Shown here in pieces: positions 1 through 64,000 of a stretch of 64,000 nt of DNA. The translations under genes were made by a program, and so were the position numbers. The notes under the pieces were generated by a model. It did not search any database and was not told where the DNA came from. It saw only the letters and a list, made by a program, of their open reading frames with translations. Source of the stretch: Psychrilyobacter piezotolerans (GTDB taxonomy: Bacteria; Fusobacteriota; Fusobacteriia; Fusobacteriales; Fusobacteriaceae); the NCBI RefSeq assembly GCF_003391055.1, contig NZ_QUAJ01000020.1, positions 1-64,000 on the forward strand. The letters are read 5' to 3'. Positions within the stretch are counted from its first letter, which is position 1. Each line of letters opens with the position of its first letter.

Positions 1-1
1 A

Positions 2-130
2 TGGGAGGGTAGTTGCCATAAGAATATTGAGGGAATAAGGCCTTCAAAAAAAATAGTGAGGACGTTTGTTTGCTATACAAAAATTCTTGTTTTCAGTATT
101 AAATACTATGAAATATCCATAAATAAGTAA
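2..130 (+). CDS. C-terminal fragment of an unidentified protein (starts outside the window)
   Basis: An open frame enters from the left edge and runs 42 codons before TAA at 128-130. The visible residues (…HKNIEGIRPSKKIVRTF…) have ordinary protein composition, but I do not recognise the family. It sits 96 bases before a gene with a glycan-related fold, so it may be the end of a glycan biosynthesis gene. With no start or homologue visible this is a tentative call. Confidence 0.35.
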   Translation, partial: WEGSCHKNIEGIRPSKKIVRTFVCYTKILVFSIKYYEISINK

Positions 131-226
131 TTATTTGTCAAATTAACAAAGTTAAAAACTTAATAGATACATTGAGTTATCAAGGAAAATTAATTAAAAA
201 AACTATTTACAAATAGGGAGGAAGTT

Positions 227-1207
227 ATGAGAATATATATATATTATGCTATTATCCTTATAATAATTTTAGTATCAGGTCTTATTTATGGAATTTTAAT
301 TTACAAAAATAAAGTTTTCCCCTATAAATACATAAAATCAATAAATGATTATTTAATTGAAAAGATAACTCCATATGGACCTTGGTCCATTGGAATTTAT
401 GAAGGTTCGAGTCCCTTTAACTTAAATGATAGTGAAAATATCAACAATCCAGTTTTAACGGGTAAAAATATTACTTCTCTCGATGCTAGTTTTGTTGCAG
501 ATCCCTTTATAGTAGTCAAAAATAAAAAATATACTATGTTTTTTGAAGTATTGAATAAGGCGACTAATCAGGGAGATATAGGTTATGCGGAAAGTAGCGA
601 TGGCCTTCAGTGGGAGTTTAAAAAAATTATAATAACTGAACCATTTCACCAATCGTATCCATATATTTTTCATTGGGATAATGACGATTATCTTATTCCA
701 GAAAGTGGTGCGGATCTGTCAGTAAGACTGTATAGGGCAGTATCTTTTCCCGATAAATGGGAATATATCGGAAACCTGCTATCTGGACATAATTATGTAG
801 ATCCTTCAATATTTCAACATGAGGACAAGTGGTGGCTGTTTGCGTCTTCAGGTAACGATGTCTTAAATCTCTATTATTCAGAAGAACTGTTAAAAGGTTG
901 GAAACCCCATCCTCAGAATCCTATAATCAAGTTTAATAAAAATATCGCAAGACCTGCCGGTAGGGTTTTCACCTATAACGAACAACTTTACAGACTAGCA
1001 CAGGATGCTAATCCCAGCTACGGCACTCAAGTTTTTGCTTTTGAAATAACTGAACTAACTGAAAATTCATATAAAGAAAAAATAGCCTCAAAGACACCCA
1101 TAGTAACAAAGAAAGGTAAAGGATGGAATGCTGCAGGAATGCATCACGTTGATTTGCATAAATCAGGAGATAGGTGGATAGCAGCAGTCGACGGACGAAG
1201 CGAATAG
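227..1207 (+). CDS. membrane-anchored beta-propeller (GINT1 N-terminal-like / GH43-like) protein, possibly truncated by an amber codon
   Basis: 326 residues. Residues 1-26 form a hydrophobic N-terminal helix followed by KNK, which suggests a membrane anchor. From about residue 50 the protein has repeated W-x-F/D-PS-type blades (ADPFIV, GDIGYAESSDG, YVDPSIFQH, NPIIKFNKNIARPAGRVF) typical of the five-bladed propeller domain found in glucosamine inositolphosphorylceramide transferase-like and GH43-like proteins of polysaccharide loci. A GGAGG site precedes the ATG. The same frame stays open past the TAG at 1205-1207 for another ~54 codons (…IDLIDAWNGLPEDHEYKEN…), so the TAG may be a recent nonsense mutation. 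The exact substrate cannot be told. The next gene is a broken GH105-like fragment, in line with a decaying glycan locus. Confidence 0.55.
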   Translation: MRIYIYYAIILIIILVSGLIYGILIYKNKVFPYKYIKSINDYLIEKITPYGPWSIGIYEGSSPFNLNDSENINNPVLTGKNITSLDASFVADPFIVVKNKKYTMFFEVLNKATNQGDIGYAESSDGLQWEFKKIIITEPFHQSYPYIFHWDNDDYLIPESGADLSVRLYRAVSFPDKWEYIGNLLSGHNYVDPSIFQHEDKWWLFASSGNDVLNLYYSEELLKGWKPHPQNPIIKFNKNIARPAGRVFTYNEQLYRLAQDANPSYGTQVFAFEITELTENSYKEKIASKTPIVTKKGKGWNAAGMHHVDLHKSGDRWIAAVDGRSE

Positions 1208-1295
1208 AACCATAAGAATTTGTTTAGGGGGGTTACTATAGACTTAATTGATGCTTGGAATGGACTGCCAGAAGATCATGAATATAAAGAAAACT

Positions 1296-1652
1296 TAACA
1301 GAGAGTGTTATAAATTTGCAAAATTTACGCTTGGATTCCAGCAAAAAAATGGAGGTTGGATCTGGAGTATAACAGAAGAGAAACATCATTTGACACTTCA
1401 ACTACAGCAGTACTTGGATGGTTTTTAATAAATGGCTCAAAAATAGAAGGGATATCAAAAGAATGTGAGGAAGCTTCAGAAAAAGCAATAGATTACCTGA
1501 TGAAAGCAACCCAAAGAAATGGAGTTATAGACTTTTCACAAGGGGATACAAAAGATATAGGAGTGTATTCGATGTTGTTTTATGTATTACCGTTTACTCA
1601 GAGTTTTGCTATGAGATTAGTTAGTTACTATTTAAGTAGCTATAAAAAATAG
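1296..1652 (+). pseudogene. frameshifted remnant of a GH88/GH105-like unsaturated glycuronyl hydrolase
   Basis: Two frames together give the C-terminal part of a glycosidase of the GH88/GH105 type: 'KFTLGFQQKNGGWIWSI' in one frame up to about 1370, then 'ETSFDTSTTAVLGWFLING' and 'VIDFSQGDTKDIGVYS' in another frame ending at TAA 1652. The order GGW…(E)TS…DTS..A, GD..GIGVYS, P.TQSFA.R matches the end of the alpha6/alpha6 barrel of these unsaturated-uronide hydrolases. No intact N-terminal two thirds is present. The frame changes at about 1370, so I call it a truncated and frameshifted remnant rather than a functional gene. The family identification rests on motif memory only. Confidence 0.55.
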
Positions 1653-1897
1653 CAACTATATTTTATAAATTAAATTTAATTAAAAAAATGAGTTGATATT
1701 AGAAGTATTAAATATTGTTTTTGTACCTAAATATCCAATATTTATTTTTATTTAGTTAATGATACTTTGTGTAATTAGTTCAGAATTAATAGATTGAATG
1801 GGCGGATTTTGGAAAAATTAAAGAACAGATAAAAAAATTAAAATAATTTTAGAGATAGTGGAATCGGCCTTTCCTAATCTGTAAAGGAGCAAAAAAA

Positions 1898-2299
1898 ATG
1901 AAGATTTTTTTTAAATTATTATCAATATTAATAATGATTAGCATAATCTACTTTTCCAGTCAGCCAATAGATATCTCTTTAAAGCAGTCTCAATTCGTTC
2001 GTGATTTAATAGGAATAAACTTTCAATCTATGGGAATAGACTTTAGAAAATTAGCTCATCTTGGTATATATATGTTCCTTGGGTTTAGTGTGGTATTATC
2101 TTTTTCTATAGTAGATAGAAAAACTCTTCTTCTGGTATTTTTAGGAATATTTATATTTGCTTGTATCGATGAACTACACCAGACCTTTATCCCGGGAAGA
2201 GGTGGACAGTTTTCAGATGTGCTTATAGATTGTGCTGGTGGGATAATTGGAATGATTTTTGGGAGAAAACTACAAATTAAATCCCACAAAGATAGTTGA
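1898..2299 (+). CDS. VanZ-like membrane protein
   Basis: 133 residues with an AAAGGAG ribosome site seven bases before ATG. Hydrophobic segments lie near residues 3-18, 55-72, 78-92 and 110-125. The motifs 'KLAHLGIYMFLG' and 'DELHQTFIPGRGGQFSDVLID..G' are the two signatures of the VanZ-like family: the H at the start of a helix and the (D/E)E.HQ…GR….D…N/D..G block. VanZ itself gives low-level teicoplanin resistance, but most homologues, including short single-domain ones like this, have no assigned role. The gene is alone on the plus strand and shares a bidirectional terminator with the convergent transporter cluster. Confidence 0.85.
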   Translation: MKIFFKLLSILIMISIIYFSSQPIDISLKQSQFVRDLIGINFQSMGIDFRKLAHLGIYMFLGFSVVLSFSIVDRKTLLLVFLGIFIFACIDELHQTFIPGRGGQFSDVLIDCAGGIIGMIFGRKLQIKSHKDS

Positions 2300-2311
2300 T
2301 GAGTCATAAAA

Positions 2312-2341
2312 AAAAAGGAAATCCATCTGGATTTCCTTTTT
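2312..2341. terminator. bidirectional intrinsic terminator between vanZ-like gene and symporter cluster
   Basis: A 14-bp perfect stem (AAAAAGGAAATCCA at 2312-2325 and its complement at 2328-2341) with a two-base loop. It has an A run on the left and a T run on the right, so it can end transcription from both converging genes. Confidence 0.85.
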
Positions 2342-2350
2342 AAGTTTTAC

Positions 2351-2452
2351 TTATTTATTTTCATCTTTCATTGCTATTTTCAGGCAGACAGCGAACCCAC
2401 CCCAAAGCAGGATCATGCTGCAAACAGCAACAATGATAGCACTAGTACTCAT
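2351..2452 (-). CDS. metS: MetS-type small subunit of an NSS transporter, copy 1
   Basis: A 33-residue membrane peptide, starting MSTSAIIVAV and containing LLWGGFAVCL and a charged tail (KDENK). It has a strong AGGAGG ribosome site and lies 36 bases after the large symporter gene. This is the pattern of MetS, the single-helix small subunit needed with MetP for methionine/alanine import in Corynebacterium (established for that family). The WGG-F motif is nearly identical in all three copies in this window. The substrate here is not known. Confidence 0.8.
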   Translation of the reverse strand: MSTSAIIVAVCSMILLWGGFAVCLKIAMKDENK

Positions 2453-2488
2453 ATAAATACCTCCTAATTATTGTTCGATGATATTTTG

Positions 2489-4024
2489 TTATTCTAATTC
2501 TAACTCAAGTTCGTTGCTCATAGGTTCATCATATATTTTGTCTTCAAATTCTTGAGAACCTTTTTTCTTTGTCAGAATAAACGCTCCAACTGTCATAATC
2601 ATCATAACTCCCAGACCATAAACTCCCAATGCAGTTAAAGAATAACCTCCATACGGGCTGGTAATCTCACCTTTTATCTTAAGTAGTAACATAATAACTA
2701 AAATAAATGAAGTTCCTTTAATTGCCCAAACCCACCATTTTCCAACTGTGAAATCAGATAATTCGTTGACATAAATTCTAACGCTCTCAAGATTGAAGAC
2801 CCAGCCTAAGATAACTAATTCTAAGATACCTGCAATAACTATTCCATATTGGTTGGTAGCATAGTCTACGATATCCAATACATATAATCCGCCATTAGTG
2901 GCAACTAATAGTGATAAGGTACCGGAAGCAAGTGTAAATCTATTTAAAGCTTGTACTCTGGTTAATTTAAATTTATCAGAGATAGCGGCTACTACTGCTT
3001 CCATGATAGACATAGATGACGATAACCCTGCAAAGATAAGCGTAGAAAAGAATACTCCGCCAATTAATCCATTCATTCCTGGTAACTGATTGATGGCTTC
3101 CGGGAATACGATAAATGCTAATCCTACACCGGCAGTGGAAACTTCAGCTACACTGACACCCTGGGTATGAGCCATAAACCCTAAGATAGAGAATACCCCG
3201 ATACCGGAGATCAGACTGAAACTACAGTTTCCTAAACCAGTCATGAAGGCATTGTTAATAATATCCGATTTTCTAGGCAGGTAACTTGCATAAGCAATAA
3301 TTATAGAAAAACAAATACTAAGTGAGTAAAAGATCTGTCCGTATGCAGCCAACCATACTTTCGGGTCGGTTAATTTAGAAAAATCAGGGGTAAAGAAATA
3401 ATCCAGACCAGCCATAGCACCAGGAAGGGTAACTCCTCTAACAACGATAACTAATAATGCAACAACTAAAAGCGGCATAAAGACCTTGTTTGCTTTTTCC
3501 AATCCATTTTTTACACCTAATCTGATAATAGTATAATTGATCCCCCATACTAATATTAATGGCGCTGCGACTTTAAGGTTTAATCCACCTAGATTCATAG
3601 GAGAATCGGTTAATTGTAAATAGTCACCGAATAAAAATGCCTTTGTATCTGTACCCCATGCACCTGTAAAAGCGAAGAAAAGGTAACTGAATGACCAGCC
3701 GATAATAACCACATAATATGTAGCTATAAAGAATGAAATAAATGTTTGAAACCATCCTAGAGCTTCATATTTTCTGTTTAACTTTGCAAAAACTCCAGGA
3801 ACACTGGAACGGATCTTATGTCCCATGGCAAATTCTAAAATTAATATCGGGATACCTGCTGTAAATAGTGCAACTAGGTAAGGGATTAAAAACGCTCCTC
3901 CACCATTACTTGCAGCCACATATGGAAATCTCCAAATATTTCCTAATCCAATTGCCGAACCTATAGCGGCAAGAACAAACCCTGAACGAGAACCCCATTG
4001 GCCTCTACTTTCTTCCTTACTCAT
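2489..4024 (-). CDS. sodium-dependent NSS-family (SLC6-type) amino acid transporter, copy 1
   Basis: 511 residues from the ATG at 4022-4024. I prefer this start to the ATG nine bases upstream because only this ATG is kept in all three copies. About 12 hydrophobic helices. The N-terminal block 'GSAIGLGNIWRFPYVAASNGGGAFL' region contains the unwound TM1 sodium/substrate site (GNIWRFPY) of the LeuT fold, and the later 'GLSSSMSIMEA' is the TM8 sodium-site serine region. The family imports amino acids using the sodium gradient. It is followed by its own MetS-type small subunit. Compared with copies 2 and 3 it lacks a seven-residue insert near residue 145 (…NLGASLGG in the other two). The substrate is probably a neutral amino acid such as alanine or methionine (inference). 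Confidence 0.92.
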   Translation of the reverse strand: MSKEESRGQWGSRSGFVLAAIGSAIGLGNIWRFPYVAASNGGGAFLIPYLVALFTAGIPILILEFAMGHKIRSSVPGVFAKLNRKYEALGWFQTFISFFIATYYVVIIGWSFSYLFFAFTGAWGTDTKAFLFGDYLQLTDSPMNLGGLNLKVAAPLILVWGINYTIIRLGVKNGLEKANKVFMPLLVVALLVIVVRGVTLPGAMAGLDYFFTPDFSKLTDPKVWLAAYGQIFYSLSICFSIIIAYASYLPRKSDIINNAFMTGLGNCSFSLISGIGVFSILGFMAHTQGVSVAEVSTAGVGLAFIVFPEAINQLPGMNGLIGGVFFSTLIFAGLSSSMSIMEAVVAAISDKFKLTRVQALNRFTLASGTLSLLVATNGGLYVLDIVDYATNQYGIVIAGILELVILGWVFNLESVRIYVNELSDFTVGKWWVWAIKGTSFILVIMLLLKIKGEITSPYGGYSLTALGVYGLGVMMIMTVGAFILTKKKGSQEFEDKIYDEPMSNELELELE

Positions 4025-4083
4025 AAACATCACATCCTTAATTTTTTTAATAGTAAAGTAAATTTTTACTAAATTATCGTTAT

Positions 4084-4111
4084 ATTATATACTATTTTTT
4101 TAATAAGTCAA
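4084..4111 (-). promoter_or_regulatory. sigma70-type promoter of symporter copy 1
   Basis: On the minus strand, TTGACT (4111-4106) and TATAAT (4089-4084) are separated by 16 bases, 60 bases before the start codon. The element is nearly the same as that before copy 3, so the promoter was duplicated with the gene. Confidence 0.75.
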
Positions 4112-4287
4112 TACTATTTTTTAGATACGACCATAAAATTGGTAGAAACATATAATTTTATTGGTATTAATATATATTAGTTTTTATAGGAAGAACATTT
4201 TTTTATTAAGTGGATACTAAAAAAATGATCTATACTTAAAAACTAATTGTGATGAAAGAAAGTGAAGTTTGTTGAGGAAAAAATCAA

Positions 4288-4330
4288 AAAACCTGTAAAG
4301 TTGGACACTAGGGTCTGATTTACAGGTTTT
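4288..4330 (-). terminator. terminator of symporter copy 2 unit
   Basis: A 12-bp stem AAAACCTGTAAA / TTTACAGGTTTT with a 19-base loop (GGACACTAGGGTCTGA core). It lies just after the copy-2 small subunit, with a T run on the minus strand. An almost identical element follows copy 3. Confidence 0.8.
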
Positions 4331-4353
4331 AATTTATTTTGATTATTTTTTAC

Positions 4354-4461
4354 TTACTTTTCTTTATTTTCATCTTTCATTGCTATTCTCAGGCAAACAG
4401 CGAACCCGCCCCAAAGCAGGATCATGCTGCAGACAGCAACAATGATAGCACTAGTTCTCAT
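4354..4461 (-). CDS. metS: MetS-type small subunit of an NSS transporter, copy 2
   Basis: 35 residues (MRTSAIIVAV…LLWGGFAVCLRIAMKDENKEK) with an AGGAGG ribosome site, 23 bases after the copy-2 symporter. It has a single hydrophobic helix and the same WGG-F motif as the other two. It is two residues longer at the C-terminus. It probably forms a complex with the symporter encoded just upstream (by analogy with MetP/MetS). Confidence 0.8.
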   Translation of the reverse strand: MRTSAIIVAVCSMILLWGGFAVCLRIAMKDENKEK

Positions 4462-4484
4462 ATAAACCCCTCCTAATTATTTTA

Positions 4485-6038
4485 TTAATCTTCATGTTCA
4501 AGGTGGTTACCGAGAGGATCGTGATATATATTATTTTCGAATTCCTTAGAACCTTTTTTCTTTGTCATGATAAATGACCCGACTATAATGGCGGTCATAA
4601 CACCTAAACCGTAAACTCCCAGTGCAATCCAAGAATAACCTTCATATGGGCTGATGATTTCACCTTTAATCTTAAGTATCAAGATAATAATTAGAATAAA
4701 TGAAGTCCCTTTGATTGCCCAAATCCACCATTTTCCAACTCTGAAATCGGATATTTCGTTGACGTAAGTTTTAACACTCTCAAGGTGGAAGAACCAGCCT
4801 AAGATGATTAACTCTAATATACCGGCAATAACTATTCCATATTGATTGGTAGCGTAGTCTACTATATCCAACACATATAAACCACCGTTAGTTGCAAACA
4901 ATAATGATAAAAGCCCGGAAGTGAGTGTGAACCTGTTTAAAGCCTGAACCCTGGTCAGATTAAATTTATCCGAGATGGCTGCTACAACCGCTTCCATAAT
5001 AGACATAGATGACGATAATCCGGCAAAAATAAGTGTAGAAAAGAAAATTCCCCCAATTAATCCATTCATCCCCGGTAATTGGTTGATAGCTTCCGGGAAT
5101 ACGATAAATGCTAACCCTACACCGGCAGTGGAAACTTCGGCTACACTGACACCCTGGGTGTGAGCCATAAATCCTAAGATAGAGAATACCCCGATACCGG
5201 AGATCAGACTGAAACTGCAGTTCCCTAACCCGGTCATAAAAGCATTGTTGACAATATCTGATTTCTTAGGGAGGTAACTTGCATAGGCAAACATGATAGC
5301 AAAACAAATACTAAGGGAGAAAAAGATCTGTCCGTATGCAGCCAACCATACTTTCGGATCGGTTAATTTAGAAAAATCAGGAGTGAAGAAATAATCCAGA
5401 CCAGCCATAGCACCAGGAAGGGTAACTCCTCTGATTACAATGACTAATAATGCGACGATTAAAAGAGGCATAAAGACCTCATTTGCTTTTTCCAATCCAT
5501 TTTTTACACCTAATCTAAGAACAGTATAGTTGATTCCCCATACTAACAGTAGTGGAGCTGCAACTTTAAGATTCAGTCCCCCTAAACTTGCACCTAAGTT
5601 ACCAAGAGTACTAGGGGCATCTCCTAATTTCAAATACTCTCCGAATAAAAATGCCTTTGGATCTGTACCCCATGCTCCTGTAAAGGAGAAGAAGAGGTAA
5701 CTAAATGACCAGGCGATAATAATAACATAGTATGTGGCTATAAAAAATGAAATAAGTGTTTGAAACCATCCGATAACTTCAAATTTTCTATTCAATTTTG
5801 CAAATACTCCAGGAGCACTGGAACGGATCTTGTGTCCCATGGCAAATTCTAAGACCAGTAATGGAATACCTGCTGTAAAAAGTGCAATTAGATAAGGGAT
5901 TAAAAACGCTCCTCCACCATTACTTGCAGCTACATATGGAAATCTCCAGATATTACCTAATCCTATGGCAGAACCTATGGCTGCCAGGATAAATCCTGTA
6001 CGGGATCCCCATTCACCTCTGTTTTCTTCCTTACTCAT
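4485..6038 (-). CDS. sodium-dependent NSS-family amino acid transporter, copy 2
   Basis: 517 residues from the ATG at 6036-6038; a GTG nine bases earlier is in frame, but the ATG is the start shared by all copies. GNIWRFPY in TM1 and SSSMSIMEA in TM8 are present. The sequence is close to copies 1 and 3 along the whole length, most divergent in the last 60 residues and with small changes in TM6/TM7 (FFSLSICFAIMFAY). The charged C-terminus (NHLEHED) differs from the LELE tails of the other copies. It forms a two-gene unit with its MetS peptide. No clear -35/-10 pair was found upstream, unlike copies 1 and 3, so it may be read from upstream or from a weaker promoter. Confidence 0.92.
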   Translation of the reverse strand: MSKEENRGEWGSRTGFILAAIGSAIGLGNIWRFPYVAASNGGGAFLIPYLIALFTAGIPLLVLEFAMGHKIRSSAPGVFAKLNRKFEVIGWFQTLISFFIATYYVIIIAWSFSYLFFSFTGAWGTDPKAFLFGEYLKLGDAPSTLGNLGASLGGLNLKVAAPLLLVWGINYTVLRLGVKNGLEKANEVFMPLLIVALLVIVIRGVTLPGAMAGLDYFFTPDFSKLTDPKVWLAAYGQIFFSLSICFAIMFAYASYLPKKSDIVNNAFMTGLGNCSFSLISGIGVFSILGFMAHTQGVSVAEVSTAGVGLAFIVFPEAINQLPGMNGLIGGIFFSTLIFAGLSSSMSIMEAVVAAISDKFNLTRVQALNRFTLTSGLLSLLFATNGGLYVLDIVDYATNQYGIVIAGILELIILGWFFHLESVKTYVNEISDFRVGKWWIWAIKGTSFILIIILILKIKGEIISPYEGYSWIALGVYGLGVMTAIIVGSFIMTKKKGSKEFENNIYHDPLGNHLEHED

Positions 6039-6219
6039 AAATATCACATCCTTAATTTTTTTAATCCAAGGATTTTTCTATGGATTTTTTTTCTTACACT
6101 TAGTTATACAGTGCAGGTTAAGAAATTCCTTTTGAGGAGAGAAAAAAATGCGAGATAGTTTAGTAAATAATTTTTTTAAAATTCTAAACTCTATTAATCT
6201 TTATTTCAAGTATAGAAAA

Positions 6220-6258
6220 AACCTGTAAACTTTGACACTAGGGTCTAATTTACAGGTT
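6220..6258 (-). terminator. terminator of symporter copy 3 unit
   Basis: AACCTGTAAA at 6220-6229 pairs with TTTACAGGTT at 6249-6258 around a GACACTAGGGTCTAA-type loop. It is followed on the minus strand by a T run and matches the element at 4288-4330. Confidence 0.75.
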
Positions 6259-6279
6259 ACAGTTTATTCTTATTTAGTC

Positions 6280-6381
6280 TTATTTATTTTCATCTTTCAT
6301 TGCTATTCTTAGGCAGACAGCAAATCCGCCCCAAAGAAGGGTCATGCTGCAAACAGCAACGATAATAGCTCCAGTACTCAT
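6280..6381 (-). CDS. metS: MetS-type small subunit of an NSS transporter, copy 3
   Basis: 33 residues (MSTGAIIVAV…LLWGGFAVCLRIAMKDENK), AGGAGG ribosome site, 38 bases after the copy-3 symporter. It has the same single-helix architecture and motif as copies 1 and 2. Confidence 0.8.
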   Translation of the reverse strand: MSTGAIIVAVCSMTLLWGGFAVCLRIAMKDENK

Positions 6382-6419
6382 ATAAATACCTCCTAATTAT
6401 TATTTAAATAATGTTTTTA

Positions 6420-7976
6420 TTAGTCTAAATCTAACTCAAGCTCATTTTTCATAGGTTCGGTGTATATTTTGTCCTCAAATTCCTGAGATCCTTTTTTCTT
6501 TGCCATAATGAATGATCCAACTGTGATGATGATCATAGATCCTAAACCATAAACTCCCAGTGCAGTCCAAGAATAACCTTCATATGGAGCAGCAATCTCA
6601 CCTTTTATCTTAAGTGCCAAGATAACAACTAGAAGGACAGAAGTTCCTTTGATTGCCCAAATCCACCATTTTCCAACTCTGAAATCAGATAGTTCGTTGA
6701 CATAAGTTCTAACACTTTCAAGGTTGAAGAACCACCCTAAGATGACTAATTCTAAGATACCGGCAATAACTATTCCATATTGATTGGTAGCATAGTCTAC
6801 GATATCCAGTACATATAATCCGCCATTAGTTGCAACCAATAGTGATAAGATTCCAGAAGTAAGTGCGAATCTGTTTAGTGCCTGTACTCTGGTTAACTTA
6901 AATTTATCAGAGATAGCAGCTACTACCGCTTCCATGATAGACATAGATGACGACAATCCTGCAAAGATAAGTGTAATAAAGAAAACTCCGCCGATCAACC
7001 CATTCATCCCCGGTAATTGGTTGATAGCTTCCGGGAATACAATAAATGCCAATCCTACACCGGCAGTTGAAACTTCAGCTACACTGACACCCTGGGTGTG
7101 AGCCATAAATCCTAAGATAGAGAATACCCCGATACCGGAGATTAAACTGAAACTACAGTTTCCTAACCCAGTCATAAAGGCATTGTTGACAATATCTGAT
7201 TTCTTAGGCAGGTAACTTGCGTAAGCGTACATGATAGCAAAACAAATACTAAGGGAGAAAAAGATCTGCCCGTATGCAGCCAACCATACTTTCGGGTCGG
7301 TTAATTTAGAAAAATCAGGGGTAAAGAAATAATCTAATCCAGCCATAGCACCAGGAAGGGTAACTCCTCTGACTACGATAACTAATAACGCAATAATTAA
7401 AAGGGGCATAAAGATCTTATTTGCTTTTTCCAATCCATTTTTTACACCCATTCTAAGAACACCATAGTTGATTCCCCATACTAACAGCAGTGGAACTGCA
7501 ACTTTAAGATTTAGTCCCCCTAAACTTGCACCTAGGTTACCAAGAGTACTAGGAGCATCTCCTAATTTTAAATAGTCTCCAAACAGGAATGCCTTTGGAT
7601 CTGTACCCCATGCACCTGTGAAAGCGAAGAATAAATAACTAAATGACCAGGCTATAATAACAACATAATATGTAGTTATAAAAAATGCGATAAGTGTTTG
7701 AAACCATCCGATAGCTTCATATTTTTTGTTCAATTTTGCAAATACTCCGGGAGCACTGGAACGGATCTTGTGTCCCATGGCAAATTCTAAGATCAATAAT
7801 GGTATACCTGCTGTAAATAGTGCAACCAGGTAAGGGATTAAAAATGCTCCTCCACCATTACTTGCAGCTACATATGGAAATCTCCAGATATTACCTAACC
7901 CGATGGCAGAACCTATAGCGGCGAGGATAAATCCTGAACGGGATCCCCACTGGCCTCTGTTTTCTTCCTTACTCAT
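6420..7976 (-). CDS. sodium-dependent NSS-family amino acid transporter, copy 3
   Basis: 518 residues from ATG 7974-7976. It has the LeuT-fold motifs GNIWRFPY (TM1) and SSSMSIMEA (TM8), about 12 helices, and the acidic tail NELELDLD shared with copy 1. It contains the seven-residue insert shared with copy 2, so copies 2 and 3 resemble each other in the middle while copies 1 and 3 share promoter and tail. This mosaic suggests gene conversion or serial duplication (inference). It is preceded by two promoter-like elements and followed by its MetS peptide and a terminator. It is a sodium-coupled amino acid importer; the exact amino acid is not decidable from sequence. Confidence 0.92.
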   Translation of the reverse strand: MSKEENRGQWGSRSGFILAAIGSAIGLGNIWRFPYVAASNGGGAFLIPYLVALFTAGIPLLILEFAMGHKIRSSAPGVFAKLNKKYEAIGWFQTLIAFFITTYYVVIIAWSFSYLFFAFTGAWGTDPKAFLFGDYLKLGDAPSTLGNLGASLGGLNLKVAVPLLLVWGINYGVLRMGVKNGLEKANKIFMPLLIIALLVIVVRGVTLPGAMAGLDYFFTPDFSKLTDPKVWLAAYGQIFFSLSICFAIMYAYASYLPKKSDIVNNAFMTGLGNCSFSLISGIGVFSILGFMAHTQGVSVAEVSTAGVGLAFIVFPEAINQLPGMNGLIGGVFFITLIFAGLSSSMSIMEAVVAAISDKFKLTRVQALNRFALTSGILSLLVATNGGLYVLDIVDYATNQYGIVIAGILELVILGWFFNLESVRTYVNELSDFRVGKWWIWAIKGTSVLLVVILALKIKGEIAAPYEGYSWTALGVYGLGSMIIITVGSFIMAKKKGSQEFEDKIYTEPMKNELELDLD

Positions 7977-8035
7977 AAATATCACATCCTTAATTTTTTT
8001 TTAATAGAATAAACTTTAATGAAAATTATCATTAT

Positions 8036-8063
8036 ATTATATACTATTTTTTTGATATGTCAA
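8036..8063 (-). promoter_or_regulatory. sigma70-type promoter of symporter copy 3 (proximal)
   Basis: Minus strand TTGACA (8063-8058), 16-base spacer, TATAAT (8041-8036); both hexamers are perfect. It lies 60 bases before the start codon. Confidence 0.85.
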
Positions 8064-8120
8064 TACTAAATTTTGAATACGTCCATAGATTTGGTAAAGA
8101 CATACAACTTTATTAGTATA

Positions 8121-8148
8121 AGTATAGACCATTTTTTTGATAAGTCAA
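8121..8148 (-). promoter_or_regulatory. second upstream promoter-like element of symporter copy 3
   Basis: Minus strand TTGACT (8148-8143), 16-base spacer, TATACT (8126-8121). The spacer (TATCAAAAAAAT…) repeats that of the proximal promoter, so the promoter region itself looks duplicated. Confidence 0.6.
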
Positions 8149-8330
8149 TACTAAAAAACTAATTCATTTTTTCACATAGTGCAAAAAAAATGGAAAAAGT
8201 CCCTTTTAAGTACATAGTATTAAAAGAATTAAAAAGTAATAAAGAAAGAATAAAAAATAAATTAAAATGAAAAAAAATAAAGAATTTTGTTTGTGTTCCG
8301 CCGAATTTCTCCTAGAAAAAAGAAGATACC

Positions 8331-8359
8331 TTGCTATTTTAAGGTATTTATGTTAGAAT
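8331..8359 (+). promoter_or_regulatory. promoter of the rimP-nusA-infB operon
   Basis: TTGCTA (8331-8336) and TAGAAT (8354-8359) with a 17-base spacer, upstream of the attenuator-like hairpin and rimP. Confidence 0.6.
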
Positions 8360-8390
8360 CTAGGAAAGAATTAAATAAATAATAAAGGAG

Positions 8391-8422
8391 GGGGAGAGCT
8401 GAGAAGTTCTCTCCCTATTTTT
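8391..8422 (+). terminator. attenuator-like hairpin in the rimP-nusA leader
   Basis: GGGGAGAG and CTCTCCC pair around a ten-base loop and are followed by a TATTTTTTA tract. This is a good intrinsic terminator inside the 5' leader, 22 bases before rimP. NusA-dependent control of nusA operon leaders is known in other bacteria, so feedback attenuation here is plausible but inferred. Confidence 0.7.
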
Positions 8423-8443
8423 TACAGAAGAGAGGTGAAAAAT

Positions 8444-8920
8444 ATGGCAAAAAAAGTGGATGAAAAACTATTGGATAGAGTAGAAAAATTACTTGTTCCA
8501 GTATTAGAACCCATAGAATTAGAACTGGTAGATATGGAATATATTCAGGATGGAGCTTATTGGTTTTTAAGGATATACCTTGAAAAAATTGGTGGTGAAA
8601 TTACCTTAGATGAATGTGCTAAGGTGAGCAATAGTATCTCAGAAGATGTAGATAAGATGATAGAGGATAAATTTTTCTTAGAGGTGTCTTCACCAGGTTT
8701 AGAGAGACCGTTAAAAAAAGAGAAGGACTTTGTAAGGTTTGCTGGGGAAAAAATCAAAGTTATATTAAAACATAAAGTTGAAGATTCGAGAAACTGGACT
8801 GGGAAATTAGAAAAATGTGAGGAATCTGTGGTTTATTTGAATACTGAGGAAAAAACTTTAGAAATTCCTTTTGAGGAGATAAAAAAAGCCAATATAGTTT
8901 TTGAATTTAAAGACAATTAG
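8444..8920 (+). CDS. rimP: ribosome maturation factor RimP
   Basis: 158 residues from the ATG at 8444, which has GAGAGG nine bases upstream; a GTG at 8435 is also in frame but its spacing is worse. The conserved 'LEVSSPGLERPLKK' motif (residues ~78-91) marks RimP, which binds the 30S subunit and helps its assembly. N-terminal alpha/beta domain with 'LELVDMEY', C-terminal SH3-like domain to residue 158. It is the first gene of the nusA-infB operon, the usual position for rimP in bacteria, and is 20 bases ahead of nusA. Confidence 0.93.
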   Translation: MAKKVDEKLLDRVEKLLVPVLEPIELELVDMEYIQDGAYWFLRIYLEKIGGEITLDECAKVSNSISEDVDKMIEDKFFLEVSSPGLERPLKKEKDFVRFAGEKIKVILKHKVEDSRNWTGKLEKCEESVVYLNTEEKTLEIPFEEIKKANIVFEFKDN

Positions 8921-8940
8921 AGATAAGTAGGAGGTCAAAA

Positions 8941-10065
8941 GTGACGAAAAAAGATTTTAAAATTTTCTTAGAAGCTTTAGATGAGTTAGAAAAAGAAAAA
9001 GGAATTAGTAAGGAAGAATTAATAGAGACAATAGAGCAGGCTATCCTTGCAGCATATAAGAAAAATTATGGTGAATACGATAATTTATCAGTAAGAATAG
9101 ACGAAAAGAAAGCAAAAATAATTATTTTTGTTCCAAAGACAGTGGTAACAAATGTTGAAGATGACGAGTTAGAGATAGAATTATCTGAAGCTCAACTGAT
9201 ACCAGGAAAGAAAAGAGCAAAGATCGGTGATGTAGTAGAGATTGAAGAAAACTGTGAAGAGTTCAAGAGAAATGCTATCCAAAATGGAAAGCAAATTGTT
9301 ATTCAAAAAGTAAGGGAAGCAGAAAGACAGCATCTATATGATAACTTTAAAGAAAATGAGCACGAGATGTTAAATGGTATCATTAGAAGGATAGATGAAA
9401 GAAGAAATATCCATATTGAATTTGATATGAAGGAAGCTGTGTTAGCTATACAGGAGCAATCACCTGCTGATCTATATAGAGTTGGAGACAGACTTAAGGT
9501 ATATGTATCTGAAGTTGAAAAAACAAATAAATATCCTAAGATAATAATCACTAGAAAGCATGACGACTTCTTGAGAAAATTATTTGAACTGGAAGTTCCT
9601 GAAATTGAAGAGGGAATAATAGAGTTGAAATCAGTAGTAAGGGAAGCCGGATCGAGAGCGAAAGTAGCTGTATACTCTGATAATACAGATATAGATACTG
9701 TAGGAGCTTGTATCGGTCAAAGAGGTCTTAGAATAAAGAATATAGTAAATGAGCTTAATGGTGAAAAAATAGATATCATCGAGTGGAAAGCGGATAAAAA
9801 AGAATTTGTTAAGGCGGCTCTTAGCCCGGCTAAGGTAGAATCTGTAGAAATATTAGACGACGATGAAACAGCTAGAGTAATAGTAGAAAAAAGTCAGTTG
9901 TCTCTTGCAATCGGTAAAGCAGGTCAAAATGCAAGATTAGCAGCTAAATTGACAGGGATGAGAGTAGACATTAAAACCCTTGAAGATGTAATGGCAGCTA
10001 AAGAGGAAGCAAAATTGTCTGAGGAGCTTTCTTTAGAAGAAACAGTTGAGGGAGAAAATGAATAG
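8941..10065 (+). CDS. nusA: transcription termination/antitermination protein NusA
   Basis: 374 residues, starting at GTG with AGGAGG seven bases upstream. Order: N-terminal RNA polymerase-binding domain (1-125), S1 domain (about 130-200), then two KH domains, the first containing the GQRG motif ('IGQRGLRIKNI') and the second 'SLAIGKAGQNARLAAKLTG'. It lacks the C-terminal acidic repeats of E. coli NusA, so it is the short form as in Bacillus. It acts in pausing, termination and antitermination. The end of the gene overlaps the start of the next gene by eight bases, indicating translational coupling. Confidence 0.96.
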   Translation: MTKKDFKIFLEALDELEKEKGISKEELIETIEQAILAAYKKNYGEYDNLSVRIDEKKAKIIIFVPKTVVTNVEDDELEIELSEAQLIPGKKRAKIGDVVEIEENCEEFKRNAIQNGKQIVIQKVREAERQHLYDNFKENEHEMLNGIIRRIDERRNIHIEFDMKEAVLAIQEQSPADLYRVGDRLKVYVSEVEKTNKYPKIIITRKHDDFLRKLFELEVPEIEEGIIELKSVVREAGSRAKVAVYSDNTDIDTVGACIGQRGLRIKNIVNELNGEKIDIIEWKADKKEFVKAALSPAKVESVEILDDDETARVIVEKSQLSLAIGKAGQNARLAAKLTGMRVDIKTLEDVMAAKEEAKLSEELSLEETVEGENE

Positions 10066-10576
10066 TACTCCTACTAGAACTTGTCTTGTATGCAGGGAAA
10101 AAAAAGATAAATCTGAACTTTTCAGAATTGTAGAGATAGACGGTCAGTATATGTTTGATGAAAATCAAACAATGCAGGCAAGGGGTACATATGTATGTAA
10201 AACCCATGAGTGCATAAAGAGACTATCTAAAAATAAAAAAATAAACCTGTCCAATGAAGACCTGTATAAAATGGCAATAACAGTAAAAAAAGCTCAAAAA
10301 GATTACTTGAGTTTGTTGGAAACTATGAAACGTTCTGAATTTTTAAGTTTTGGGATCAACATGGTTACAGAAGATATAAAAAGAATACATTTTTTAATAA
10401 TTGCTGAAGATATCAGTGAAAAAAATGATAAAAGAATTATGAGATTAGCACGAGAGAATAATATAAAATACATTCATTACGGATCAAAGGTGCAGTTAGG
10501 TGCCATCTTTGATAAACCTGAGGTAAATCTGATAGGTATAAAAAGTAAGAAGGTAGCTCGTGGTATGACCGAATAG
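10058..10576 (+). CDS. YlxR-L7Ae fusion RNA-binding protein
   Basis: 172 residues from ATG 10058, preceded by GAGGGAG; the TTG frame start at 10046 would lie inside nusA without a ribosome site. Residues ~1-75 are the YlxR fold with 'RTCLVCREKK' and 'ARGTYVC' (GRGAYVC-type) motifs. Residues ~80-172 form an L7Ae/YlxQ-like domain ('FLIIAEDISEKN', 'GAIFDKPEVNLIGI'). In Bacillus these are two separate genes (ylxR, ylxQ) in the same order between nusA and infB; here they are one protein. YlxR proteins bind RNA and have been linked to transcription control and RNase P. The fusion is seen directly, the role is inferred. Confidence 0.85.
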   Translation: MNSTPTRTCLVCREKKDKSELFRIVEIDGQYMFDENQTMQARGTYVCKTHECIKRLSKNKKINLSNEDLYKMAITVKKAQKDYLSLLETMKRSEFLSFGINMVTEDIKRIHFLIIAEDISEKNDKRIMRLARENNIKYIHYGSKVQLGAIFDKPEVNLIGIKSKKVARGMTE

Positions 10577-10592
10577 ATACTAGGAGGTATAT

Positions 10593-12695
10593 ATGAAAAT
10601 AAGAGTACATGAATTAGCGAAAAAATATAATAAATCAAATAAAGAGTTCTTAGATACGTTACATGAATTAGGGTTAGAGGTGAGTTCACACCTTTCCGGT
10701 CTTACAGATGAGCAGGTAACTCTGGTTACAGATCATTTTGAAGGTGAAAATGCCGAGGGATCAAAAGATAAAAAGAAGAAAAAAAAGAAAGGAACTAAGG
10801 TAAAAGAAAAGAAAGAAAAAGTTGTTAAAGAGAAGAAAGAAAAGAAGAAAAAAGGTAAGAGAACCGAATTTACTATGAATAAAACAGAAGAAGTAGAAAA
10901 TGAAGTTATCGAAGAAGATGGAATGAAACTAATAAAGATCAGAGGGGAGATTACATTGGGTAACTTCGCTGAGAAATTAGGAGTAAATGCTTCTGAACTT
11001 ATCAAAAAGTTATTCTTAAAGGGTCAGATGTTGACTATCAACAGTGTTATAGATATGACATTGGCTGAAGAATTAGCTGACGATTATGATGCTATGGTAG
11101 AGCAGGAAGAAGTAGAAGAAATGGCATTTGGAGAAAAATTCAACTTAGAGTCAGAAGATAAAGAGTCTGACCTTATAGAGAGAGCTCCGATTATCACTAT
11201 CATGGGACATGTTGACCATGGAAAGACTTCATTACTGGATGCTATCAGAGAAGCTAATGTAGCAGATGGAGAAGCTGGTGGGATCACTCAAAAGATCGGT
11301 GCTTACCAAATAGTAAAAGATGGAAAGAAAATATCTTTCGTAGATACTCCAGGACATGAGGCCTTCACAGAAATGAGAGCTAGAGGAGCACAGGTTACTG
11401 ACATAGCTATATTAGTAGTAGCAGCAGATGACGGTGTAATGCCGCAAACTGTAGAAGCGATAGCCCATGCAAAATCAGCTGATGTACCTATTATAATAGC
11501 AGTAAATAAGATAGATAAAGAGGGAGCAGATCCATCTAGAGTTAAAAACGAACTTATGGAACATGGATTAGTACCGGTTGAGTGGGGTGGAGATGTAGAA
11601 TTTATCGAAATTTCTGCTAAATTCGGACAAAACTTAGAAGGAATCTTAGATACTATCTTAATCACGGCAGAGATGTTAGAATTAAAAGGTAATCCAAAGA
11701 AAAGAGCAAAAGGTGTAGTTATGGAATCTAGATTGGATCCAAAAGTAGGACCAATTGCCGACGTTTTAGTACAAGAGGGAACTCTTAAAATTGGAGATAT
11801 CATAGTAGCTGGAGAATCTTATGGTAAAGTAAGAGCATTACTTAACGATAAAGGTGAAAAAACAGAAGCTGCTTCACTATCTCAACCAGCTGAAGTTATA
11901 GGATTCAACACAGTTCCAGAAGCTGGAGATGTAATGTATGTAGTTCAAAATGAACAGCATGCTAGAAGAATCGTAGAAGAAGTTGAAAAAGACAGAAAAT
12001 TAAATGATCAAAACAAGAAAAAGCATATCTCTTTAGAAGTTTTATCCCAGCATATGGATGATATTAACTTAAAAGAATTAAACCTTATCATAAGAGCTGA
12101 CTCAAAAGGTTCTGTACAAGCCCTGAAGGAATCATTAAACAAATTATCTACATCAGAAGTAGCAGTAAACGTTATCCAAGCTACATCTGGAGCAATATCT
12201 GAAGGAGATATTAGACTGGCAGAAGCATCAGATGCAATCATCCTTGGATTTAACGTAAGACCTACTACAAAAGCCATGAGAGATGCAGATAAAGCTGGTG
12301 TAGAGATCAGAACTTCTAGTATCATCTATCAAATTGTAGAAGATATCGAGCAAGCTTTATCAGGAATGTTAGATCCTGAATATAAAGAAGTTTACTTAGG
12401 AAGAATCGAGATTAAAAAAGTATTTAAAGTATCTAAAATTGGAAATATAGCTGGTTGTTATGTTGAAGATGGAAAGATCTATGCTGATTCAAAAATCAGA
12501 ATTCTTAGAAACGGTGTAATGGTATACGATGGGGAATTAGCTTCATTAAAGAGATATCAAGATGATGCTAAAGAAGTTATCGTAGGTCAGGAATGTGGAT
12601 TAAATATCAAGAACTTTAATGATATTAAAGAGGGCGATATAGTAGAAGCATACAGAATCGACGAAATCCAAAGAACACTAAAAGATGTGAAATAA
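10593..12695 (+). CDS. infB: translation initiation factor IF-2
   Basis: 700 residues; AGGAGG seven bases before ATG. It begins with an IF2_N helix bundle ('KIRVHELAKKYNKSNKEFL'), then a lysine-rich linker (residues ~57-92), a second IF2_N module (~105-170), and the G domain with 'GHVDHGKTS' (~204-212), 'DTPGHEAF' and 'NKID'. The beta-barrel domains and the C2 fMet-tRNA-binding domain follow. It positions initiator tRNA on the 30S subunit. It lies between ylxR/L7Ae and rbfA in the conserved operon. The linker shows strong A-rich codon bias but no break. Confidence 0.97.
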   Translation: MKIRVHELAKKYNKSNKEFLDTLHELGLEVSSHLSGLTDEQVTLVTDHFEGENAEGSKDKKKKKKKGTKVKEKKEKVVKEKKEKKKKGKRTEFTMNKTEEVENEVIEEDGMKLIKIRGEITLGNFAEKLGVNASELIKKLFLKGQMLTINSVIDMTLAEELADDYDAMVEQEEVEEMAFGEKFNLESEDKESDLIERAPIITIMGHVDHGKTSLLDAIREANVADGEAGGITQKIGAYQIVKDGKKISFVDTPGHEAFTEMRARGAQVTDIAILVVAADDGVMPQTVEAIAHAKSADVPIIIAVNKIDKEGADPSRVKNELMEHGLVPVEWGGDVEFIEISAKFGQNLEGILDTILITAEMLELKGNPKKRAKGVVMESRLDPKVGPIADVLVQEGTLKIGDIIVAGESYGKVRALLNDKGEKTEAASLSQPAEVIGFNTVPEAGDVMYVVQNEQHARRIVEEVEKDRKLNDQNKKKHISLEVLSQHMDDINLKELNLIIRADSKGSVQALKESLNKLSTSEVAVNVIQATSGAISEGDIRLAEASDAIILGFNVRPTTKAMRDADKAGVEIRTSSIIYQIVEDIEQALSGMLDPEYKEVYLGRIEIKKVFKVSKIGNIAGCYVEDGKIYADSKIRILRNGVMVYDGELASLKRYQDDAKEVIVGQECGLNIKNFNDIKEGDIVEAYRIDEIQRTLKDVK

Positions 12696-12697
12696 TT

Positions 12698-13051
12698 ATG
12701 AGAAAACAAAGATTATTAGGAATCGAAAAACAAATGACAAGAATAATATCCAATGCTTTATTTATGGAAGTAAAAAATCCAAAAATCCAAGGGATGGTAT
12801 CGGTAACTAAGATAGAGGTAACGCAGGATCTTAGATATGCAGATGCATATTTTAGTGTACTATCTGTTGGAGATAATCAAGTGGATGAAGTTATGGTGTT
12901 GGAAGGATTAAATGAGATCAGAAAATACTTAAGAAAAAGAGTAGCTGAAGAAACTAACCTTAGATATGTACCGGAAATCAGAGTGTTTTTAGATGATACA
13001 GTGGCTAGAGCGATAAAAATATCTAACTTAATTGATAAAGTTAACAATTAG
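12698..13051 (+). CDS. rbfA: ribosome-binding factor A
   Basis: 117 residues, starting two bases after the infB stop with only a poor ribosome site, so probably translationally coupled. The KH-type fold is recognisable from 'RRIxxLIKEEISxIL'-like N-terminus, 'VSVTKIEVTQDLRYADAYFSV' region and the 'LRYVPEIRVFLDDT' strand. It assists late 30S maturation (17S rRNA 5' end). Context rimP-nusA-infB-rbfA is classical. Confidence 0.95.
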   Translation: MRKQRLLGIEKQMTRIISNALFMEVKNPKIQGMVSVTKIEVTQDLRYADAYFSVLSVGDNQVDEVMVLEGLNEIRKYLRKRVAEETNLRYVPEIRVFLDDTVARAIKISNLIDKVNN

Positions 13052-13062
13052 GAGGATATGGT

Positions 13063-14757
13063 ATGTATTGGGAATATAATACATATGATGAGTCCCAGGT
13101 GAAAGACAAAGTTGAGAAGCATAATTTATCCACAGAAGTGGTAAAACTCCTCCTATCACGGGGGATTGATTCCGATGACGATATCCAGAAATTTTTAAAT
13201 GCAGGTGTAGAAGATCTAGAAGATCCATTTGATTTTGAGAGGATGGAGGAGGTCGTAGAAAAGGTAATCAGGGCTAAAGATGGTAAAAGTAAGGTATTTA
13301 TCTATGGCGATTATGATGTAGATGGTATAACGGCCTCTGTTTATCTGACTATTGTCTTTAATCTTATCGGGGTAGAAACCTCGTATTATATTCCAAATCG
13401 TATGGATGAAGGGTATGGTCTGAATAGGCAGGCAATAGATTATGTCAATGAAAGAAGTGGAAAGGTAATTATAACGGTAGATACAGGAATTAATTCAGTA
13501 GAAGATTTTGAATATGCAAAATCTTTGGGTATCGACGTTATAATAACCGATCATCATAAAATAATAAAAGATAAAAAAGAAAAACTTTTAGTAATTAATC
13601 CTAAATTGAGTAAAAATTACAGATTTAAATATTTATCTGGTGCCGGAGTAGCTTTTAAGGTAGCCTGTGCTGTGTATAAAAAATTAGGTGCCGATCCAAA
13701 ACATCTATATGAACATCTGGATATAGTGATGATAGGAACTATAGCAGATGTCATGCCTTTAACCGATGAAAACAGGGTTATAGTAAAAAATGGATTGGTA
13801 GCTTTAAAAGAGACTAAGATAAAGGGACTTAAATCCCTCCTCAGATATCTAAAGCTGTCACCTAAGGATATCAGTACAACAGATATTAGTTTTTTTGTAT
13901 CGCCGTTATTAAATGCCTTGGGAAGGATTGGGAAATCAAGAACAGGGGCAGATTTCTTTTTAGAAGGAAATGATCACGAACTTTATTCTATTATAGAGGA
14001 TATGAAAAAATCCAACAATAAAAGACGTATTCTGGAAAGAAAAATTTTTAATGAGATTAATGATGAGGTGGAAAAAATAGAGGATAAAAATAGTTTGAAA
14101 TATCTATTTTTTAAATCCCATGATTGGCACCCGGGTGTTATTGGGGTGGTAGCCAGCAGACTTTCTATCAGGTATAATATTCCGGTTATCCTTATCTCAT
14201 TGCAAAATAATTTTGGGAAGGCATCCTGCCGGAGTGTAGCAGGAATAAATATATTTAATATATTAAATAATATATCCGATACCTTGATTAGATTTGGAGG
14301 GCATGATTTAGCTGCTGGATTTATAGTGGCTAAAGACCAACTAGAAGTAGTTGAAAGAGCTATTGCCAAAGGTATCGGTGAGTCTACAAAAAAATATAAG
14401 AAAGACATCATAAAGATAGATTATAATTATCCGTTGGAGATGGTCGATGATAACTTTATAGGTGAACTTTCCAAAATTGCACCCTTTGGATCGGCTAATC
14501 CCTATCCATTGTTTGTAGATAAAGATCTCAAATTTATCAGGGTGAAAAAATTCGGAGTTGAAGATAAACATTTTAAAACTTTTTTAGAAAAAAATGGAAA
14601 ACTTTATTCTGCTGTGGGGTTCAATTTGGCCCATAAGATAGATGAGGATAATTATATGAATGAAACCTTTGAAATAGCATATTACCCAGAAAAAATATGT
14701 TATAATAACAATAAAATTATTCAGATTAAGATAAAAGACATAAAAATAATAAGTTAG
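13063..14757 (+). CDS. recJ: single-stranded-DNA-specific exonuclease RecJ
   Basis: 564 residues, AGGAGG site before ATG. DHH phosphoesterase motifs are clear: 'YGDYDVDGITA' (motif I, ~85-95), 'VDTGIN', 'ITDHHK' (motif III, ~162-167), and the DHHA1 'GGHDLAAGF' near residue 415. A C-terminal OB domain follows. It degrades 5' ends of single-stranded DNA in recombination and mismatch repair. It follows rbfA by 11 bases and closes the operon. A palindrome (GGGTAATTC / GAATTACCC) straddles the region just after its stop. Confidence 0.95.
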   Translation: MYWEYNTYDESQVKDKVEKHNLSTEVVKLLLSRGIDSDDDIQKFLNAGVEDLEDPFDFERMEEVVEKVIRAKDGKSKVFIYGDYDVDGITASVYLTIVFNLIGVETSYYIPNRMDEGYGLNRQAIDYVNERSGKVIITVDTGINSVEDFEYAKSLGIDVIITDHHKIIKDKKEKLLVINPKLSKNYRFKYLSGAGVAFKVACAVYKKLGADPKHLYEHLDIVMIGTIADVMPLTDENRVIVKNGLVALKETKIKGLKSLLRYLKLSPKDISTTDISFFVSPLLNALGRIGKSRTGADFFLEGNDHELYSIIEDMKKSNNKRRILERKIFNEINDEVEKIEDKNSLKYLFFKSHDWHPGVIGVVASRLSIRYNIPVILISLQNNFGKASCRSVAGINIFNILNNISDTLIRFGGHDLAAGFIVAKDQLEVVERAIAKGIGESTKKYKKDIIKIDYNYPLEMVDDNFIGELSKIAPFGSANPYPLFVDKDLKFIRVKKFGVEDKHFKTFLEKNGKLYSAVGFNLAHKIDEDNYMNETFEIAYYPEKICYNNNKIIQIKIKDIKIIS

Positions 14758-14859
14758 GGGTAATTCATGAATTACCCTTACAAAGAATTACCCGTAGGAA
14801 TCAATAAGTGCCTAGAGCATTTAAATATATATAATCATATACAAGGAGGAACAAAGAAC

Positions 14860-16149
14860 ATGAATTATGAAGTAAAAAAATTAGATAACTCAGTAGTTGA
14901 AATCACATTAAAGGTAGAAGGTGCAGAAGTATCAACTGCTAAAAAAGACGCTGTAAAAAAAATAGCTAAGGATGCTGAAATTCCAGGATTCAGAAAGGGA
15001 CATGCACCAGCATCAGCTATCGAATCTCATTATGAAGGTGTAATCAAAGAAGAGATCACAGACGCTATCTTAAAAGGACACTATGAAGCTATCTTAAAAG
15101 ACGGGCAAATTAATCCTGTAGATTACATAAAGACAACTAAAGTAGACTTAAATGGAGATAAATTTGCTGTTACATTTATGGTAGATGTATTCCCTGAGAT
15201 CAAATTAGGAGAATATAAAGGTTTAGAAGCTGCAAAGGAAACATTCGAAATGAATGACGAAATTGTAAACAAAGAGATCGAAATGATGGTATCAGCTAAG
15301 TCTAACTTAGAAGATGCTGCTGAAGGTCATAAAGCTGAAATGGGAGATACTGTAGATCTTGCATTTGAAGGATTTGTTGATGGTGTAGCTTTCGAAGGCG
15401 GGAAGTCTGAATCACACATGTTAAAATTAGGAACTAAATCTTTCATAGATACATTTGAAGAGCAATTAGTAGGATACGAAAAAGATCAAGAGGGAGAAAT
15501 AGTAGTAACTTTCCCAACTGAATACAATGCAGAACACTTAGCTGGAAAGGAAGCAACTTTCAAAGTTAAGATAAACGCAATAAAAGTAACTGTTACTCCT
15601 GAATTAAACGACGAATTCGCAGTGGAAGCAGGATTTGAATCTGTAGAAGATTTAAAAGCTAAGAAAACTGAAGAGATCAAAAACAGAGAAGAAGCTAGAG
15701 TAGAGGGAGAATACAGACAAACTTTATTAAACCAAGTTTTAGCTAACACTGAAATGACTTTACCTTTATCTATGGTAGCTAGAGAGATCAAAGGAAGAAT
15801 TTCTGAGATGGAAAACCAATTAAAATCTCAAGGAATGAACTTAGAGATGTACTTACAAATGTCAGGATCTACAATGGAGCAGTTAACTGAGCAAGTTAGA
15901 CCTATGGCAATTGAAAAGATCAAATTAGACCTTATCTTAGATGAGATCGCAAAGATCGAAAAGATTGAATTAACTGATGAAGAATTAGAAACTAAATTAG
16001 CTGAAGTTGCTTCTATGTACAAGATGGATGCTGACAAGTTAAAGGAAGAATTAACTAAGGCAAACAACTTAGAGAACTTCACAATGAACTTAAGAGTAGA
16101 TGCTACTATGCAAAAAACTGTTGAATTCATTCAAGCACAAGCTAAATAA
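14860..16149 (+). CDS. tig: trigger factor (ribosome-associated chaperone/prolyl isomerase)
   Basis: 429 residues from ATG 14860, chosen because AAGGAGG lies ten bases upstream and the family N-terminus (MNYEVKKLDNSVVEI) starts here; the longer frame from 14767 has no site. Ribosome-binding signature 'GFRKGHAP' at ~46-53, an FKBP-type domain at ~150-240 ('MGDTVDLAFEGFVDG'), and a C-terminal helical domain ending QAQAK. It binds the ribosome exit tunnel. It is followed by clpP-clpX as in many bacteria. Codon use is markedly regular, consistent with high expression. Confidence 0.96.
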   Translation: MNYEVKKLDNSVVEITLKVEGAEVSTAKKDAVKKIAKDAEIPGFRKGHAPASAIESHYEGVIKEEITDAILKGHYEAILKDGQINPVDYIKTTKVDLNGDKFAVTFMVDVFPEIKLGEYKGLEAAKETFEMNDEIVNKEIEMMVSAKSNLEDAAEGHKAEMGDTVDLAFEGFVDGVAFEGGKSESHMLKLGTKSFIDTFEEQLVGYEKDQEGEIVVTFPTEYNAEHLAGKEATFKVKINAIKVTVTPELNDEFAVEAGFESVEDLKAKKTEEIKNREEARVEGEYRQTLLNQVLANTEMTLPLSMVAREIKGRISEMENQLKSQGMNLEMYLQMSGSTMEQLTEQVRPMAIEKIKLDLILDEIAKIEKIELTDEELETKLAEVASMYKMDADKLKEELTKANNLENFTMNLRVDATMQKTVEFIQAQAK

Positions 16150-16172
16150 TTAAATTAAGTGTATAGATTTTT

Positions 16173-16193
16173 GGGACAAATTTTATTTGTCCC
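16173..16193 (+). terminator. hairpin after tig
   Basis: GGGACAAA and TTTGTCCC form an 8-bp stem with a five-base loop 23 bases after the tig stop. The following T tract is weak (TTAAG), so it may be a leaky terminator or a 3' end stabiliser. Confidence 0.6.
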
Positions 16194-16312
16194 TTAAGCT
16201 ATATATATAGACCCTCATCTTTTTTGGGGTTTTAAAAAAAATTAGATTATTAGAAAAATAATTAATGAAATTGATTATTTTTCTAATAAATAAAATTTGG
16301 AGGTAAAAATTT

Positions 16313-16897
16313 ATGTATAATCCAACAGTTATTGAAAATAACGGAAAAGGTGAAAGAGCCTACGATATATATTCAAGATTATTAAAGGATAGAATAATCT
16401 TTTTAGGAACAGAGATAAACGACCTGGTGGCTAACTCAATAGTAGCACAACTATTATTTTTAGAGGCAGATGCCCCGGAAAAAGATATAATCATGTATAT
16501 TAACAGCCCGGGAGGGGTAATAACTTCGGGAATGGCAATATACGATACTATGAAATATATCAAACCTGATGTACAAACTGTGTGTATAGGTCAGGCTGCA
16601 TCTATGGGAGCACTGTTATTAACAGCAGGGGCAAAGGGGAAAAGATTTGCTCTGCCAAATGCCAGAGTAATGATCCACCAGCCCTTGGGAGGAGCCCAGG
16701 GTCAGGCTACAGATATACAGATCCAGGCTAAAGAGATCCAGAGAATGAAAGAATTAACATCTAAAATAATATCTGAAACAACTGGAAAAACTATAGAGCA
16801 GGTAAAAAAAGATACTGAAAGAGATAACTTTATGACAGCTGAGGAAGCTATGGAATATGGATTGATCGACAGAGTATTCGTGGAAGGTGAGAGATAA
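16313..16897 (+). CDS. clpP: ATP-dependent Clp protease proteolytic subunit
   Basis: 194 residues, GGAGG site nine bases before ATG. It starts [11 protein letters not shown] without a long propeptide. The catalytic serine lies in '[11 protein letters not shown]' (~96-106), the histidine in '[17 protein letters not shown]' (~121) and the aspartate in 'DTERDNFM' (~170). It forms the tetradecameric chamber that works with ClpX, encoded next. The stop codon region overlaps the start of clpX by spacing of one base, so the two are co-translated. Confidence 0.97.
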
Positions 16898-16898
16898 G

Positions 16899-18149
16899 AT
16901 GAAAAGAGAAATACAAAAATGTTCATTTTGTGGGAAATCAGAGAATGAAGTAGCAAGATTAATAACTGGTCCAGAGGCAAATATATGTGATGAGTGTATA
17001 GAAGCTTGCGGGATGCTTATAGAAGATATGCAGGTAGAGATGGGAGAAGCTGTAGAAGATAATAGTTTTCATGAAATTAATCTTATGACTCCTAAAGAGA
17101 TAAAGGCAAAATTAGATGACTATGTAATAGGCCAGGAAGCGGCTAAAAAAGTATTGGCAGTATCGGTATATAATCACTATAAAAGGATCAGGCATAAGGG
17201 AAAAACTGGAGATGTGGAATTACAGAAATCAAATGTACTGCTTATCGGTCCTACAGGAACAGGTAAAACACTTTTAGCTGAAACTCTGGCTAGAACCCTC
17301 CACGTGCCATTTGCCATAGCAGATGCAACAACCCTTACAGAAGCAGGATATGTAGGAGATGACGTAGAAAATGTACTGGTAAGGTTATTACAGGCAGCAG
17401 ACTATGATGTTGAAGCAGCAGAAAGAGGAATAATCTATATAGATGAGCTGGATAAGGTGGCTAGAAAATCAGAAAATATGTCTATAACTCGGGATGTATC
17501 GGGAGAGGGAGTACAGCAGGCACTCCTTAAAATAGTAGAGGGAACTGAAGCACAGGTACCTCCTCAAGGTGGAAGAAAGCATCCAAATCAAGAGCTGGTA
17601 AAGATAAACACAAAGAATATCCTATTTATTGTAGGAGGAGCTTTTGAAGGATTAGATAAGGTAATCAAATCCAGATCCAATAAAAAGGTTATGGGATTCG
17701 GAGCCACTGTAATAAATGAAAAAAATGAATCTGAGGGAGAAGCTTTCATGAGAGTTTTACCGGAAGATCTGGTAAGACAAGGAATAATTCCTGAACTTAT
17801 AGGAAGATTCCCGGTAATAACTACTTTGGCTAACTTAGATGAAGAGGCCTTAATGAAGATCCTGACTGAACCTAAAAATGCATTGGTAAAACAATATAAA
17901 AAATTCTTTGAATTAGAAAATGTAGAATTAGAATTTGAAGAAAGTGCACTGAAAAAAATGGCAGAGTTGGCACTTAAAAGAAAGATAGGAGCCAGAGGAC
18001 TCCGTGCACTTATGGAAAGTGCAATGTTAGATCTAATGTATGAGATCCCATCTAACCCAGCTGTGGAAAAAGTAAGAATTACAGAAGAATCTGTAACAGA
18101 TAATACTAAAGCAACAATAATAGAAAAAACAAAAAAACTAAAAAAATAG
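16899..18149 (+). CDS. clpX: ATP-dependent Clp protease ATPase subunit ClpX
   Basis: 416 residues from ATG 16899 (a GTG at 16887 lies inside clpP). N-terminal C4 zinc finger (CSFCGKSE … CDEC), Walker A 'GPTGTGKT' (~120), Walker B 'IIYIDELDK', sensor and pore loops ('GYVGDD'), and an IGF-type ClpP-binding region in the C-terminal half of the AAA+ domain. It unfolds substrates and feeds them to ClpP. It starts one base after the clpP stop and is followed by lon. Confidence 0.97.
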
Positions 18150-18210
18150 TTGAAAATTAATTCAATGGTCAATTATAAATTTGGCTAAAAGCTGTTTTAG
18201 GAGGCAAAAG

Positions 18211-20526
18211 ATGACAAAGATGACAAAGATTACATTTATACCTACTAGAGATTTAGTGGTCTTTCCTGGAGCTATAATGCCCCTTTATATAGGAAGAGAA
18301 AAAAGTGTTAATACATTAGAAAAATCACTGTCAGAGGACAGTAAATTAATTTTATGTATGCAGAAAGATTTTTTAGTGGAAGAACCTAATTATACCGATG
18401 ATATACATAAGGTAGGGGTAGAAGCTACTATCCTGCAGACAGTAAAGATGCCAAATAATACTGTGAAAGTATTAGTCGAAGCTTCTCATAGAATTATTTT
18501 AGATAATGTAGAGGAAAGCGATGGAATAATTTATGCAGAATCTACAGCTGTTGAGGCAGAGGAACTGGAAGAAACTATAGGAGAAGCTGTAGTTAGAAGG
18601 GTATTAAAATCATTTGAAAGATATGCTAAATTAAGCGGGAAGATCCTGCCAGACCTGCTGGTAAGTATAAAGTCTATGAAGGATATAGACAAAAAATTTG
18701 ACCTGATAAGCGGAAATTTAAATATTTCATCTGAAGAAAAACAAAAACTTTTAGAGATATTTAATTTAGAAAAAAGAGGGTATAAATTAATAGAGATCTT
18801 AAAAAAAGAGCTGGAAATCTTAAACTTGGAGAAAAAAATAGAAAATAAGGTAAAAGAAAAGATGAATGCAGCTCAAAGAGCTTATTTCCTGAAGGAAAAA
18901 TTAAATGCTATAAAGGAAGAATTAGGAGAAGATGAGTCCGATGACGACGATATCTTAGAGTTGAAAAAACTGATAAAAGCTAAGAAACTTCCAAAAGAAG
19001 TAAAGAAAAAAGTTGAAAAAGAGATCTCTAAACTATCTAAGATGCCGGCATTTTCAGCTGAAGCCAGTGTTGTGCGAAACTATGTAGAGACGGTATTAGA
19101 CCTTCCTTGGAATAAGAAAACAAAAGATATATTGGATATAAAAAAAGCTCATGATAAGTTAGAGGAAGATCACTATGGGTTAAAGGAGATAAAAGAAAGG
19201 ATCCTGGAATATCTGGCAGTTAAGAAATTAAACCCCAATATGAAAGGAACAATCCTTTGTCTGGTAGGACCTCCAGGTGTAGGAAAAACTTCATTGGCTA
19301 AATCTGTAGCAGATGCCATGGGGAGAACTTTTGCTAGAATATCTCTAGGTGGAGTAAGGGATGAATCAGAGATCAGGGGACATAGAAGAACATATATTGG
19401 TTCTATGCCGGGGAAATTAATAAAAGCCATGAAACAGGCTAAAACTAAGAACCCATTGATCCTATTAGATGAGATAGACAAGATGTCTAATGATGCCAAG
19501 GGGGACCCGAGTTCTGCAATGTTAGAGGTACTTGACCCTGAGCAAAACAAGAACTTTGAAGATCACTACCTGGATATGCCATTTGATCTTTCCAATGTAT
19601 TCTTTATAGCTACAGCCAATGATCTGAGAGGTATACCGGGACCACTTAGAGATAGGATGGAGATTATCGATCTGAGTTCGTATACCGAATTTGAAAAGAT
19701 GCATATAGCAAAAAAATATCTATTGGATGAAGCTCAAGAGGATAATGGATTATCAGAGATAGATATAAAAATATCTGATGACGCACTCCTTAGAATAATA
19801 AATGAGTATACCAGAGAAGCTGGAGTAAGAAACTTAAAGAGAGAGATCCACAGCCTCTATAGAAAATTGGCTAAATTAGTTTTGGAGAAAAATAGAAAAA
19901 AAATAACTATCACAGTAAAAAACCTGGAAACTTATATTGGAAAGGTAAAATACAGACCTGACAAGATCAAAGAGAAAAAACCTAAATTAGGTGTAGTCAC
20001 TGGATTGGCATGGACAAGTGTAGGAGGAACTACATTAGAAGTACAGTCGGTATCTATGAAGGGAAAAGGTAAGATCCTCTTAACCGGTAAATTAGGAGAT
20101 GTAATGAAGGAATCGGCACATGTGGCTTACTCCTATGTAAGATCGGTTGCTGGTGACTTGGAAATAGACGAAAAATTTAATGAAACTACAGATGTACATC
20201 TTCATTTCCCAGAAGGAGCTGTACCAAAAGACGGTCCATCAGCAGGTGTGACTATTACTACAGCTTTAATCTCAGTACTGACAAAGAGGAAGATAAGGCA
20301 GGATATAGCCATGACTGGAGAGATTACCATCACTGGAGAAGTATTAGCAGTGGGAGGAATCAAGGAAAAGGTAATCGGAGCACATAGAATTGGAATCCAC
20401 GAGGTAATATTACCCCTAGACAATGAATCTGATGTAGACGAACTGCCTAAGGAAGTAAAAAAAGATATGACTATTCATTTTGCAAAAACTTATGAAGATG
20501 TCAAAAAAATAGCATTTGAAAAATAG
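18211..20526 (+). CDS. lon: ATP-dependent protease Lon
   Basis: 771 residues from ATG 18211, with TAGGAGG nine bases upstream; the TTG 30 bases earlier has no ribosome site. N-terminal LON domain (~1-200) with 'LVVFPGAIMPLYIGR', coiled-coil (~190-260), AAA+ module with 'GPPGVGKTS' (~355) and 'LLDEIDKM', then a serine-lysine protease domain with 'PKDGPSAGVT' (catalytic Ser ~678) and Lys in 'GGIKEKVIGAHR'. It degrades damaged and regulatory proteins in the cytoplasm. It lies in the conserved clpX-lon order. Confidence 0.97.
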   Translation: MTKMTKITFIPTRDLVVFPGAIMPLYIGREKSVNTLEKSLSEDSKLILCMQKDFLVEEPNYTDDIHKVGVEATILQTVKMPNNTVKVLVEASHRIILDNVEESDGIIYAESTAVEAEELEETIGEAVVRRVLKSFERYAKLSGKILPDLLVSIKSMKDIDKKFDLISGNLNISSEEKQKLLEIFNLEKRGYKLIEILKKELEILNLEKKIENKVKEKMNAAQRAYFLKEKLNAIKEELGEDESDDDDILELKKLIKAKKLPKEVKKKVEKEISKLSKMPAFSAEASVVRNYVETVLDLPWNKKTKDILDIKKAHDKLEEDHYGLKEIKERILEYLAVKKLNPNMKGTILCLVGPPGVGKTSLAKSVADAMGRTFARISLGGVRDESEIRGHRRTYIGSMPGKLIKAMKQAKTKNPLILLDEIDKMSNDAKGDPSSAMLEVLDPEQNKNFEDHYLDMPFDLSNVFFIATANDLRGIPGPLRDRMEIIDLSSYTEFEKMHIAKKYLLDEAQEDNGLSEIDIKISDDALLRIINEYTREAGVRNLKREIHSLYRKLAKLVLEKNRKKITITVKNLETYIGKVKYRPDKIKEKKPKLGVVTGLAWTSVGGTTLEVQSVSMKGKGKILLTGKLGDVMKESAHVAYSYVRSVAGDLEIDEKFNETTDVHLHFPEGAVPKDGPSAGVTITTALISVLTKRKIRQDIAMTGEITITGEVLAVGGIKEKVIGAHRIGIHEVILPLDNESDVDELPKEVKKDMTIHFAKTYEDVKKIAFEK

Positions 20527-20537
20527 GAAGGAGAAAT

Positions 20538-21104
20538 ATGAACACAGTATTAGAAAATATAAAAAAACGTAGATCTATTAGAAAATATAAGGAAATGCAG
20601 ATTGAACAGGAAAAAATAGAAGCCATTATCGAGGCGGGACTTTATGCTCCCAGCGGTCATAATGCCCAGCCATGGCATTTTACTGTTTTACAGAATAAAG
20701 AAATAATAGATCAAATAAGTGCAGGTACGAAGGAAGCATTAAAAGATTGTGAAACACCTATATTCAGAAGGATGGCAAGAAATGAAAGTTTTCATATCTT
20801 ATATGATGCACCTACAGTAATAGTTGTATCAGGTAAAAAAGAGGGAGCTTATTCTATGAAGGCAGACTTAGGTGCTGCTACACAAAATATGCTTTTGGCT
20901 GCTGAATCATTGGGAGTTTCAACTTGCTGGATAGGGTTGGTAGTTGAATATTTTAAAGGTGAAGAAAAAGAAAAAAGAAATGAGGAAATGGGAGTTCCTG
21001 AGGGATACGAAGTTCAGTATGCTGTAACTTTAGGTTATTCATCATTGGAAGGAAGTCCAAAGCCCCATGCAAGAAAAGAAAATACAGTAAATTATATTAA
21101 ATAA
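20538..21104 (+). CDS. nitroreductase-family FMN oxidoreductase
   Basis: 188 residues, AGGAAGGAG site. 'KKRRSIRKYKEMQIE' at the N-terminus, 'LYAPSGHNAQPWHFTVL' (FMN-phosphate binding, ~32-48) and 'DLGAATQNMLLAAESLGVSTCWIG' are the usual blocks of the family. It reduces nitro or quinone-type compounds with NAD(P)H; the natural substrate is unknown. It lies 12 bases after lon, so it is probably co-transcribed. It separates lon from engB, which are often adjacent. Confidence 0.88.
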   Translation: MNTVLENIKKRRSIRKYKEMQIEQEKIEAIIEAGLYAPSGHNAQPWHFTVLQNKEIIDQISAGTKEALKDCETPIFRRMARNESFHILYDAPTVIVVSGKKEGAYSMKADLGAATQNMLLAAESLGVSTCWIGLVVEYFKGEEKEKRNEEMGVPEGYEVQYAVTLGYSSLEGSPKPHARKENTVNYIK

Positions 21105-21127
21105 TAAATTTATAGACAATAATTAAA

Positions 21128-21206
21128 AAAATGGAACACAGAGACCCACAGAGTAAAAAAAGAGATTCACAGAGTTTTTCTCTGTGTATCTCTGTGTCAA
21201 AAAAAT
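21128..21206. repeat. dispersed intergenic repeat, 'cacagag' type
   Basis: The stretch contains inversely repeated ACACAGAGA / TCTCTGTGT motifs and ends in TCTGTGTCAAAAAAA. The same ending and motifs recur at 50845-51010 and, in degraded form, around 59765. It is noncoding and can fold into long hairpins. Confidence 0.7.
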
Positions 21207-21270
21207 GATATAAATTTATTATAATATGAAAGTTCAGTTATAACTGATGTAAAATAGAGGAGAATAAAAA

Positions 21271-21909
21271 ATGGAAATAAAAAAATCGGATTTTGTAAAA
21301 TCGGCAGTATTTGAAGCTGATTATCCAGAACCAATAAATAACTTGGAGTTTGCCTTTGTAGGCAGATCAAATGTGGGGAAATCATCCCTGATAAACAGTT
21401 TGACAAACAGAAAAAAAATGGCCAGGACATCAAAAACACCAGGAAGAACCCAACTGATAAACTATTTCATCATAAATGATGAAACGTATTTAGTAGACCT
21501 CCCTGGGTATGGATTTGCCAAGGTTCCAAAGGCTGTAAAACAAGCTTGGGGAAACACTATGGAGAGATACTTAGCTTCTAAAAGAAGTAAATTAGTCTTC
21601 GTATTGTTAGATATCAGAAGGGTACCAAGTGGAGAAGATCTTGAGATGCTGGAATGGCTGGATTATTATGATGTACCATACAAGATTATCTTTACTAAGG
21701 TGGACAAGATGTCTAATAATGAAAAATTTAAGCAGTTGAAGGATATCAGAAAGAAGATAGAATTTAAAAATAGTGATGTATTATTTTATTCTGCGCTATC
21801 TCATAAGGGGAGAGAGGAATTAGCTGAATATTTAGATGAAGCTTTAGAAGAATACAAAAACTACACTCCTCCTGTAATAGATCAGGAAGATGAAAATATA
21901 GAAGACTAA
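21271..21909 (+). CDS. engB: ribosome biogenesis GTPase EngB/YsxC
   Basis: 212 residues, GAGGAG site. G1 'GRSNVGKSSLINSL' (~30-43), G2 'SKTPGRTQLIN', G3 'DLPGYGFA', G4 'TKVDK', G5 'YSALS'. This is the TrmE-Era-EngA-like family member required for 50S assembly. The C-terminal 20 residues are acidic. It follows the clpX-lon region and ends at a strong terminator. Confidence 0.95.
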   Translation: MEIKKSDFVKSAVFEADYPEPINNLEFAFVGRSNVGKSSLINSLTNRKKMARTSKTPGRTQLINYFIINDETYLVDLPGYGFAKVPKAVKQAWGNTMERYLASKRSKLVFVLLDIRRVPSGEDLEMLEWLDYYDVPYKIIFTKVDKMSNNEKFKQLKDIRKKIEFKNSDVLFYSALSHKGREELAEYLDEALEEYKNYTPPVIDQEDENIED

Positions 21910-21910
21910 A

Positions 21911-21952
21911 AAAAGCTGACCATGGAACATTTTCATGGTTAGCTTTTTTTAA
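21911..21952. terminator. bidirectional terminator between engB and the EamA permease
   Basis: AAAAAGCTGACCATG pairs with CATGGTTAGCTTTTT across a short AT-rich loop; A and T runs flank both sides, serving the convergent genes. Confidence 0.85.
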
Positions 21953-21967
21953 TTTGTCAGGTAAGAT

Positions 21968-22867
21968 CTAACTGGATGCAACGTCACGTTGCTTTTTCCT
22001 CAGAAATTCCCACTTAGTTTCAGCAGTGAGAATAGCCATGAAGATAGCGGCTCCTCCTACAACCATCTTAAATGTCAGGATCTCACCAAGGAGGATGATG
22101 GAAAAAAGCGTTCCAAAGAGTGCCTCTGTAGATAAGATAATAGCAGTTCTGGAAGCAGTAGTATATTTTTGTGCTGTGGTTTGCAGGAAAAAAGCAATCA
22201 TAGTACTAAAAATCCCCAGATAGATTACAGATAAAACACCGGTAGTTTCGACCTCTGCAGGAAGGGTCTCAAAGAAGAAACCGGATACAAAGGATAGAAT
22301 AGCAGCTACAGCCATCTGTATGAGTGTAAGGAGGGTAGTGTCTACTTTCTTACTGTAATACCCGGTGAGACTGATATGGCAGGCAAATCCAAGGGCACAG
22401 ATGAGAGACAGGGTATCTCCAAACCCAAGGGATAAATTACCGTCAAAAGAAAGAAACCCTATACCTAAAAAACACATTACAGCTGCAAGGAGGGACCAGA
22501 GATCGGGCTTTATCTTGGTTATCCCCCAAAAGATAAAGGGAACCATGACAACGTTGGTACCTGTTAAAAATGCATTTTTAGAAGCTGTGGTAAACTGCAG
22601 TCCCACCGTCTGGGTAGCAAAAGCAAAGAAGAGGAAAAATCCCACAACAGATCCTGCTATAAGGTCTTTTTTTTCAATTTTTTTTATTTTTTTGTAGAAA
22701 ACAAGACCCATAATAACTGCTGCAATCAGGAATCTGAATGCCATCATATAGAATGGCCCCAGTCCGCTGTCCAGTGCCATCTTAGAAACGGTAAATCCTG
22801 ATCCCCATATGACAGCTACAATAACAAGGGTAAGGTCTGCTATTATATGTTTTTTATTTTTATTCAT
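21968..22867 (-). CDS. EamA/DMT-superfamily permease
   Basis: 299 residues with ten hydrophobic segments in two EamA repeats (~1-140 and ~150-290). 'AVIWGSGFTVSKMAL' at the start and 'ALFGTLFSIILLGE' in the second repeat are family hallmarks. It is a metabolite exporter or importer of unknown substrate. The last eight codons (…KQRDVASS) are encoded by a perfect palindrome GCAACGTCACGTTGC region that also occurs in an intergenic site at 26520, so a repeat has become part of the C-terminus. Confidence 0.88.
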   Translation of the reverse strand: MNKNKKHIIADLTLVIVAVIWGSGFTVSKMALDSGLGPFYMMAFRFLIAAVIMGLVFYKKIKKIEKKDLIAGSVVGFFLFFAFATQTVGLQFTTASKNAFLTGTNVVMVPFIFWGITKIKPDLWSLLAAVMCFLGIGFLSFDGNLSLGFGDTLSLICALGFACHISLTGYYSKKVDTTLLTLIQMAVAAILSFVSGFFFETLPAEVETTGVLSVIYLGIFSTMIAFFLQTTAQKYTTASRTAIILSTEALFGTLFSIILLGEILTFKMVVGGAAIFMAILTAETKWEFLRKKQRDVASS

Positions 22868-23039
22868 TATCTCTTCTCCTTTATCTTTGATTATATCTGT
22901 ATTGTATCAGAAATATTTTTTTATTTTATATTCACTATCTATATATATACTACATGAGTATATACATTTCCTATACCTTCCTAAGGAAATTATTTTACTT
23001 CTAAAGGCCTCTGAACTTTCTCCTTGTTTTCCTCCAATA

Positions 23040-23460
23040 TCGCGATTTTTAAAATAAATGATACAGAACTTCCCCCTAGCCCCCTTCTTTCATAAAGACG
23101 GGGGAATGAATAATATTCAGGTATTTATTTTAAATGCGAATAAAGACAGAGGATATAGCTGAAATGAAATAAAATAATTTAAATTCTCCTTCAGACTCCT
23201 TCCCTGTTGGCGTTTTCTCTAACTCTAGAGAAAACTATTGCATTTTTTTGAAGCAATTACTTTGGTTTCTCCACCTACTTGGGAAAGTATGATGGATATA
23301 TTAGTAAATCTATGTATATAAATTAAGACAAAATAAAAAAGACCCAGTAATGATAAGCCTCACGGCTTACCTACTAAATTTTTATATTTTTTCTCTAATA
23401 CTGCATTTTGCTCTTCTCCCATATCTCTATTCCTCCATATTTTATATATCTTCTCTAAAA
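23040..23460. repeat. noncoding region with dispersed repeat debris
   Basis: No convincing gene. It holds C-rich/G-rich inverted motifs (CCCCCTAGCCCCC … GGGGGAATG at 23076-23108), an AGAGAAAA/TTTTCTCT hairpin near 23210-23232 and a 'GGTTTCTCC' motif at 23266. Similar elements recur at 24560-24720, 59300-59400, 62990-63060 and 63850-63980. Confidence 0.5.
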
Positions 23461-23462
23461 CA

Positions 23463-24373
23463 TTCTATTTCGCTAGGTAAATTAAAGTTATTATCTTTTG
23501 CAATTTCAATAAATGCTCCTTTTTTGTGGGTTTTGTTATAAAATAATGGTTTAAAGTATTTTTTACATCTGTTGCATTCCAGCCTTTATTAAATTCATAC
23601 CAAAGGTGTCTAATATCTGGTTCTGCAAGATCAAAATGATTTAGCAATTTAGGGTATTTTTTTATTATTTCAAATTTCAAATCCTCTTTATATAATTTTA
23701 TCCAACTTACAATTTCACTATTTATTATTTCATCATTTTTGGTTAGAACTTTATAAATTATTTCATCGATATCAGAAATAAAATTATTTTCAAATTCTTC
23801 AAACATTTTCCCAATGAAATTTTTTGCAGTTCTTCCATCTAGAATTCTTACACATTCATCAATTATCCAGGTATAGTTTTAGAATCATCAAAATGGACCT
23901 TAAACTTATTCAATAAATCTTCCACATTTCCATTTACACTCAATTTCTCAAAATTAGATTTAATAAATAACCAAAATGCCTCAATATGAGAATAACTAAT
24001 TTCGTTTTCTTTAAAATGTGTACAGTCATTTCTTCTATCTTTCCAATAATATAGTTGTGTTTTTAATCCCTCCGACAAGTTAAATATTGGATTTCTACTT
24101 CTAATAAGAATTTCAAAAACATTTTTGTCCCAAGTTTCTTCTGAACTTATTTTATGTAATACATCACTTTCCCACCTGTCAACCGGATAATTTTCGGGTC
24201 TATTAGAATTTATAATTTTATACCTAACACTTTCCATAAAACCTAAAATAACTCATTAAATATGAAGCACTATAAGCCCCTGTTTTATAACAAACAACAC
24301 TTTCATTATAAAGTTCTCTCGCATCATTTGATTTTACTACTGTTTCTATATATTTTTTGAACTCTAGTTTCAA
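23463..24373 (-). pseudogene. frameshifted gene with an R-x4-H HEPN-type motif
   Basis: Three minus-strand frames join into one protein of ~300 residues: TTG-started 'KLEFKKYIETVVKSNDAREL' (24373 to ~24240), 'MESVRYKIINSNRPENYPVD' (24237 to ~23866) and 'WIIDECVRILDGRTAKNF' to LAK and TAG at 23465. The first break is at a TTTT run near 24234, the second near 23862. The middle part contains 'RRNDCTHF', which fits the R-x4-6-H motif of HEPN RNases used in toxins and abortive infection systems. The family link is from that motif and its helical character only. It is surrounded by repeat debris, suggesting an accessory insertion that has decayed, unless the breaks are assembly errors. Confidence 0.55.
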
Positions 24374-24740
24374 TTTATTCCCCCTATTTACTTTTCTTCA
24401 AGTACAGATTCACTCTGTCTGCTAGTCATTTTATGCTCCTATAATCCTTTATTATCTCTAGTATATTCCTTATTTCTCTCCTTTTCAATGTCTTTTATCC
24501 TCTCAATACATTTCACCTACCAATTACTAATAAAATACTTAAAAAAGCAAAAAAATTCTACCTCCCCCACTTATATTAAGAGGGGGAAGAGAAGGGGGCG
24601 TTATTCTATCTCTTCAGGAAATTTAGGCTTTTATCTCAACTTTGGTTTCCTTTACGAAGGGAAACCATCCAAAGGAAGAGTTAAAGGAGTAAGAGGAAGG
24701 TGCTCGGCAGGGCAGAAGGAGTCTGAAAAAAATACCTAAA
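24374..24740. repeat. noncoding region with 'ggtttcc…ggaaacc' dispersed repeat
   Basis: No gene seen. At 24563-24600 there is CCTCCCCC…GAGGGGGA, and at 24641-24665 TTGGTTTCCTTTACGAAGGGAAACC, a hairpin form of the dispersed element found in other intergenic regions of the window. Confidence 0.6.
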
Positions 24741-24785
24741 AAAAGAGGCTTTTGTTAGAAAAAAATTCTAACAAAAGCCTCTTTA
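24741..24785 (-). terminator. terminator of the PepV-type dipeptidase gene
   Basis: Near-perfect 19-bp stem AAAGAGGCTTTTGTTAGAA / TTCTAACAAAAGCCTCTTT with a run of T on the minus-strand 3' side. Confidence 0.9.
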
Positions 24786-24820
24786 ATTATTGTATGCTTA
24801 TCTGATGAAACGTCACTTTC

Positions 24821-26182
24821 TTATTTAGCTAATCTATAGATAGCTTCTACATATATTTTTAATAATGTATCTAACTTACTGATCTCTATATATTCATTTT
24901 TTTGATGCATATTATCCTCTTGATCATGTAATAATGCTCCAAATGCTACACCATTATCTACGGCTCTTGCATATGTTCCACCACCTATTGCTACCGGCTC
25001 TGCATCTACATCTCCTGTGATCTCCTTGTATACATCCATAAGTGTTTTTACTAAAACTGTGTCTTTAGGAGAATAAAGTGCATTGGTATGACTCTTTACA
25101 GTCAATACAAGATTATTTTCTGCAGCAGCTTTTTCTAATCCTTCTAAAACAGCTTCTTTTTTAGTTGTTACAGGATATCTCATGTCAATACCTAACTCTA
25201 TCTTACCATCTTTGATAGATAATTTTCCGATATTTAAACTTAATTTTCCAGAATCGGCATCTTCAAATCCAATTCCCATAGAAACACCGTTATACTCCAT
25301 CCCGATCTTAGAGTTGTAAAAACTTACAAATTCAGAGATCTCTCCTAAATCTACCCCTTGTAAAGTTCCCATCAATGCAGATATAGCGTTATACCCGCTC
25401 TCTGGTCTGGCTCCATGAGATGATTTACCATAAGATATTAATTTTCCATCTTTGATCTCCATCTTATATTCATTGTTTTCGTTATATTCTTTTACTTTAC
25501 CTTCTAAAACAGTTAAAAGTTCAGCTGGGAATGTCATTTCACAGCTTTCTGCTACTGAGTTAAATGCTTTTCCACCCTCGATAGTGATCCCTTTAGTATT
25601 GACATTTTTAGTCATAGTCACCTGCATAATTCCTTTTTCTGCAAATGTTACTGGAAAACTAGAGTCAGGAGTAAATGCTAAAGTCGGCTGAGGCATCTTT
25701 AGAGTACCAAAATAGTGATCCATGCATCCCCAGTTAGTCTCTTCATTAGCTCCTAAGATCATTCTGATCTTCTTATCCAGCTTTACCCCAGAATCCTTTA
25801 ATGCCTTCATAGCATACATACACATGATCATAGGGCCCTTATCGTCTAAAGTACCTCTACCGAATATCTTTCCATCAGCAATGATCCCGCCGTATGGATC
25901 GTGGTCCCATCCTTCCCCTTCAGGAACTACATCTACATGCCCAAGGATAGCCAGAGTTTCCTCCCCGTCTCCAAGGTCAATATGCCCTGCATAGTTATCA
26001 AAGTTAGTAGATTCAAATCCTAATTTTTCTCCTAATTCTAAAAAATGAGCCAGGGCCTTTGCAGGACCTTCTCCAAATGGCATTCCAGGTAACGGAGCTT
26101 CCTCCACACTCTTAATTCTGATAGCCTCTTGTATAGATTTTACTACATCGTCTTTATAGTCTAATATTTTATCTTGTAACAT
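24821..26182 (-). CDS. pepV: PepV-type M20 dipeptidase
   Basis: 453 residues, start at 26182 with AGGGGTG upstream. M20 metallopeptidase: 'ILGHVDVVPEGEGW' (~82; zinc His and Asp), 'FGRGTLDDKGPM' (~108-119), 'GANEETNWGCMDHYF' (catalytic Glu and zinc Glu, ~143-157), and 'HDQEDNMHQKNEYI' (C-terminal zinc His). The central lid domain is large, as in PepV of lactobacilli, which removes N-terminal residues from dipeptides including beta-Ala dipeptides. It is cytoplasmic with no signal sequence. It stands alone with its own terminator. Confidence 0.92.
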   Translation of the reverse strand: MLQDKILDYKDDVVKSIQEAIRIKSVEEAPLPGMPFGEGPAKALAHFLELGEKLGFESTNFDNYAGHIDLGDGEETLAILGHVDVVPEGEGWDHDPYGGIIADGKIFGRGTLDDKGPMIMCMYAMKALKDSGVKLDKKIRMILGANEETNWGCMDHYFGTLKMPQPTLAFTPDSSFPVTFAEKGIMQVTMTKNVNTKGITIEGGKAFNSVAESCEMTFPAELLTVLEGKVKEYNENNEYKMEIKDGKLISYGKSSHGARPESGYNAISALMGTLQGVDLGEISEFVSFYNSKIGMEYNGVSMGIGFEDADSGKLSLNIGKLSIKDGKIELGIDMRYPVTTKKEAVLEGLEKAAAENNLVLTVKSHTNALYSPKDTVLVKTLMDVYKEITGDVDAEPVAIGGGTYARAVDNGVAFGALLHDQEDNMHQKNEYIEISKLDTLLKIYVEAIYRLAK

Positions 26183-26439
26183 TTAAAAACACCCCTTATA
26201 TTTAATTATTTTATTCTATTAACTTTTTTTCATATTTTACCCCTTTAGTATATAACCTATTTTAAATTTTTACAAGGGAAATAAGTCAATTTAACCATAA
26301 AAAGTACAATTTTTATAGGACTGTATGTAAAATCAGTACTATTTTACTATTATTTTAAGTTTTTACGCCTTTATCCCTCTATAAATCCATTCAAATTTAT
26401 TAGGGAAGGATCAAATTCATTTACTCCTGTACAGAATCA

Positions 26440-26478
26440 AAGATCTAATTAAAAAAAGATGACTCCTGCCCTATGAGA
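26440..26478 (-). terminator. weak terminator-like hairpin after the GNAT gene
   Basis: On the minus strand AAAGGTGA and TCATCTTT pair around an imperfect loop and end in a T7 run. The right arm continues to about 26494. It is a weaker hairpin than the others in this window. Confidence 0.4.
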
Positions 26479-26515
26479 AATCACCTTTTTTATTATCTAG
26501 GAAATTATGCCTATC

Positions 26516-26537
26516 TGGATGCAACGTCACGTTGCTT
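26516..26537. repeat. palindromic repeat GCAACGTcACGTTGC
   Basis: CTGGATGCAACGTCACGTTG here is identical to the segment at 21973-21993 that codes for the end of the EamA permease. A 7-bp perfect arm pair flanks a single central base. It may be a protein binding site or small mobile repeat. Confidence 0.6.
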
Positions 26538-26543
26538 ATTTAT

Positions 26544-26828
26544 TTAAATAACTTTTACATCATCATATTTATCTGTCTTTTTAAATATTTTTACTACATA
26601 GGAACATACAGGAGAAATTTTAAATTTTTCTTCCCTGGCATAACTTATACATTGGTCGAGCAGTCTTTTACCTAAAAACCTATTTCTATATTCTGGATCT
26701 ACATAGGTACTGTTGATATATATAACCCTATCTTTTAATTCATACCCTAAAGATCCTACCTTGACCTCTCCGTCCATGGCTAAAAACTTACCTTTATCCA
26801 ATGAGTGTATAATTTTAATTTCTTCCAT
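26544..26828 (-). CDS. small GNAT-family (YjdJ/GTL3-type) N-acetyltransferase
   Basis: 94 residues, AGGAGG site. 'YINSTYVDPEYRNRFLGKRLLDQCISYAREEKFKISPVCSYV' covers the acetyl-CoA binding R/Q-x-x-G-x-G/A-like region and the conserved C-terminal 'P.C.Y' strand typical of the short YidJ/YjdJ-type GNAT proteins (COG2388). The acceptor is unknown. Monocistronic. Confidence 0.82.
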   Translation of the reverse strand: MEEIKIIHSLDKGKFLAMDGEVKVGSLGYELKDRVIYINSTYVDPEYRNRFLGKRLLDQCISYAREEKFKISPVCSYVVKIFKKTDKYDDVKVI

Positions 26829-26878
26829 ACAAAAACCTCCTAAAAATCAATTTTTTTATTCTATCTTTTTAAAAAGGG

Positions 26879-26903
26879 GGAGCCTAACTAAAAACTAGGC
26901 TCC
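26879..26903 (-). terminator. terminator of the RND efflux operon
   Basis: GGAGCCTA (26879-26886) pairs with TAGGCTCC (26896-26903), followed on the minus strand by CCCCTTTTT. It is 12 bases after the pump gene. Confidence 0.85.
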
Positions 26904-26914
26904 ATTTTATTTTT

Positions 26915-29900
26915 TTATCCCTCTATATCTTCATCTTCATATTTGTATCCCTTATAACAAACTCTGTGGAAGATTGCAAATAAGATTGGTACTATACCTA
27001 ATGTTATACCTAAACAGAAGATCAATCCAAAGATCATGGTTACTGCCATTCCTTCGAACATTACTCCTCCACCTAGCCATAATGGGATAAGTCCGCACAC
27101 TGTAGTAGCAGTAGTAAGGACAATTGGTCTGAATCTAGCCTGTGCTGCATGTACTATTGCACCTGGTAGTTCACGTCCCTCTTCATCCTTTTCAATATTT
27201 ATCCTGTCTATCAATACAATGGCATTATTTATCATGATACCGACTAGAGATAGTGCCCCTAATATAGGCATAAATCCAAATGGAAGCTGGGTTATTCCCA
27301 ATCCAAATGTTATACCGGTTAAGATGAGTGGTAATGCAGCTAAAATTGTGATTAATATCGTATATGAATTAAACTGAATTATAAGTAGTAACAATATAAA
27401 GATTCCTGCTATGGGGAATTTTGCAGCTAGTGCATCATTTGCCTTTGTACTGTTATAGTATTCCCCATTTAATTCATAACTATAACCATATTCCCACTTA
27501 GATGCAGCTTCATCTAATAATGGTTTGATTTTTAATGTCTGTTCCATAGCTGTTGCTGGGTTTCTTAATCCAACTTGAAACATCATGGCCTTTATCTTGT
27601 CCCTTCTAACTATTTTAGGTGCTTCCCATACTGTTTTTATCTCAGCTACCTGCCCAAGTGGTACCGAGTTACCTGTAGTCTGGTTATAGATCGGTGTATT
27701 TTTTAAGACCTCTATATCTTCTCTGGAAGTACCTTGAGATCTCAACATCACCGGGATCAACCGGTCTTGTTCTCTATAGTCTGTCAGTTTTATTCCGCTT
27801 AGGATACTGTTTAAAGATATTGCTATATCCTGACTTGTAAGTCCGGCTCTGAGTGCTCTTTGCTGGTCTATATTAACTGTAAACTTTCTATTTTTTCCAC
27901 CCCAGTCGGTCTTTGTATCAGCTAAGCCTACAATATTTTCTTTGACTATTTTTTCTACTTCTGCAATATATTCATGTAATTTATCTGTATCTCTACCTTT
28001 TACCCTGATCTCTATTGGACGGTCACTTGGAGATCCATTCTGCAGAGTGTCTATCTTAATATTAGCATCTGGGTAATTTTTCTCAAACCATGCTATAAGT
28101 TTAGGCTGGATCTCAGATTTTATAATATCAAAACTGGTAGTATTGATTATTGCAAAGGCAAAATTTGGCTGACTCATCTTAGGAGTATGAGATAAGATAT
28201 ATCTTGGAGCACTCTCCCCTATAAATGTTCCTGTACTTAATATTCCTTCTTTTTCATATTTAACCAAAGTTCCACCTGCTAAGATATTGGCAATTAATGG
28301 TGGTTCTACCTGCTTTGGATTTTCTAAGAAATATTCCTTTCGAATATATTTTTCTGCATCCAATACCATCTTAGTTGTAGTTTCTATAGATGTTCCAAAT
28401 GGCAATTCTGCTTCTACTGTCAATATAGGGACATCTTTATCCGGCATGAATTTGACCTTAACAAAGGTTTTAAATCCAAATACAGCTATAAAGAATATTC
28501 CAATAATTATTATACCTGCCATAAACTTATGTTTTAGTGCTTTTAGAAGAGATCCTCTATAAAGTCTATAGAATTTACTGTCATAGCCTGCTTCCTGCTT
28601 CTCTACCTTTAAAAATAATACACAGAGCAGGGGAATAAAAGTTATTCCTAATATCCATGATAATCCTAAACAAATGGCAACTACATAGGTTATAGGTCCT
28701 GTATATTCTCCCATAGTTCCAGCTGCCAGCACTATTGGTAAGAAAGCTGATATGGTAACCAAAGAAGAGATCATAAGTGGCCCCTTCAACGTTCTTGAAG
28801 CTTCTAAGGCAGCGTCTATCTTGTCCATTCCTTTTTCCATATTGACCATGATTGCTTCTGATATTACTATTCCATTATCTACCAGCATTCCCAATACAAT
28901 TATCAGAGCTGCCAGTGAGACTTGATTAAGACTTAAGCCGAAATAACTTAAAAATACCATGGATGATGCCATTACTATAGGAATCAATGAAGCTACGATG
29001 GCCCCCACTCTAAGGCCTAAAAATATTATGAGTACCAGCATTACTGTAAGTATAGATTGAGCTACATTGGATAGGAAACTCTGGACACTTTTATCTACCC
29101 TGGCAGCTTCCTGGGTTAAATATGTAAAATCTACTCCTATGGGGTAGCTGGATTCTACAGCTGTAATTTTTTCATCTATCTCTTTTTGGAGGTCCAAGAT
29201 GTTTCCTCCCTCCTTTAAAGAGATTCCAAGAACGATGGTATCCTTACCGTTAAATTTTTCCCTTGTAAGGATAGGTTCTTGGTATGCTCTCCTTACCTTA
29301 GCAATATCTTCTACAGTTACCAAATTTCCCTTTGGAAGTCTTATAACTGTATTTCTTATATCATCTACAGAGTCAAAGTTTCCACTGGGTTCAAAACTCA
29401 GTCTTTCTTTGCCTAAAAGGATCTGTCCCCCGGGGGATAATATATTTGTGTTCTCTAGAACTTGTTTTAGATATCCCGGAGAAATACCAAATTGTGATAA
29501 TTTAGCATTATCATAATCTATAAATATATTTTCCGGTCTGACTCCGTACTGGACTATTCTACCTACATTTTTCATGGTCAACAATTCTTCCGTTGTAAAC
29601 TTAGCGACTCTTCTCAGATTCTCAGGTGAATATCCATCAGCTGTGACAGCTATCAGTGTCCCGTAAACATCACCAAAGTCATCATTTACAAAGGGTGGTA
29701 GTGCACCACTTGGTAGATCTTTTTTAGCGTCATCTACCTTTCTCCTCAACTTATCAAAGATTGGTCTCATTATTTTATACTCATCCTTAAACTGTACCGT
29801 AATATAAGAGAATCCTTCCCTACTCTCACTGTTGATATAGTCGACTTCCGGCATCTCTTGAATTCTCTGCTCAATCCTATCTGTCACTAAGTTCTCTACC

Positions 29901-30073
29901 CTGCTGGGACTGGCCCCTGGATATAGAGTAGCCACAGTAGCTGTTCTTACTACATATCCTGGATCCTCTGCCTTTGGTAATTTAAAGTAGGTGGAAACTC
30001 CAGCTAGTGCTAAAAGCAATATAAAAGTAAATGTAACTACTTTTTTCTTAATTGCCATCTCTGTTAAATTCAT
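26915..30073 (-). CDS. RND-family efflux pump, inner-membrane transporter
   Basis: 1052 residues with the 12-helix AcrB/CusA layout: one N-terminal helix, a large periplasmic loop (~35-330), helices 2-6, a second loop (~550-850) and helices 7-12. 'NGIVISEAI' in TM4 ('VLGMLVDNGIVISEAI', ~390-405) carries one Asp of the proton relay, and 'GIMINNAIVLID' lies in TM10. It is closest in character to the HAE1/MexB-like 'AcrB/AcrD/AcrF' type with 'YPGASPSRVENLVT' near residue 50. It is third after tetR in a minus-strand operon with an adaptor and an outer-membrane component. Substrate unknown; the fused binding domain on the outer component is unusual. Confidence 0.93.
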   Translation of the reverse strand: MNLTEMAIKKKVVTFTFILLLALAGVSTYFKLPKAEDPGYVVRTATVATLYPGASPSRVENLVTDRIEQRIQEMPEVDYINSESREGFSYITVQFKDEYKIMRPIFDKLRRKVDDAKKDLPSGALPPFVNDDFGDVYGTLIAVTADGYSPENLRRVAKFTTEELLTMKNVGRIVQYGVRPENIFIDYDNAKLSQFGISPGYLKQVLENTNILSPGGQILLGKERLSFEPSGNFDSVDDIRNTVIRLPKGNLVTVEDIAKVRRAYQEPILTREKFNGKDTIVLGISLKEGGNILDLQKEIDEKITAVESSYPIGVDFTYLTQEAARVDKSVQSFLSNVAQSILTVMLVLIIFLGLRVGAIVASLIPIVMASSMVFLSYFGLSLNQVSLAALIIVLGMLVDNGIVISEAIMVNMEKGMDKIDAALEASRTLKGPLMISSLVTISAFLPIVLAAGTMGEYTGPITYVVAICLGLSWILGITFIPLLCVLFLKVEKQEAGYDSKFYRLYRGSLLKALKHKFMAGIIIIGIFFIAVFGFKTFVKVKFMPDKDVPILTVEAELPFGTSIETTTKMVLDAEKYIRKEYFLENPKQVEPPLIANILAGGTLVKYEKEGILSTGTFIGESAPRYILSHTPKMSQPNFAFAIINTTSFDIIKSEIQPKLIAWFEKNYPDANIKIDTLQNGSPSDRPIEIRVKGRDTDKLHEYIAEVEKIVKENIVGLADTKTDWGGKNRKFTVNIDQQRALRAGLTSQDIAISLNSILSGIKLTDYREQDRLIPVMLRSQGTSREDIEVLKNTPIYNQTTGNSVPLGQVAEIKTVWEAPKIVRRDKIKAMMFQVGLRNPATAMEQTLKIKPLLDEAASKWEYGYSYELNGEYYNSTKANDALAAKFPIAGIFILLLLIIQFNSYTILITILAALPLILTGITFGLGITQLPFGFMPILGALSLVGIMINNAIVLIDRINIEKDEEGRELPGAIVHAAQARFRPIVLTTATTVCGLIPLWLGGGVMFEGMAVTMIFGLIFCLGITLGIVPILFAIFHRVCYKGYKYEDEDIEG

Positions 30074-30085
30074 CTAAATTCCTCC

Positions 30086-31168
30086 CTATTTTAATTTTAC
30101 CTGCTGACCATCTTCTAATTTAGTCATTCCAGCTGTAATTAATTCATCTCCCTCTGATAACCCGTCTAAAATTTCTAAACCTTTGTTGGTAACCATACCT
30201 GTTTTAACCTCAATTTTTCTGACAATTCCTATCCCTTCACCGGCTTTTTCTACGATAAAGACATAGTTAGTGTCTGCACCCTTTAAGATTACATTTAAAG
30301 GTATGAATATCTTATTTTTTTCACTTACCTCATCTTTATTAAAATCCACTACAACAGACATCCCGCTTTTCAAACTTTTATCTGCATCTAATATAGCTAC
30401 CTTTACAGGATATGTGGCTCCGTATTGCAGTGATGATGTAGCTACTCTCACAACTTTACCTAAATAAGTTTTTTCCAATGCACCTGCATAGATATTGACC
30501 TGTGATCCAATTTTTATTTGTCCGATTGCACTCTCAGGAACAAATGTTATTGCTTGTAAATCTGCATCTGTATTCAGTATATATACTGATTGGCCAGCAG
30601 CTACATTTTCATTCACTTCTGAGACTTTAACAGCTACTGTACCATCTATAGGAGATTTTAATTGGGTGTATTTCAGTTGACGTTTGGCATATTTCACTCC
30701 TTCATCTGCAACCTTTAAAGAGGCTGCCGTAGAATCCATTCTGGCTTTTGCACTGTCAAATTCACTCTTAGATACACTGTCATTTTGATATAGTTCTTTT
30801 ATCCTGTTATAGCTTGATTGTGCCTCTATTTGTGATGCTCTGGCAGTTTCATAAGAACTCTCAGCCTTTCTTAATTGAATTTCATAATCTATCTTATCCA
30901 GGGTGGCTAAAACTTCTCCCTTTTTTACCGGCTGCCCCAGCTTAAAGTTCATCTTTTCAATGTTTCCAGGTACTCTGAAACTTACCTCAGGTTCGAAAGT
31001 AGACTTTATATCCCCTGTGAAACTGAGAGACTGTGCCGGACTTTTTAATTCTATTGTTTTATGCCTGACAGTTCTTAATTCAATTTTTTCCTCTTCTTTT
31101 TTAGTCCCGCAGCTTGCAAGGGCTACTATTACAAATCCTATAGTTAGTATTTTTTTGTATAATGACAT
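30086..31168 (-). CDS. RND efflux periplasmic adaptor lipoprotein (MFP)
   Basis: 360 residues from ATG 31168, which has GAGGAGG before it; an ATG 15 bases earlier is in frame but has no site. A lipobox 'IVALASC' puts the lipidated Cys near residue 20. Then a biotinyl-lipoyl half motif ('PVKKGEVLATLD'), an alpha-helical hairpin (~95-165), the second half 'LKSPIDGTVAVKV', a beta-barrel domain and a membrane-proximal domain ending 'GLSEGDELITAGM'. It links the pump encoded downstream to the outer-membrane channel encoded upstream. Gap to the pump gene is 12 bases. Confidence 0.92.
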   Translation of the reverse strand: MSLYKKILTIGFVIVALASCGTKKEEEKIELRTVRHKTIELKSPAQSLSFTGDIKSTFEPEVSFRVPGNIEKMNFKLGQPVKKGEVLATLDKIDYEIQLRKAESSYETARASQIEAQSSYNRIKELYQNDSVSKSEFDSAKARMDSTAASLKVADEGVKYAKRQLKYTQLKSPIDGTVAVKVSEVNENVAAGQSVYILNTDADLQAITFVPESAIGQIKIGSQVNIYAGALEKTYLGKVVRVATSSLQYGATYPVKVAILDADKSLKSGMSVVVDFNKDEVSEKNKIFIPLNVILKGADTNYVFIVEKAGEGIGIVRKIEVKTGMVTNKGLEILDGLSEGDELITAGMTKLEDGQQVKLK

Positions 31169-31190
31169 TTGTTTCCTCCTCATTTTTTGA

Positions 31191-33503
31191 TTATTGTACC
31201 TTTAAATTAGTTTCACCTAGTAATTCGAAATATGCTTCAGGGTCTAATAGATGGTAAACTCCTACAGCTCTTTCTGTTATCATCAACTTAGTATAATAAT
31301 CATATTTAGATGCACTCTCAGTTTCCTTGGCTTGAATTGCCACATTCTGAGAATCTAATAATTCAGTTATAGATACCTCTCCCCTTGAGTATGAATCCGT
31401 CACTAACTCAAGAGTTTTATCTGCTGCAACTCTGGCATCTTTTGAAGTTTCCACATTTATTTTAGCCGTTACTAAATCTGTTAGAGAAGCTCTGATATTT
31501 TGTTTTACACTATTTTCAACATCTTCTTTTTGAGTTGTTAATTTTTGTAGTTGCTCAGTGGCTGTATTTCTTTTGGCTATCCTCTCTCCCCCTTCTAATA
31601 ATGGGATACTTACCTCTATTCCTACAGTCCATGCTTCCTTTCTGGGGTCAGAGTCTGCCGGGTTAGAATATAGATTACCACTACCACTTCTATCCATATA
31701 GTAGTTGTAGTTAGCAGTGAGTGCCACCTCAGGGGCATAGAAATTTCTATCTGCTTCCTTTAACCTTCTCTCTGCTGCATCCATATAACTATCGATCTGT
31801 TTAATCTCAGTGGAATTTTCAAGACCTAATTTCATCAGTTTATCTAAGGTGTCGTCCATTACGTTTTTCTTAGTTAACTCCAAACCTGCTATTCCTAAAA
31901 ACTCTTCAGTATCCAGGATATCCACAGGTTGAAAGTTTGTATCCAGCTCGTTATTTAAAATTCTCATCAACCCTTCCTTGGCATTTTTAAGTTTAGCCTG
32001 GGAGTCAGTTAATTTACTGATATCTGTAGCTAACTTACTCTCCCATCTGTATACATCTGATTTTCTGGAATATCCTACTTTTTCCCTGACTCTGGCTAAC
32101 TCCAAGTTCTTTTTAGTCAATTCTAAGTTACTGTATTGAATACTTTCAGAAGCCTTTAATTTTAATACATTAAAGTAGGCTGTAGAAACCGTTAAGATTG
32201 TATCTAATTCACTTTGTTTATAACTTTCTTTTTCTGCATTGAAAACACTTTTTTCTACAGATACCGCTGAATTTAACTTATCGTTAAAGATTACCTGTCT
32301 TAACCCTACACCTACATAAGTATTTTCTTTTTTAACATCGTTGGGAGCATCTGCCTGCCCCTGGTCTACGACCTTGTATCCACCTGCTGCTTTTATTTGT
32401 GGCAGTCTGGATGATTGGACTGCATCCACTTGGTATTCCTGGATATTTAGATCATTTTTATCTATTGTTAGTTGCAGATTGTCCTCTAAACCCTTTCTTA
32501 TGGATGAATAGAGGGTCAGTTCCTTTCCTAAACTTTTTTCCCCTACTACCTTAGCTGACACCGTTGTTCTCCAATTGGGCCATTTACCTATTTTTTCAGC
32601 TACCGATTGATTGATAACCGGTCTCAGTTCTCCCCCAACCAAATAAACTTTTTGGTTTTTAGCACTGCCGCCATCTAATATTTCCAGGAGAGAGATAGCT
32701 GATTTTCGGAGTCTTTTTTGGATATTTGTATCTACCTCGAAAGAGAGGTATGCCTGGTCACTTACTCCTGTTCCATATCCATCTGCATATGTTACTATTT
32801 TTTCATTGTTTAAAACATCCATGATTTGAATAAACTCTTCTTTGTCTGAAAAACCACCTAAAAGAGCTACTTTCTGCCCTTTGACATCTGCAGCTAATTT
32901 TTCATAATCTCCATTAAAGGCAGCCCATTTAATCTTGGATATTCCATTTTCCTTTATCTGTTTTTCTACAAAAGGAATTATTCTTTCATCTGCCTTTAAT
33001 AATTCTTCTGGTGCTATAAGTGTAATTTCTGAAAAATCACCCTCTACACTTTTGAGAAGTTGGAATATTTTTTTAAACCCCACTGGTTGAACACTATAGG
33101 TAAGATTTTCCACCCCACTGGTTTCACCATGATAGATATATTGAGCAAAAGGCATTATACTTAATTTTTTTATCTTTTTTTTCCCTAGAATTACATTGGA
33201 CACTATAAAATCTCCGCCTACAATTACGTCTACACCCCTGTCTGCAACTAGTTCATTGTATCTTTTTTCAATCTCTTCCTTCCCGCTTTCTGCTATAATT
33301 TGATATTCTTTTGGAAAAACCGCATTATAACTTCCTTCTAAAACAGCTGTAAATTCTTTTTCCATGATACTCTGAGAGTTTTTCATATTATTACTACTTT
33401 TTTGACTGTATAATACAGCAATATTTACAGCTTCTTTAGCAAAGGTGCAAACACTTATGACAAATAACAGAATAATTAAACTTATTTTTTTTATCAATTT
33501 CAT
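31191..33503 (-). CDS. TolC-like outer-membrane efflux protein fused to a periplasmic-binding-like domain
   Basis: 770 residues. Signal peptide 1-22 (MKLIKKISLIILLFVISVCTFA). Residues ~25-315 look like an ABC-type substrate-binding (ABC_sub_bind/Leu-binding type) fold: 'VNIAVLYSQKSSNN', 'RGVDVIVGGDF', 'VGFKKIFQLLKSVEGDFSEITLIAP', 'VALLGGFSD'. Residues ~350-760 are an OEP/TolC domain with long helices and the repeated 'LNIQEYQVDAVQSSRLPQIKAAGGYKV' / 'AERRLKEADRNFYAPEVAL' pattern. Typical TolC proteins are 420-490 residues, so the extra N-terminal domain is the odd feature. It lies first after tetR, followed by adaptor and pump. The fusion is seen directly; a ligand-sensing or cargo-delivery role would be inference. 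Confidence 0.88.
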   Translation of the reverse strand: MKLIKKISLIILLFVISVCTFAKEAVNIAVLYSQKSSNNMKNSQSIMEKEFTAVLEGSYNAVFPKEYQIIAESGKEEIEKRYNELVADRGVDVIVGGDFIVSNVILGKKKIKKLSIMPFAQYIYHGETSGVENLTYSVQPVGFKKIFQLLKSVEGDFSEITLIAPEELLKADERIIPFVEKQIKENGISKIKWAAFNGDYEKLAADVKGQKVALLGGFSDKEEFIQIMDVLNNEKIVTYADGYGTGVSDQAYLSFEVDTNIQKRLRKSAISLLEILDGGSAKNQKVYLVGGELRPVINQSVAEKIGKWPNWRTTVSAKVVGEKSLGKELTLYSSIRKGLEDNLQLTIDKNDLNIQEYQVDAVQSSRLPQIKAAGGYKVVDQGQADAPNDVKKENTYVGVGLRQVIFNDKLNSAVSVEKSVFNAEKESYKQSELDTILTVSTAYFNVLKLKASESIQYSNLELTKKNLELARVREKVGYSRKSDVYRWESKLATDISKLTDSQAKLKNAKEGLMRILNNELDTNFQPVDILDTEEFLGIAGLELTKKNVMDDTLDKLMKLGLENSTEIKQIDSYMDAAERRLKEADRNFYAPEVALTANYNYYMDRSGSGNLYSNPADSDPRKEAWTVGIEVSIPLLEGGERIAKRNTATEQLQKLTTQKEDVENSVKQNIRASLTDLVTAKINVETSKDARVAADKTLELVTDSYSRGEVSITELLDSQNVAIQAKETESASKYDYYTKLMITERAVGVYHLLDPEAYFELLGETNLKVQ

Positions 33504-33592
33504 TCCTCCTATATACTGTTTAAATTGGGAATTAACGTTTTTCTTATTTTTCTAACTTATATTATATGAAAAACAGTTGGTTTCCCTACAAA

Positions 33593-34150
33593 TTAATTTT
33601 TATTTATTATGCTGTCGGTGATATATTTACTGATATCTACATTTTCATCATGAAAGACCCTGCCATAGAGATAACCTCCAATACTCATGAGTATTATCCC
33701 CATTGCAGCCTCTTCTAAATCCTTTTTTATACTAAATTCTTTTTTTTCTGCCCCTCTTTTCAGGATTCCCAAGACAAATTCATAATCTTTTATGGAACGT
33801 TTTCTAAATTTTTCTTGAAGTTTTGGAGGTAACCCATTAAAATTAAAAGCTAATTGTGCCATGGCTTCTGCGTATAGTGTGTCCTCCTTATCTGCTCTTA
33901 TTAAATAGGCATCTAATTTTTCTTTTTCACTTTCATAGGTTAATATTTCATCTTTATTTTTTTGAATTCTTTCTTCTATTACCTCCATTACTGCGATCCC
34001 TAAATCCTCTTTCTTTTTAAAATAATGATAGATACTGGATTTTGCAATGCCGACTTCATCTGCAACTTTTTTAAAACTTAACCATTCATACCCCCTTTCA
34101 CTGACCATCCTTAGTGCTACTCTGATTATTTCACTTTTTGTATTATTCAT
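33593..34150 (-). CDS. TetR-family transcriptional regulator of the efflux operon
   Basis: 185 residues. Helix-turn-helix at ~8-55: 'RVALRMVSERGYEWLSFKK', 'VADEVGIAKSSIYHYFKKKEDL' is the canonical TetR recognition region. The C-terminal part is an unassigned ligand-binding domain. It is the first gene of a minus-strand operon with the TolC fusion, adaptor and pump. Its promoter overlaps a palindrome (see 34175-34203) that also occurs before the hydrolase-mlaA pair at 36286, so it probably controls itself, the pump and that pair (inference). Confidence 0.92.
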   Translation of the reverse strand: MNNTKSEIIRVALRMVSERGYEWLSFKKVADEVGIAKSSIYHYFKKKEDLGIAVMEVIEERIQKNKDEILTYESEKEKLDAYLIRADKEDTLYAEAMAQLAFNFNGLPPKLQEKFRKRSIKDYEFVLGILKRGAEKKEFSIKKDLEEAAMGIILMSIGGYLYGRVFHDENVDISKYITDSIINKN

Positions 34151-34174
34151 CTTCCCCTCCTAAATATCCTAACC

Positions 34175-34203
34175 ATTATAGCCTACCTATAGGTCGGTGT
34201 CAA
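34175..34203 (-). promoter_or_regulatory. promoter with overlapping TetR-type operator before tetR
   Basis: Minus strand TTGACA (34203-34198), 17-base spacer, TATAAT (34180-34175), both perfect. The spacer contains the palindrome ACCTATAGGT within CCGACCTATAGGTAGG. An almost identical 29-base unit lies at 36286-36314. Confidence 0.85.
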
Positions 34204-34209
34204 TAAAAA

Positions 34210-34962
34210 TTAAATTTTTTTAATGTTGGTTTCTCTTATTTCCATAGATTTTAAATAAAGAAGCCTGACAACCTCATATTCAAAGGGAGTTCCCAGACTG
34301 TAGTATCGAAAGTCTGTTCTACTCCTGGTATCCACTCCTTCTACTCCTTTTATAACTAAATCTGTCTCCAAAGATCCCGAATGAATTGGATTCAGTGCAA
34401 AGGTAGTTAAACGGGAACCGGCATTCCTCAGGTCACTTGGCCCTAAAAATGGAAGGATTAGGTATGGACCATCCTTTACCCCATATACTGCCAGGGTATC
34501 ATTCAAAGTAAGTTCGCGTTTAGGAATATTTATAAGTGTCGCCACATCAAATAAACCTGCAACTCCGATTGTGGTATTTATAATAAATCTGCTTATTCCT
34601 GTAAATACAGTTTTAGAATCTAATAGTAATACTCCGTTTATTGCACTGATAGGTTCATACAGGTTACTAAAAAAATTGTTTATCCCTGTTCTTATTGTTT
34701 GCGGCAGGAAAAAATTATATGAATTAGATATTGGTAACCACACCCAATTATCGAATTGATAGTTGAAGTAGTATATCCTCCTATTCAATGGTTCTAATGG
34801 GTCATAGGTATCCATAATATCTGATTCTCCATCTTTTAAATGAAGTTTAAAATCCTTTGCTACGACTATTTTTTCTGCTTCATGAGAAGAAACTTTTTCT
34901 TTTACCTCTACACTGCTGCAACCAATAAAAAGTAAGGTTATTAAAATAAATATTTTTTTCAT
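34210..34962 (-). CDS. mlaA: MlaA (VacJ)-family outer-membrane lipoprotein, copy 1
   Basis: 250 residues. Lipoprotein signal with lipobox 'LLFIGC' (Cys ~15). The MlaA core is clear: 'DPLEPLNRRIYYFNYQFDNW' (~54-73), 'NNFFSNLYEPISAINGVLL', 'RFIINTTIGVAGLFDVA' and 'YGVKDGPYLILPFLGPSDLRN'. MlaA forms a ring in the outer membrane that removes misplaced phospholipids and works with the MlaFEDB system. The gene overlaps the end of the hydrolase gene by four bases (ATGA), so they are translationally coupled. A second copy of the pair lies upstream. Confidence 0.92.
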   Translation of the reverse strand: MKKIFILITLLFIGCSSVEVKEKVSSHEAEKIVVAKDFKLHLKDGESDIMDTYDPLEPLNRRIYYFNYQFDNWVWLPISNSYNFFLPQTIRTGINNFFSNLYEPISAINGVLLLDSKTVFTGISRFIINTTIGVAGLFDVATLINIPKRELTLNDTLAVYGVKDGPYLILPFLGPSDLRNAGSRLTTFALNPIHSGSLETDLVIKGVEGVDTRSRTDFRYYSLGTPFEYEVVRLLYLKSMEIRETNIKKI

Positions 34963-36215
34963 CTAAAATCACCGTTTAATAAAAAATCTATCACATAATC
35001 TATATTTTCTTCATAGAACATATTTCCACAATGTCCTCCATAGGGATAGACTTTTATCCTGCTGCCCATGATTTTTTTTAAATATTTTAGATTATCTTTA
35101 GTTAGAATTACCTCATCCTCATTGGTAACTACCATTACATTTTCACTATCTTTTAGGTAGGTCTCTACAGTTTTTAAACTGCTTTCCTCTGTTATCTCTT
35201 CCATAGTCAAATTTTTATCCAGTTTTTTATATGTTTTAAAGCCGATTTTTTCTATATAATCTTGAAAATTACTATAATTTATTGCTTTATAATACCCACT
35301 CATACTCTGAAATTTTTTTATTTTTTTATTAGGATCTGTAAACACCCCGCTTTTGGTCATAAGATCACTGATATAGTTGACATCTATGGCTATAAATCGA
35401 AATGCAGCACCAATAAGAACCTTTAATTCCTGATCGGTCATATTTAATTGTTTAAACAATGAATAGACTGCAGCCTCATCTATCTTCATCGTTCCATTTT
35501 TCTGACTATACTGCATTATACCTAAAATTATTTTTTGCAATAATTGATCTAATTCTTCCTCATTTTTTATATTGTTATCCAACATCTCATCCAATAATTT
35601 TGCCGAGTCATATAAATTTACCGTTGGATTTATTGCCATTATTCGTTTAAAATTAAAATATTTTTCCCGGCTGTCGATCTCTCCTAAAACAAGAGCCGTC
35701 GTTCCTCCCAGGCTGTACCCGGTAACATAAATTTCTTTATATTGAATCTTATCCTTTACTTTTTCAAGGGCTAACTTCATCACACTGTATATCTCCCTGC
35801 TGTCTTTTCCCAAAATTCCCGGAGCATGATTTTTAGAAGCTGAAACTATGAAGTTATAATCAAAACTGGTGGGTAACATAATCACACTAAAACCATTTTG
35901 ATATAATATCCTGCTCATGGTTAGCATCTTATGGGAATCATATTTCGAGCCTGTTCCTGCCAATAAAAATATCAGGGGAGCTTCCTTATCCTGTGCCATC
36001 AACCCAAATTTAAATTTTTCTAAATACCACAGATTAGGCGGGATTTCACTTGTCTTCAAATCTATTTTCATTTCTTCATAATTCTCATCTTCAAATTTTG
36101 CCATAAATTCTACTGGGGTTGCTAGTATTGTAGCCAAATATGGATCCTTATATGGATAATCATACCCGTAAACCCATAAATTTATTAATATATATATCAT
36201 CAATATTCTTTTCAT
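34959..36215 (-). CDS. alpha/beta hydrolase coupled to mlaA, copy 1
   Basis: 418 residues with a signal peptide (MKRILMIYILINLWVYG, cleavage near residue 18). The alpha/beta hydrolase nucleophile elbow is 'VTGYSLGGTTAL' (G-Y-S-L-G, ~167), an oxyanion-side motif 'LLAGTGSKYDSH' is at ~85, and a C-terminal 'YPYGGHCGNMFYE' supplies the likely catalytic His. It is thus probably a periplasmic or outer-membrane-attached serine hydrolase. Coupling with MlaA suggests action on lipids such as phospholipids in the outer membrane (inference). Transcription starts from the palindrome-bearing promoter at 36286-36314. Confidence 0.8.
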   Translation of the reverse strand: MKRILMIYILINLWVYGYDYPYKDPYLATILATPVEFMAKFEDENYEEMKIDLKTSEIPPNLWYLEKFKFGLMAQDKEAPLIFLLAGTGSKYDSHKMLTMSRILYQNGFSVIMLPTSFDYNFIVSASKNHAPGILGKDSREIYSVMKLALEKVKDKIQYKEIYVTGYSLGGTTALVLGEIDSREKYFNFKRIMAINPTVNLYDSAKLLDEMLDNNIKNEEELDQLLQKIILGIMQYSQKNGTMKIDEAAVYSLFKQLNMTDQELKVLIGAAFRFIAIDVNYISDLMTKSGVFTDPNKKIKKFQSMSGYYKAINYSNFQDYIEKIGFKTYKKLDKNLTMEEITEESSLKTVETYLKDSENVMVVTNEDEVILTKDNLKYLKKIMGSRIKVYPYGGHCGNMFYEENIDYVIDFLLNGDFR

Positions 36216-36285
36216 TCAACCCGCCCTTATCTTTTCCTAAAACAATAATTATCTATTCATTCTTTTCCTCCTGAATATCATAATC

Positions 36286-36314
36286 ATTATAGCCTACCTA
36301 TAGGTCGGTGTCAA
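36286..36314 (-). promoter_or_regulatory. promoter with overlapping TetR-type operator before hydrolase-mlaA copy 1
   Basis: Minus strand TTGACA (36314-36309), 17-base spacer with CCGACCTATAGGTAGG, TATAAT (36291-36286). It is the same unit as before tetR (34175-34203). Confidence 0.85.
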
Positions 36315-36321
36315 CGTTAAA

Positions 36322-37092
36322 TTAATTTTTTTTAATGTTAGTTTCTCTTATTTCCATAGATCTCAAATAAAGGAGTCTGACATATTCATATTCAAATGGA
36401 GTTCCCAGACTGTAGTATCGAAAATTAATTTCACTTCTAACATCTACTGCGTCTAATCCTTTGATGGCTATGTCTTCCCATAAAGACCCGCTATAAATAT
36501 TGATAGGATCCAAAGGTACCCTTAGGACAAAGGTGGTCAGCAGGGAGCCGGCATTTCTCAGGTCACTTGGTCCTAAAAATGGCAGGATTAGGTATGGACC
36601 ATCCTTTACCCCATATACCGCAAGGGTATCATTCAAAGTAAGTTCGTGTTTAGGAATATTTATAAGTGTCGCCACATCAAATAAACCTGCAACTCCGATT
36701 GTGGTGTTTATAAAAAATCTGCCTATCCCTGTAAATACGGCTTTATAATCTAAAATTAATACTCCGTTTATTGCACTGATAGGTTCATATAAGTTACTAA
36801 AAAAATTTCCTACTCCAGTTCTGGCAGTTTGCGGCAGGAAAAATTTATATGAATCAGATACAGGTAAACCTACCCACTTATCAAATTGATAGTTGAAGTA
36901 GTATATCCTTCTATTCAACGGTTCAAATGGATCGTATGCATCCATAATATGAGATTTTCCATCATTTAAATGAAGTTTAGAACTCTTTACTATGAATATT
37001 TTTTCTGCTTTATCAGAAGAAACCTTTTCTTTTACCTTTACACCGGTGCAGCCCATAAAAAGTAAAGTTATTAAAATAAATATTTTTTTCAT
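36322..37092 (-). CDS. mlaA: MlaA (VacJ)-family outer-membrane lipoprotein, copy 2
   Basis: 256 residues; lipobox 'LLFMGC'. It shares the blocks 'DPFEPLNRRIYYFNYQFDKW', 'NFFSNLYEPISAINGVL' and 'YGVKDGPYLILPFLGPSDLRNAG' with copy 1 and differs mainly near residues 190-225, where it has a six-residue insert ('RVPLDPIN…'). It overlaps the second hydrolase gene by four bases. The duplication includes both genes of the pair but not the palindrome-bearing promoter, since the region above 38345 lacks it. Confidence 0.92.
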   Translation of the reverse strand: MKKIFILITLLFMGCTGVKVKEKVSSDKAEKIFIVKSSKLHLNDGKSHIMDAYDPFEPLNRRIYYFNYQFDKWVGLPVSDSYKFFLPQTARTGVGNFFSNLYEPISAINGVLILDYKAVFTGIGRFFINTTIGVAGLFDVATLINIPKHELTLNDTLAVYGVKDGPYLILPFLGPSDLRNAGSLLTTFVLRVPLDPINIYSGSLWEDIAIKGLDAVDVRSEINFRYYSLGTPFEYEYVRLLYLRSMEIRETNIKKN

Positions 37093-38345
37093 CTTAACTC
37101 ACCTCTTTTAAGGTAATGGACCATAGAAGCTATATTATCCTCATAGAACATATTCCCACAGTGTCCCCCATGGGGATAGATTTTTATCCTGCTGCCCATT
37201 GTTTCTTTTAAATATTTTAGATTATCCGGAGTCAATATCAATTCGTCTTCATTGGTAAAAACTCCAATATTTTCAGCTTCTTTTAGATAGTTCTCTATAG
37301 TTTTTAAACTGCTGTTTTCTATCATCTTCTCCATAGTCAGGGTTTTATCCAATTTTTTATATGTTTTAAAACCAATCCTCTCTATATAATTTTGAAAATT
37401 ACTATAATTAATAGCACTGTAATATTCACTCATACTTTGAAATTTTGTGATTTTTTTGTTAGGGTCCGTATATACCCCGCTTTTGGTCATGACATCACTT
37501 ATATAGTTGACATCTATGGCTATAAACCTGAATGCAGCACCAATAAGAATCTTTAATTCCTTCTCCTCCATATTTAAATGTTTAAACAATGAATAGATTG
37601 CAGCCTCATCGATCTTCGTAGATCCATTCACCTGACCATACTTCATTATACCTAAAATTATTTTTTGCAGTAACTGATCTAATTCTTCCTCACTCTTTAT
37701 ATTATCATCCAGCATATCATCTAAAATTTTTGCAGATTCATATAAGTTTACAGTGGGATTGACAGCAGCAATTCTCTTGAAGTCAAAATGCTTTTTTCGG
37801 CTGTCTATCTCTCCTACGACGAGAGCCGTTGTTCCTCCCAGGCTGAACCCTGTAACATAAGTTTCCTTATACTGAATCTTCTCCTTTACTTTATCCAGAG
37901 CCAGCTTCATGATATCGTAGATCTCGTTGCTATCTCTTTTTAAAAATCCAGGAGCATGAGTTTTAGAAGCCGAAATTATAAAATTATAATCAAAGCTGGT
38001 GGGAAGCATAATAACGCTAAAGCCATTTTGATACAGTATTCTGCTCATAGTCAGCATTTTATAGGAATTGTATTTAGATCCTGTTCCAGCCAGCAAAAAT
38101 GTCAGGGGAGCTTCATGATCTTGAGCCATCAATCCAAATCGGAATCCATCTAAATACCATAGATTAGGTGGAGCACTGTCACCCTTTAAGTCCAGCCTTA
38201 TCTCTTTAAAATTTGTATCTTTAAATTCAGCCATATCTTTAGTAGGAGTTGCCAGCACTGTTGCTAAATATGGATCTTTATGTGGATAATCATACCCATA
38301 CCCCCACAAACTTATCATCAGATATATCAATATTATTTTTTTCAT
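37089..38345 (-). CDS. alpha/beta hydrolase coupled to mlaA, copy 2
   Basis: 418 residues, the same length as copy 1 and aligned end to end. Signal peptide MKKIILIYLMISLWGYG; nucleophile elbow 'VTGFSLGGTTAL'; C-terminal 'YPHGGHCGNMFYE' with the probable catalytic His. All likely catalytic residues are kept in both copies, so both may be active. The promoter differs from copy 1: the region upstream holds 'TTTATTTATTTATTTATTT' but no palindromic operator, so the copies may be expressed under different conditions. Confidence 0.8.
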   Translation of the reverse strand: MKKIILIYLMISLWGYGYDYPHKDPYLATVLATPTKDMAEFKDTNFKEIRLDLKGDSAPPNLWYLDGFRFGLMAQDHEAPLTFLLAGTGSKYNSYKMLTMSRILYQNGFSVIMLPTSFDYNFIISASKTHAPGFLKRDSNEIYDIMKLALDKVKEKIQYKETYVTGFSLGGTTALVVGEIDSRKKHFDFKRIAAVNPTVNLYESAKILDDMLDDNIKSEEELDQLLQKIILGIMKYGQVNGSTKIDEAAIYSLFKHLNMEEKELKILIGAAFRFIAIDVNYISDVMTKSGVYTDPNKKITKFQSMSEYYSAINYSNFQNYIERIGFKTYKKLDKTLTMEKMIENSSLKTIENYLKEAENIGVFTNEDELILTPDNLKYLKETMGSRIKIYPHGGHCGNMFYEDNIASMVHYLKRGELR

Positions 38346-38509
38346 ATGATCCCATCCTTATTTATTTATTTATTTATTTCACACCTATACAGATATTTAT
38401 TCTGTTGGAACCTCCAATTTCCTTTTTTCTTCATAGATCTCCGTTCTCCTGTCCTCTGTGCTGCTTGCTTCCAGAGTTTATCTTTTAAATTTATTGATTT
38501 CCATATAAA

Positions 38510-38534
38510 AAGAGGGCATAGTTTATGCCCTCTT
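38510..38534 (-). terminator. terminator of the winged-helix gene
   Basis: AAGAGGGCATA / TATGCCCTCTT stem with a three-base loop, followed on the minus strand by CTTTTTAT; 7 bases after the stop codon. Confidence 0.88.
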
Positions 38535-38540
38535 AGAATC

Positions 38541-39176
38541 TTATAAATATTGAATTTGGTAGGATATAGCCGTTAAAAATAAAGTCACATAAAATGGATT
38601 TTCTTCTACCGGTAAATTTAATTTAAAATAGATAATTTCTTCCAGCTTTTTTAGATCATCTTCATCAGCCTCTTTAGCAATTTCAAATATAGTTTTATTT
38701 AATAAAGTTCTGTTTTTCTCTTCACTCAATATCTCTTTGATACCTTTAGAAATAATTTCACTTAGATCTGTATTTTGCCCCTTTTCATCCATTAAATTTT
38801 TGATTTCCAGAGCATATCGTGATATATATTCGTTTTCATAATTGATATTGAAGTGTGATTTTTTTTTCTCTATAAAATCACTCATATCAGAAATTGTTTC
38901 TTCCACTGCATCGACAGAGATAATCTCTAAGAGCTTATCATGTGTTTTTTCAAAGTGAAGATTAACATTTCCATCGACTCCGTTTAAAACATTAACTAAT
39001 CCATCTTCTTTTAATTTTTTCAAAAATTTAGAAATTATTTTAATATCCATTTCCATCTTATTGGCAAGATCACTTATAGATATAGTGTAATCCAATGTCT
39101 CGTTTCCTAATTTTGGTGCAATTAATCCCCTTAATAAGTTAAAAAAAGCTATATCCTCAGACATGTTTTTATTCAT
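38541..39176 (-). CDS. winged-helix-like protein of unknown function
   Basis: 211 residues, with no recognised family. Residues ~25-70 ('YTISISDLANKMEMDIKIISKFLKKLKEDGLVNVL') read as a winged-helix DNA-binding domain of the type with a two-helix turn and wing. The remainder is highly charged and helical ('DAVEETISDMSDFIEKKK', 'LSEIISKGIKEILSEEKN'). There are no cysteines or membrane segments. An alternative ATG lies four codons in (39164). It is monocistronic with its own terminator and diverges from kdsB. A regulatory role is likely from the fold but its targets are unknown. Confidence 0.6.
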   Translation of the reverse strand: MNKNMSEDIAFFNLLRGLIAPKLGNETLDYTISISDLANKMEMDIKIISKFLKKLKEDGLVNVLNGVDGNVNLHFEKTHDKLLEIISVDAVEETISDMSDFIEKKKSHFNINYENEYISRYALEIKNLMDEKGQNTDLSEIISKGIKEILSEEKNRTLLNKTIFEIAKEADEDDLKKLEEIIYFKLNLPVEENPFYVTLFLTAISYQIQYL

Positions 39177-39392
39177 TTTTTCACCATCCCATTATTCTAA
39201 AACAATATATATATCTAACTAAAATGTTTTTATTTATTCTATTATAAGTATTTACTTATAATAAAGCAATAGTTAATTTATTTCCTTAAAAATAAAAGAG
39301 TGCCAATTAGTATACTCTAAATAAAATCAACTTCCTTTTTTTTTTAACAATTATATTGTATAATTAATAAAAAATTATAATTGGAGGGAAAT

Positions 39393-40130
39393 ATGAAATT
39401 TTTGGGAGTTATTCCGGCACGATATGCTTCAACGAGGTTAGAGGGGAAACCCTTAGCCGACATAGGCGGTCATTCCATGATTGAATGGGTATATAAGCGA
39501 ACCCTATTATCCGACCTGGACATGGTTGTTGTAGCAACTGACGACCAGCTTGTATATGACAAAGTAAAATCCTTTGGGGGAGAAGTTGTTATGACCTCTG
39601 AGGATCATCCCAATGGAACTTCGAGGATAGCTGAAGTCGCTGGGGTTTATAGTGATTTTGATGTGATTATAAATGTACAGGGAGATGAACCCCTCATAGA
39701 AAAAGAAATGATCAATGCCCTGATTACTCCGTTTTTAGAGGAGCCTGATTTAAGTATGGCTACCTTAAAACACAGGATAGATAGGATAGAAGAGGTTGAG
39801 AACCCGAACAATGTAAAGGTAGTTACAACCAAAGATGACTATGCAATTTATTTTTCCAGATCGCCTATTCCATACCCCAGGGAACTGGATATGAAAAACT
39901 ACTTTAAACATGTGGGAATATATGGTTACAGGAGAGATTTTGTTATCAAATATTCACAGATGGCTCCCACACCTCTGGAGGTCTCGGAATCACTGGAACA
40001 GCTCAGAGTTTTAGAAAATGGTTATAGGATAAAAGTTTTGGAGACACCCTATAAAATTGTAGGAGTAGATACTAAAGAAGACTTAGAAAGAGTCAGAAAA
40101 ATAGTGAAAGAAAATAAGATTACCATATAA
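39393..40130 (+). CDS. kdsB: 3-deoxy-manno-octulosonate cytidylyltransferase
   Basis: 245 residues from ATG 39393, which has GGAGGG six bases upstream. 'GVIPARYASTRLEGKPLADIGG' (~4-25) is the CTP-binding signature, followed by 'VATDDQLVYD' and 'INVQGDEPLI' (metal-binding Asp), 'KHVGIYGYRRDFV' and 'LEQLRVLENGYRIKV'. It makes CMP-KDO for lipopolysaccharide inner core and marks the organism as having an LPS-type outer membrane. It stands as a single gene ended by a strong terminator. Confidence 0.95.
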   Translation: MKFLGVIPARYASTRLEGKPLADIGGHSMIEWVYKRTLLSDLDMVVVATDDQLVYDKVKSFGGEVVMTSEDHPNGTSRIAEVAGVYSDFDVIINVQGDEPLIEKEMINALITPFLEEPDLSMATLKHRIDRIEEVENPNNVKVVTTKDDYAIYFSRSPIPYPRELDMKNYFKHVGIYGYRRDFVIKYSQMAPTPLEVSESLEQLRVLENGYRIKVLETPYKIVGVDTKEDLERVRKIVKENKITI

Positions 40131-40150
40131 AAATTTTATATAGCTAATAA

Positions 40151-40186
40151 AAAAGATGATCTCTTAAAATATAGAGATCATCTTTT
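40151..40186 (+). terminator. terminator of kdsB
   Basis: AAAAGATGATCTCT / AGAGATCATCTTTT stem with an eight-base loop and T tract; 21 bases after the stop. The A-rich left side lets it also serve the convergent LysM gene. Confidence 0.85.
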
Positions 40187-40212
40187 ATTTGAATTAGACA
40201 GTCATTGAAAAC

Positions 40213-40617
40213 TTATTCTGCAGGTATTGTTAATACCTGACCAACTTCAATAACATCTGGGTTAGAGATATTATTTTCCTCAGCTAACCTTTCCCAAGAC
40301 ATATTGTATTTTAAACCTATTTGGAATAAGTTATCTCCCTCTACCACAGTGTAGCTAATAGGAGCTTCATCTGCCATTGGAACATCTTCAACCATAACTT
40401 CTTCTTCTACCATGGGAGTTTTTTCCATAGTTGCTGGGGCTTCTCCAGTTATTGTATCTTCTTCCTCTACCATGGGAGTTTTTTCCATAATTTCTGGAGT
40501 TTCTTCTACAACAACTTCAGTAACTACAGGTGCAGTTTCTGTCATGTCTTCTTTTGGTTCATTGCTGCTGCATGCTACAAGGGAAAGTGCTGCCAATAAT
40601 ATTAATAATTTTTTCAT
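40213..40617 (-). CDS. LysM-domain lipoprotein with acidic repeat linker
   Basis: 134 residues. Lipoprotein signal with lipobox 'LSLVACSS' (Cys ~16). Residues ~20-85 are a Thr/Glu/Pro-rich linker with two copies of 'MEKTPMVEEE' separated by 20 residues; the matching DNA (CCATGGGAGTTTTTTCCAT) is repeated exactly. Residues ~88-132 form one LysM domain ('YTVVEGDNLFQIGLKYNMSWERLAEENNI…GQVLTIP'), which binds peptidoglycan. It is therefore probably tethered in the outer or inner membrane and attached to the cell wall. The exact DNA repeat could allow length variation of the linker. Confidence 0.85.
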   Translation of the reverse strand: MKKLLILLAALSLVACSSNEPKEDMTETAPVVTEVVVEETPEIMEKTPMVEEEDTITGEAPATMEKTPMVEEEVMVEDVPMADEAPISYTVVEGDNLFQIGLKYNMSWERLAEENNISNPDVIEVGQVLTIPAE

Positions 40618-40694
40618 TTTAAATCCTCCTAATTAATTTGATATTTGTAGGAGTATAGTTCATAATTATGGATTAGTCAATCTAAACTCTATAA

Positions 40695-41879
40695 TTACAG
40701 ATTTATTTTTAATGTTTCTAAAATTTTAAATGCAAGGTCATCTTTTTTCATTTGCGGGATCTCTAAAATGTTTTTTTCTTTGTCGATGAAGAATACTTCG
40801 TTGCTGTCATTTCCAAAGGCATTGGTGGAATTGGCTACGATTAGATTTAGATTTTTTTTCTCTAATTTCTTCATGGCATTTTCTATGAGGTTATCCGATT
40901 CAGCAGCAAACCCGATGAGGATTTGTTCTTTTTGTTTTCTCCTGCCCATCTCCATAAGGATATCCGGGTTTCTAGTCAATTCAAAAACCAGATCCCCGTC
41001 ATTTTTTTTAATTTTAGAGGCTGAATATTCCTTCATCCTGTAATCTGCCACAGCAGCACAGCCGATGGCAATATCCATCTTTTCAAATTTAGTAAAGACG
41101 GCCTCATACATATCATTGGCACTCCTTACAGGTATAAACTCTACTCCACTTGGAGCTTCAAGATTAGTCGGCCCGCTGACCAGGGTAACATTGGCTCCTA
41201 ATTTAGCACTTGCAGCTGCCAGAGCATATCCCATCTTACCTGTGGACCGGTTACTCAGATACCTGATGGGATCGATGGCTTCTTCAGTAGGACCAGCTGT
41301 AATCAAAATATTTTTTCCCTCTAGAAACTTTTCCCTTTCCCAAGATTCGAAGTAGTTATTCACAATATCAACTATATCGGTTTCTTTCTTGAGTCTCCCC
41401 TTGGCAACCCAGTCACAGGCAAGGTGGCCTGAATCGGCGTCGATAAAGGTATATCCATATTTTTCTAATTTTTTGATATTATCTTTCAGGATGGGGTTGT
41501 TATACATATTTACATTCATAGCCAGGGCAAAATAAGTGGGGGCACAGGTAGCAGCGATCACAGTAGAGAGCATATCATCAGCTATACCATTTGCTGCCTT
41601 CCCGATGATATTATATGTGGCAGGTGCTATTAAAACCAGGTCAGCCCAGTCAGCCAAGCTTATATGTTCCACATCTATGTTTGATTTTTCTGCCCACATA
41701 TCGATAGCCACCCTGTTTTTAGACAAAGTTTCCAGGGTAAGAGGAGTTATTATTTCAGTAGCATTTTTGGTCATGATTACCTTTACATTGTATCCGTTTT
41801 TCTTTAAAAGAGAACAGATATTAGCAGATTTATAGGCTGCTATCCCTCCGGTGATTCCTAATAATATATTTTTATTCAT
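40695..41879 (-). CDS. coaBC: bifunctional phosphopantothenoylcysteine decarboxylase/synthetase
   Basis: 394 residues. N-terminal CoaC flavoprotein domain: 'GITGGIAAYKSANICSLLKKNGY', 'APATYNIIGKAANGIADDMLS' and 'MNVNMYNNP' (PXMNXXMW-like) motif, then 'GHLACDW.AKGRL' with the active Cys. C-terminal CoaB: 'ILITAGPTEEAIDPIRYLSNRSTGKMGYALA' and 'AAVADYR'. Two steps of coenzyme A synthesis. It is cytoplasmic and single-gene, with GGAGATAT before the start. Confidence 0.95.
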   Translation of the reverse strand: MNKNILLGITGGIAAYKSANICSLLKKNGYNVKVIMTKNATEIITPLTLETLSKNRVAIDMWAEKSNIDVEHISLADWADLVLIAPATYNIIGKAANGIADDMLSTVIAATCAPTYFALAMNVNMYNNPILKDNIKKLEKYGYTFIDADSGHLACDWVAKGRLKKETDIVDIVNNYFESWEREKFLEGKNILITAGPTEEAIDPIRYLSNRSTGKMGYALAAASAKLGANVTLVSGPTNLEAPSGVEFIPVRSANDMYEAVFTKFEKMDIAIGCAAVADYRMKEYSASKIKKNDGDLVFELTRNPDILMEMGRRKQKEQILIGFAAESDNLIENAMKKLEKKNLNLIVANSTNAFGNDSNEVFFIDKEKNILEIPQMKKDDLAFKILETLKINL

Positions 41880-42007
41880 CGATATATCTCCTTTGTTTAC
41901 ATTTTTTCTTTTGGTGTAAGATTTTTTATATCTATAAGTATAGCATACTAAAAAAAAAAGGAAAATATGATTTCAGGGAATAAATTATAACAATGAGGGG
42001 TGATTAG

Positions 42008-43594
42008 ATGAGTCTTAAAAGAAAAATTTTTATCTTAACTTTTTTTATAGCGACAATACCTGTATTGATTATTTCGATAATTACATTTTTTATATTTTCT
42101 GGGGAAATAAAGGAAGTGGAAAGTCAAAAGATGGAGTTAACCAGCCAAAATGTAGAGAAAAATATTCGTGAGGAAATCAATACTGTCAGTGAAATTTTGA
42201 AATATTTAGCAGATTCATATAACGAAAAAGATGGGGATTTAACCTCTTTAAATCTTCAAGTAGATAATGAAAATAGACTGAAACATATGATTAATCGTAT
42301 GGAAAATATAGTTGAGGTAGAAAAAACTATAAAATTTATAGGTTTTGGAAGTCCCCACAAGAAAATGATATTTAATAATAGAGCTGAAGACCAGAATTTA
42401 CCACCTGATTATGATCCCACAACAAGGCCGTGGTATACGGGAACTCTTAATTCCAAAGGAGCCTATCTATCGGAAGTTTTTATCCATGCAGGTACAGGGG
42501 AACCCATAGTAACACTGTCTAAAAAAATTGAATTAGATGGTGAGATAGTAGGTGTATTGGCAGCAATAATTGATTTATCTCATATAAAAAATGAGGTTTC
42601 AAAATTTAAAATTGGGAATACAGGATCATTTTTCATAGTGGATAAAAATAATAAAATTTTAGTAGATGGTGGAGACAACCAGGAAAACTTTAATTATATT
42701 TCAAAAATGGATTTATTTTCCAAGGATCATCTTAAAATTATAAAAAAGACTCCCATGGGTAAAAAACTCTACCATATAAAAAAAATAAAAGGCTTAGATA
42801 TTCTCCTATTTGGAAGTGTCGATGAAAAGGATATAAATAATATCGTTCTAAGGTTAAAGTTTTATATCCTTGGCATAGTTCTGTTGACCATAGTGTTTAT
42901 TCTCATTATTTTATCCATCATAAGTAAAAATTTTGACAGCTCTTTGAGTCAATTATCTAGTGTTATTGATAGTATTTCTCAGGGGAAATATAGTGAAAAT
43001 ATAGATAAGTTAACAGAGATAATGGATGAAAAAAATGAATTGAGTTTTATTAACAATGCCATAAAAAAAATGAATTATGAGATTATTAAAAGAGAGAATG
43101 ATTTAAAATATATCTCTGAAACAGATCCATTGACAGGGTGTTATAATAGGAGAGCCATTGTAAATTTAATCGAAAAGGAAATTGAGCAATCAAAAAAATT
43201 TGATTTGAATTTTTCTTTAATAATGTTTGATCTGGATAGATTTAAAAAAGTAAACGATACTTTTGGTCATCTATTTGGAGATACAGTTTTAAAAGGTGTG
43301 TCCAAAGCGATATCGGATAACATAAAAACTACAGATATATTCGGCAGATATGGCGGGGAAGAATTTTTAATCTTATTACCTAATACAAAGTTAGATAAGG
43401 GGATTATGATTGGTGAAAGATTGAGACAGATCATAGAAAAAATGACGTGGGAGCACAATACTGTAATTACTGTGAGCATGGGTGTCGTAAAAAAATTCCC
43501 CGATGATACACTGGATTTACTCTTAGGAAGGGTCGATGATTTATTGTATAAAGCAAAAAAAAATGGAAGAAACAGGGTAGAATATCAAGAATAA
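42008..43594 (+). CDS. membrane-bound diguanylate cyclase with dCache sensor
   Basis: 528 residues. TM1 at ~8-32 and TM2 at ~280-305 enclose an extracellular dCache domain of about 245 residues, with 'TRPWYTG' and 'SEVFIHAGTGEPIVTLSKKI', the pattern of ligand-binding double-Cache sensors. A HAMP-like linker follows (~305-365), then a GGDEF domain: 'DPLTGCYNRRAI', 'MFDLDRFKKVNDTFGHLFGD' and the active site 'GRYGGEEFLILLP' (GGEEF, ~455). An RxxD inhibitory site is not obvious ahead of GGEEF. It makes cyclic di-GMP in response to an external small molecule, possibly an amino acid or carboxylate. Confidence 0.93.
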   Translation: MSLKRKIFILTFFIATIPVLIISIITFFIFSGEIKEVESQKMELTSQNVEKNIREEINTVSEILKYLADSYNEKDGDLTSLNLQVDNENRLKHMINRMENIVEVEKTIKFIGFGSPHKKMIFNNRAEDQNLPPDYDPTTRPWYTGTLNSKGAYLSEVFIHAGTGEPIVTLSKKIELDGEIVGVLAAIIDLSHIKNEVSKFKIGNTGSFFIVDKNNKILVDGGDNQENFNYISKMDLFSKDHLKIIKKTPMGKKLYHIKKIKGLDILLFGSVDEKDINNIVLRLKFYILGIVLLTIVFILIILSIISKNFDSSLSQLSSVIDSISQGKYSENIDKLTEIMDEKNELSFINNAIKKMNYEIIKRENDLKYISETDPLTGCYNRRAIVNLIEKEIEQSKKFDLNFSLIMFDLDRFKKVNDTFGHLFGDTVLKGVSKAISDNIKTTDIFGRYGGEEFLILLPNTKLDKGIMIGERLRQIIEKMTWEHNTVITVSMGVVKKFPDDTLDLLLGRVDDLLYKAKKNGRNRVEYQE

Positions 43595-43612
43595 AAATTG
43601 GTTTATAAGGAA

Positions 43613-43673
43613 AAAAACTGTAACCTGCAAAGTAGACGTTTTTAACGTTTTATCTGCAGAGTGCAGTTTTTTT
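43613..43673 (+). terminator. probable terminator of the diguanylate cyclase gene
   Basis: AAAAACTG…CCTGCA pairs with CTGCAGAG.GCAGTTTTTTT in an imperfect stem, closing with seven T; 20 bases after the stop. Confidence 0.6.
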
Positions 43674-43761
43674 ATTGATCATAATGAGTGTATTTAGGAT
43701 GGAAATTTGAGGACTAAATAGAAAATGATTTAATTAAAATTCATTTTTTAATTGATAAATA

Positions 43762-44196
43762 GGACAAAAAGTGGTATAAGTTATGTAAATAAATTTTTAA
43801 AGGAGAGGAATTATGTTTAAATTAAGATTTAATTGAGCCTGAGTAGCTAATAAACTTCTGGATGAAGTCATGATGGAACTTTTAGAATCTGAAAAAAGGA
43901 GATATTAGGTGGTGTTTACTGCTTCAATATTATAAACATATATTTCTTTTCACTCTTTAACTTCCAACCCATTTTAAAATTATTGCGGATATAAATAAAT
44001 ATATTAACGAGATATTTTGACCTTAATATACTATCTATTCCTAAAATAATTACTTTCGGAACAACCAGTTCCAACAATCATTGTAAAAAACGAAGAAAAT
44101 GAAAAACAAAATTTTTAATCACAATGCATATTAAACTATTAATTTATAGTAGTTATTTATGTCACCTTTTTTAATGCAAAAATATAATCACCCTGG
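43762..44196. repeat. duplicated block, copy A (second copy at 58698-59190)
   Basis: From 'AAAAAGTGGTATAA' to 'TTTTTTAATGCAAAAATATAA' this block matches 58698-59190 closely. It contains a 31-codon frame with two UGA codons, a 65-base stretch that is identical in both copies (about 43918-43982, CTGCTTCAATATTATAAACA…), and a tail 'CTATTAATTTATAGTAGTTA'. The second copy has an extra ~60 bases before the tail. It may be a duplicated gene relic, a noncoding RNA or a small mobile unit. Confidence 0.8.
43813..43908 (+). CDS. possible 31-residue selenopeptide with two in-frame UGA codons, copy A
   Basis: ATG with AAAGGAGAGG six bases upstream, then MFKLRFN-UGA-A-UGA-V…KLLDEVMMELLESEKRRY and TAG at 43906-43908. 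The UGA codons are at 43834-36 and 43840-42, giving an Asn-Sec-Ala-Sec motif if read. A hairpin ACTTC-TGGAT-GAAGT at 43854-43868 starts 11 bases after the second UGA, which is the right distance for a bacterial SECIS. The copy at 58748 keeps both UGA codons and the hairpin. Against it: the seven base differences between the copies inside the frame all change the amino acid, so constraint on protein sequence is not shown. It could also be a decayed gene start or a noncoding element. Confidence 0.4.
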
Positions 44197-44522
44197 AAAG
44201 CAGGGGATCACTTGTGATGTGTTAAATATGAACACGAAAAATTATTGATTTAAAAATTTACTTAAACCTTCAAGCCTCAGTTGATTCTAGAAGGATGTCG
44301 ATAAGATAGATTAACTTTAATAAATTTTGAATGATAAGGCTGTATTTTCAAGCAATCATTAATAGATGTTTTTTTTAATGCAAAAATATAATCTCTCTGT
44401 AAAGCAGGGGGTCACTTGTGATGTGTTAAATATGAAGACGATAAATTATTGATTTAAAAATTTACTTAAACCTTCAAGCCTCAGTTGATTCTGGAAGGAT
44501 GTCGATAAGATAGATTAAATTT
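44167..44522 (+). ncRNA. tandemly duplicated structured element of unknown kind (two ~175-base units)
   Basis: Unit 1 about 44167-44335 and unit 2 about 44370-44522 align over most of their length. Each has a hairpin CCCTG-GAAAG-CAGGG (unit 2: CTCTG-TAAAG-CAGGG, pairing kept by a G-U wobble), then a palindrome ATCACTTGTGAT (unit 2: GTCACTTGTGAT, also still pairing), then CCTTC…GAAGG around 'AAGCCTCAGTTGATTCT', then 'GGATGTCGATAAGATAG'. No reading frame is preserved. The kept pairing hints at an RNA, perhaps a tandem riboswitch-like or regulatory element, but I cannot match it to a known class. It lies ahead of the carbohydrate ABC operon on the plus strand. Confidence 0.4.
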
Positions 44523-44638
44523 AATAGACTTCTGATAACAACTCTACAGTTTTAAATACGTACACCAGCGCAAAAGTTCAGTTATTAACAAAAGATATAA
44601 AATATAAGATTAAAGATAGAAAATGAATCAGGCATTAG

Positions 44639-44690
44639 CCTTTTTCTCATTATCTGTTTGAACAGAGTGCAAACAGGTAATGAGAAAAGG
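44639..44690 (+). promoter_or_regulatory. long hairpin upstream of the carbohydrate ABC operon
   Basis: CCTTTTTCTCATTATCTGTTTG and CAAACAGGTAATGAGAAAAGG form a ~21-bp stem with one bulge and one G-U pair around a nine-base loop. There is no T tract after it, so it is more likely a regulatory hairpin or operator than a terminator. The operon starts 120 bases downstream. Confidence 0.55.
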
Positions 44691-44809
44691 AGGGAATGTA
44701 TAAAAAAAAGTGAACAAAAGCATGTATTTAAGAAGGTAATAATCACTTTAAATTAATATAAAAAAAGTGAACATATCTTTTTATATAAACAAAAAAAAGG
44801 GAGGAAAAA

Positions 44810-46078
44810 ATGAAAAAAATATTAGCGTTAGTACTGTCGGTAATTTTATTGACTGCAGTAACAAGTACAGAGGCCATGGCTTTTTGGGGGAAGAAAGAAA
44901 AGAAGGAAAAACTGGTTGTATGGCTGCCGCCTATCGGGGAAAATGACAAGGTTGTGTGGGAACCGATTCTCAAAGAGTATGAAGAAGCAAACAATGTAGA
45001 TGTGGAATTAGAGATCATCCCGTGGGAAAACTATTCTGAAAAATATGCTGCCGGTATTGCTTCGGGGCAGGGACCGGACGTAGGATATATGTATGCTGAG
45101 ATGTTCCCGCAGTTTATAGAGATGGGAGCGGTTGAAGATCTTACACCTTACCTTACAAAGGAAGACTATGAAAAATATATATATATCCAACACGGAAAGA
45201 TGATGGGTGGTATGTATGGATTGGGGATAGAAGCAGCTAACCCTGCAGTAATCTACTACAACAAAGATATCCTTGCATCGATAGGAGAAGATGTTCCTGT
45301 GACATGGGAAGATTTCATAAGATGTGCAACAAAGGCTACCAAAGACACGGATAAAGACGGGAAAGCGGATCAATGGGGATTTTCTCAAGGATGGGGAGCA
45401 CCTTATTTTGGAGATCTGAACTGGAACTGGTATGGATTCCTTTGGCAGGCAGGGGGAGACATATTTAATGACGATTTGAAATCTGTAAGATTTAATGATA
45501 AAGCAGGAGTTAAAGCAGCTGAATTTTTAAGAGATTTGAAATTTAAATATGATGTACTGCCTCCATACTATATGGCACAGACCAATAAAGAGATGCTTCA
45601 GACAACATTTGGTCCTGGAAAATCATTATTTTCTATATTTTTATCTTCAGCAGCAGGAGAGATCTTAGATAAATCATTTCCTGACCTGAACTATGGAATA
45701 ATCCTTTCCCTTGAAGATGAGGATAAGGGAACTTTTGCATCGGTAGACCAGTTAGTACTTATGTCAGGTGCTAAAGATAAAAAATTAGCTTTTGGATTGA
45801 TCGAGCATATGCTAAGTACTGAATCTATGACTAAATTCCATAAACATCACCCAAGAGCACCAATTGCTGTGGGAGAGCCATACCAGGGAGATCCGAGACT
45901 GCAAAAGATGATCGAAACCCAAGAGGGAGTATATAGACCTCTTGTAGTGGGACCTCATGGAGTAGAGATATATGAATACCTTTGGAAACAGCTTCAAATG
46001 ATGATGGCCGGAGAAAAAAGTGCCAAAGAATCTTTAGATGAAGCAGCAGCGTATTCTAACAGATTGCTGGCTAAATAA
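44810..46078 (+). CDS. carbohydrate ABC transporter substrate-binding protein (family 1)
   Basis: 422 residues with a Sec-type signal peptide (MKKILALVLSVILLTAVTSTEAMA). Family 1 solute-binding fold: 'KLVVWLPPIGENDKVVWEPILKEYEEAN', 'GIASGQGPDVGYMYAEMFPQFIEMGAVEDLTPYL' and 'GMYGLGIEAANPAVIYYNKDIL' are the standard MalE/UgpB-like blocks. No lipobox is seen, so it is probably a soluble periplasmic protein. It is first in an operon with two permeases, an acetyltransferase and a DUF4091 protein. No ATPase gene is present, so a shared MsmK/MalK-type ATPase elsewhere in the genome is likely (known for this family). Confidence 0.93.
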   Translation: MKKILALVLSVILLTAVTSTEAMAFWGKKEKKEKLVVWLPPIGENDKVVWEPILKEYEEANNVDVELEIIPWENYSEKYAAGIASGQGPDVGYMYAEMFPQFIEMGAVEDLTPYLTKEDYEKYIYIQHGKMMGGMYGLGIEAANPAVIYYNKDILASIGEDVPVTWEDFIRCATKATKDTDKDGKADQWGFSQGWGAPYFGDLNWNWYGFLWQAGGDIFNDDLKSVRFNDKAGVKAAEFLRDLKFKYDVLPPYYMAQTNKEMLQTTFGPGKSLFSIFLSSAAGEILDKSFPDLNYGIILSLEDEDKGTFASVDQLVLMSGAKDKKLAFGLIEHMLSTESMTKFHKHHPRAPIAVGEPYQGDPRLQKMIETQEGVYRPLVVGPHGVEIYEYLWKQLQMMMAGEKSAKESLDEAAAYSNRLLAK

Positions 46079-46091
46079 TAAGGAGCTGGAT

Positions 46092-47027
46092 ATGCAGAAT
46101 GTAGAAATTCTTTTGATCGATGAAAAACCTAAGAAAAGATTTTGCATAAAAAGATTAGCAGGTAAAGGGAAGCCCTATGGTTTTATAGGGCCCCTCAGCC
46201 TCCTACTGTTTACTTTTTATGTGATTCCTATCTTTCTTTCAATATACTTTAGTTTTACAGACTACAACATCATAAAAAAACCAGGGTTTATAGGACTTTC
46301 AAACTATAGAGATCTTCTTTTGGATGAAACCTTTAAGGCATCTATAAAAAATACTTTCATATTCACATTGGGAGTAGTACCGGCTCAGACCATCTTCTCT
46401 TTATTCATGGCCAGCTGGCTGGTAAGCAGGGGAAAAAGCAGGCTGACAGAATTTGTAAAGGGAGCCATGTTTATTCCTGTGATCTCTTCTATGGTATTGG
46501 TAAGTATTGTATGGAGGATACTGTTAAATGGAGAAGGATCTCCCCTCAATATGATCCTTAATATTTTGAATATAACTCAGCCTAACTGGCTGGGAGATTC
46601 CTCTATAGTGTTATTTGTTCTTATGGGAATAACAGTATGGAAGAATACAGGTTATTTTATGATCCTTTATATAGCCGGATTGATGGAAATACCTAAAAAC
46701 TATACAGAGGCTGCCAGGGTAGACGGGGCAGGGAGATGGAGGGTTTTTTATCATATAACCCTGCCGTTGCTGAAACCTACAACAATAATGGTAGTTTTTT
46801 TAGGGATGGTATGGTCCCTTCAAACCTTTGATCTTATCTATACCCTGACGGGAGGAGGGCCGGGAAATGCTTCCATGACCCTGGTACTTCATATATATAA
46901 CAATGCCTTCAAAAATTTTAATGCAGGATATGCAATGACAATAGCCAATATACTGCTTTTCTTTTCGGCCATGGCGGCAATAGTCCAGAAAAGTTTTTTA
47001 AAAAAAGAAAAATCAGAAGTTTATTAG
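46092..47027 (+). CDS. carbohydrate ABC transporter permease (MalF/UgpA type)
   Basis: 311 residues from ATG 46092 with AAGGAG seven bases before; the longer frame from 46038 lies inside the binding protein gene. Six hydrophobic helices, first at ~35-60. The EAA loop 'EAARVDGAGRWRVFYHITLPLLKP' (~208-231) contacts the ATPase. Typical N-terminal cytoplasmic extension and 'GPLSLLLFTFYVIPIFLSIYFSF'. It pairs with the next gene. Confidence 0.93.
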   Translation: MQNVEILLIDEKPKKRFCIKRLAGKGKPYGFIGPLSLLLFTFYVIPIFLSIYFSFTDYNIIKKPGFIGLSNYRDLLLDETFKASIKNTFIFTLGVVPAQTIFSLFMASWLVSRGKSRLTEFVKGAMFIPVISSMVLVSIVWRILLNGEGSPLNMILNILNITQPNWLGDSSIVLFVLMGITVWKNTGYFMILYIAGLMEIPKNYTEAARVDGAGRWRVFYHITLPLLKPTTIMVVFLGMVWSLQTFDLIYTLTGGGPGNASMTLVLHIYNNAFKNFNAGYAMTIANILLFFSAMAAIVQKSFLKKEKSEVY

Positions 47028-47036
47028 GAGGAAAGG

Positions 47037-47837
47037 ATGAAAAAACAACTAGGCAGGCTGATTTTAATATTAATCTCCAGCTTTATGATAATTCCATTTC
47101 TCTATATGTTTATGACATCTCTAAGGGTAACTTATACGGCTTATAACTTTAAGTTTGCCTTAGATGATCTGACACTGAAAAATTACAGGGAAATTTTTTA
47201 TAACACAAGTTTCATTATTTATTTTTTAAACAGCTTATTCATCTCTCTCAGCGGAGTGGTATTAAATGTGGTATTCAGTTCCATGGCGGGCTATGCCTTT
47301 GCCAAACTTGAATTTAAGGGGAGGGAAAAAATATTTTTCTTCATGTTATTGACCCTTATCATACCTTCCCAGGTAACCCTCCTGCCCCTCTATGTAATAA
47401 TGAGACACCTGGGGTGGTTAAATACTTATATGGCATTAATACTTCCCCTGCCAACTGCTGTGGGAGTATTTATAATGAGGCAGAGTATCTTAAAAATTCC
47501 AAGAGATCTCATGGATTCTGCCAGAATAGACGGCTGTTCGGAATTTAGAATATTTATGGAGATTGTTCTGCCCCTTATAAGGCCGGCAATAATAGCTCTT
47601 TCAATATTCACATTTGTAGGGGCATGGAATGAATTTTTATGGCCCCTCATAGCTACCACCTCAAATTCCATGAGAACTCTTACGGTAGGTATGGCCAGTA
47701 TGAATGCCCAGTATACTGTGAATTACGGACTGGTCATGGCGGGAGCCACCATGACGTTTTTGCCTTCATTTATATTTTATATTCTCCTTCAGAGGCAGTT
47801 TGAAGAGGGGGTGGCATTATCGGGATTAAAGGGATAG
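47037..47837 (+). CDS. carbohydrate ABC transporter permease (MalG/UgpE type)
   Basis: 266 residues, AGGAGG site. Six helices; the EAA loop is 'DSARIDGCSEFRIFMEIVLPLIRPAI' (~158-183), where the usual EAA is DSA. 'IPSQVTLLPLYVIMRHLGW' precedes it, as in the family. The C-terminus ends 'FEEGVALSGLKG', the classical MalG end. It starts nine bases after the first permease. Confidence 0.93.
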   Translation: MKKQLGRLILILISSFMIIPFLYMFMTSLRVTYTAYNFKFALDDLTLKNYREIFYNTSFIIYFLNSLFISLSGVVLNVVFSSMAGYAFAKLEFKGREKIFFFMLLTLIIPSQVTLLPLYVIMRHLGWLNTYMALILPLPTAVGVFIMRQSILKIPRDLMDSARIDGCSEFRIFMEIVLPLIRPAIIALSIFTFVGAWNEFLWPLIATTSNSMRTLTVGMASMNAQYTVNYGLVMAGATMTFLPSFIFYILLQRQFEEGVALSGLKG

Positions 47838-47872
47838 AAACTATAGAAATAAGAGGAACAAAGGAAGATGAA

Positions 47873-48946
47873 TTGACAGAGGTAATCAATCTTATAAACC
47901 AGGTATTCAGGACGGGAAGGGGAAATCTTCCACACACCATGGAGAAGGAATTTCCCCTGCTGCTTTCCCCTGAAAATGCAGGAAATATGAGGATAATAAA
48001 AGAGGAGAAAATGATAATTTCCGTGGTGAATTATCTCCCCAGAAAGATCCTCATAGAAGGAACCCCTGTATCGGCAGGATCCATAGGAGGTGTATGCACC
48101 CATTCTGACCATAGAGGGAAAGGGTATTCTTCAAGAATTTTAAAAGATGTGGAGAAGAGAATGAGGGAGACAGGAGTAAATCTCTGCCTCATATCCGGTA
48201 CGAGAAATCTGTATAAAAAATGGGGAGCTGAAAGGGTGAAAAACTGCAGGAGATACAGGATTTCAGCAGGTCTTCCCCATCTGAAATATATTGTAAGAGA
48301 ATACAAAAAAGAGGACCTTTTGTTCCTGAAGAAGATCTATAACTCCCGGGGAACCAGATATTTGAGACCGGGAACGGATTTTGAAATTCTTCTAGATTCA
48401 GGAACCTTTCCCTTTGGGGATACATCGTATAAGAAATATGTATTGGAAGACGAAAATGGCCTAAGGGGATATATTATCCTGAAAAAAACACATGAAAAAA
48501 TAGAAGTAAAGGAAGCAGGGGGAGAGAAGAGTGAAGTTTTTGATGCCCTGGCTTTTCTGGGAACCCAGCTGGGAGTAGAGGGGATAGACTATGTTCTCAC
48601 AGATGGAGAAAGGGCTCCTCTTGGGTACCCGGGAGGAGAAGAGTTTCTTTCAGGAACTCTGAAAATAATAGACTTCGTGGGATTCATGGGGGAGTTGAGA
48701 CCATATTTGGAACAATATTTTCCTCATGAAGGGTTAAGTCTTTTTAAAGCTGAAGAAGCAGACGGGAAATATCGGCTGAGTTTAGGTTCGGAAAAATTGG
48801 AGATAGAGTCCCATAAGGAACTTCTTAAATTAATTTTTGAGAAAAAAGAAAAGAAAAAAGAAAAAAATATGGGAAAATTGGAAGAATTGATAGACACGAT
48901 ATTTCCCCTTCCCTTTCCGTGGACAGAAAATTTAAATTATCAATAG
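47873..48946 (+). CDS. GNAT-family N-acetyltransferase
   Basis: 357 residues from a TTG with AAAGGAAG upstream. The same frame stays open to the left through the end of the permease gene ('GIKGIETIEIRGTKEDELTEV'), with no ATG/GTG, so the true start may be an ATT or ATA nearer 47816-47834 and the given start is tentative. The acetyl-CoA site is 'GGVCTHSDHRGKGYSSRILKDVEKRM' (R-G-x-G-Y, ~75-100). The N-terminal part is a GNAT domain; the rest resembles the two-domain enhanced-intracellular-survival-like GNAT proteins. It is found with sugar ABC genes, so it may modify an amino sugar (inference). Confidence 0.8.
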   Translation: MTEVINLINQVFRTGRGNLPHTMEKEFPLLLSPENAGNMRIIKEEKMIISVVNYLPRKILIEGTPVSAGSIGGVCTHSDHRGKGYSSRILKDVEKRMRETGVNLCLISGTRNLYKKWGAERVKNCRRYRISAGLPHLKYIVREYKKEDLLFLKKIYNSRGTRYLRPGTDFEILLDSGTFPFGDTSYKKYVLEDENGLRGYIILKKTHEKIEVKEAGGEKSEVFDALAFLGTQLGVEGIDYVLTDGERAPLGYPGGEEFLSGTLKIIDFVGFMGELRPYLEQYFPHEGLSLFKAEEADGKYRLSLGSEKLEIESHKELLKLIFEKKEKKKEKNMGKLEELIDTIFPLPFPWTENLNYQ

Positions 48947-48955
48947 GAGAAATCG

Positions 48956-50671
48956 ATGAATATTCAATATAAACTTTATAATTCAGCATTTAAACACATA
49001 GACGGCAGAGATCTACCAAAGGAAGAAAAATTAAATTTAAGGGTGTTAAAGGGTGAAAAATTTGCATTTCAGATAGCGTTAACTAGTGAAGAAAATATAC
49101 TGCTTTCCCTTGGATCTTATAACCATATAGGTTACAGGGGGCTGAAAAAAAGAATAAGGATAGACCTGGAAAAAAGAGAAAACGCAGACCTTAAGGGATA
49201 TTTTCTGGGATATGTATTGGATGATGATTCAAAGACCCTCATAACAGATCCCATACTAAAGAAGGAGTATTTATACAACGAGGTAGATAAACCGACTATG
49301 ATATGGGTAGAGGGAAAAGTGGATAAAGAATATTGTGGAGATAATCTGAATATTGCCATAAATTTATTCAGTCAGGAAGGTTACGATACGGAAATAAAAA
49401 AGCAGGTCATAAACCTGGATGTGACTGTAGCAGATGAAGTGCTGCCTGAATTGAAAGAATCCGATTTTCATCTGGATCTCTGGCAGCACCTTTCATCCTG
49501 GGCAAGGATGTATCAGGTGGAATTTTGGAGTGATGATCACTTTAAGATAATAGAAAATTATACAGCAGAACTGGCTTCAATGGGAGAAAAGGTAATTACT
49601 GTGGTAGCTTCTGATTTTTCCTGGGAGGGACAGGGATGTTTCCAGGTGGAGGAAAATCCTTCAAACCTTTTTGAGCATAATATTATAGGAGTGAAAAAAA
49701 ATCTGGCAGGGAAGATCCAATGTGACTTTACAGCCCTTGAGAGGTATCTGGATATCTGCTTTAAATATGGGATGGAAAAGGAAATCGATATCTTCGGCCT
49801 TCTGGCAAGCTGGCAGAGGACGGATTTTGGAAACCCTCTAAAGGACTACGATGACTATATAAGGATAAGTTTCTTTTCAGAAGAAAGGGGAACTTATGGT
49901 TATATAGACAATAAAAAAGAGCTGGGAGAATATATCTATCAGGTATTTAAATTTTTTAGTGAGAAGAACCTCATGGACAGGGTAAGGGTAATCAGTGATA
50001 TGCCTAAGAACCCGGAGTCCTTTAAAAAATGGTCAAAATTTTTAAAGGATTCAGCAAAAATGGATCTTCTTATAAAAATGGCCCTCCATGAAGATAGTTT
50101 TACCGAAAGACTGGATGGGATTACAGATATATCTCTGTCCCTGCCTCTATTATTGAAAAGTAAAAATATTTTAAGTGAGATAGAGGAAAAAATTCTAGGA
50201 AAATTAACCTGGTATGTCTGCTGGTTCCCGGATAAACTAAATCACTTTATAAGTTCACCCCTTATGGAGAGCAGGCTCACAGGATGGTATTCCTACTATA
50301 TGGGACTCAACGGATTTTTAAGATGGGACTATGCCCTCTGGACAAGCAGGCCCTTTGAAAATATCAGCTATAAATATCCAAGATGGAAGGCAGGAGACAT
50401 GTTCTTTGTCTATCCCGGGAAAGATATGAAACCCGTAAGATCCATAAGATGGGAAAATCTCAGGTTTGGAATTCAGGATCAGGAGATTATGAAGATGGCT
50501 GAAAGGAAGATGAGCAGGGAAAAAATAAATGAGCTTTTAATGGAAGTTTTAGGAGATAAAAAGGATACGAAAGCTACGGAAGAATTTTCTGTAGAGATGG
50601 ATTATTCTCTGGACTATGAAAAATATATGAAAATAAAAAATCAGCTTATAGAGGTATTAACTGATAACTAA
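48956..50671 (+). CDS. DUF4091/GH123-like glycoside-processing protein
   Basis: 571 residues, GGAGAA site, no signal peptide. The C-terminal third carries the DUF4091 pattern of GH123-type proteins: 'GLNGFLRWDYALWTSRPFENISYKYPRWKAGDMFFVYPG' and 'SIRWENLRFGIQDQEIMKMAE'. The middle 'FHLDLWQHLSSWARMYQVEFWS' and 'IDIFGLLASW' fit the (beta/alpha)8 barrel of that family. GH123 enzymes release N-acetylgalactosamine; the activity of cytoplasmic homologues like this is not settled. As the last gene of the operon it probably processes the imported saccharide. The catalytic Asp-Glu pair of GH123 could not be placed with certainty. Confidence 0.75.
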   Translation: MNIQYKLYNSAFKHIDGRDLPKEEKLNLRVLKGEKFAFQIALTSEENILLSLGSYNHIGYRGLKKRIRIDLEKRENADLKGYFLGYVLDDDSKTLITDPILKKEYLYNEVDKPTMIWVEGKVDKEYCGDNLNIAINLFSQEGYDTEIKKQVINLDVTVADEVLPELKESDFHLDLWQHLSSWARMYQVEFWSDDHFKIIENYTAELASMGEKVITVVASDFSWEGQGCFQVEENPSNLFEHNIIGVKKNLAGKIQCDFTALERYLDICFKYGMEKEIDIFGLLASWQRTDFGNPLKDYDDYIRISFFSEERGTYGYIDNKKELGEYIYQVFKFFSEKNLMDRVRVISDMPKNPESFKKWSKFLKDSAKMDLLIKMALHEDSFTERLDGITDISLSLPLLLKSKNILSEIEEKILGKLTWYVCWFPDKLNHFISSPLMESRLTGWYSYYMGLNGFLRWDYALWTSRPFENISYKYPRWKAGDMFFVYPGKDMKPVRSIRWENLRFGIQDQEIMKMAERKMSREKINELLMEVLGDKKDTKATEEFSVEMDYSLDYEKYMKIKNQLIEVLTDN

Positions 50672-50674
50672 TAA

Positions 50675-51013
50675 GATTTAGCCGCGAATTGCACAAAAAA
50701 ATACCAAAATGGCGTGAGGGGTCAGAGGTTCTTAACGCCCCCTTTAGTTCCCCCTCGATCCACGAGTATTTAGAATTTAATCGATTGAGTAGATTCTAAA
50801 ATGTAGTCAAAGTGGGGGTAAGACTTTAAGGAAAGAAATAAAAACATTGGACACGGAGATACACAGAGGGATTATACGAAGAATATACGAGTATTAATTT
50901 TTTTCATCCTCCGTGCAGCTCTATGACCACTGTGTCTCTGCGTTGTATATTGATTAGTGTAGATTAGTGGCAAAAAGGTTTGAAGTTTTAAATCTGTGTC
51001 AAAAAAAGTTTAA
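50675..51013. repeat. dispersed intergenic repeat region
   Basis: No gene. 'GCCGCGAATTGCAC' at the left and 'GATTAGTGTAGATTAGTGGCAAAAAGG' near 50953 form degraded inverted ends of the widespread 'cacgaattacac' type repeat. 'CACGGAGATACACAGAG' (50858) and 'CACTGTGTCTCTGCG' (50929) recall 21128-21206. It ends in CTGTGTCAAAAAAA just before the saoT ribosome site. Confidence 0.65.
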
Positions 51014-51027
51014 AAAGGAGTAGAATT

Positions 51028-51267
51028 ATGAAAGAAAGAATAGAATTTATCAACGCATGTCCATGATGCACTAAGTTTGAGGTCTTCGTGAAAGATTATG
51101 CTAAAAAAAAAGGAATAACAGCTAAAATTTATAAGGCAGGAAAAGATTTCGGTTATTTAAAAAAATACGGAGCTGTAATGAAATCAATACTTATTATCAA
51201 TGAAACCAAAAAATACCAGACACTTTCCGAAGAGATAATAAAAAAAGCAATAGATGAGGCGGTTTAA
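51028..51267 (+). CDS. saoT: thioredoxin-like selenoprotein with CPUC motif (SaoT-like)
   Basis: 79 residues if the UGA at 51064-51066 is read as selenocysteine (residue 13), giving Cys-Pro-Sec-Cys right after the first beta strand (IEFINA), exactly the redox site of a small glutaredoxin/thioredoxin fold. The frame then stays open to TAA at 51265 ('KFEVFVKDYAKKKGITAKIYKAGKDF…GAVMKSILIIN'), including the cis-Pro-region equivalent. A SECIS-like hairpin with apical loop GGTCT (51081-51085), the same loop as in E. coli fdhF, lies 15 bases after the UGA. AAAGGAG precedes the ATG. I recall this protein under the NCBI name SaoT. It probably reduces or passes a thiophilic metal species within the system. 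It is the first gene of the operon, one base before the permease. Confidence 0.85.
51081..51085 (+). promoter_or_regulatory. SECIS-like apical loop of saoT
   Basis: GGTCT loop closed by GA/TC and a TTT/GAA helix with a two-base GT bulge (51076-51092), 15 bases after the UGA. The stem is short and the bulge side differs from E. coli. Confidence 0.5.
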
Positions 51268-51268
51268 A

Positions 51269-52330
51269 ATGATAAAGTTTTTAGAAGAAATATTGAGGAG
51301 TTCATTTGAGATTTTAAATTCAGCTTCTATCTGGCTGATATTCAGCTTTTTACTGGCCGGATTTTTAAGAAATATCCTGAATCCTTTGAAATTTCAAAAG
51401 ATGCTTGGGAATACAAAACTATCTTCAATCCTTAAAAGTACATTATCTGGAATGCTCCTTCCCATATGCAGCTGTGGAGTTATCCCTCTGGGTATGAGCA
51501 TGTATTTTTCAGGAGCTTATCTGGGGCCTGTTTTAGCCTTTATGACATCAACCCCTATGATTAATCCTGTGGCAGTTTTACTTGCTTTTGGACTGCTGGG
51601 GCCTGAGATAGCCGGAATCTATGTTTTGACAGGTTTCTGTCTGCCTTTTTTAATAGGGATAATCGGGAATAAATTTGGGAAAGATGAACTTCATGCCCCC
51701 GGTATGGATGAGTTTATCCAAGCTGATTATGACGACAGTAGAAGTTTTAAGGAAAAAATTATAGACGGTTTTAACTGGGCATTCAATGATTTGGCCCTTG
51801 TTGTAAGTAAATATGTGATCTTAGGTATGGTTATGGCCGGATTTTTATTTACCGTTTTTCCCAAGGGTTATATTGAAAAATACCTGGGAGACCCCAGTGT
51901 GCTTTCTCTGGGGAGCATAACCATTTTGGCGATGATAATGTATGTGTGTGCTGTCGGTCATATTCCCTTTATTGCTGCCCTTGTTGCCAGCGGAGCTGCT
52001 CCCGGTGTAGCCGTTACATTTTTAATGGCAGGGACTGCAACAAATTTACCTGAATTACTCAGTATGTATAAACTCATGGGGAAAAGAACCGTTATAATCT
52101 ATTCCTTAACAATGGTTATGTCATCTCTGGGAGTGGGATATTTAACCAATATTTTATTGGTGGATTTTAAACCAGTCATTGACTTCAATAAAAATTTAGG
52201 TTCTATCGAAGCTGCCAATATCCTGCTCATTGAGCCGCCGGAATATATTAAATATCTGTGTTCTCTGATGATTATTTTATTGGCAGCAAGGGCTATTTTA
52301 CCTGCAATAAAGGAGAGGGTGATGGCATGA
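51269..52330 (+). CDS. saoE: ArsP/DUF318-family permease (SaoE-like)
   Basis: 353 residues from ATG 51269, one base after the saoT stop; the ATG 15 bases earlier lies inside saoT. Eight or more hydrophobic helices. 'LLPICSCGVIPLGMSMYFSGAYLGPVLAFMTSTPMINPVA' (~63-102) is the hallmark of DUF318 permeases such as ArsP, with the C67-S-C69 pair in a helix. 'GTATNLPELLSMYKLMG' repeats the second signature. ArsP exports trivalent organoarsenicals (established). In this operon it most likely exports an organometal(loid) or metal product; NCBI names this neighbourhood member SaoE. It overlaps the next gene by four bases. Confidence 0.85.
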   Translation: MIKFLEEILRSSFEILNSASIWLIFSFLLAGFLRNILNPLKFQKMLGNTKLSSILKSTLSGMLLPICSCGVIPLGMSMYFSGAYLGPVLAFMTSTPMINPVAVLLAFGLLGPEIAGIYVLTGFCLPFLIGIIGNKFGKDELHAPGMDEFIQADYDDSRSFKEKIIDGFNWAFNDLALVVSKYVILGMVMAGFLFTVFPKGYIEKYLGDPSVLSLGSITILAMIMYVCAVGHIPFIAALVASGAAPGVAVTFLMAGTATNLPELLSMYKLMGKRTVIIYSLTMVMSSLGVGYLTNILLVDFKPVIDFNKNLGSIEAANILLIEPPEYIKYLCSLMIILLAARAILPAIKERVMA

Positions 52331-52800
52331 AAAAAAAAATAAAATTTACTAAATCAAATGCCGCCTTCCTTTTTATATTTTTTATCGGATTTATTTTTTA
52401 TATGTATTCTTCAAAGGAAGTATCTCAAGAAAATTATGAAAATATAGACAAAAAAAATCCACTATTAAAAATATTTCAAAGTGAATACTCAAATAAGGTT
52501 ATTCTCATGAAAGAGGGGGACATCACAAATGACGGGATTGAAGACTTAATAGTCATCTATGATATATCTAAATCGGAAAAAGGAATGGTTGTTGTTCTGG
52601 GGGGAGAAAATAAATTAACTAATAGTGTAAAAGCCCCCATAGAAAGACAGAGTATCAGATTTAAAAATATCGATGAAAAAAATGAAATGGAATTTGTAGT
52701 TTCAGGCTATAGGGGAAGTAAACTGGGCTACGGAATATATAGAATAGAAAATAACAGAATCATAGATCTCTTTGGAGAGGGTATGGATCAATGCTGTTAA
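52327..52800 (+). CDS. saoC: membrane-anchored protein with Cys-Cys C-terminus (SaoC-like)
   Basis: 157 residues from ATG 52327, overlapping the permease stop (ATGA). A single helix at ~12-30 (AAFLFIFFIGFIFYMYSS) anchors it, leaving the rest outside the inner membrane. Residues ~60-85 'KEGDITNDGIEDLIVIYD' look like an FG-GAP or calcium-loop strand pair. The chain ends exactly in '…GEGMDQCC', so a vicinal Cys pair sits at the free C-terminus. I recall NCBI's 'Cys-Cys-COOH (seleno)protein SaoC', where some members end Cys-Sec; here it is Cys-Cys and there is no UGA. A flexible thiol pair would suit delivery of a soft metal ion (inference). Confidence 0.82.
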   Translation: MKKKIKFTKSNAAFLFIFFIGFIFYMYSSKEVSQENYENIDKKNPLLKIFQSEYSNKVILMKEGDITNDGIEDLIVIYDISKSEKGMVVVLGGENKLTNSVKAPIERQSIRFKNIDEKNEMEFVVSGYRGSKLGYGIYRIENNRIIDLFGEGMDQCC

Positions 52801-52825
52801 ATAAATAAAAAAAAGGAGAAAAAGA

Positions 52826-53878
52826 ATGAAAAAATTTATACTAGGCTTATCATTACTGGCATTAATAGGGTGTGGTGAAAAAAAGGAAGAGGATTATACT
52901 GTTAAACTGGGGTACTATAACTGTGATCATATGACTGCATCGGTTATTGCTAAAGATGCTGGGATATTTGAGGATATGGGACTTTCGGTAGACATCAGCG
53001 GAAACGGAAAGGTCCCTCAGGCAATGGCTGCCGGACAGATGGATGTAGGATATATTGGAGTTAACAATGTATTCAGATCACAGCTTAAAGGTGCACCCCT
53101 TGTAATAGGGTCAAATAACCATAAAGGGGGGTCATATTACCTGGTTGTTGCAAATGATGTAGAAAAACCTGAAGATTTAATCGGTGAAAAACTTGCCATA
53201 GGTACCCATCCAGAAAGATCAACCGGATGGACTCAAATTGCTAAAAGTTTAAACCTTCCTGTAGACGGAAAAAATTATCAGGGGATTGATATCGGTTCAT
53301 CAACTGATGCGTTGACAGCTCTTAGAATGGGAGAAATCAAAGGTTTTACAGCATGTGATCCATGGGCATCAATGGCGGAATATCAAGGCATTGGAAAGAT
53401 TATGGGAACTGAAAATAAACTGTTAAACGATAAATGGGGGGTCTGCTGTACATACACTTTGAACAAAAAATTTATCGAAGAACATAGAGATTTGGCTAAA
53501 AAAATGATCTTAGCCCATGCAAAAGCTATTGAATATATCTATGAAAATCCATTGAAGTCAGCTAAGATTTTTGCCGATAACTACAATGTTCCTTTGGAAG
53601 TTGCTGTGAGTACAATCTATAAAAAAACCGTAGGAGAGGGAAGGACTTTAACGTGGAAACTGGATCCTCAGGAAATTAAAAATGAATTGGAATGGGCACA
53701 GGAAAGCGGCTTCACTCCAAAAGAAGTTAAATATGAAAATATTGTAGATGAATCAATCTATAATGAAGCTGATGTGCCTGATTTTGATAAGTTCATAGCG
53801 GAAAAAGTCGAGAAGAATTTTCCATTGGGCATGAATTATGACTCATGGTATGCAAAAGCTCAGGAATTAGATAAATAA
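52826..53878 (+). CDS. saoX: Cys-bearing ABC substrate-binding lipoprotein (SaoX-like)
   Basis: 350 residues, AAAGGAG site. Lipobox 'LLALIGC' (Cys16). SsuA/TauA/NMT1-type fold: 'VKLGYYNCDHMTASVIAKDAGIFEDMGLSV', 'MAAGQMDVGYIGVN', 'GEKLAIGTHPERSTGW' and 'TALRMGEIKGFTACDPWAS'. Where relatives carry residues contacting sulfonates or nitriles, this one has Cys33 in YNCDH, Cys177 in ACDPW and the pair Cys207-Cys208 in WGVCC, so three cysteine positions face the expected ligand cleft. That suggests binding of a thiophilic metal compound (inference). Recalled NCBI name SaoX. It lies 25 bases after saoC and two bases before the next gene. Confidence 0.87.
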   Translation: MKKFILGLSLLALIGCGEKKEEDYTVKLGYYNCDHMTASVIAKDAGIFEDMGLSVDISGNGKVPQAMAAGQMDVGYIGVNNVFRSQLKGAPLVIGSNNHKGGSYYLVVANDVEKPEDLIGEKLAIGTHPERSTGWTQIAKSLNLPVDGKNYQGIDIGSSTDALTALRMGEIKGFTACDPWASMAEYQGIGKIMGTENKLLNDKWGVCCTYTLNKKFIEEHRDLAKKMILAHAKAIEYIYENPLKSAKIFADNYNVPLEVAVSTIYKKTVGEGRTLTWKLDPQEIKNELEWAQESGFTPKEVKYENIVDESIYNEADVPDFDKFIAEKVEKNFPLGMNYDSWYAKAQELDK

Positions 53879-53880
53879 AA

Positions 53881-54615
53881 ATGAAAAAAGTTAATATTTT
53901 TCTTATTATATTATTTGTTGCAGCCTTTATCCTGCCAAAAGAAAAAAGAATGGAAAAACCACTGAGAATTGCAAGCGGGAAGGATACAACAGGCCTTTTA
54001 GTTAACAGACTTCTCCGTGAAAATATTGAATTTCAGACAGTGGTAGGAGAATATGAATTACAGGATTGCTGAAGTTCCACAGCTCAGTGGGCACTGAGTA
54101 GTGATGTATTGGATATAGCCTTCCTATGTGATGACGCTGTAATTTCATTTAGAAAAAATACAGAATTTGAAAACCTGGGAAGTGCAATAAAAAATTCAGA
54201 TATAGTTGTAAAAAATAAAAAAAATCCCCAAATAATTGCATATGAAGGGAAAAAACAATATCAAAAAAATTTAATAAAAAAATACAGGATAAAATACCCT
54301 GTAAAGGTTAATTCTATTCCCATATTACTGGAAAGAGATGTAGTTGATGCAGCTATACTAGACGGGATTAAGGCAATTACCATAGCCGGGGATTATGAAG
54401 AAGTCCGGCAGAACTATACTACATATAATATGGTAGTCAGAAAAGCTGTCATGGGAACCAGAGAATTTAAGGAATTCATTGAAAAATATAATGAAGTGGT
54501 GGATGAATTAAATGATGAAAAATTATATGAAAATGAAGTCAAAATTTATTTGAAGGAGGGGAAATGGCCGAAATATGTCTCGACACCAAAGTTTCAAAAG
54601 ATCAAAATTTTATAA
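53881..54615 (+). CDS. saoB: selenocysteine-containing ABC substrate-binding-like protein (SaoB-like)
   Basis: 244 residues if UGA at 54070-54072 is decoded as Sec64. Upstream and downstream frames are the same and both clearly coding: 'EKPLRIASGKDTTGLLVNRLLRENI…GEYELQDC' then Sec, then 'SSTAQWALSSDVLDIAFLCDDAVISF'. The Cys63-Sec64 pair thus sits in the hinge/ligand region of a small binding-protein fold (compare 'AQWAL..DVLDIA' with the 'MAAGQMDVGY' of SaoX). N-terminal hydrophobic segment (~4-18) acts as anchor or signal. A hairpin CTCAGT-GGGC-ACTGAG at 54083-54098 begins 10 bases after the UGA and fits a bacterial SECIS. Other genes in the operon also have single UGA breaks, so a random nonsense mutation is unlikely. 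It lacks a clear ribosome site and is probably coupled to saoX. Confidence 0.83.
54083..54098 (+). promoter_or_regulatory. SECIS-like hairpin of saoB
   Basis: Six-bp stem CTCAGT/ACTGAG with GGGC loop, ten bases downstream of the UGA at 54070; a GG is placed in the apical loop as SelB prefers. Confidence 0.65.
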
Positions 54616-55367
54616 AAACTAATATGAAAAATATATGCAATAGATCAATAGCATTTATAGGCATAGTAGCTGTATGGCAGATAATGTCTCTGCATTACAA
54701 CAATGAACTGTTGCTTCCCTCGCCGATCATTACAATTAAAGAATTTTTCAATTGTATAGTAGATGTGGAAGTATTGAAAAACATGGGGATTACAATGGGT
54801 CGTGTACTGAGAGGATTCTTATTATCTCTTTTATTCGGCCTTCCTCTGGGGTTTTTAATGGGGTATTTCAGGTCGGTTGAAAAGGCTATGGGAGGAATCA
54901 TTGACGCACTCCGTCAAATTCCTGTCATGGCATGGGTTCCCCTGACTATTGTCTGGTTTGGTATCGGAGACGGACCTACTCTATTTTTAATAGCATTTTC
55001 AGGAGTATTTCCCGTAATCTTAAATACATTGGAAGGGGTAAAAGGAATTTCATCCGATTATTATAACGCTGCCCGAAGTATGGGAGCCAGCAGATTTAGT
55101 CTGTTTAAAGATGTAACTCTACCGGCTGTTATTCCGGATATACTGACCGGAGCCAGGATTTCTATCAGTACAGGCTGGATGTCGGTTATATGAGCGGAGT
55201 TCATAGCGACAAGTGCCGGGTTCGGTCACTCAATGGTAGAAGCTCAAGCTTATATGCAGACGGAAAGATTAATTGCCCTCATGATGTTGGCTGCTGTAGT
55301 GGGTTACACAATAGACAGGGGGCTTTTACAGATAAATAAGCACCTAACCAGCTGGAGGGAAATATAA
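54564..55367 (+). CDS. saoP: selenocysteine-containing ABC permease (SaoP-like)
   Basis: 267 residues with UGA at 55191-55193 decoded as Sec210. Start ATG 54564 has GGAGGGG close by and overlaps the previous gene by 52 bases; an ATG at 54624 is a shorter option. The SsuC/TauC permease family pattern is complete: 'LGFLMGYFRSVEKAMGGIIDALRQIPVMAWVPL', the EAA loop 'YYNAARSMGASRFSLFKDVTLPAVIPDILTGARIS', then 'STGWMSVI-Sec-AEFIATSAGFGH' where relatives have Ala or Val in 'WxxxVAAEx'. After the UGA the frame stays open to TAA at 55365. A hairpin GTG-CCG-GGTT-CGG-T-CAC at 55213-55229, with a bulged T, fits a SECIS. A Sec inside a transmembrane helix of the pore is highly unusual and could contact the passing metal (inference). 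Confidence 0.83.
55213..55229 (+). promoter_or_regulatory. SECIS-like hairpin of saoP
   Basis: Six base pairs GTGCCG/CGG(T)CAC with a single bulged T and apical loop GGTT, 19 bases after the UGA at 55191; bulged U and GG-containing loop are the known SECIS features. Confidence 0.7.
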
Positions 55368-56116
55368 TGGAAATAAAGAATATATCTAAAATATTTTCTT
55401 CAAAGGGGGAAGAAAATGTCGTGCTCCAAGATGTAAACCTGACCTTTAATGAGGGGGAGTTTATAACTTTATTGGGGCCGTCTGGATGCGGAAAAACAAC
55501 CTTATTGACTATGATGGCAGGATTTCAAAAGCCTAGTTCTGGTGAGATCAGGTTAGAGGATGAAATAATAACTAAACCATCACCCAAAAAGGGATTTGTA
55601 TTTCAAAATTATGCACTTTTTCCCTGGATGACGGTCAGGGAAAATATACTCTATCCCATGAAACAACAAAAATTAGCAAAAGATGAGATGGGTAAACGAT
55701 TTAAAAAATTAATAAAAATTGCCCACCTTCAGGGGAAGGAAGATCTATATCCCAAGGAATTATCGGGGGGGATGAAACAGAGGACAGCCTTTGTAAGGGC
55801 TCTGGCAGGGAACCCTAAAATTTTACTTTTAGATGAACCCTTGGGGGCAATAGATTTTCAGATGAGAAAATCTATCCAGGTACAGCTGGAAAAACTCTGG
55901 CAGGAAACTAAAATTACAACTGTAATGGTTACCCATGATGTAGAGGAGGCCCTCTATCTCAGTGACAGAGTAATAGTAATGTCTAAAAATAAAGGGGAAA
56001 TCATAAAAGACTTTAAAGTTGAGATGGAAAGACCCCGTAACAGAGAATTTGAGGAATATAAAGATTATAAAAAAGAACTTGAAAAACTGCTGGAAAGAGC
56101 ATTAAAAGGGATATAA
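55367..56116 (+). CDS. saoA: ABC transporter ATP-binding protein (SaoA-like)
   Basis: 249 residues, starting within the stop codon of the permease (TAATG). Walker A 'GPSGCGKTT' (~38-46), Q loop 'FVFQNYALFPWMTV', signature 'LSGGMKQRTAFVRAL' (~134), Walker B 'ILLLDEPLGAID' and switch His in 'VTHDVEEALYLSDRV'. It is the SsuB/TauB-type ATPase for the permease above. Its last residues are charged. Recalled NCBI name SaoA. Confidence 0.92.
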   Translation: MEIKNISKIFSSKGEENVVLQDVNLTFNEGEFITLLGPSGCGKTTLLTMMAGFQKPSSGEIRLEDEIITKPSPKKGFVFQNYALFPWMTVRENILYPMKQQKLAKDEMGKRFKKLIKIAHLQGKEDLYPKELSGGMKQRTAFVRALAGNPKILLLDEPLGAIDFQMRKSIQVQLEKLWQETKITTVMVTHDVEEALYLSDRVIVMSKNKGEIIKDFKVEMERPRNREFEEYKDYKKELEKLLERALKGI

Positions 56117-56127
56117 AAGGAGAACAG

Positions 56128-56781
56128 ATGTATACAAAAGAAGAATTTTTAGAACTGGAATTTGAAAATTATACCAGCCAGGAGCTGTATTTAAAACAAA
56201 GATATAAGGATTTAAAGAAAAAATATCAGGATGTCAGACTTTTTATTATGGAGTCTGTAATTGATTCAAAAACCTCTCTAAAAGATATAAAAAATGAATT
56301 AAAAAATAAATATCCGGATATAGATGATATTTTAATAGAGATGCAGAAAAAAGGAGTTTTTGTAGCTGATGAGGATGTTAAATTTATATATCCTGTTTCA
56401 GCACTGCCTACACCTCACAGGGTAAAAAGAAAAGATGGAAAAGAATTTTATTCCATGTGCGGAATAGATTCAATGGGAACCCACTTTACCTTCCACCAGG
56501 ATATTGAGATTAATTCTAAATGCTGTGAGACCGGAGAAAGCGTAAATTTAAAATTATCAGATGGAAAACTGGTTTCATATTCTCCCGAGGACCTGCATAT
56601 ACTTCATGTGGATTTAAACAACCACACTAACTGGGCAGGAGACTGCTGAAATATTATGAATTTCTTCCGTGGGGAGAAAGAACTGAAAAACTGGATAAAC
56701 AGGAATAACACCCAAGACGGGATATACTGCCTTCCGGTAAAAGATGCATTTAAAGTGAGTAAATTGTTGTTTGAAATTTAA
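56128..56781 (+). CDS. saoL: MerB-like selenoprotein lyase (SaoL-like)
   Basis: 217 residues with UGA at 56647-56649 read as Sec174. The frame continues through 'NIMNFFRGEKELKNWINRN…GIYCLPVKDAFKVSKLLF' to TAA 56779. N-terminal ~75 residues are a winged-helix-like helical domain as in MerB. The catalytic part has 'SMCGIDSMGTHF' (C111-x-x-D114, matching MerB Cys96/Asp99), 'SKCCETGE' (C132-C133) and 'WAGDC-Sec-NIMNFF' (matching the Cys159 region preceding FF). Thus a Cys173-Sec174 pair replaces the second catalytic Cys. MerB cuts carbon-mercury bonds and protonates the carbon (established). A hairpin TTTCTTCC-GTG-GGGAGAAA at 56661-56679 follows the UGA by 11 bases. NCBI calls the family MerB-like organometallic lyase SaoL (recalled). 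Confidence 0.86.
56661..56679 (+). promoter_or_regulatory. SECIS-like hairpin of saoL
   Basis: Eight-bp stem TTTCTTCC/GGGAGAAA (one U-G pair) with GTG apical loop, 11 bases after the UGA at 56647. Confidence 0.65.
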
Positions 56782-56806
56782 GAAAAATTTATAAAGGAGC
56801 CGGATT

Positions 56807-57814
56807 ATGACTTTGATGGAATATATAAATCAAGAAAAGAGGGGATATCTCCTGCCATTTATGGGAGCCAGTGGTCCTATTATGACAGGGAAAACTATGG
56901 AGGATATATATAGTTCTCCCCAAGAGCAGCTGATCCTGGCAGAGAAAATGAATGAGAAATTCCCCAGTGATTTTATCTATGCCTTGGATGAAGGGAATAT
57001 ATTCTGTGATGTATTGGGAGTCCCTCTCAAAAAACCAGAGTATGACTTTTCCATGGTGATGACTCATCCGGTAAAAAGTATAAAAGATCTGGAAAAATTA
57101 GAGATCCCGGATCCATATACCAATGAAAGGATGAAAATAAATTTAAAAAGTTTAAAGCTTATTTTAGAAAATATAGATAAACCGTTATTTGTATCGCTCC
57201 AGGGGCCGTTTACTCTGGCTGTACAATTAGCCGGGGCTACAGAGTTACTCAAGGCAACTATAAAGAATCCTGACTTTGTAAAAAAACTTTTGGAGTTTAC
57301 AGGGGAGGTAGTGGATAGATACGCAAGGGCCATAGTAGGAGCAGGCGTAAAGATGATCTCCATAGCGGAACCATCTACAGTTATGCTGGCACCAAAAAAA
57401 TTCCCTATGATAGTAGTAGATAATTTAAATAAAATTTTTGAAAATTTAAATTGCTGGAAATGCGTACATATATGCGGGGATACAACTAAGATATATCCAT
57501 ATATATTAAAAACGAAAATAGATGCATTTAGTTTTGACCAGATTATGGATATGGAAAAGATTATAGAAAATTTTCCTAAAGATAAAGTCGTTATAGGAAA
57601 TTTAGATCCTGTATACCTTCTCGGAAGGGGGAGTGTACAGGAGGTAGCTGATAAAACCGCAGAATTACATGAGAAGATGAAAAAATATAATAATTATCTT
57701 ATGGGATTCGGGTGTTCCTGTGCCAACACAGCTCCTATAGAAAATTTAGAGGCTGTATCTAAATGGGGAAGAGCCAATTATGAAGAAATAAGAGAGTTAT
57801 TAAAAAATACATAG
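56807..57814 (+). CDS. MtaA/CmuA-type (UroD-superfamily) methyltransferase
   Basis: 335 residues, AAAGGAGC site 8 bases before ATG. UroD-fold barrel with the zinc thiol-methyltransferase ligands: 'CWKCVHICGD' (His221, Cys223, plus extra Cys216 and Cys219) and 'GFGCSCANTAP' (Cys303 or 305). 'EPSTVMLAPKKF' and 'GNLDPVYLLGRGS' are family blocks. MtaA/MtbA and CmuA move methyl groups from a corrinoid protein to a thiol or folate acceptor (established). The two additional cysteines next to the zinc motif are unusual. It lies 25 bases after saoL, so it is probably transcribed with the Sao genes. Confidence 0.87.
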   Translation: MTLMEYINQEKRGYLLPFMGASGPIMTGKTMEDIYSSPQEQLILAEKMNEKFPSDFIYALDEGNIFCDVLGVPLKKPEYDFSMVMTHPVKSIKDLEKLEIPDPYTNERMKINLKSLKLILENIDKPLFVSLQGPFTLAVQLAGATELLKATIKNPDFVKKLLEFTGEVVDRYARAIVGAGVKMISIAEPSTVMLAPKKFPMIVVDNLNKIFENLNCWKCVHICGDTTKIYPYILKTKIDAFSFDQIMDMEKIIENFPKDKVVIGNLDPVYLLGRGSVQEVADKTAELHEKMKKYNNYLMGFGCSCANTAPIENLEAVSKWGRANYEEIRELLKNT

Positions 57815-57849
57815 ACAGGATTATAACAATATCAAAGTAGGTGATGAGA

Positions 57850-58644
57850 ATGATTGAGGTCGAAATTGTTTCGGGTTTTTTAGGAGCCGGGAAAACAACC
57901 TTTATAAATAAGAGATTGAAAGAGTTAAAGGGAAAATTTAGTGAAGAAAAAATAGTTTTGATTGAAAATGAATTTGGAGATATATCCATAGACAGTGAGT
58001 TTATAGTGGAAGGGGTGACAATAGAAGAGATATCCAGCGGATGCATCTGCTGTGTTTTAAAGGAAAACTTTAAGGAATCCCTGGAAAAGATAATAGAAAA
58101 TGATATCGACAGAATCATAATTGAACCTACAGGACTGGGGCTCCTGGGAGAAATTTTAAAGATATTGAAAAGTGAAAAAATATCGAAAAAATGCGAGATT
58201 GCCTCGGTAACTATGGTTATCGACGGGAAAAATTATTTGGAGCAGGTGGAGATATTCGGCAGTTTTTTCACCGATCAGATAGAAAATGCAAAAACCCTCT
58301 ATATAAGCAAAATAGACGATATGAATGTTGAAAGCATCTCTGAAATAGAAGGATCACTGAAGGAAATAAATTCCAGGGCAAAAACTATTTTTGAGATTAA
58401 GGATATTAAAAGTATGTCTATAACAGATTTTAATATAGATATAGAAAGGCTCAGGGATATATTGGAAGAATTGTCTTCTGAACAGCACGGTAAGATCCTC
58501 CGGGGGAAGGGTTTTTTGGAAAATTATACATTTAATATTGTAAACGGGGAATATGAGATAAGGGAAGAGAGTATGAAAAGAAACAATAAATTGATTCTCA
58601 TAGGAGATTTAGACAGGGAAAATATAATAAAATTATTTAATTGA
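57850..58644 (+). CDS. CobW/COG0523-family GTPase metallochaperone
   Basis: 264 residues from ATG 57850 with AGGTGA five bases before (GTG 57841 and ATG 57844 are also in frame). 'GFLGAGKTTFIN' P-loop (~9-20), 'ENEFGDISID' switch, the metal-binding 'SSGCICCVLKEN' (C65-x-C67-C68), 'EPTGLG' and 'SKIDD' as the NKxD-like site. The C-terminal CobW_C domain is short. Members deliver zinc, cobalt or other metals to target proteins. Beside a zinc methyltransferase and near corrinoid genes, loading of zinc or cobalt is likely (inference). It ends the operon. Confidence 0.88.
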   Translation: MIEVEIVSGFLGAGKTTFINKRLKELKGKFSEEKIVLIENEFGDISIDSEFIVEGVTIEEISSGCICCVLKENFKESLEKIIENDIDRIIIEPTGLGLLGEILKILKSEKISKKCEIASVTMVIDGKNYLEQVEIFGSFFTDQIENAKTLYISKIDDMNVESISEIEGSLKEINSRAKTIFEIKDIKSMSITDFNIDIERLRDILEELSSEQHGKILRGKGFLENYTFNIVNGEYEIREESMKRNNKLILIGDLDRENIIKLFN

Positions 58645-58652
58645 GGAGAAAA

Positions 58653-58690
58653 AAGCTGAAAACTAGGAAGAAAATCTTAGTTTTTAGTGA
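58653..58690 (+). terminator. weak hairpin after the CobW gene
   Basis: GAAAACTA and TAGTTTTTAG pair around an 11-14-base loop, with a T5 tract. It is imperfect. Confidence 0.4.
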
Positions 58691-58697
58691 CAAGCTG

Positions 58698-59190
58698 GGC
58701 AAAAAATGGTATAAATTATGTAAATAAAATTTTAAAGGAGAAGAACTATGTTTAAATTAAGATTTAATTGAGCCTGAGTAACGCATAAACTTCTGGATGA
58801 AGTCACGATGGAATTTTTAGAATCTGAAAAAAAGATATATTAGGTGGTACTTACTGCTTCAATATTATAAACATATATTTCTTTTCACTCTTTAACTTCC
58901 AACCCATTTTAAAATTATGATGGATATAAATAAATATATTAACGAGATATTTTGACCTTAATATACTATCTATTCCTAAATAATTATTTCCGGAACAACC
59001 AGTTCCAACAATCATTTTAAAAAAGCAACAAATAAACAACACAATGTTATAACCAGTTATATCCAAATTAGATTTGAATAGAAATCTTTATATTTTTTTA
59101 ATACAAAAAAAATAAAAAAACCACAATACATATGAAACTATTAATTTATGGTAGTTATTTATGTCACCTTTTTTAATGCAAAAATATAAA
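58698..59190. repeat. duplicated block, copy B (first copy at 43762-44196)
   Basis: It matches copy A from 'AAAAAATGGTATAAA' through the two-UGA frame, the identical 65-base stretch (58853-58917), and 'TTAACGAGATATTTTGACC', then has ~60 extra bases before rejoining at 'GAAACTATTAATTTATGGTAGTTA' and 'TTTTTTAATGCAAAAATATAA'. The two copies bracket the carbohydrate and Sao operons (14.5 kb apart, same orientation). Confidence 0.8.
58748..58843 (+). CDS. possible 31-residue selenopeptide with two in-frame UGA codons, copy B
   Basis: ATG after AAAGGAGAAG, then MFKLRFN-UGA-A-UGA-V-T-H-KLLDEVTMEFLESEKKIY and TAG 58841-58843. UGA at 58769-71 and 58775-77. The hairpin ACTTC-TGGAT-GAAGT (58789-58803) is the same as in copy A. 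The first 11 codons including both UGA are identical in the copies; the rest differs by six amino acids. If read, an N-U-A-U motif is a compact Se pair suited to binding soft metals (inference). The frame lies between the CobW gene and the corrinoid operon, a fitting place for a system component. Decoding is unproven. Confidence 0.42.
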
Positions 59191-59199
59191 AAAAGTGAA

Positions 59200-59790
59200 A
59201 GAAAAAACTTAGCCACCAATGAACACCAATTTTCATAGATGGAAAATATAAAAAACTAGTCACGAATTACATAAATTAACAAGAAGAGAATACTGATAAA
59301 CTCTTCCTCCTAGGTTTCTCTCAAATCAAGGAAACCGAAGATGAAGTGAGAGAAAAAGACTTAGTCACGAATTACACGAAGTAAAAAGAGAAAGTACAGA
59401 AAGAATGTCTAAATCTTAGTGAGCTTATATGTAAGGAAGTTCTACCCGCAAGGAGCATCCCCAAAATATCTATAGTTTATTTCATAAGCTGAGAATTTTG
59501 AGATAAAGGCTTCGCCTTTAATACGAGTTACTTTAGATATCGCGATTATTTTATTTTCTCTAATAACATTAGAAAAAAATAAAAATGCGAGCAAGAAAAA
59601 GTAACCAAAAAGTGCCAAACTTTGAAAATGTTCATGAGTAGGATCTTAATATACGAGCTTTGAAAGCTACAGTCCTCGTTTCACTGCGGGACTTATTCTG
59701 TTGAACGCTCTAGTTAATATGAAAGTACAAAGTATAATCACTTTCAAAGTTGAAAAAGTCAGATTTTAGTCTGCGTCAAAAAAATAAAAA
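59200..59790. repeat. noncoding region with several dispersed repeats
   Basis: No gene seen. 'CACGAATTACA' occurs at 59263 and 59355; 'GGTTTCTCTCAAATCAAGGAAACC' hairpin at 59311-59334; 'AAGGCTTCGCCTTT' perfect hairpin at 59505-59518; 'GAGCAAGAAAAAGTAACCAAAAAGTGCC' at 59590, a motif seen in many bacterial intergenic repeats; TCTGCGTCAAAAAAA at 59770. The following corrinoid gene starts with GGGGAAAAAG before ATG. Confidence 0.6.
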
Positions 59791-59820
59791 AAATAAAAAT
59801 AATAAATAAAGGGGAAAAAG

Positions 59821-60468
59821 ATGACTAAAAAAGAATTATTCGAAGAGATTAAAAACAATTTAATAGAGATGGAAGAAGATGTTGTAGAAGAACTCTGTAA
59901 AAAATCTCTGGAAATGGATATACCGGCAAAGGAAACTATTCAGGAAGGTTTGATTGCAGGAATGGAAGTAGTAGGCCAGCTCTATGAAGAGGAAGAATAT
60001 TTTCTGCCAGAGGTGCTGATCTGTTCAGATGCCATGAATATAGGAATAGATGTATTGAAACCCCATCTGGAAGGGGACGTATCCAGCGATAAAATAAGAG
60101 CAGTAATAGGTGTAGTAGAAGGAGATACCCATGATATCGGAAAGAATCTGGTTAAAATCATGCTGGAAGCCGGTGGGATAGAAGTACATGACCTGGGAAG
60201 AGATGTTGCCTTGGATGAATTTATCCATAAAGCCAAAGAAATAGAAGCTCATTTTATTATTATGTCTACGTTAATGACAACTACCATGGAAGGGATGAAA
60301 GTAGTTATTGAAAAATTAAAGGCTGAAGGTATGAGAGATTCAGTAAAGGTTGCCATAGGAGGCGGGCCTATCTCCCAAAGGTTTGCAACTGAGATAGGGG
60401 CAGATCTGTATACCAAGGATGCTAATGAAGCCGTGAGAAAAATAAAAGAAATCCATGAGGCGGCATAA
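59821..60468 (+). CDS. corrinoid (B12-binding) methyltransferase shuttle protein
   Basis: 215 residues. N-terminal four-helix cap (~1-85, 'IPAKETIQEGLIAGMEVVGQLYEEEEYFLPEVL'), then a Rossmann-like cobalamin domain with 'GDTHDIGKNLV' (D102-x-H104-x-x-G107; His104 is the lower cobalt ligand), 'STLMTTTMEGM' and 'VAIGGGPIS'. It is of the MtaC/MtbC/MttC type that carries a methyl on cobalt between two methyltransferases. It overlaps by one base with the next gene. The first methyltransferase component (MtaB/MttB type) is not in the window; a different methyl donor protein or the Sao lyase may serve (inference). Confidence 0.93.
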   Translation: MTKKELFEEIKNNLIEMEEDVVEELCKKSLEMDIPAKETIQEGLIAGMEVVGQLYEEEEYFLPEVLICSDAMNIGIDVLKPHLEGDVSSDKIRAVIGVVEGDTHDIGKNLVKIMLEAGGIEVHDLGRDVALDEFIHKAKEIEAHFIIMSTLMTTTMEGMKVVIEKLKAEGMRDSVKVAIGGGPISQRFATEIGADLYTKDANEAVRKIKEIHEAA

Positions 60469-61490
60469 TGGAGATAAAAGGTAGTATATTAGGGGAAAAA
60501 TTGACTGAAAAACAAAGACTCCTAGATGTCTTAAATGGAAAGGATACAGACAGGCCGCCTGTTATCTGCCCAGGGGGGATGATGAATGCAGCGGTGACAG
60601 AAGTTGTAGAAGGGATGAAAAAAAATCATAACTGTGATATAGATGCCATGGTAGAAGCTGCCATAAAAGTGCATGAAATAACAGGTTTTGAAAATTATGG
60701 AGTGCCTTTTTGCATGACAATAGAGAGTGAACCCTTTCATGTGGAAGTGGATCTGGGGAGTAAATTAGTAGAGCCGAGAATAACTAAATACAATGAAGAT
60801 ATCTTAAATCATTTAGATGAAATAAAATTAGAACATTCAAAAAGAGCCATAACCGTATTAGAAGCAATATCCAGGTTAAAAAATAATGAGATACCGGTAA
60901 TCGGGAATATAACAGGTCCCATGAGTGTGGTCACATCTGTTATTGAACCGACGGATTATTATAAGATGATGAGAAAAGATAAGGTTAAGGCCATGAAATT
61001 TTTAGATATCGTCACAGATTATTTGATCAGATTTTCCATGGAGATGATAGAAAATGGTGCCGATCTTATAGCCATGTCCGATCCCAGTGCCACAGGGGAG
61101 ATCTTGGGGAAGAAGAACTTTGAAGAATTTATGATCCCCATGTATAAAAAGATCTCGGAAGCAGTCCATGAAAAAGGGGTGAAAATAATTATCCATATAT
61201 GCGGCAAGAGTCAGAGTATTTTGGAAAGCCTGAATGACTCAGGGGCAGATTCCCTCAGTTTTGATTCGGCAGTGGGAATAAGGCAGGCTAAAGAAGTACT
61301 CAGGGCTCCCATCATGGGAAATGTCAGTACCCAGCTTTTGGACCAGGGAATGAAAGAAAAGGTAAAATTATGTACAGAAATAGTGATGAAAAACGGGACC
61401 AGTATTGTATCTCCTGCCTGCGGACTGGCCATGAGTACACCTATTGAGAATTTAAAGGCTATGACAGATACAGTAAAGAATAAAGGGTGA
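60468..61490 (+). CDS. MtaA/UroD-superfamily corrinoid methyltransferase
   Basis: 340 residues, ATG shares its A with the previous stop. Zinc ligands 'IIHICGK' (His243, Cys245) and 'SPACGLA' (Cys318) are in the right places for MtaA/MtbA-type enzymes. 'DPSATGEILGKKNFEEFMIPMYKKI' and 'IMGNVSTQLLDQG' are family blocks. It likely takes or gives the methyl group of the corrinoid protein encoded just before. It is divergent from the one at 56807, so the window has at least two such enzymes with possibly different acceptors. Gap to the next gene is six bases. Confidence 0.9.
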   Translation: MEIKGSILGEKLTEKQRLLDVLNGKDTDRPPVICPGGMMNAAVTEVVEGMKKNHNCDIDAMVEAAIKVHEITGFENYGVPFCMTIESEPFHVEVDLGSKLVEPRITKYNEDILNHLDEIKLEHSKRAITVLEAISRLKNNEIPVIGNITGPMSVVTSVIEPTDYYKMMRKDKVKAMKFLDIVTDYLIRFSMEMIENGADLIAMSDPSATGEILGKKNFEEFMIPMYKKISEAVHEKGVKIIIHICGKSQSILESLNDSGADSLSFDSAVGIRQAKEVLRAPIMGNVSTQLLDQGMKEKVKLCTEIVMKNGTSIVSPACGLAMSTPIENLKAMTDTVKNKG

Positions 61491-61496
61491 GTATGA

Positions 61497-62987
61497 GTGA
61501 AAGGGAATTATAATGAAGAAAAACCTAGGTTAGTAACAGTCAGATATAAAAATAAAGAACGGATGGTAAAAAAAGGAACTATATTAAGCGATGCCATAAG
61601 ACTTATAAAGGAAAAAATAGAAACACCCTGCAACTGTATGGGGATCTGTAAAAAATGCCAGATAAAGGTAAGGGGAGATCTTTCTCCCAGAGAAGAAATA
61701 GAAGAAAATCTACCAAAAGAAGTTCGGTTAGCCTGCATAACTGCAGCATTGGGAGATGTGGAAATTTTTGAACTTGCAGACTCGGAACTAAAAATACATG
61801 AAGAAGAGGTAAGTTTAAATATAGAAACAGAAGAAAAGGGAAGAGTCCTTGCCATAGATGTAGGAACAACAGGTGTTTCGGCCAGGTTGATCGATTTAGG
61901 TGAAAAAAGAATAACGGGAAATTATTCGGGGTTAAATTATCAGAGTGAATACGGGGCAGACGTACTGTCCAGGATCACATACTGCATCCAGAATGATGTT
62001 TTGGACCTGCAAGATGCTATTTTAACTCAAATAAAGGATATAGTAAAAAAAGTCGGGGCTGTGGACAGGATAGCCATTGCAGGAAATACCACCATGCAGC
62101 ATCTTATCTATGGGGAAAACCCCAAGTCTCTTGCGATCTCGCCCTATGAACCTGTATTTTTAGGGGAAAAATCATTTATGATAGGGGATATAGAAACAAC
62201 CCTGCTTCCAAATGCTTCCAGCTATGTAGGAGCTGATATAGTTTCCGGTGTAGCAGCAGTAAATTTGGAGGAGAAGAATAATACCCTGTTTATAGATATA
62301 GGGACAAACGGGGAGATGGTTTTATCTGTTGACGGAAAGTTATACGGGACTTCTACTGCTGCCGGTCCTGCATTTGAAGGTATGAATATAGAGTGCGGGA
62401 TGAGAGCAGGAAATGGTGCTGTTGAGGGTTTTGAGATAGTTGAGACAGGAAATCAGTTTAAGATACAAACAATAGGCGGGACTCCTACAGGAATCTGCGG
62501 AAGCGGACTGATGGATATCATGTCTGAATTTGTAAAACATAAAATTGTTTTAAAAAGCGGAAAATTTAATCCCCGGATGAAACCTGAATTCAAAGAAAGG
62601 TTAAGGGATAAAAAGTTTTATATAAGTGAAAATATTTATTTGAGCCAGGGGGATATCAGGCAGATCCAATTAGCCAAGGGAGCTATTGCAGCCGGGGTAA
62701 AACTCCTGCTGGGAAAAGTAGAAAAGGATATATTCCATATGGAGGAGGTAATAATAGCCGGATCATTCGGGTATCATCTTAATCCCGAGAGTATCTTAAA
62801 TATAGGACTTATCTCTGATTTTGAAGGGAAAATAAGTTTTGCAGGGAACACTTCACTGAACGGCTGTATCGGATACTTAGTCAATAAAGAGATGAAAGAA
62901 AAAATAAGAACTACAAAGATCGATGTGATGGAATTATCTAAGAGTGCAGAATTTCAAGAAGTTTTTATAAAAGAACTGGCGTTTTAA
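61497..62987 (+). CDS. RACo-type ATP-dependent reductive activator of corrinoid proteins
   Basis: 496 residues, GTG start with AGGGTGAG upstream. N-terminal plant-type 2Fe-2S ferredoxin domain with C45-x5-C51-x2-C54 and C80 ('TPCNCMGICKKCQIKV', 'RLACITA'), a linker to ~105, and an ASKHA-type domain (DUF4445) with 'GRVLAIDVGTTGVSARLID' and 'TLFIDIGTNGEMVL' phosphate loops, 'GAAFEGMNIECGMRA'-like and 'GICGSGLMDIM'. RACo/RamA-like proteins use ATP and a ferredoxin to return inactive Co(II) to Co(I) (established). Its presence shows the corrinoid protein is used in real methyl transfer. Confidence 0.92.
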   Translation: MKGNYNEEKPRLVTVRYKNKERMVKKGTILSDAIRLIKEKIETPCNCMGICKKCQIKVRGDLSPREEIEENLPKEVRLACITAALGDVEIFELADSELKIHEEEVSLNIETEEKGRVLAIDVGTTGVSARLIDLGEKRITGNYSGLNYQSEYGADVLSRITYCIQNDVLDLQDAILTQIKDIVKKVGAVDRIAIAGNTTMQHLIYGENPKSLAISPYEPVFLGEKSFMIGDIETTLLPNASSYVGADIVSGVAAVNLEEKNNTLFIDIGTNGEMVLSVDGKLYGTSTAAGPAFEGMNIECGMRAGNGAVEGFEIVETGNQFKIQTIGGTPTGICGSGLMDIMSEFVKHKIVLKSGKFNPRMKPEFKERLRDKKFYISENIYLSQGDIRQIQLAKGAIAAGVKLLLGKVEKDIFHMEEVIIAGSFGYHLNPESILNIGLISDFEGKISFAGNTSLNGCIGYLVNKEMKEKIRTTKIDVMELSKSAEFQEVFIKELAF

Positions 62988-62994
62988 GAACTCT

Positions 62995-63045
62995 TCCTTC
63001 TTATGGTTTCCCTTAAATTAAGGGAAACCGAGGTGAAAGCGGATG
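62995..63045. repeat. 'ggtttcc…ggaaacc' hairpin repeat
   Basis: GGTTTCCCTTAAATTAAGGG followed by AAACC forms an 11-bp stem at 63006-63030; relatives at 24641, 59311 and 63881-63971. It lies 13-60 bases after the RACo gene. Confidence 0.65.
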
Positions 63046-63098
63046 GAGTTGGTGTTAGATTTTGAAAAGAAAAAAGTATCAAAAAAGGAGAGAACGTT

Positions 63099-63815
63099 AT
63101 GAAATGTATCAGGCAGAATGACGTAGAAATATCCAAAAAAATAATGGACAAATATGATTTAGAGACACCTCAGGGCAGGTTAGATTATATTTTAAAAGAA
63201 AAAGAAGGGTTCTTTCCCTTATTTTCAAACAGCATATATTCTGCCATGGGGGGGAAGACGGAATACAATAAGGTGAAGGAAATAATGTGTAAAGATATGG
63301 ATGAATTTTTAAATATAGCAGATCTAAAAATCGAAAATATCGATATCGAAGCAGTTTCAAAAGCTAGGGTTTATTCCCTGGACGGAATATTTACCACCTT
63401 GATTTCATTTGTTGAAATGAGTAAGGTACTCCGGCTTATGAGAAAAGATGTGGATAAATTAGAAGCAGGTTTTGAAAAAATAGAGAGGGATTTCATTTTA
63501 TTTTTAGAGACACTGAATTTAAACGGAGTAAGACATTTTTCCTATGCTGATCCCTCAGCCATGCCTGAAATCTTAGGCAGATATCACCAAAAATGGATAG
63601 TGGAGAGGTTTATGAAGCTGTTGGATAAACTATCCCACCTGGATATAGTGATCCATATCTGTCCGGTTTTATTCAACGATATAAAAAAAATGCAGAATAT
63701 GGAAAATTACCCGGTGGAATCTTATCAGGATGAGTTTTTAAGTGAAAAAGGTTTCAAGGTGGTAGGAGGGAGCTGTATAAAAAATAAAAATGAGGGAGTA
63801 TATTTTTATTTTTAA
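63099..63815 (+). CDS. divergent UroD-like protein, possible methyltransferase
   Basis: 238 residues, about 100 shorter than usual MtaA/UroD enzymes, AAGGAG site. Recognisable pieces: 'SYADPSAMPEILGRYHQKWIVERFMKL' (the DPSATGEILG block of the MtaA-type neighbour), 'VIHICPVLF' (His186, Cys188) and 'VVGGSCIKN' (Cys226). So three zinc ligands seem kept although the N-terminal part is reduced, with no clear GNITGP-type strand. It may be a divergent partner enzyme or a corrinoid-handling chaperone. It follows the RACo gene by 111 bases containing a hairpin repeat, so it may be separately expressed. Confidence 0.6.
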   Translation: MKCIRQNDVEISKKIMDKYDLETPQGRLDYILKEKEGFFPLFSNSIYSAMGGKTEYNKVKEIMCKDMDEFLNIADLKIENIDIEAVSKARVYSLDGIFTTLISFVEMSKVLRLMRKDVDKLEAGFEKIERDFILFLETLNLNGVRHFSYADPSAMPEILGRYHQKWIVERFMKLLDKLSHLDIVIHICPVLFNDIKKMQNMENYPVESYQDEFLSEKGFKVVGGSCIKNKNEGVYFYF

Positions 63816-63819
63816 TATG

Positions 63820-64000
63820 AACTCAGATCAAGTAAACCGAAGCAATCAGAAATAAAGTGAAATAGATTGGTTTCTTTCCACCTTTGAGGGGGAGAGTGCC
63901 TGAAAGGCGAGAGAGGGTAAGAAGCTAGACCCTCTTCCCTTGTTATCGGATTTCTCCCTCGTAGGGAGAAACCTATAGACTTTATGATAATTAGTGGCAA
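63820..64000. repeat. dispersed repeat at the right edge
   Basis: 'TTTCTTTCCACCTTTGAGGGGGAGAGTGCC', 'GAGAGAGGGTAAG' and 'TTTCTCCCTCGTAGGGAGAAA' (perfect 8-bp hairpin at 63951-63971), then 'TTAGTGGCAA' at the edge. They are the same classes as at 23040-23460 and 50675-51013. No gene seen. Confidence 0.55.

Follow-up and report, generated by a model that had tools for sequence, protein, structure and literature searches.

A complete selenocysteine-assisted organometallic (SAO) operon and a tandem-UGA repeat element beside corrinoid methyltransferase genes in Psychrilyobacter piezotolerans

The selenocysteine-assisted organometallic (SAO) system was reportedly published by Haft and Gwadz in 2023 (J Bacteriol 205:e00259-22). 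It is represented in NCBIfam by the models NF040727-NF040736 and covered in a review (PMC13188914), and a preprint has already shown Sao genes near type I mlp gene clusters, which have been linked to methyl-selenide use (PMC10418091). Within the window, by which we mean the whole stretch of 64,000 nucleotides that was analysed, positions 51028-56781 form a complete SAO operon with the gene order T-E-C-X-B-P-A-L (Table 1), one further example of this rare, already named bacterial system. All eight Sao families exceeded their curated NCBIfam cut-offs in profile searches, so the Sao names given in the original prediction are correct, as was its suspicion that the core of the operon already had a name. 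The locus comprises saoL, the importer genes saoX, saoB, saoP and saoA, and adjacent saoT, saoE and saoC, and carries several selenocysteine (Sec) codons in a genome that encodes Sec machinery. The eight families, their order and the Sec positions are those of clostridial loci, from which this operon differs in its occurrence in Fusobacteriota, its location inside a corrinoid methyltransferase cluster and its lack of the accessory, non-defining DsrE-like protein SaoD: the NF040732 model found no match in this genome or in any other Fusobacteriota SAO genome tested, whereas SaoD is present in 5 of 7 clostridial SAO genomes. SaoX and SaoC carry Cys here, whereas Sec forms exist elsewhere (PMC13188914).

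Table 1. Features of the SAO operon, the adjoining corrinoid genes and the tandem-UGA element (window coordinates)
Feature	Position	Strand	Remarks
Element copy b (ORF 43813-43908, UGA-GCC-UGA)	43746..44187	+	upstream of ABC-GNAT-GH123-SAO run
saoT, thioredoxin-like selenoprotein, CPUC	51028..51267	+	NF040730 105 bits, cut-off 65
saoT Sec codon	51064-51066	+	in-frame UGA, motif CPUC
saoE, ArsP_1-family permease (predicted efflux)	51269..52330	+	NF040736 526 bits, cut-off 325; PF03773
saoC, membrane-anchored beta-protein, Cys-Cys-COOH end	52327..52800	+	NF040734 162 bits, cut-off 80
saoX, SsuA-like substrate-binding lipoprotein	52826..53878	+	NF040735 496 bits, cut-off 300
saoB, second substrate-binding protein, DCU	53881..54615	+	NF040727 187 bits, cut-off 140
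saoB Sec codon	54070-54072	+	in-frame UGA, motif DCU
saoP, ABC permease with Sec	54564..55367	+	NF040733 393 bits, cut-off 295
saoP Sec codon	55191-55193	+	in-frame UGA, motif WMSVIUAEF
saoA, ABC ATPase	55367..56116	+	NF040729 398 bits, cut-off 360
saoL, MerB-like lyase	56128..56781	+	NF040728 174.9 bits, cut-off 140; PF03243 E 9e-26
saoL Sec174 codon	56647-56649	+	in-frame UGA, motif DCU; MerB Cys159 position
UroD/MtaA-like methyltransferase, His-x-Cys...Cys; not SAO	56807..57814	+	PF01208; corrinoid-cluster gene
CobW-type GTPase, not SAO	57850..58644	+	PF02492; corrinoid-cluster gene
Element copy a (promoter-like site, ORF, conserved 3' part)	58681..59189	+	between CobW and corrinoid genes
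31-codon ORF in copy a, MFKLRFNUAUVTHKLLDEVTMEFLESEKKIY, UGA-GCC-UGA	58748..58843	+	
SECIS-like hairpin ACUUC-UGGAU-GAAGU	58789..58803	+	loop 22 and 16 nt after the two UGAs
Corrinoid protein, MtaA-like methyltransferase, RACo-type activase; not SAO	59821..62987	+	

The system was found in 4 of 98 Fusobacteriota genomes and in 4 of 391 from the class to which Metaclostridioides belongs, a sporadic spread that looks as it would for a laterally moved accessory trait. Of the 9 loci outside the genus, 6 have double-cubane-cluster reductase genes close to SAO (about 7e-11 by chance), and the neighbourhoods in several genomes hold rhodaneses, the double-cubane reductase, methyl-selenium-type corrinoid genes and, next to a solo SaoL, Mo-hydroxylase genes.

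The protein that ties the operon to known biochemistry is SaoL, which had been predicted to be a MerB-like lyase. This claim is borne out by the family match and by the presence of all MerB catalytic residues (Cys96, Asp99 and, in the form of Sec, Cys159). The SaoL profile matched MerB structures (5c17, E 9e-22; 1s6l, E 2e-9), and alignment to these structures pairs C111, D114, C132 and U174 of SaoL with C96, D99, C117 and C159 of MerB, respectively, so that the Sec stands at the position of the catalytic Cys159. All four residues are invariant in 11 SaoLs, save for a Sec/Cys swap at 174. However, SaoL misses the NCBIfam MerB equivalog cut-offs (scores of 52 and 55 bits for cut-offs of 200 and 193, respectively) and is a MerB relative rather than MerB itself. 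The two share about 27% identity, and SaoL differs from MerB not only in Sec for Cys159 but also in an extra Cys before the Sec and in Asn at the position of Cys160.

Taking the gene content as a guide, we consider it plausible, with a probability of roughly 0.55, that SAO captures a soft organometal(loid), cleaves its carbon-metal bond and exports the freed metal(loid). Under this scheme, SaoX, SaoB with its Cys-Sec pair and SaoC with its C-terminal Cys-Cys would bind the compound outside the membrane; SaoP and SaoA, an importer of the SsuBC/TauBC type, would bring it in past the permease Sec, which is placed shortly past the EAA-type cytoplasmic loop; and SaoT could either pass the compound on or keep Sec and Cys reduced. 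SaoL would then break the carbon-metal bond by MerB-like protonolysis, Sec acting in place of Cys159 beside Cys96 and Asp99, and the ArsP-type permease SaoE would be the exit for the product. Strong reducing power may come from the double-cubane reductase that adjoins SAO in other loci. A fold search assigned SaoB to the SsuA/TauA type (best E 8e-10). The C-terminal CC of SaoC is invariant in 9 loci, and the structure model of this protein (pLDDT 84.5) had no significant PDB match, just weak beta-propeller-like ones.

The combination of binding protein, membrane passage and cytoplasmic lyase resembles the mer operon, and the predicted logic would be that of mer import plus MerB, with export replacing MerA reduction. 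Unlike the mer operon, SAO has an ABC importer in place of MerT/MerP, lacks MerA and includes an ArsP-type permease; beside the SAO operon, we saw no MerA, MerR or other mer genes. The predicted substrate is most likely an organomercurial; left unchecked, such a compound would bind the selenols of a selenium-dependent anaerobe and thereby poison it. If SAO works as its genes suggest, anaerobes use selenocysteine as a metal-gripping, bond-breaking residue against organometals, a role that, to our knowledge, has been shown for no enzyme so far; the Sec at the MerB Cys159 position, together with an all-Cys sister system, opens the way to a direct and cheap test. Besides the missing mer genes, several observations count against this scheme. 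The neighbourhoods in several genomes suggest selenium metabolism generally rather than mercury in particular; SaoE falls below the cut-off of the SO_0444 Cu/Zn exporter model NF033936 (178 bits against 300) and could carry something else; and SaoD, a partner in most clostridial loci, is missing from the genome.

A considerably less probable alternative is selenium salvage, whereby SAO would import organoselenium or a metal-selenide and its Sec residues and the double-cubane reductase would free Se for Sec synthesis, together with the neighbouring methyl-selenium-type corrinoid cluster. MerB-type protonolysis requires an electrophilic metal, and we know of no case in which it cuts a C-Se bond. 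The surroundings are more favorable to salvage: the adjoining genes for a corrinoid protein, a RACo-type activase and UroD-type methyltransferases, the last carrying a His-Cys-Cys zinc motif, resemble type I mlp clusters (PMC10418091), as do the nearby double-cubane reductase genes, two of which lie on the same contig, at 66.9 and 71.2 kb, and in locus L069 a solo SaoL is flanked by Mo-hydroxylase genes on one side and double-cubane reductase/activase genes on the other. However, the corrinoid cluster occurs without SAO within the genus, and SAO occurs without an adjoining cluster in other genera. More doubtful still is the detoxification of methylated or aromatic arsenicals (or antimony) instead of mercury, with SaoL cleaving C-As bonds and SaoE exporting either the organic compounds or the inorganic product. 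Characterised members of ArsP_1, the family of SaoE, do export trivalent organoarsenicals, but ArsI, the C-As lyase known so far, is unrelated and needs oxygen, MerB acts on mercury, and inspection by eye recognised no ars genes close to the loci that were read.

The organometal interpretation originally offered stands with respect to the Sao names, the selenocysteines and the lyase, but not with respect to the UroD-like and CobW genes, which had been counted as members of a single operon spanning 51028-58644. SAO ends at 56781, and these two genes are part of a corrinoid methyltransferase cluster that is unbroken in SAO-less relatives. The UroD-like gene directly follows GH123 in the SAO-less congeners G055 and G060, and in Propionigenium maris the UroD and CobW genes lie with the corrinoid genes, CobW adjoining the corrinoid gene, on a different contig from SAO. 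It is thus improbable that the whole interval is one functional operon in which the UroD-like enzyme or CobW takes the methyl group or delivers the metal released by SaoL: the shared strand and a gap of 25 nt between saoL and the UroD-like gene are compatible with this view, and co-transcription is likely in G000 and G059, but UroD-like or CobW genes adjoin SAO in none of the other SAO loci. The cluster is a unit separate from SAO, and its likeness to type I mlp clusters is one of gene content. Downstream of the MtaA-like gene, a UGA-GTG-UGA at 61488 was considered as a Sec candidate and rejected, the second UGA being TGG in G059; it is a stop followed by the start of the next gene.

As originally proposed, saoT, saoB, saoP and saoL each contain one in-frame UGA, flanked before and after by family-specific coding sequence. 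In ten further loci, the UGA positions hold nothing but Sec or Cys, the exception being SaoT, where the Sec shifts within one motif (CxUC, UPSC or CPCC); SaoB and SaoP have one or the other of these residues in every locus, and locus L048 (Peptococcaceae UBA5356) has Cys at all four positions. The same UGA positions recur in independent assemblies from several genera. Neither unrelated codons nor frame decay was seen at these sites, and the Sec machinery that the original prediction presupposed is present in the genome, which holds selA-selB-yedF and tRNA-Sec (65.8 bits, cut-off 47). The reading of the UGAs as real stops or sequencing errors in decayed genes, for which we found no supporting point, is refuted by the Sec/Cys exchange in homologues, the UGA positions shared across genera and the Sec machinery. 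In an unfiltered scan for UGA conservation, conservation in wrong frames drowned the signal, and the scan served solely to spot a Sec-rhodanese. SECIS-like hairpins, also part of the original prediction, are drawable in all four genes with the apical loop 16-25 nt 3' of the UGA. However, the hairpins alone prove little because their predicted energies are no better than those of dinucleotide shuffles in saoT and saoP (z about 0) and mildly better in saoB and saoL (z about -1 in the window, to -2.9 in homologues). Rfam yielded no matches at the gathering score across the window; for the SAO operon and element copy a, even a threshold of E 1 gave none.

Just outside the interval first described, the ORF of copy a of a repeat element of about 0.5 kb begins; a third copy lies elsewhere in the genome, and the element is absent between the CobW and corrinoid genes in two relatives. 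The 31-codon ORF combines two UGAs, both kept in 11 of 11 copies, with a SECIS-like hairpin at a fitting distance, as in selenoproteins; its variable sites number 7, 10 and 7 at codon positions 1, 2 and 3, with no silent excess to indicate coding selection. An RNA model found the tandem-UGA ORF nowhere outside the genus among 98 Fusobacteriota, a protein search found none convincing in other SAO genomes, and viral contigs and phage records had none. The element appears, on these searches, to be genus-specific, and we found no published description of it. We tentatively suggest, while rating this well short of likely, that it is a selenium-responsive leader or encodes a 31-residue double-Sec peptide. 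As a leader, its promoter would drive the short ORF with UGA-GCC-UGA, one SECIS would serve both UGAs, and readthrough would report the supply of Sec-tRNA and set the expression of downstream selenium-linked genes (the SAO run, the corrinoid cluster and a Sec-rhodanese operon). This would amount to gene control by selenocysteine supply via a leader ORF, for which we found no precedent. Because the RNAalifold covariation term is 0, no structured RNA is shown in the 3' part of the element, where a further candidate Sec codon (DINKYINEIFUP) was rejected, the UGA being CGA in G057. The core of the element hairpin is the same as that of several SaoL SECIS hairpins.

Translated with UGA read as selenocysteine (Sec), positions 51028-56781 encode eight head-to-tail genes whose products, SaoT, SaoE, SaoC, SaoX, SaoB, SaoP, SaoA and SaoL, each match one NCBIfam Sao model, all eight above the curated cut-offs. 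The operon is a further member, from a fusobacterial genus, of the already known selenocysteine-assisted organometallic (SAO) system. The original prediction of a UGA-interrupted selenoprotein operon, along with its suspicion that the core already bore Sao names, is borne out, each of the four genes concerned containing a single in-frame UGA.

In-frame UGA codons of the operon and tandem-UGA open reading frames in the same genome
Feature	Position	Remark
saoT in-frame UGA	51064	one UGA in gene
saoB in-frame UGA	54070	one UGA in gene
saoP in-frame UGA	55191	one UGA in gene
saoL in-frame UGA	56647	one UGA in gene
31-codon ORF with UGA-GCC-UGA, copy a	window 58748-58843	opens with ribosome-binding site and ATG
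31-codon ORF with UGA-GCC-UGA, copy b	window 43813-43908	
UGA-GCC-UGA ORF, third copy	G000:C28:27194-27277 (L034)	

The Sec machinery whose presence was in question is encoded in the genome: selA, selB and yedF adjoin one another, and a tRNA-Sec scores above the Rfam cut-off. We compared ten SAO loci in other genomes, seven with all eight genes and UGAs (L021, L022, L023, L046, L047, L049 and L068), one with all eight but Cys only (L048), and two partial (in L069, saoL alone; in L070, which lies close to the end of its contig, X, P and L). The UGA sites of SaoB, SaoP and SaoL are occupied by Sec or Cys without exception, rather than by an unrelated residue, and the SaoT motif shifts among CxUC, UPSC (Sec at the first position, in L046, L049 and L068) and CPCC. 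All four sites are Cys in L048, although SelB was found in that genome; its gene order also differs, with saoL ahead of saoB. Such Sec/Cys exchange is the pattern expected of Sec. The SECIS-like hairpins proposed after each UGA fit in spacing, with loops 16-25 nt 3' of the UGAs, as in bacterial SECIS, but in energy they stand out from shuffles weakly or not at all; the Sec assignment is carried by the comparative evidence, the hairpins adding little weight.

SaoX and SaoB are SsuA/TauA-type substrate-binding proteins with a matching permease (SaoP) and ATPase (SaoA), so that the transporter should be an importer. A profile built from 11 SaoLs matches MerB structures (E 9e-22 and 2e-9), marking SaoL as a relative of MerB, and around the motif Sec174, Cys111, Asp114 and Cys132 align with MerB Cys159, Cys96, Asp99 and Cys117, respectively. 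In MerB, Cys96, Asp99 and Cys159 hold the mercury and protonate the carbon. Given also that SaoE is an ArsP_1-family permease, an organometal(loid) would be imported by SaoX/SaoB/SaoP/SaoA, cleaved by SaoL with Sec174 in the place of Cys159, and exported through SaoE. The predicted capture, cleavage and export is accordingly retained as a plausible mechanism, deduced from protein families and now tied to one testable residue.

The operon had been extended to 58644, and this boundary does not hold. In an SAO-less congener (G055), GH123 is followed directly by the UroD-like gene, then CobW, the tandem-UGA element and corrinoid genes; in another congener (G060), GH123, UroD and corrinoid genes form an uninterrupted run; and in Propionigenium maris the corrinoid cluster on contig C32 begins with UroD and CobW, SAO lying on contig C2. 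These gene orders indicate that a single SAO block was gained or lost at the junction of GH123 and the UroD gene, and that the UroD-like and CobW genes (56807-58644) lie outside SAO, in the corrinoid cluster. That cluster, with a corrinoid protein, MtaA-like proteins with His-x-Cys...Cys, and RACo, resembles type I mlp clusters, which have been tied to methyl-selenium metabolism and near which Sao genes were previously noted (PMC10418091). An AT-rich 1.2-kb gap (58645-59820) parts the CobW gene from the corrinoid genes; in P. maris the two adjoin.

The part of the locus that may be new is the tandem-UGA element, whose ORF starts ~100 nt beyond the predicted operon. The element is confined to the genus, with 11 copies in four genomes (three each in G000, the genome under study, G055 and G059; two in G057), at conserved sites: a before the corrinoid genes, b before an ABC-GNAT-GH123-(SAO) run, and c before the genes for a VTT-domain protein and for a rhodanese with UGA at the catalytic Cys. 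Neither the corrinoid cluster nor copy a is present in G057. In 11/11 copies the two UGAs and the SECIS-like hairpin ACUUC-UGGAU-GAAGU are kept; every copy has ~220 nt of conserved 3' sequence, and most have a promoter-like TTGANA-17-TATAAA site. Several SaoL hairpins share its core, CUUC-UGKAY-GAAG, and across the 3.36-Mb genome the pattern UGA-N10-24-core is confined to the three element copies, with no occurrence in the reversed control. Variable ORF sites (7/10/7 at codon positions 1/2/3) count against a protein. Because the UGAs are conserved while the amino acids are loosely kept, a selenium-sensing leader appears to fit best. Copy a looks inserted, since in G060 and P. maris the corrinoid genes adjoin with no element between them; the element may instead be a non-autonomous repeat whose ORF is fortuitous. 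Downstream of copy c, the rhodanese lipoprotein (L039:12489-13433, contig C28; LYUTMGIRSG) keeps its UGA in three congeners.

A recurrent neighbour outside the genus is the double-cubane-cluster reductase (NF040772), encoded no more than 2 kb from SAO or SaoL in 6/9 loci, including two genomes (G050 and G362) in which it lies inside the SAO operon and another (G372) in which it adjoins a solo SaoL. As each genome has 1-3 full copies, the chance of such proximity (within 10 kb) is ~7e-11. The window's genus has two copies downstream of the corrinoid cluster; these cannot be credited to SAO because the genome lacking SAO has them too. Here, they are just beyond the window end, beside the corrinoid cluster (L044:6843-8006 and 11119-12276), accompanied by an activase and several rhodaneses. 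The solo saoL with UGA at L069:9046-9672 has no transporter genes and is flanked by Mo-hydroxylase genes on one side and double-cubane reductase and activase genes on the other.
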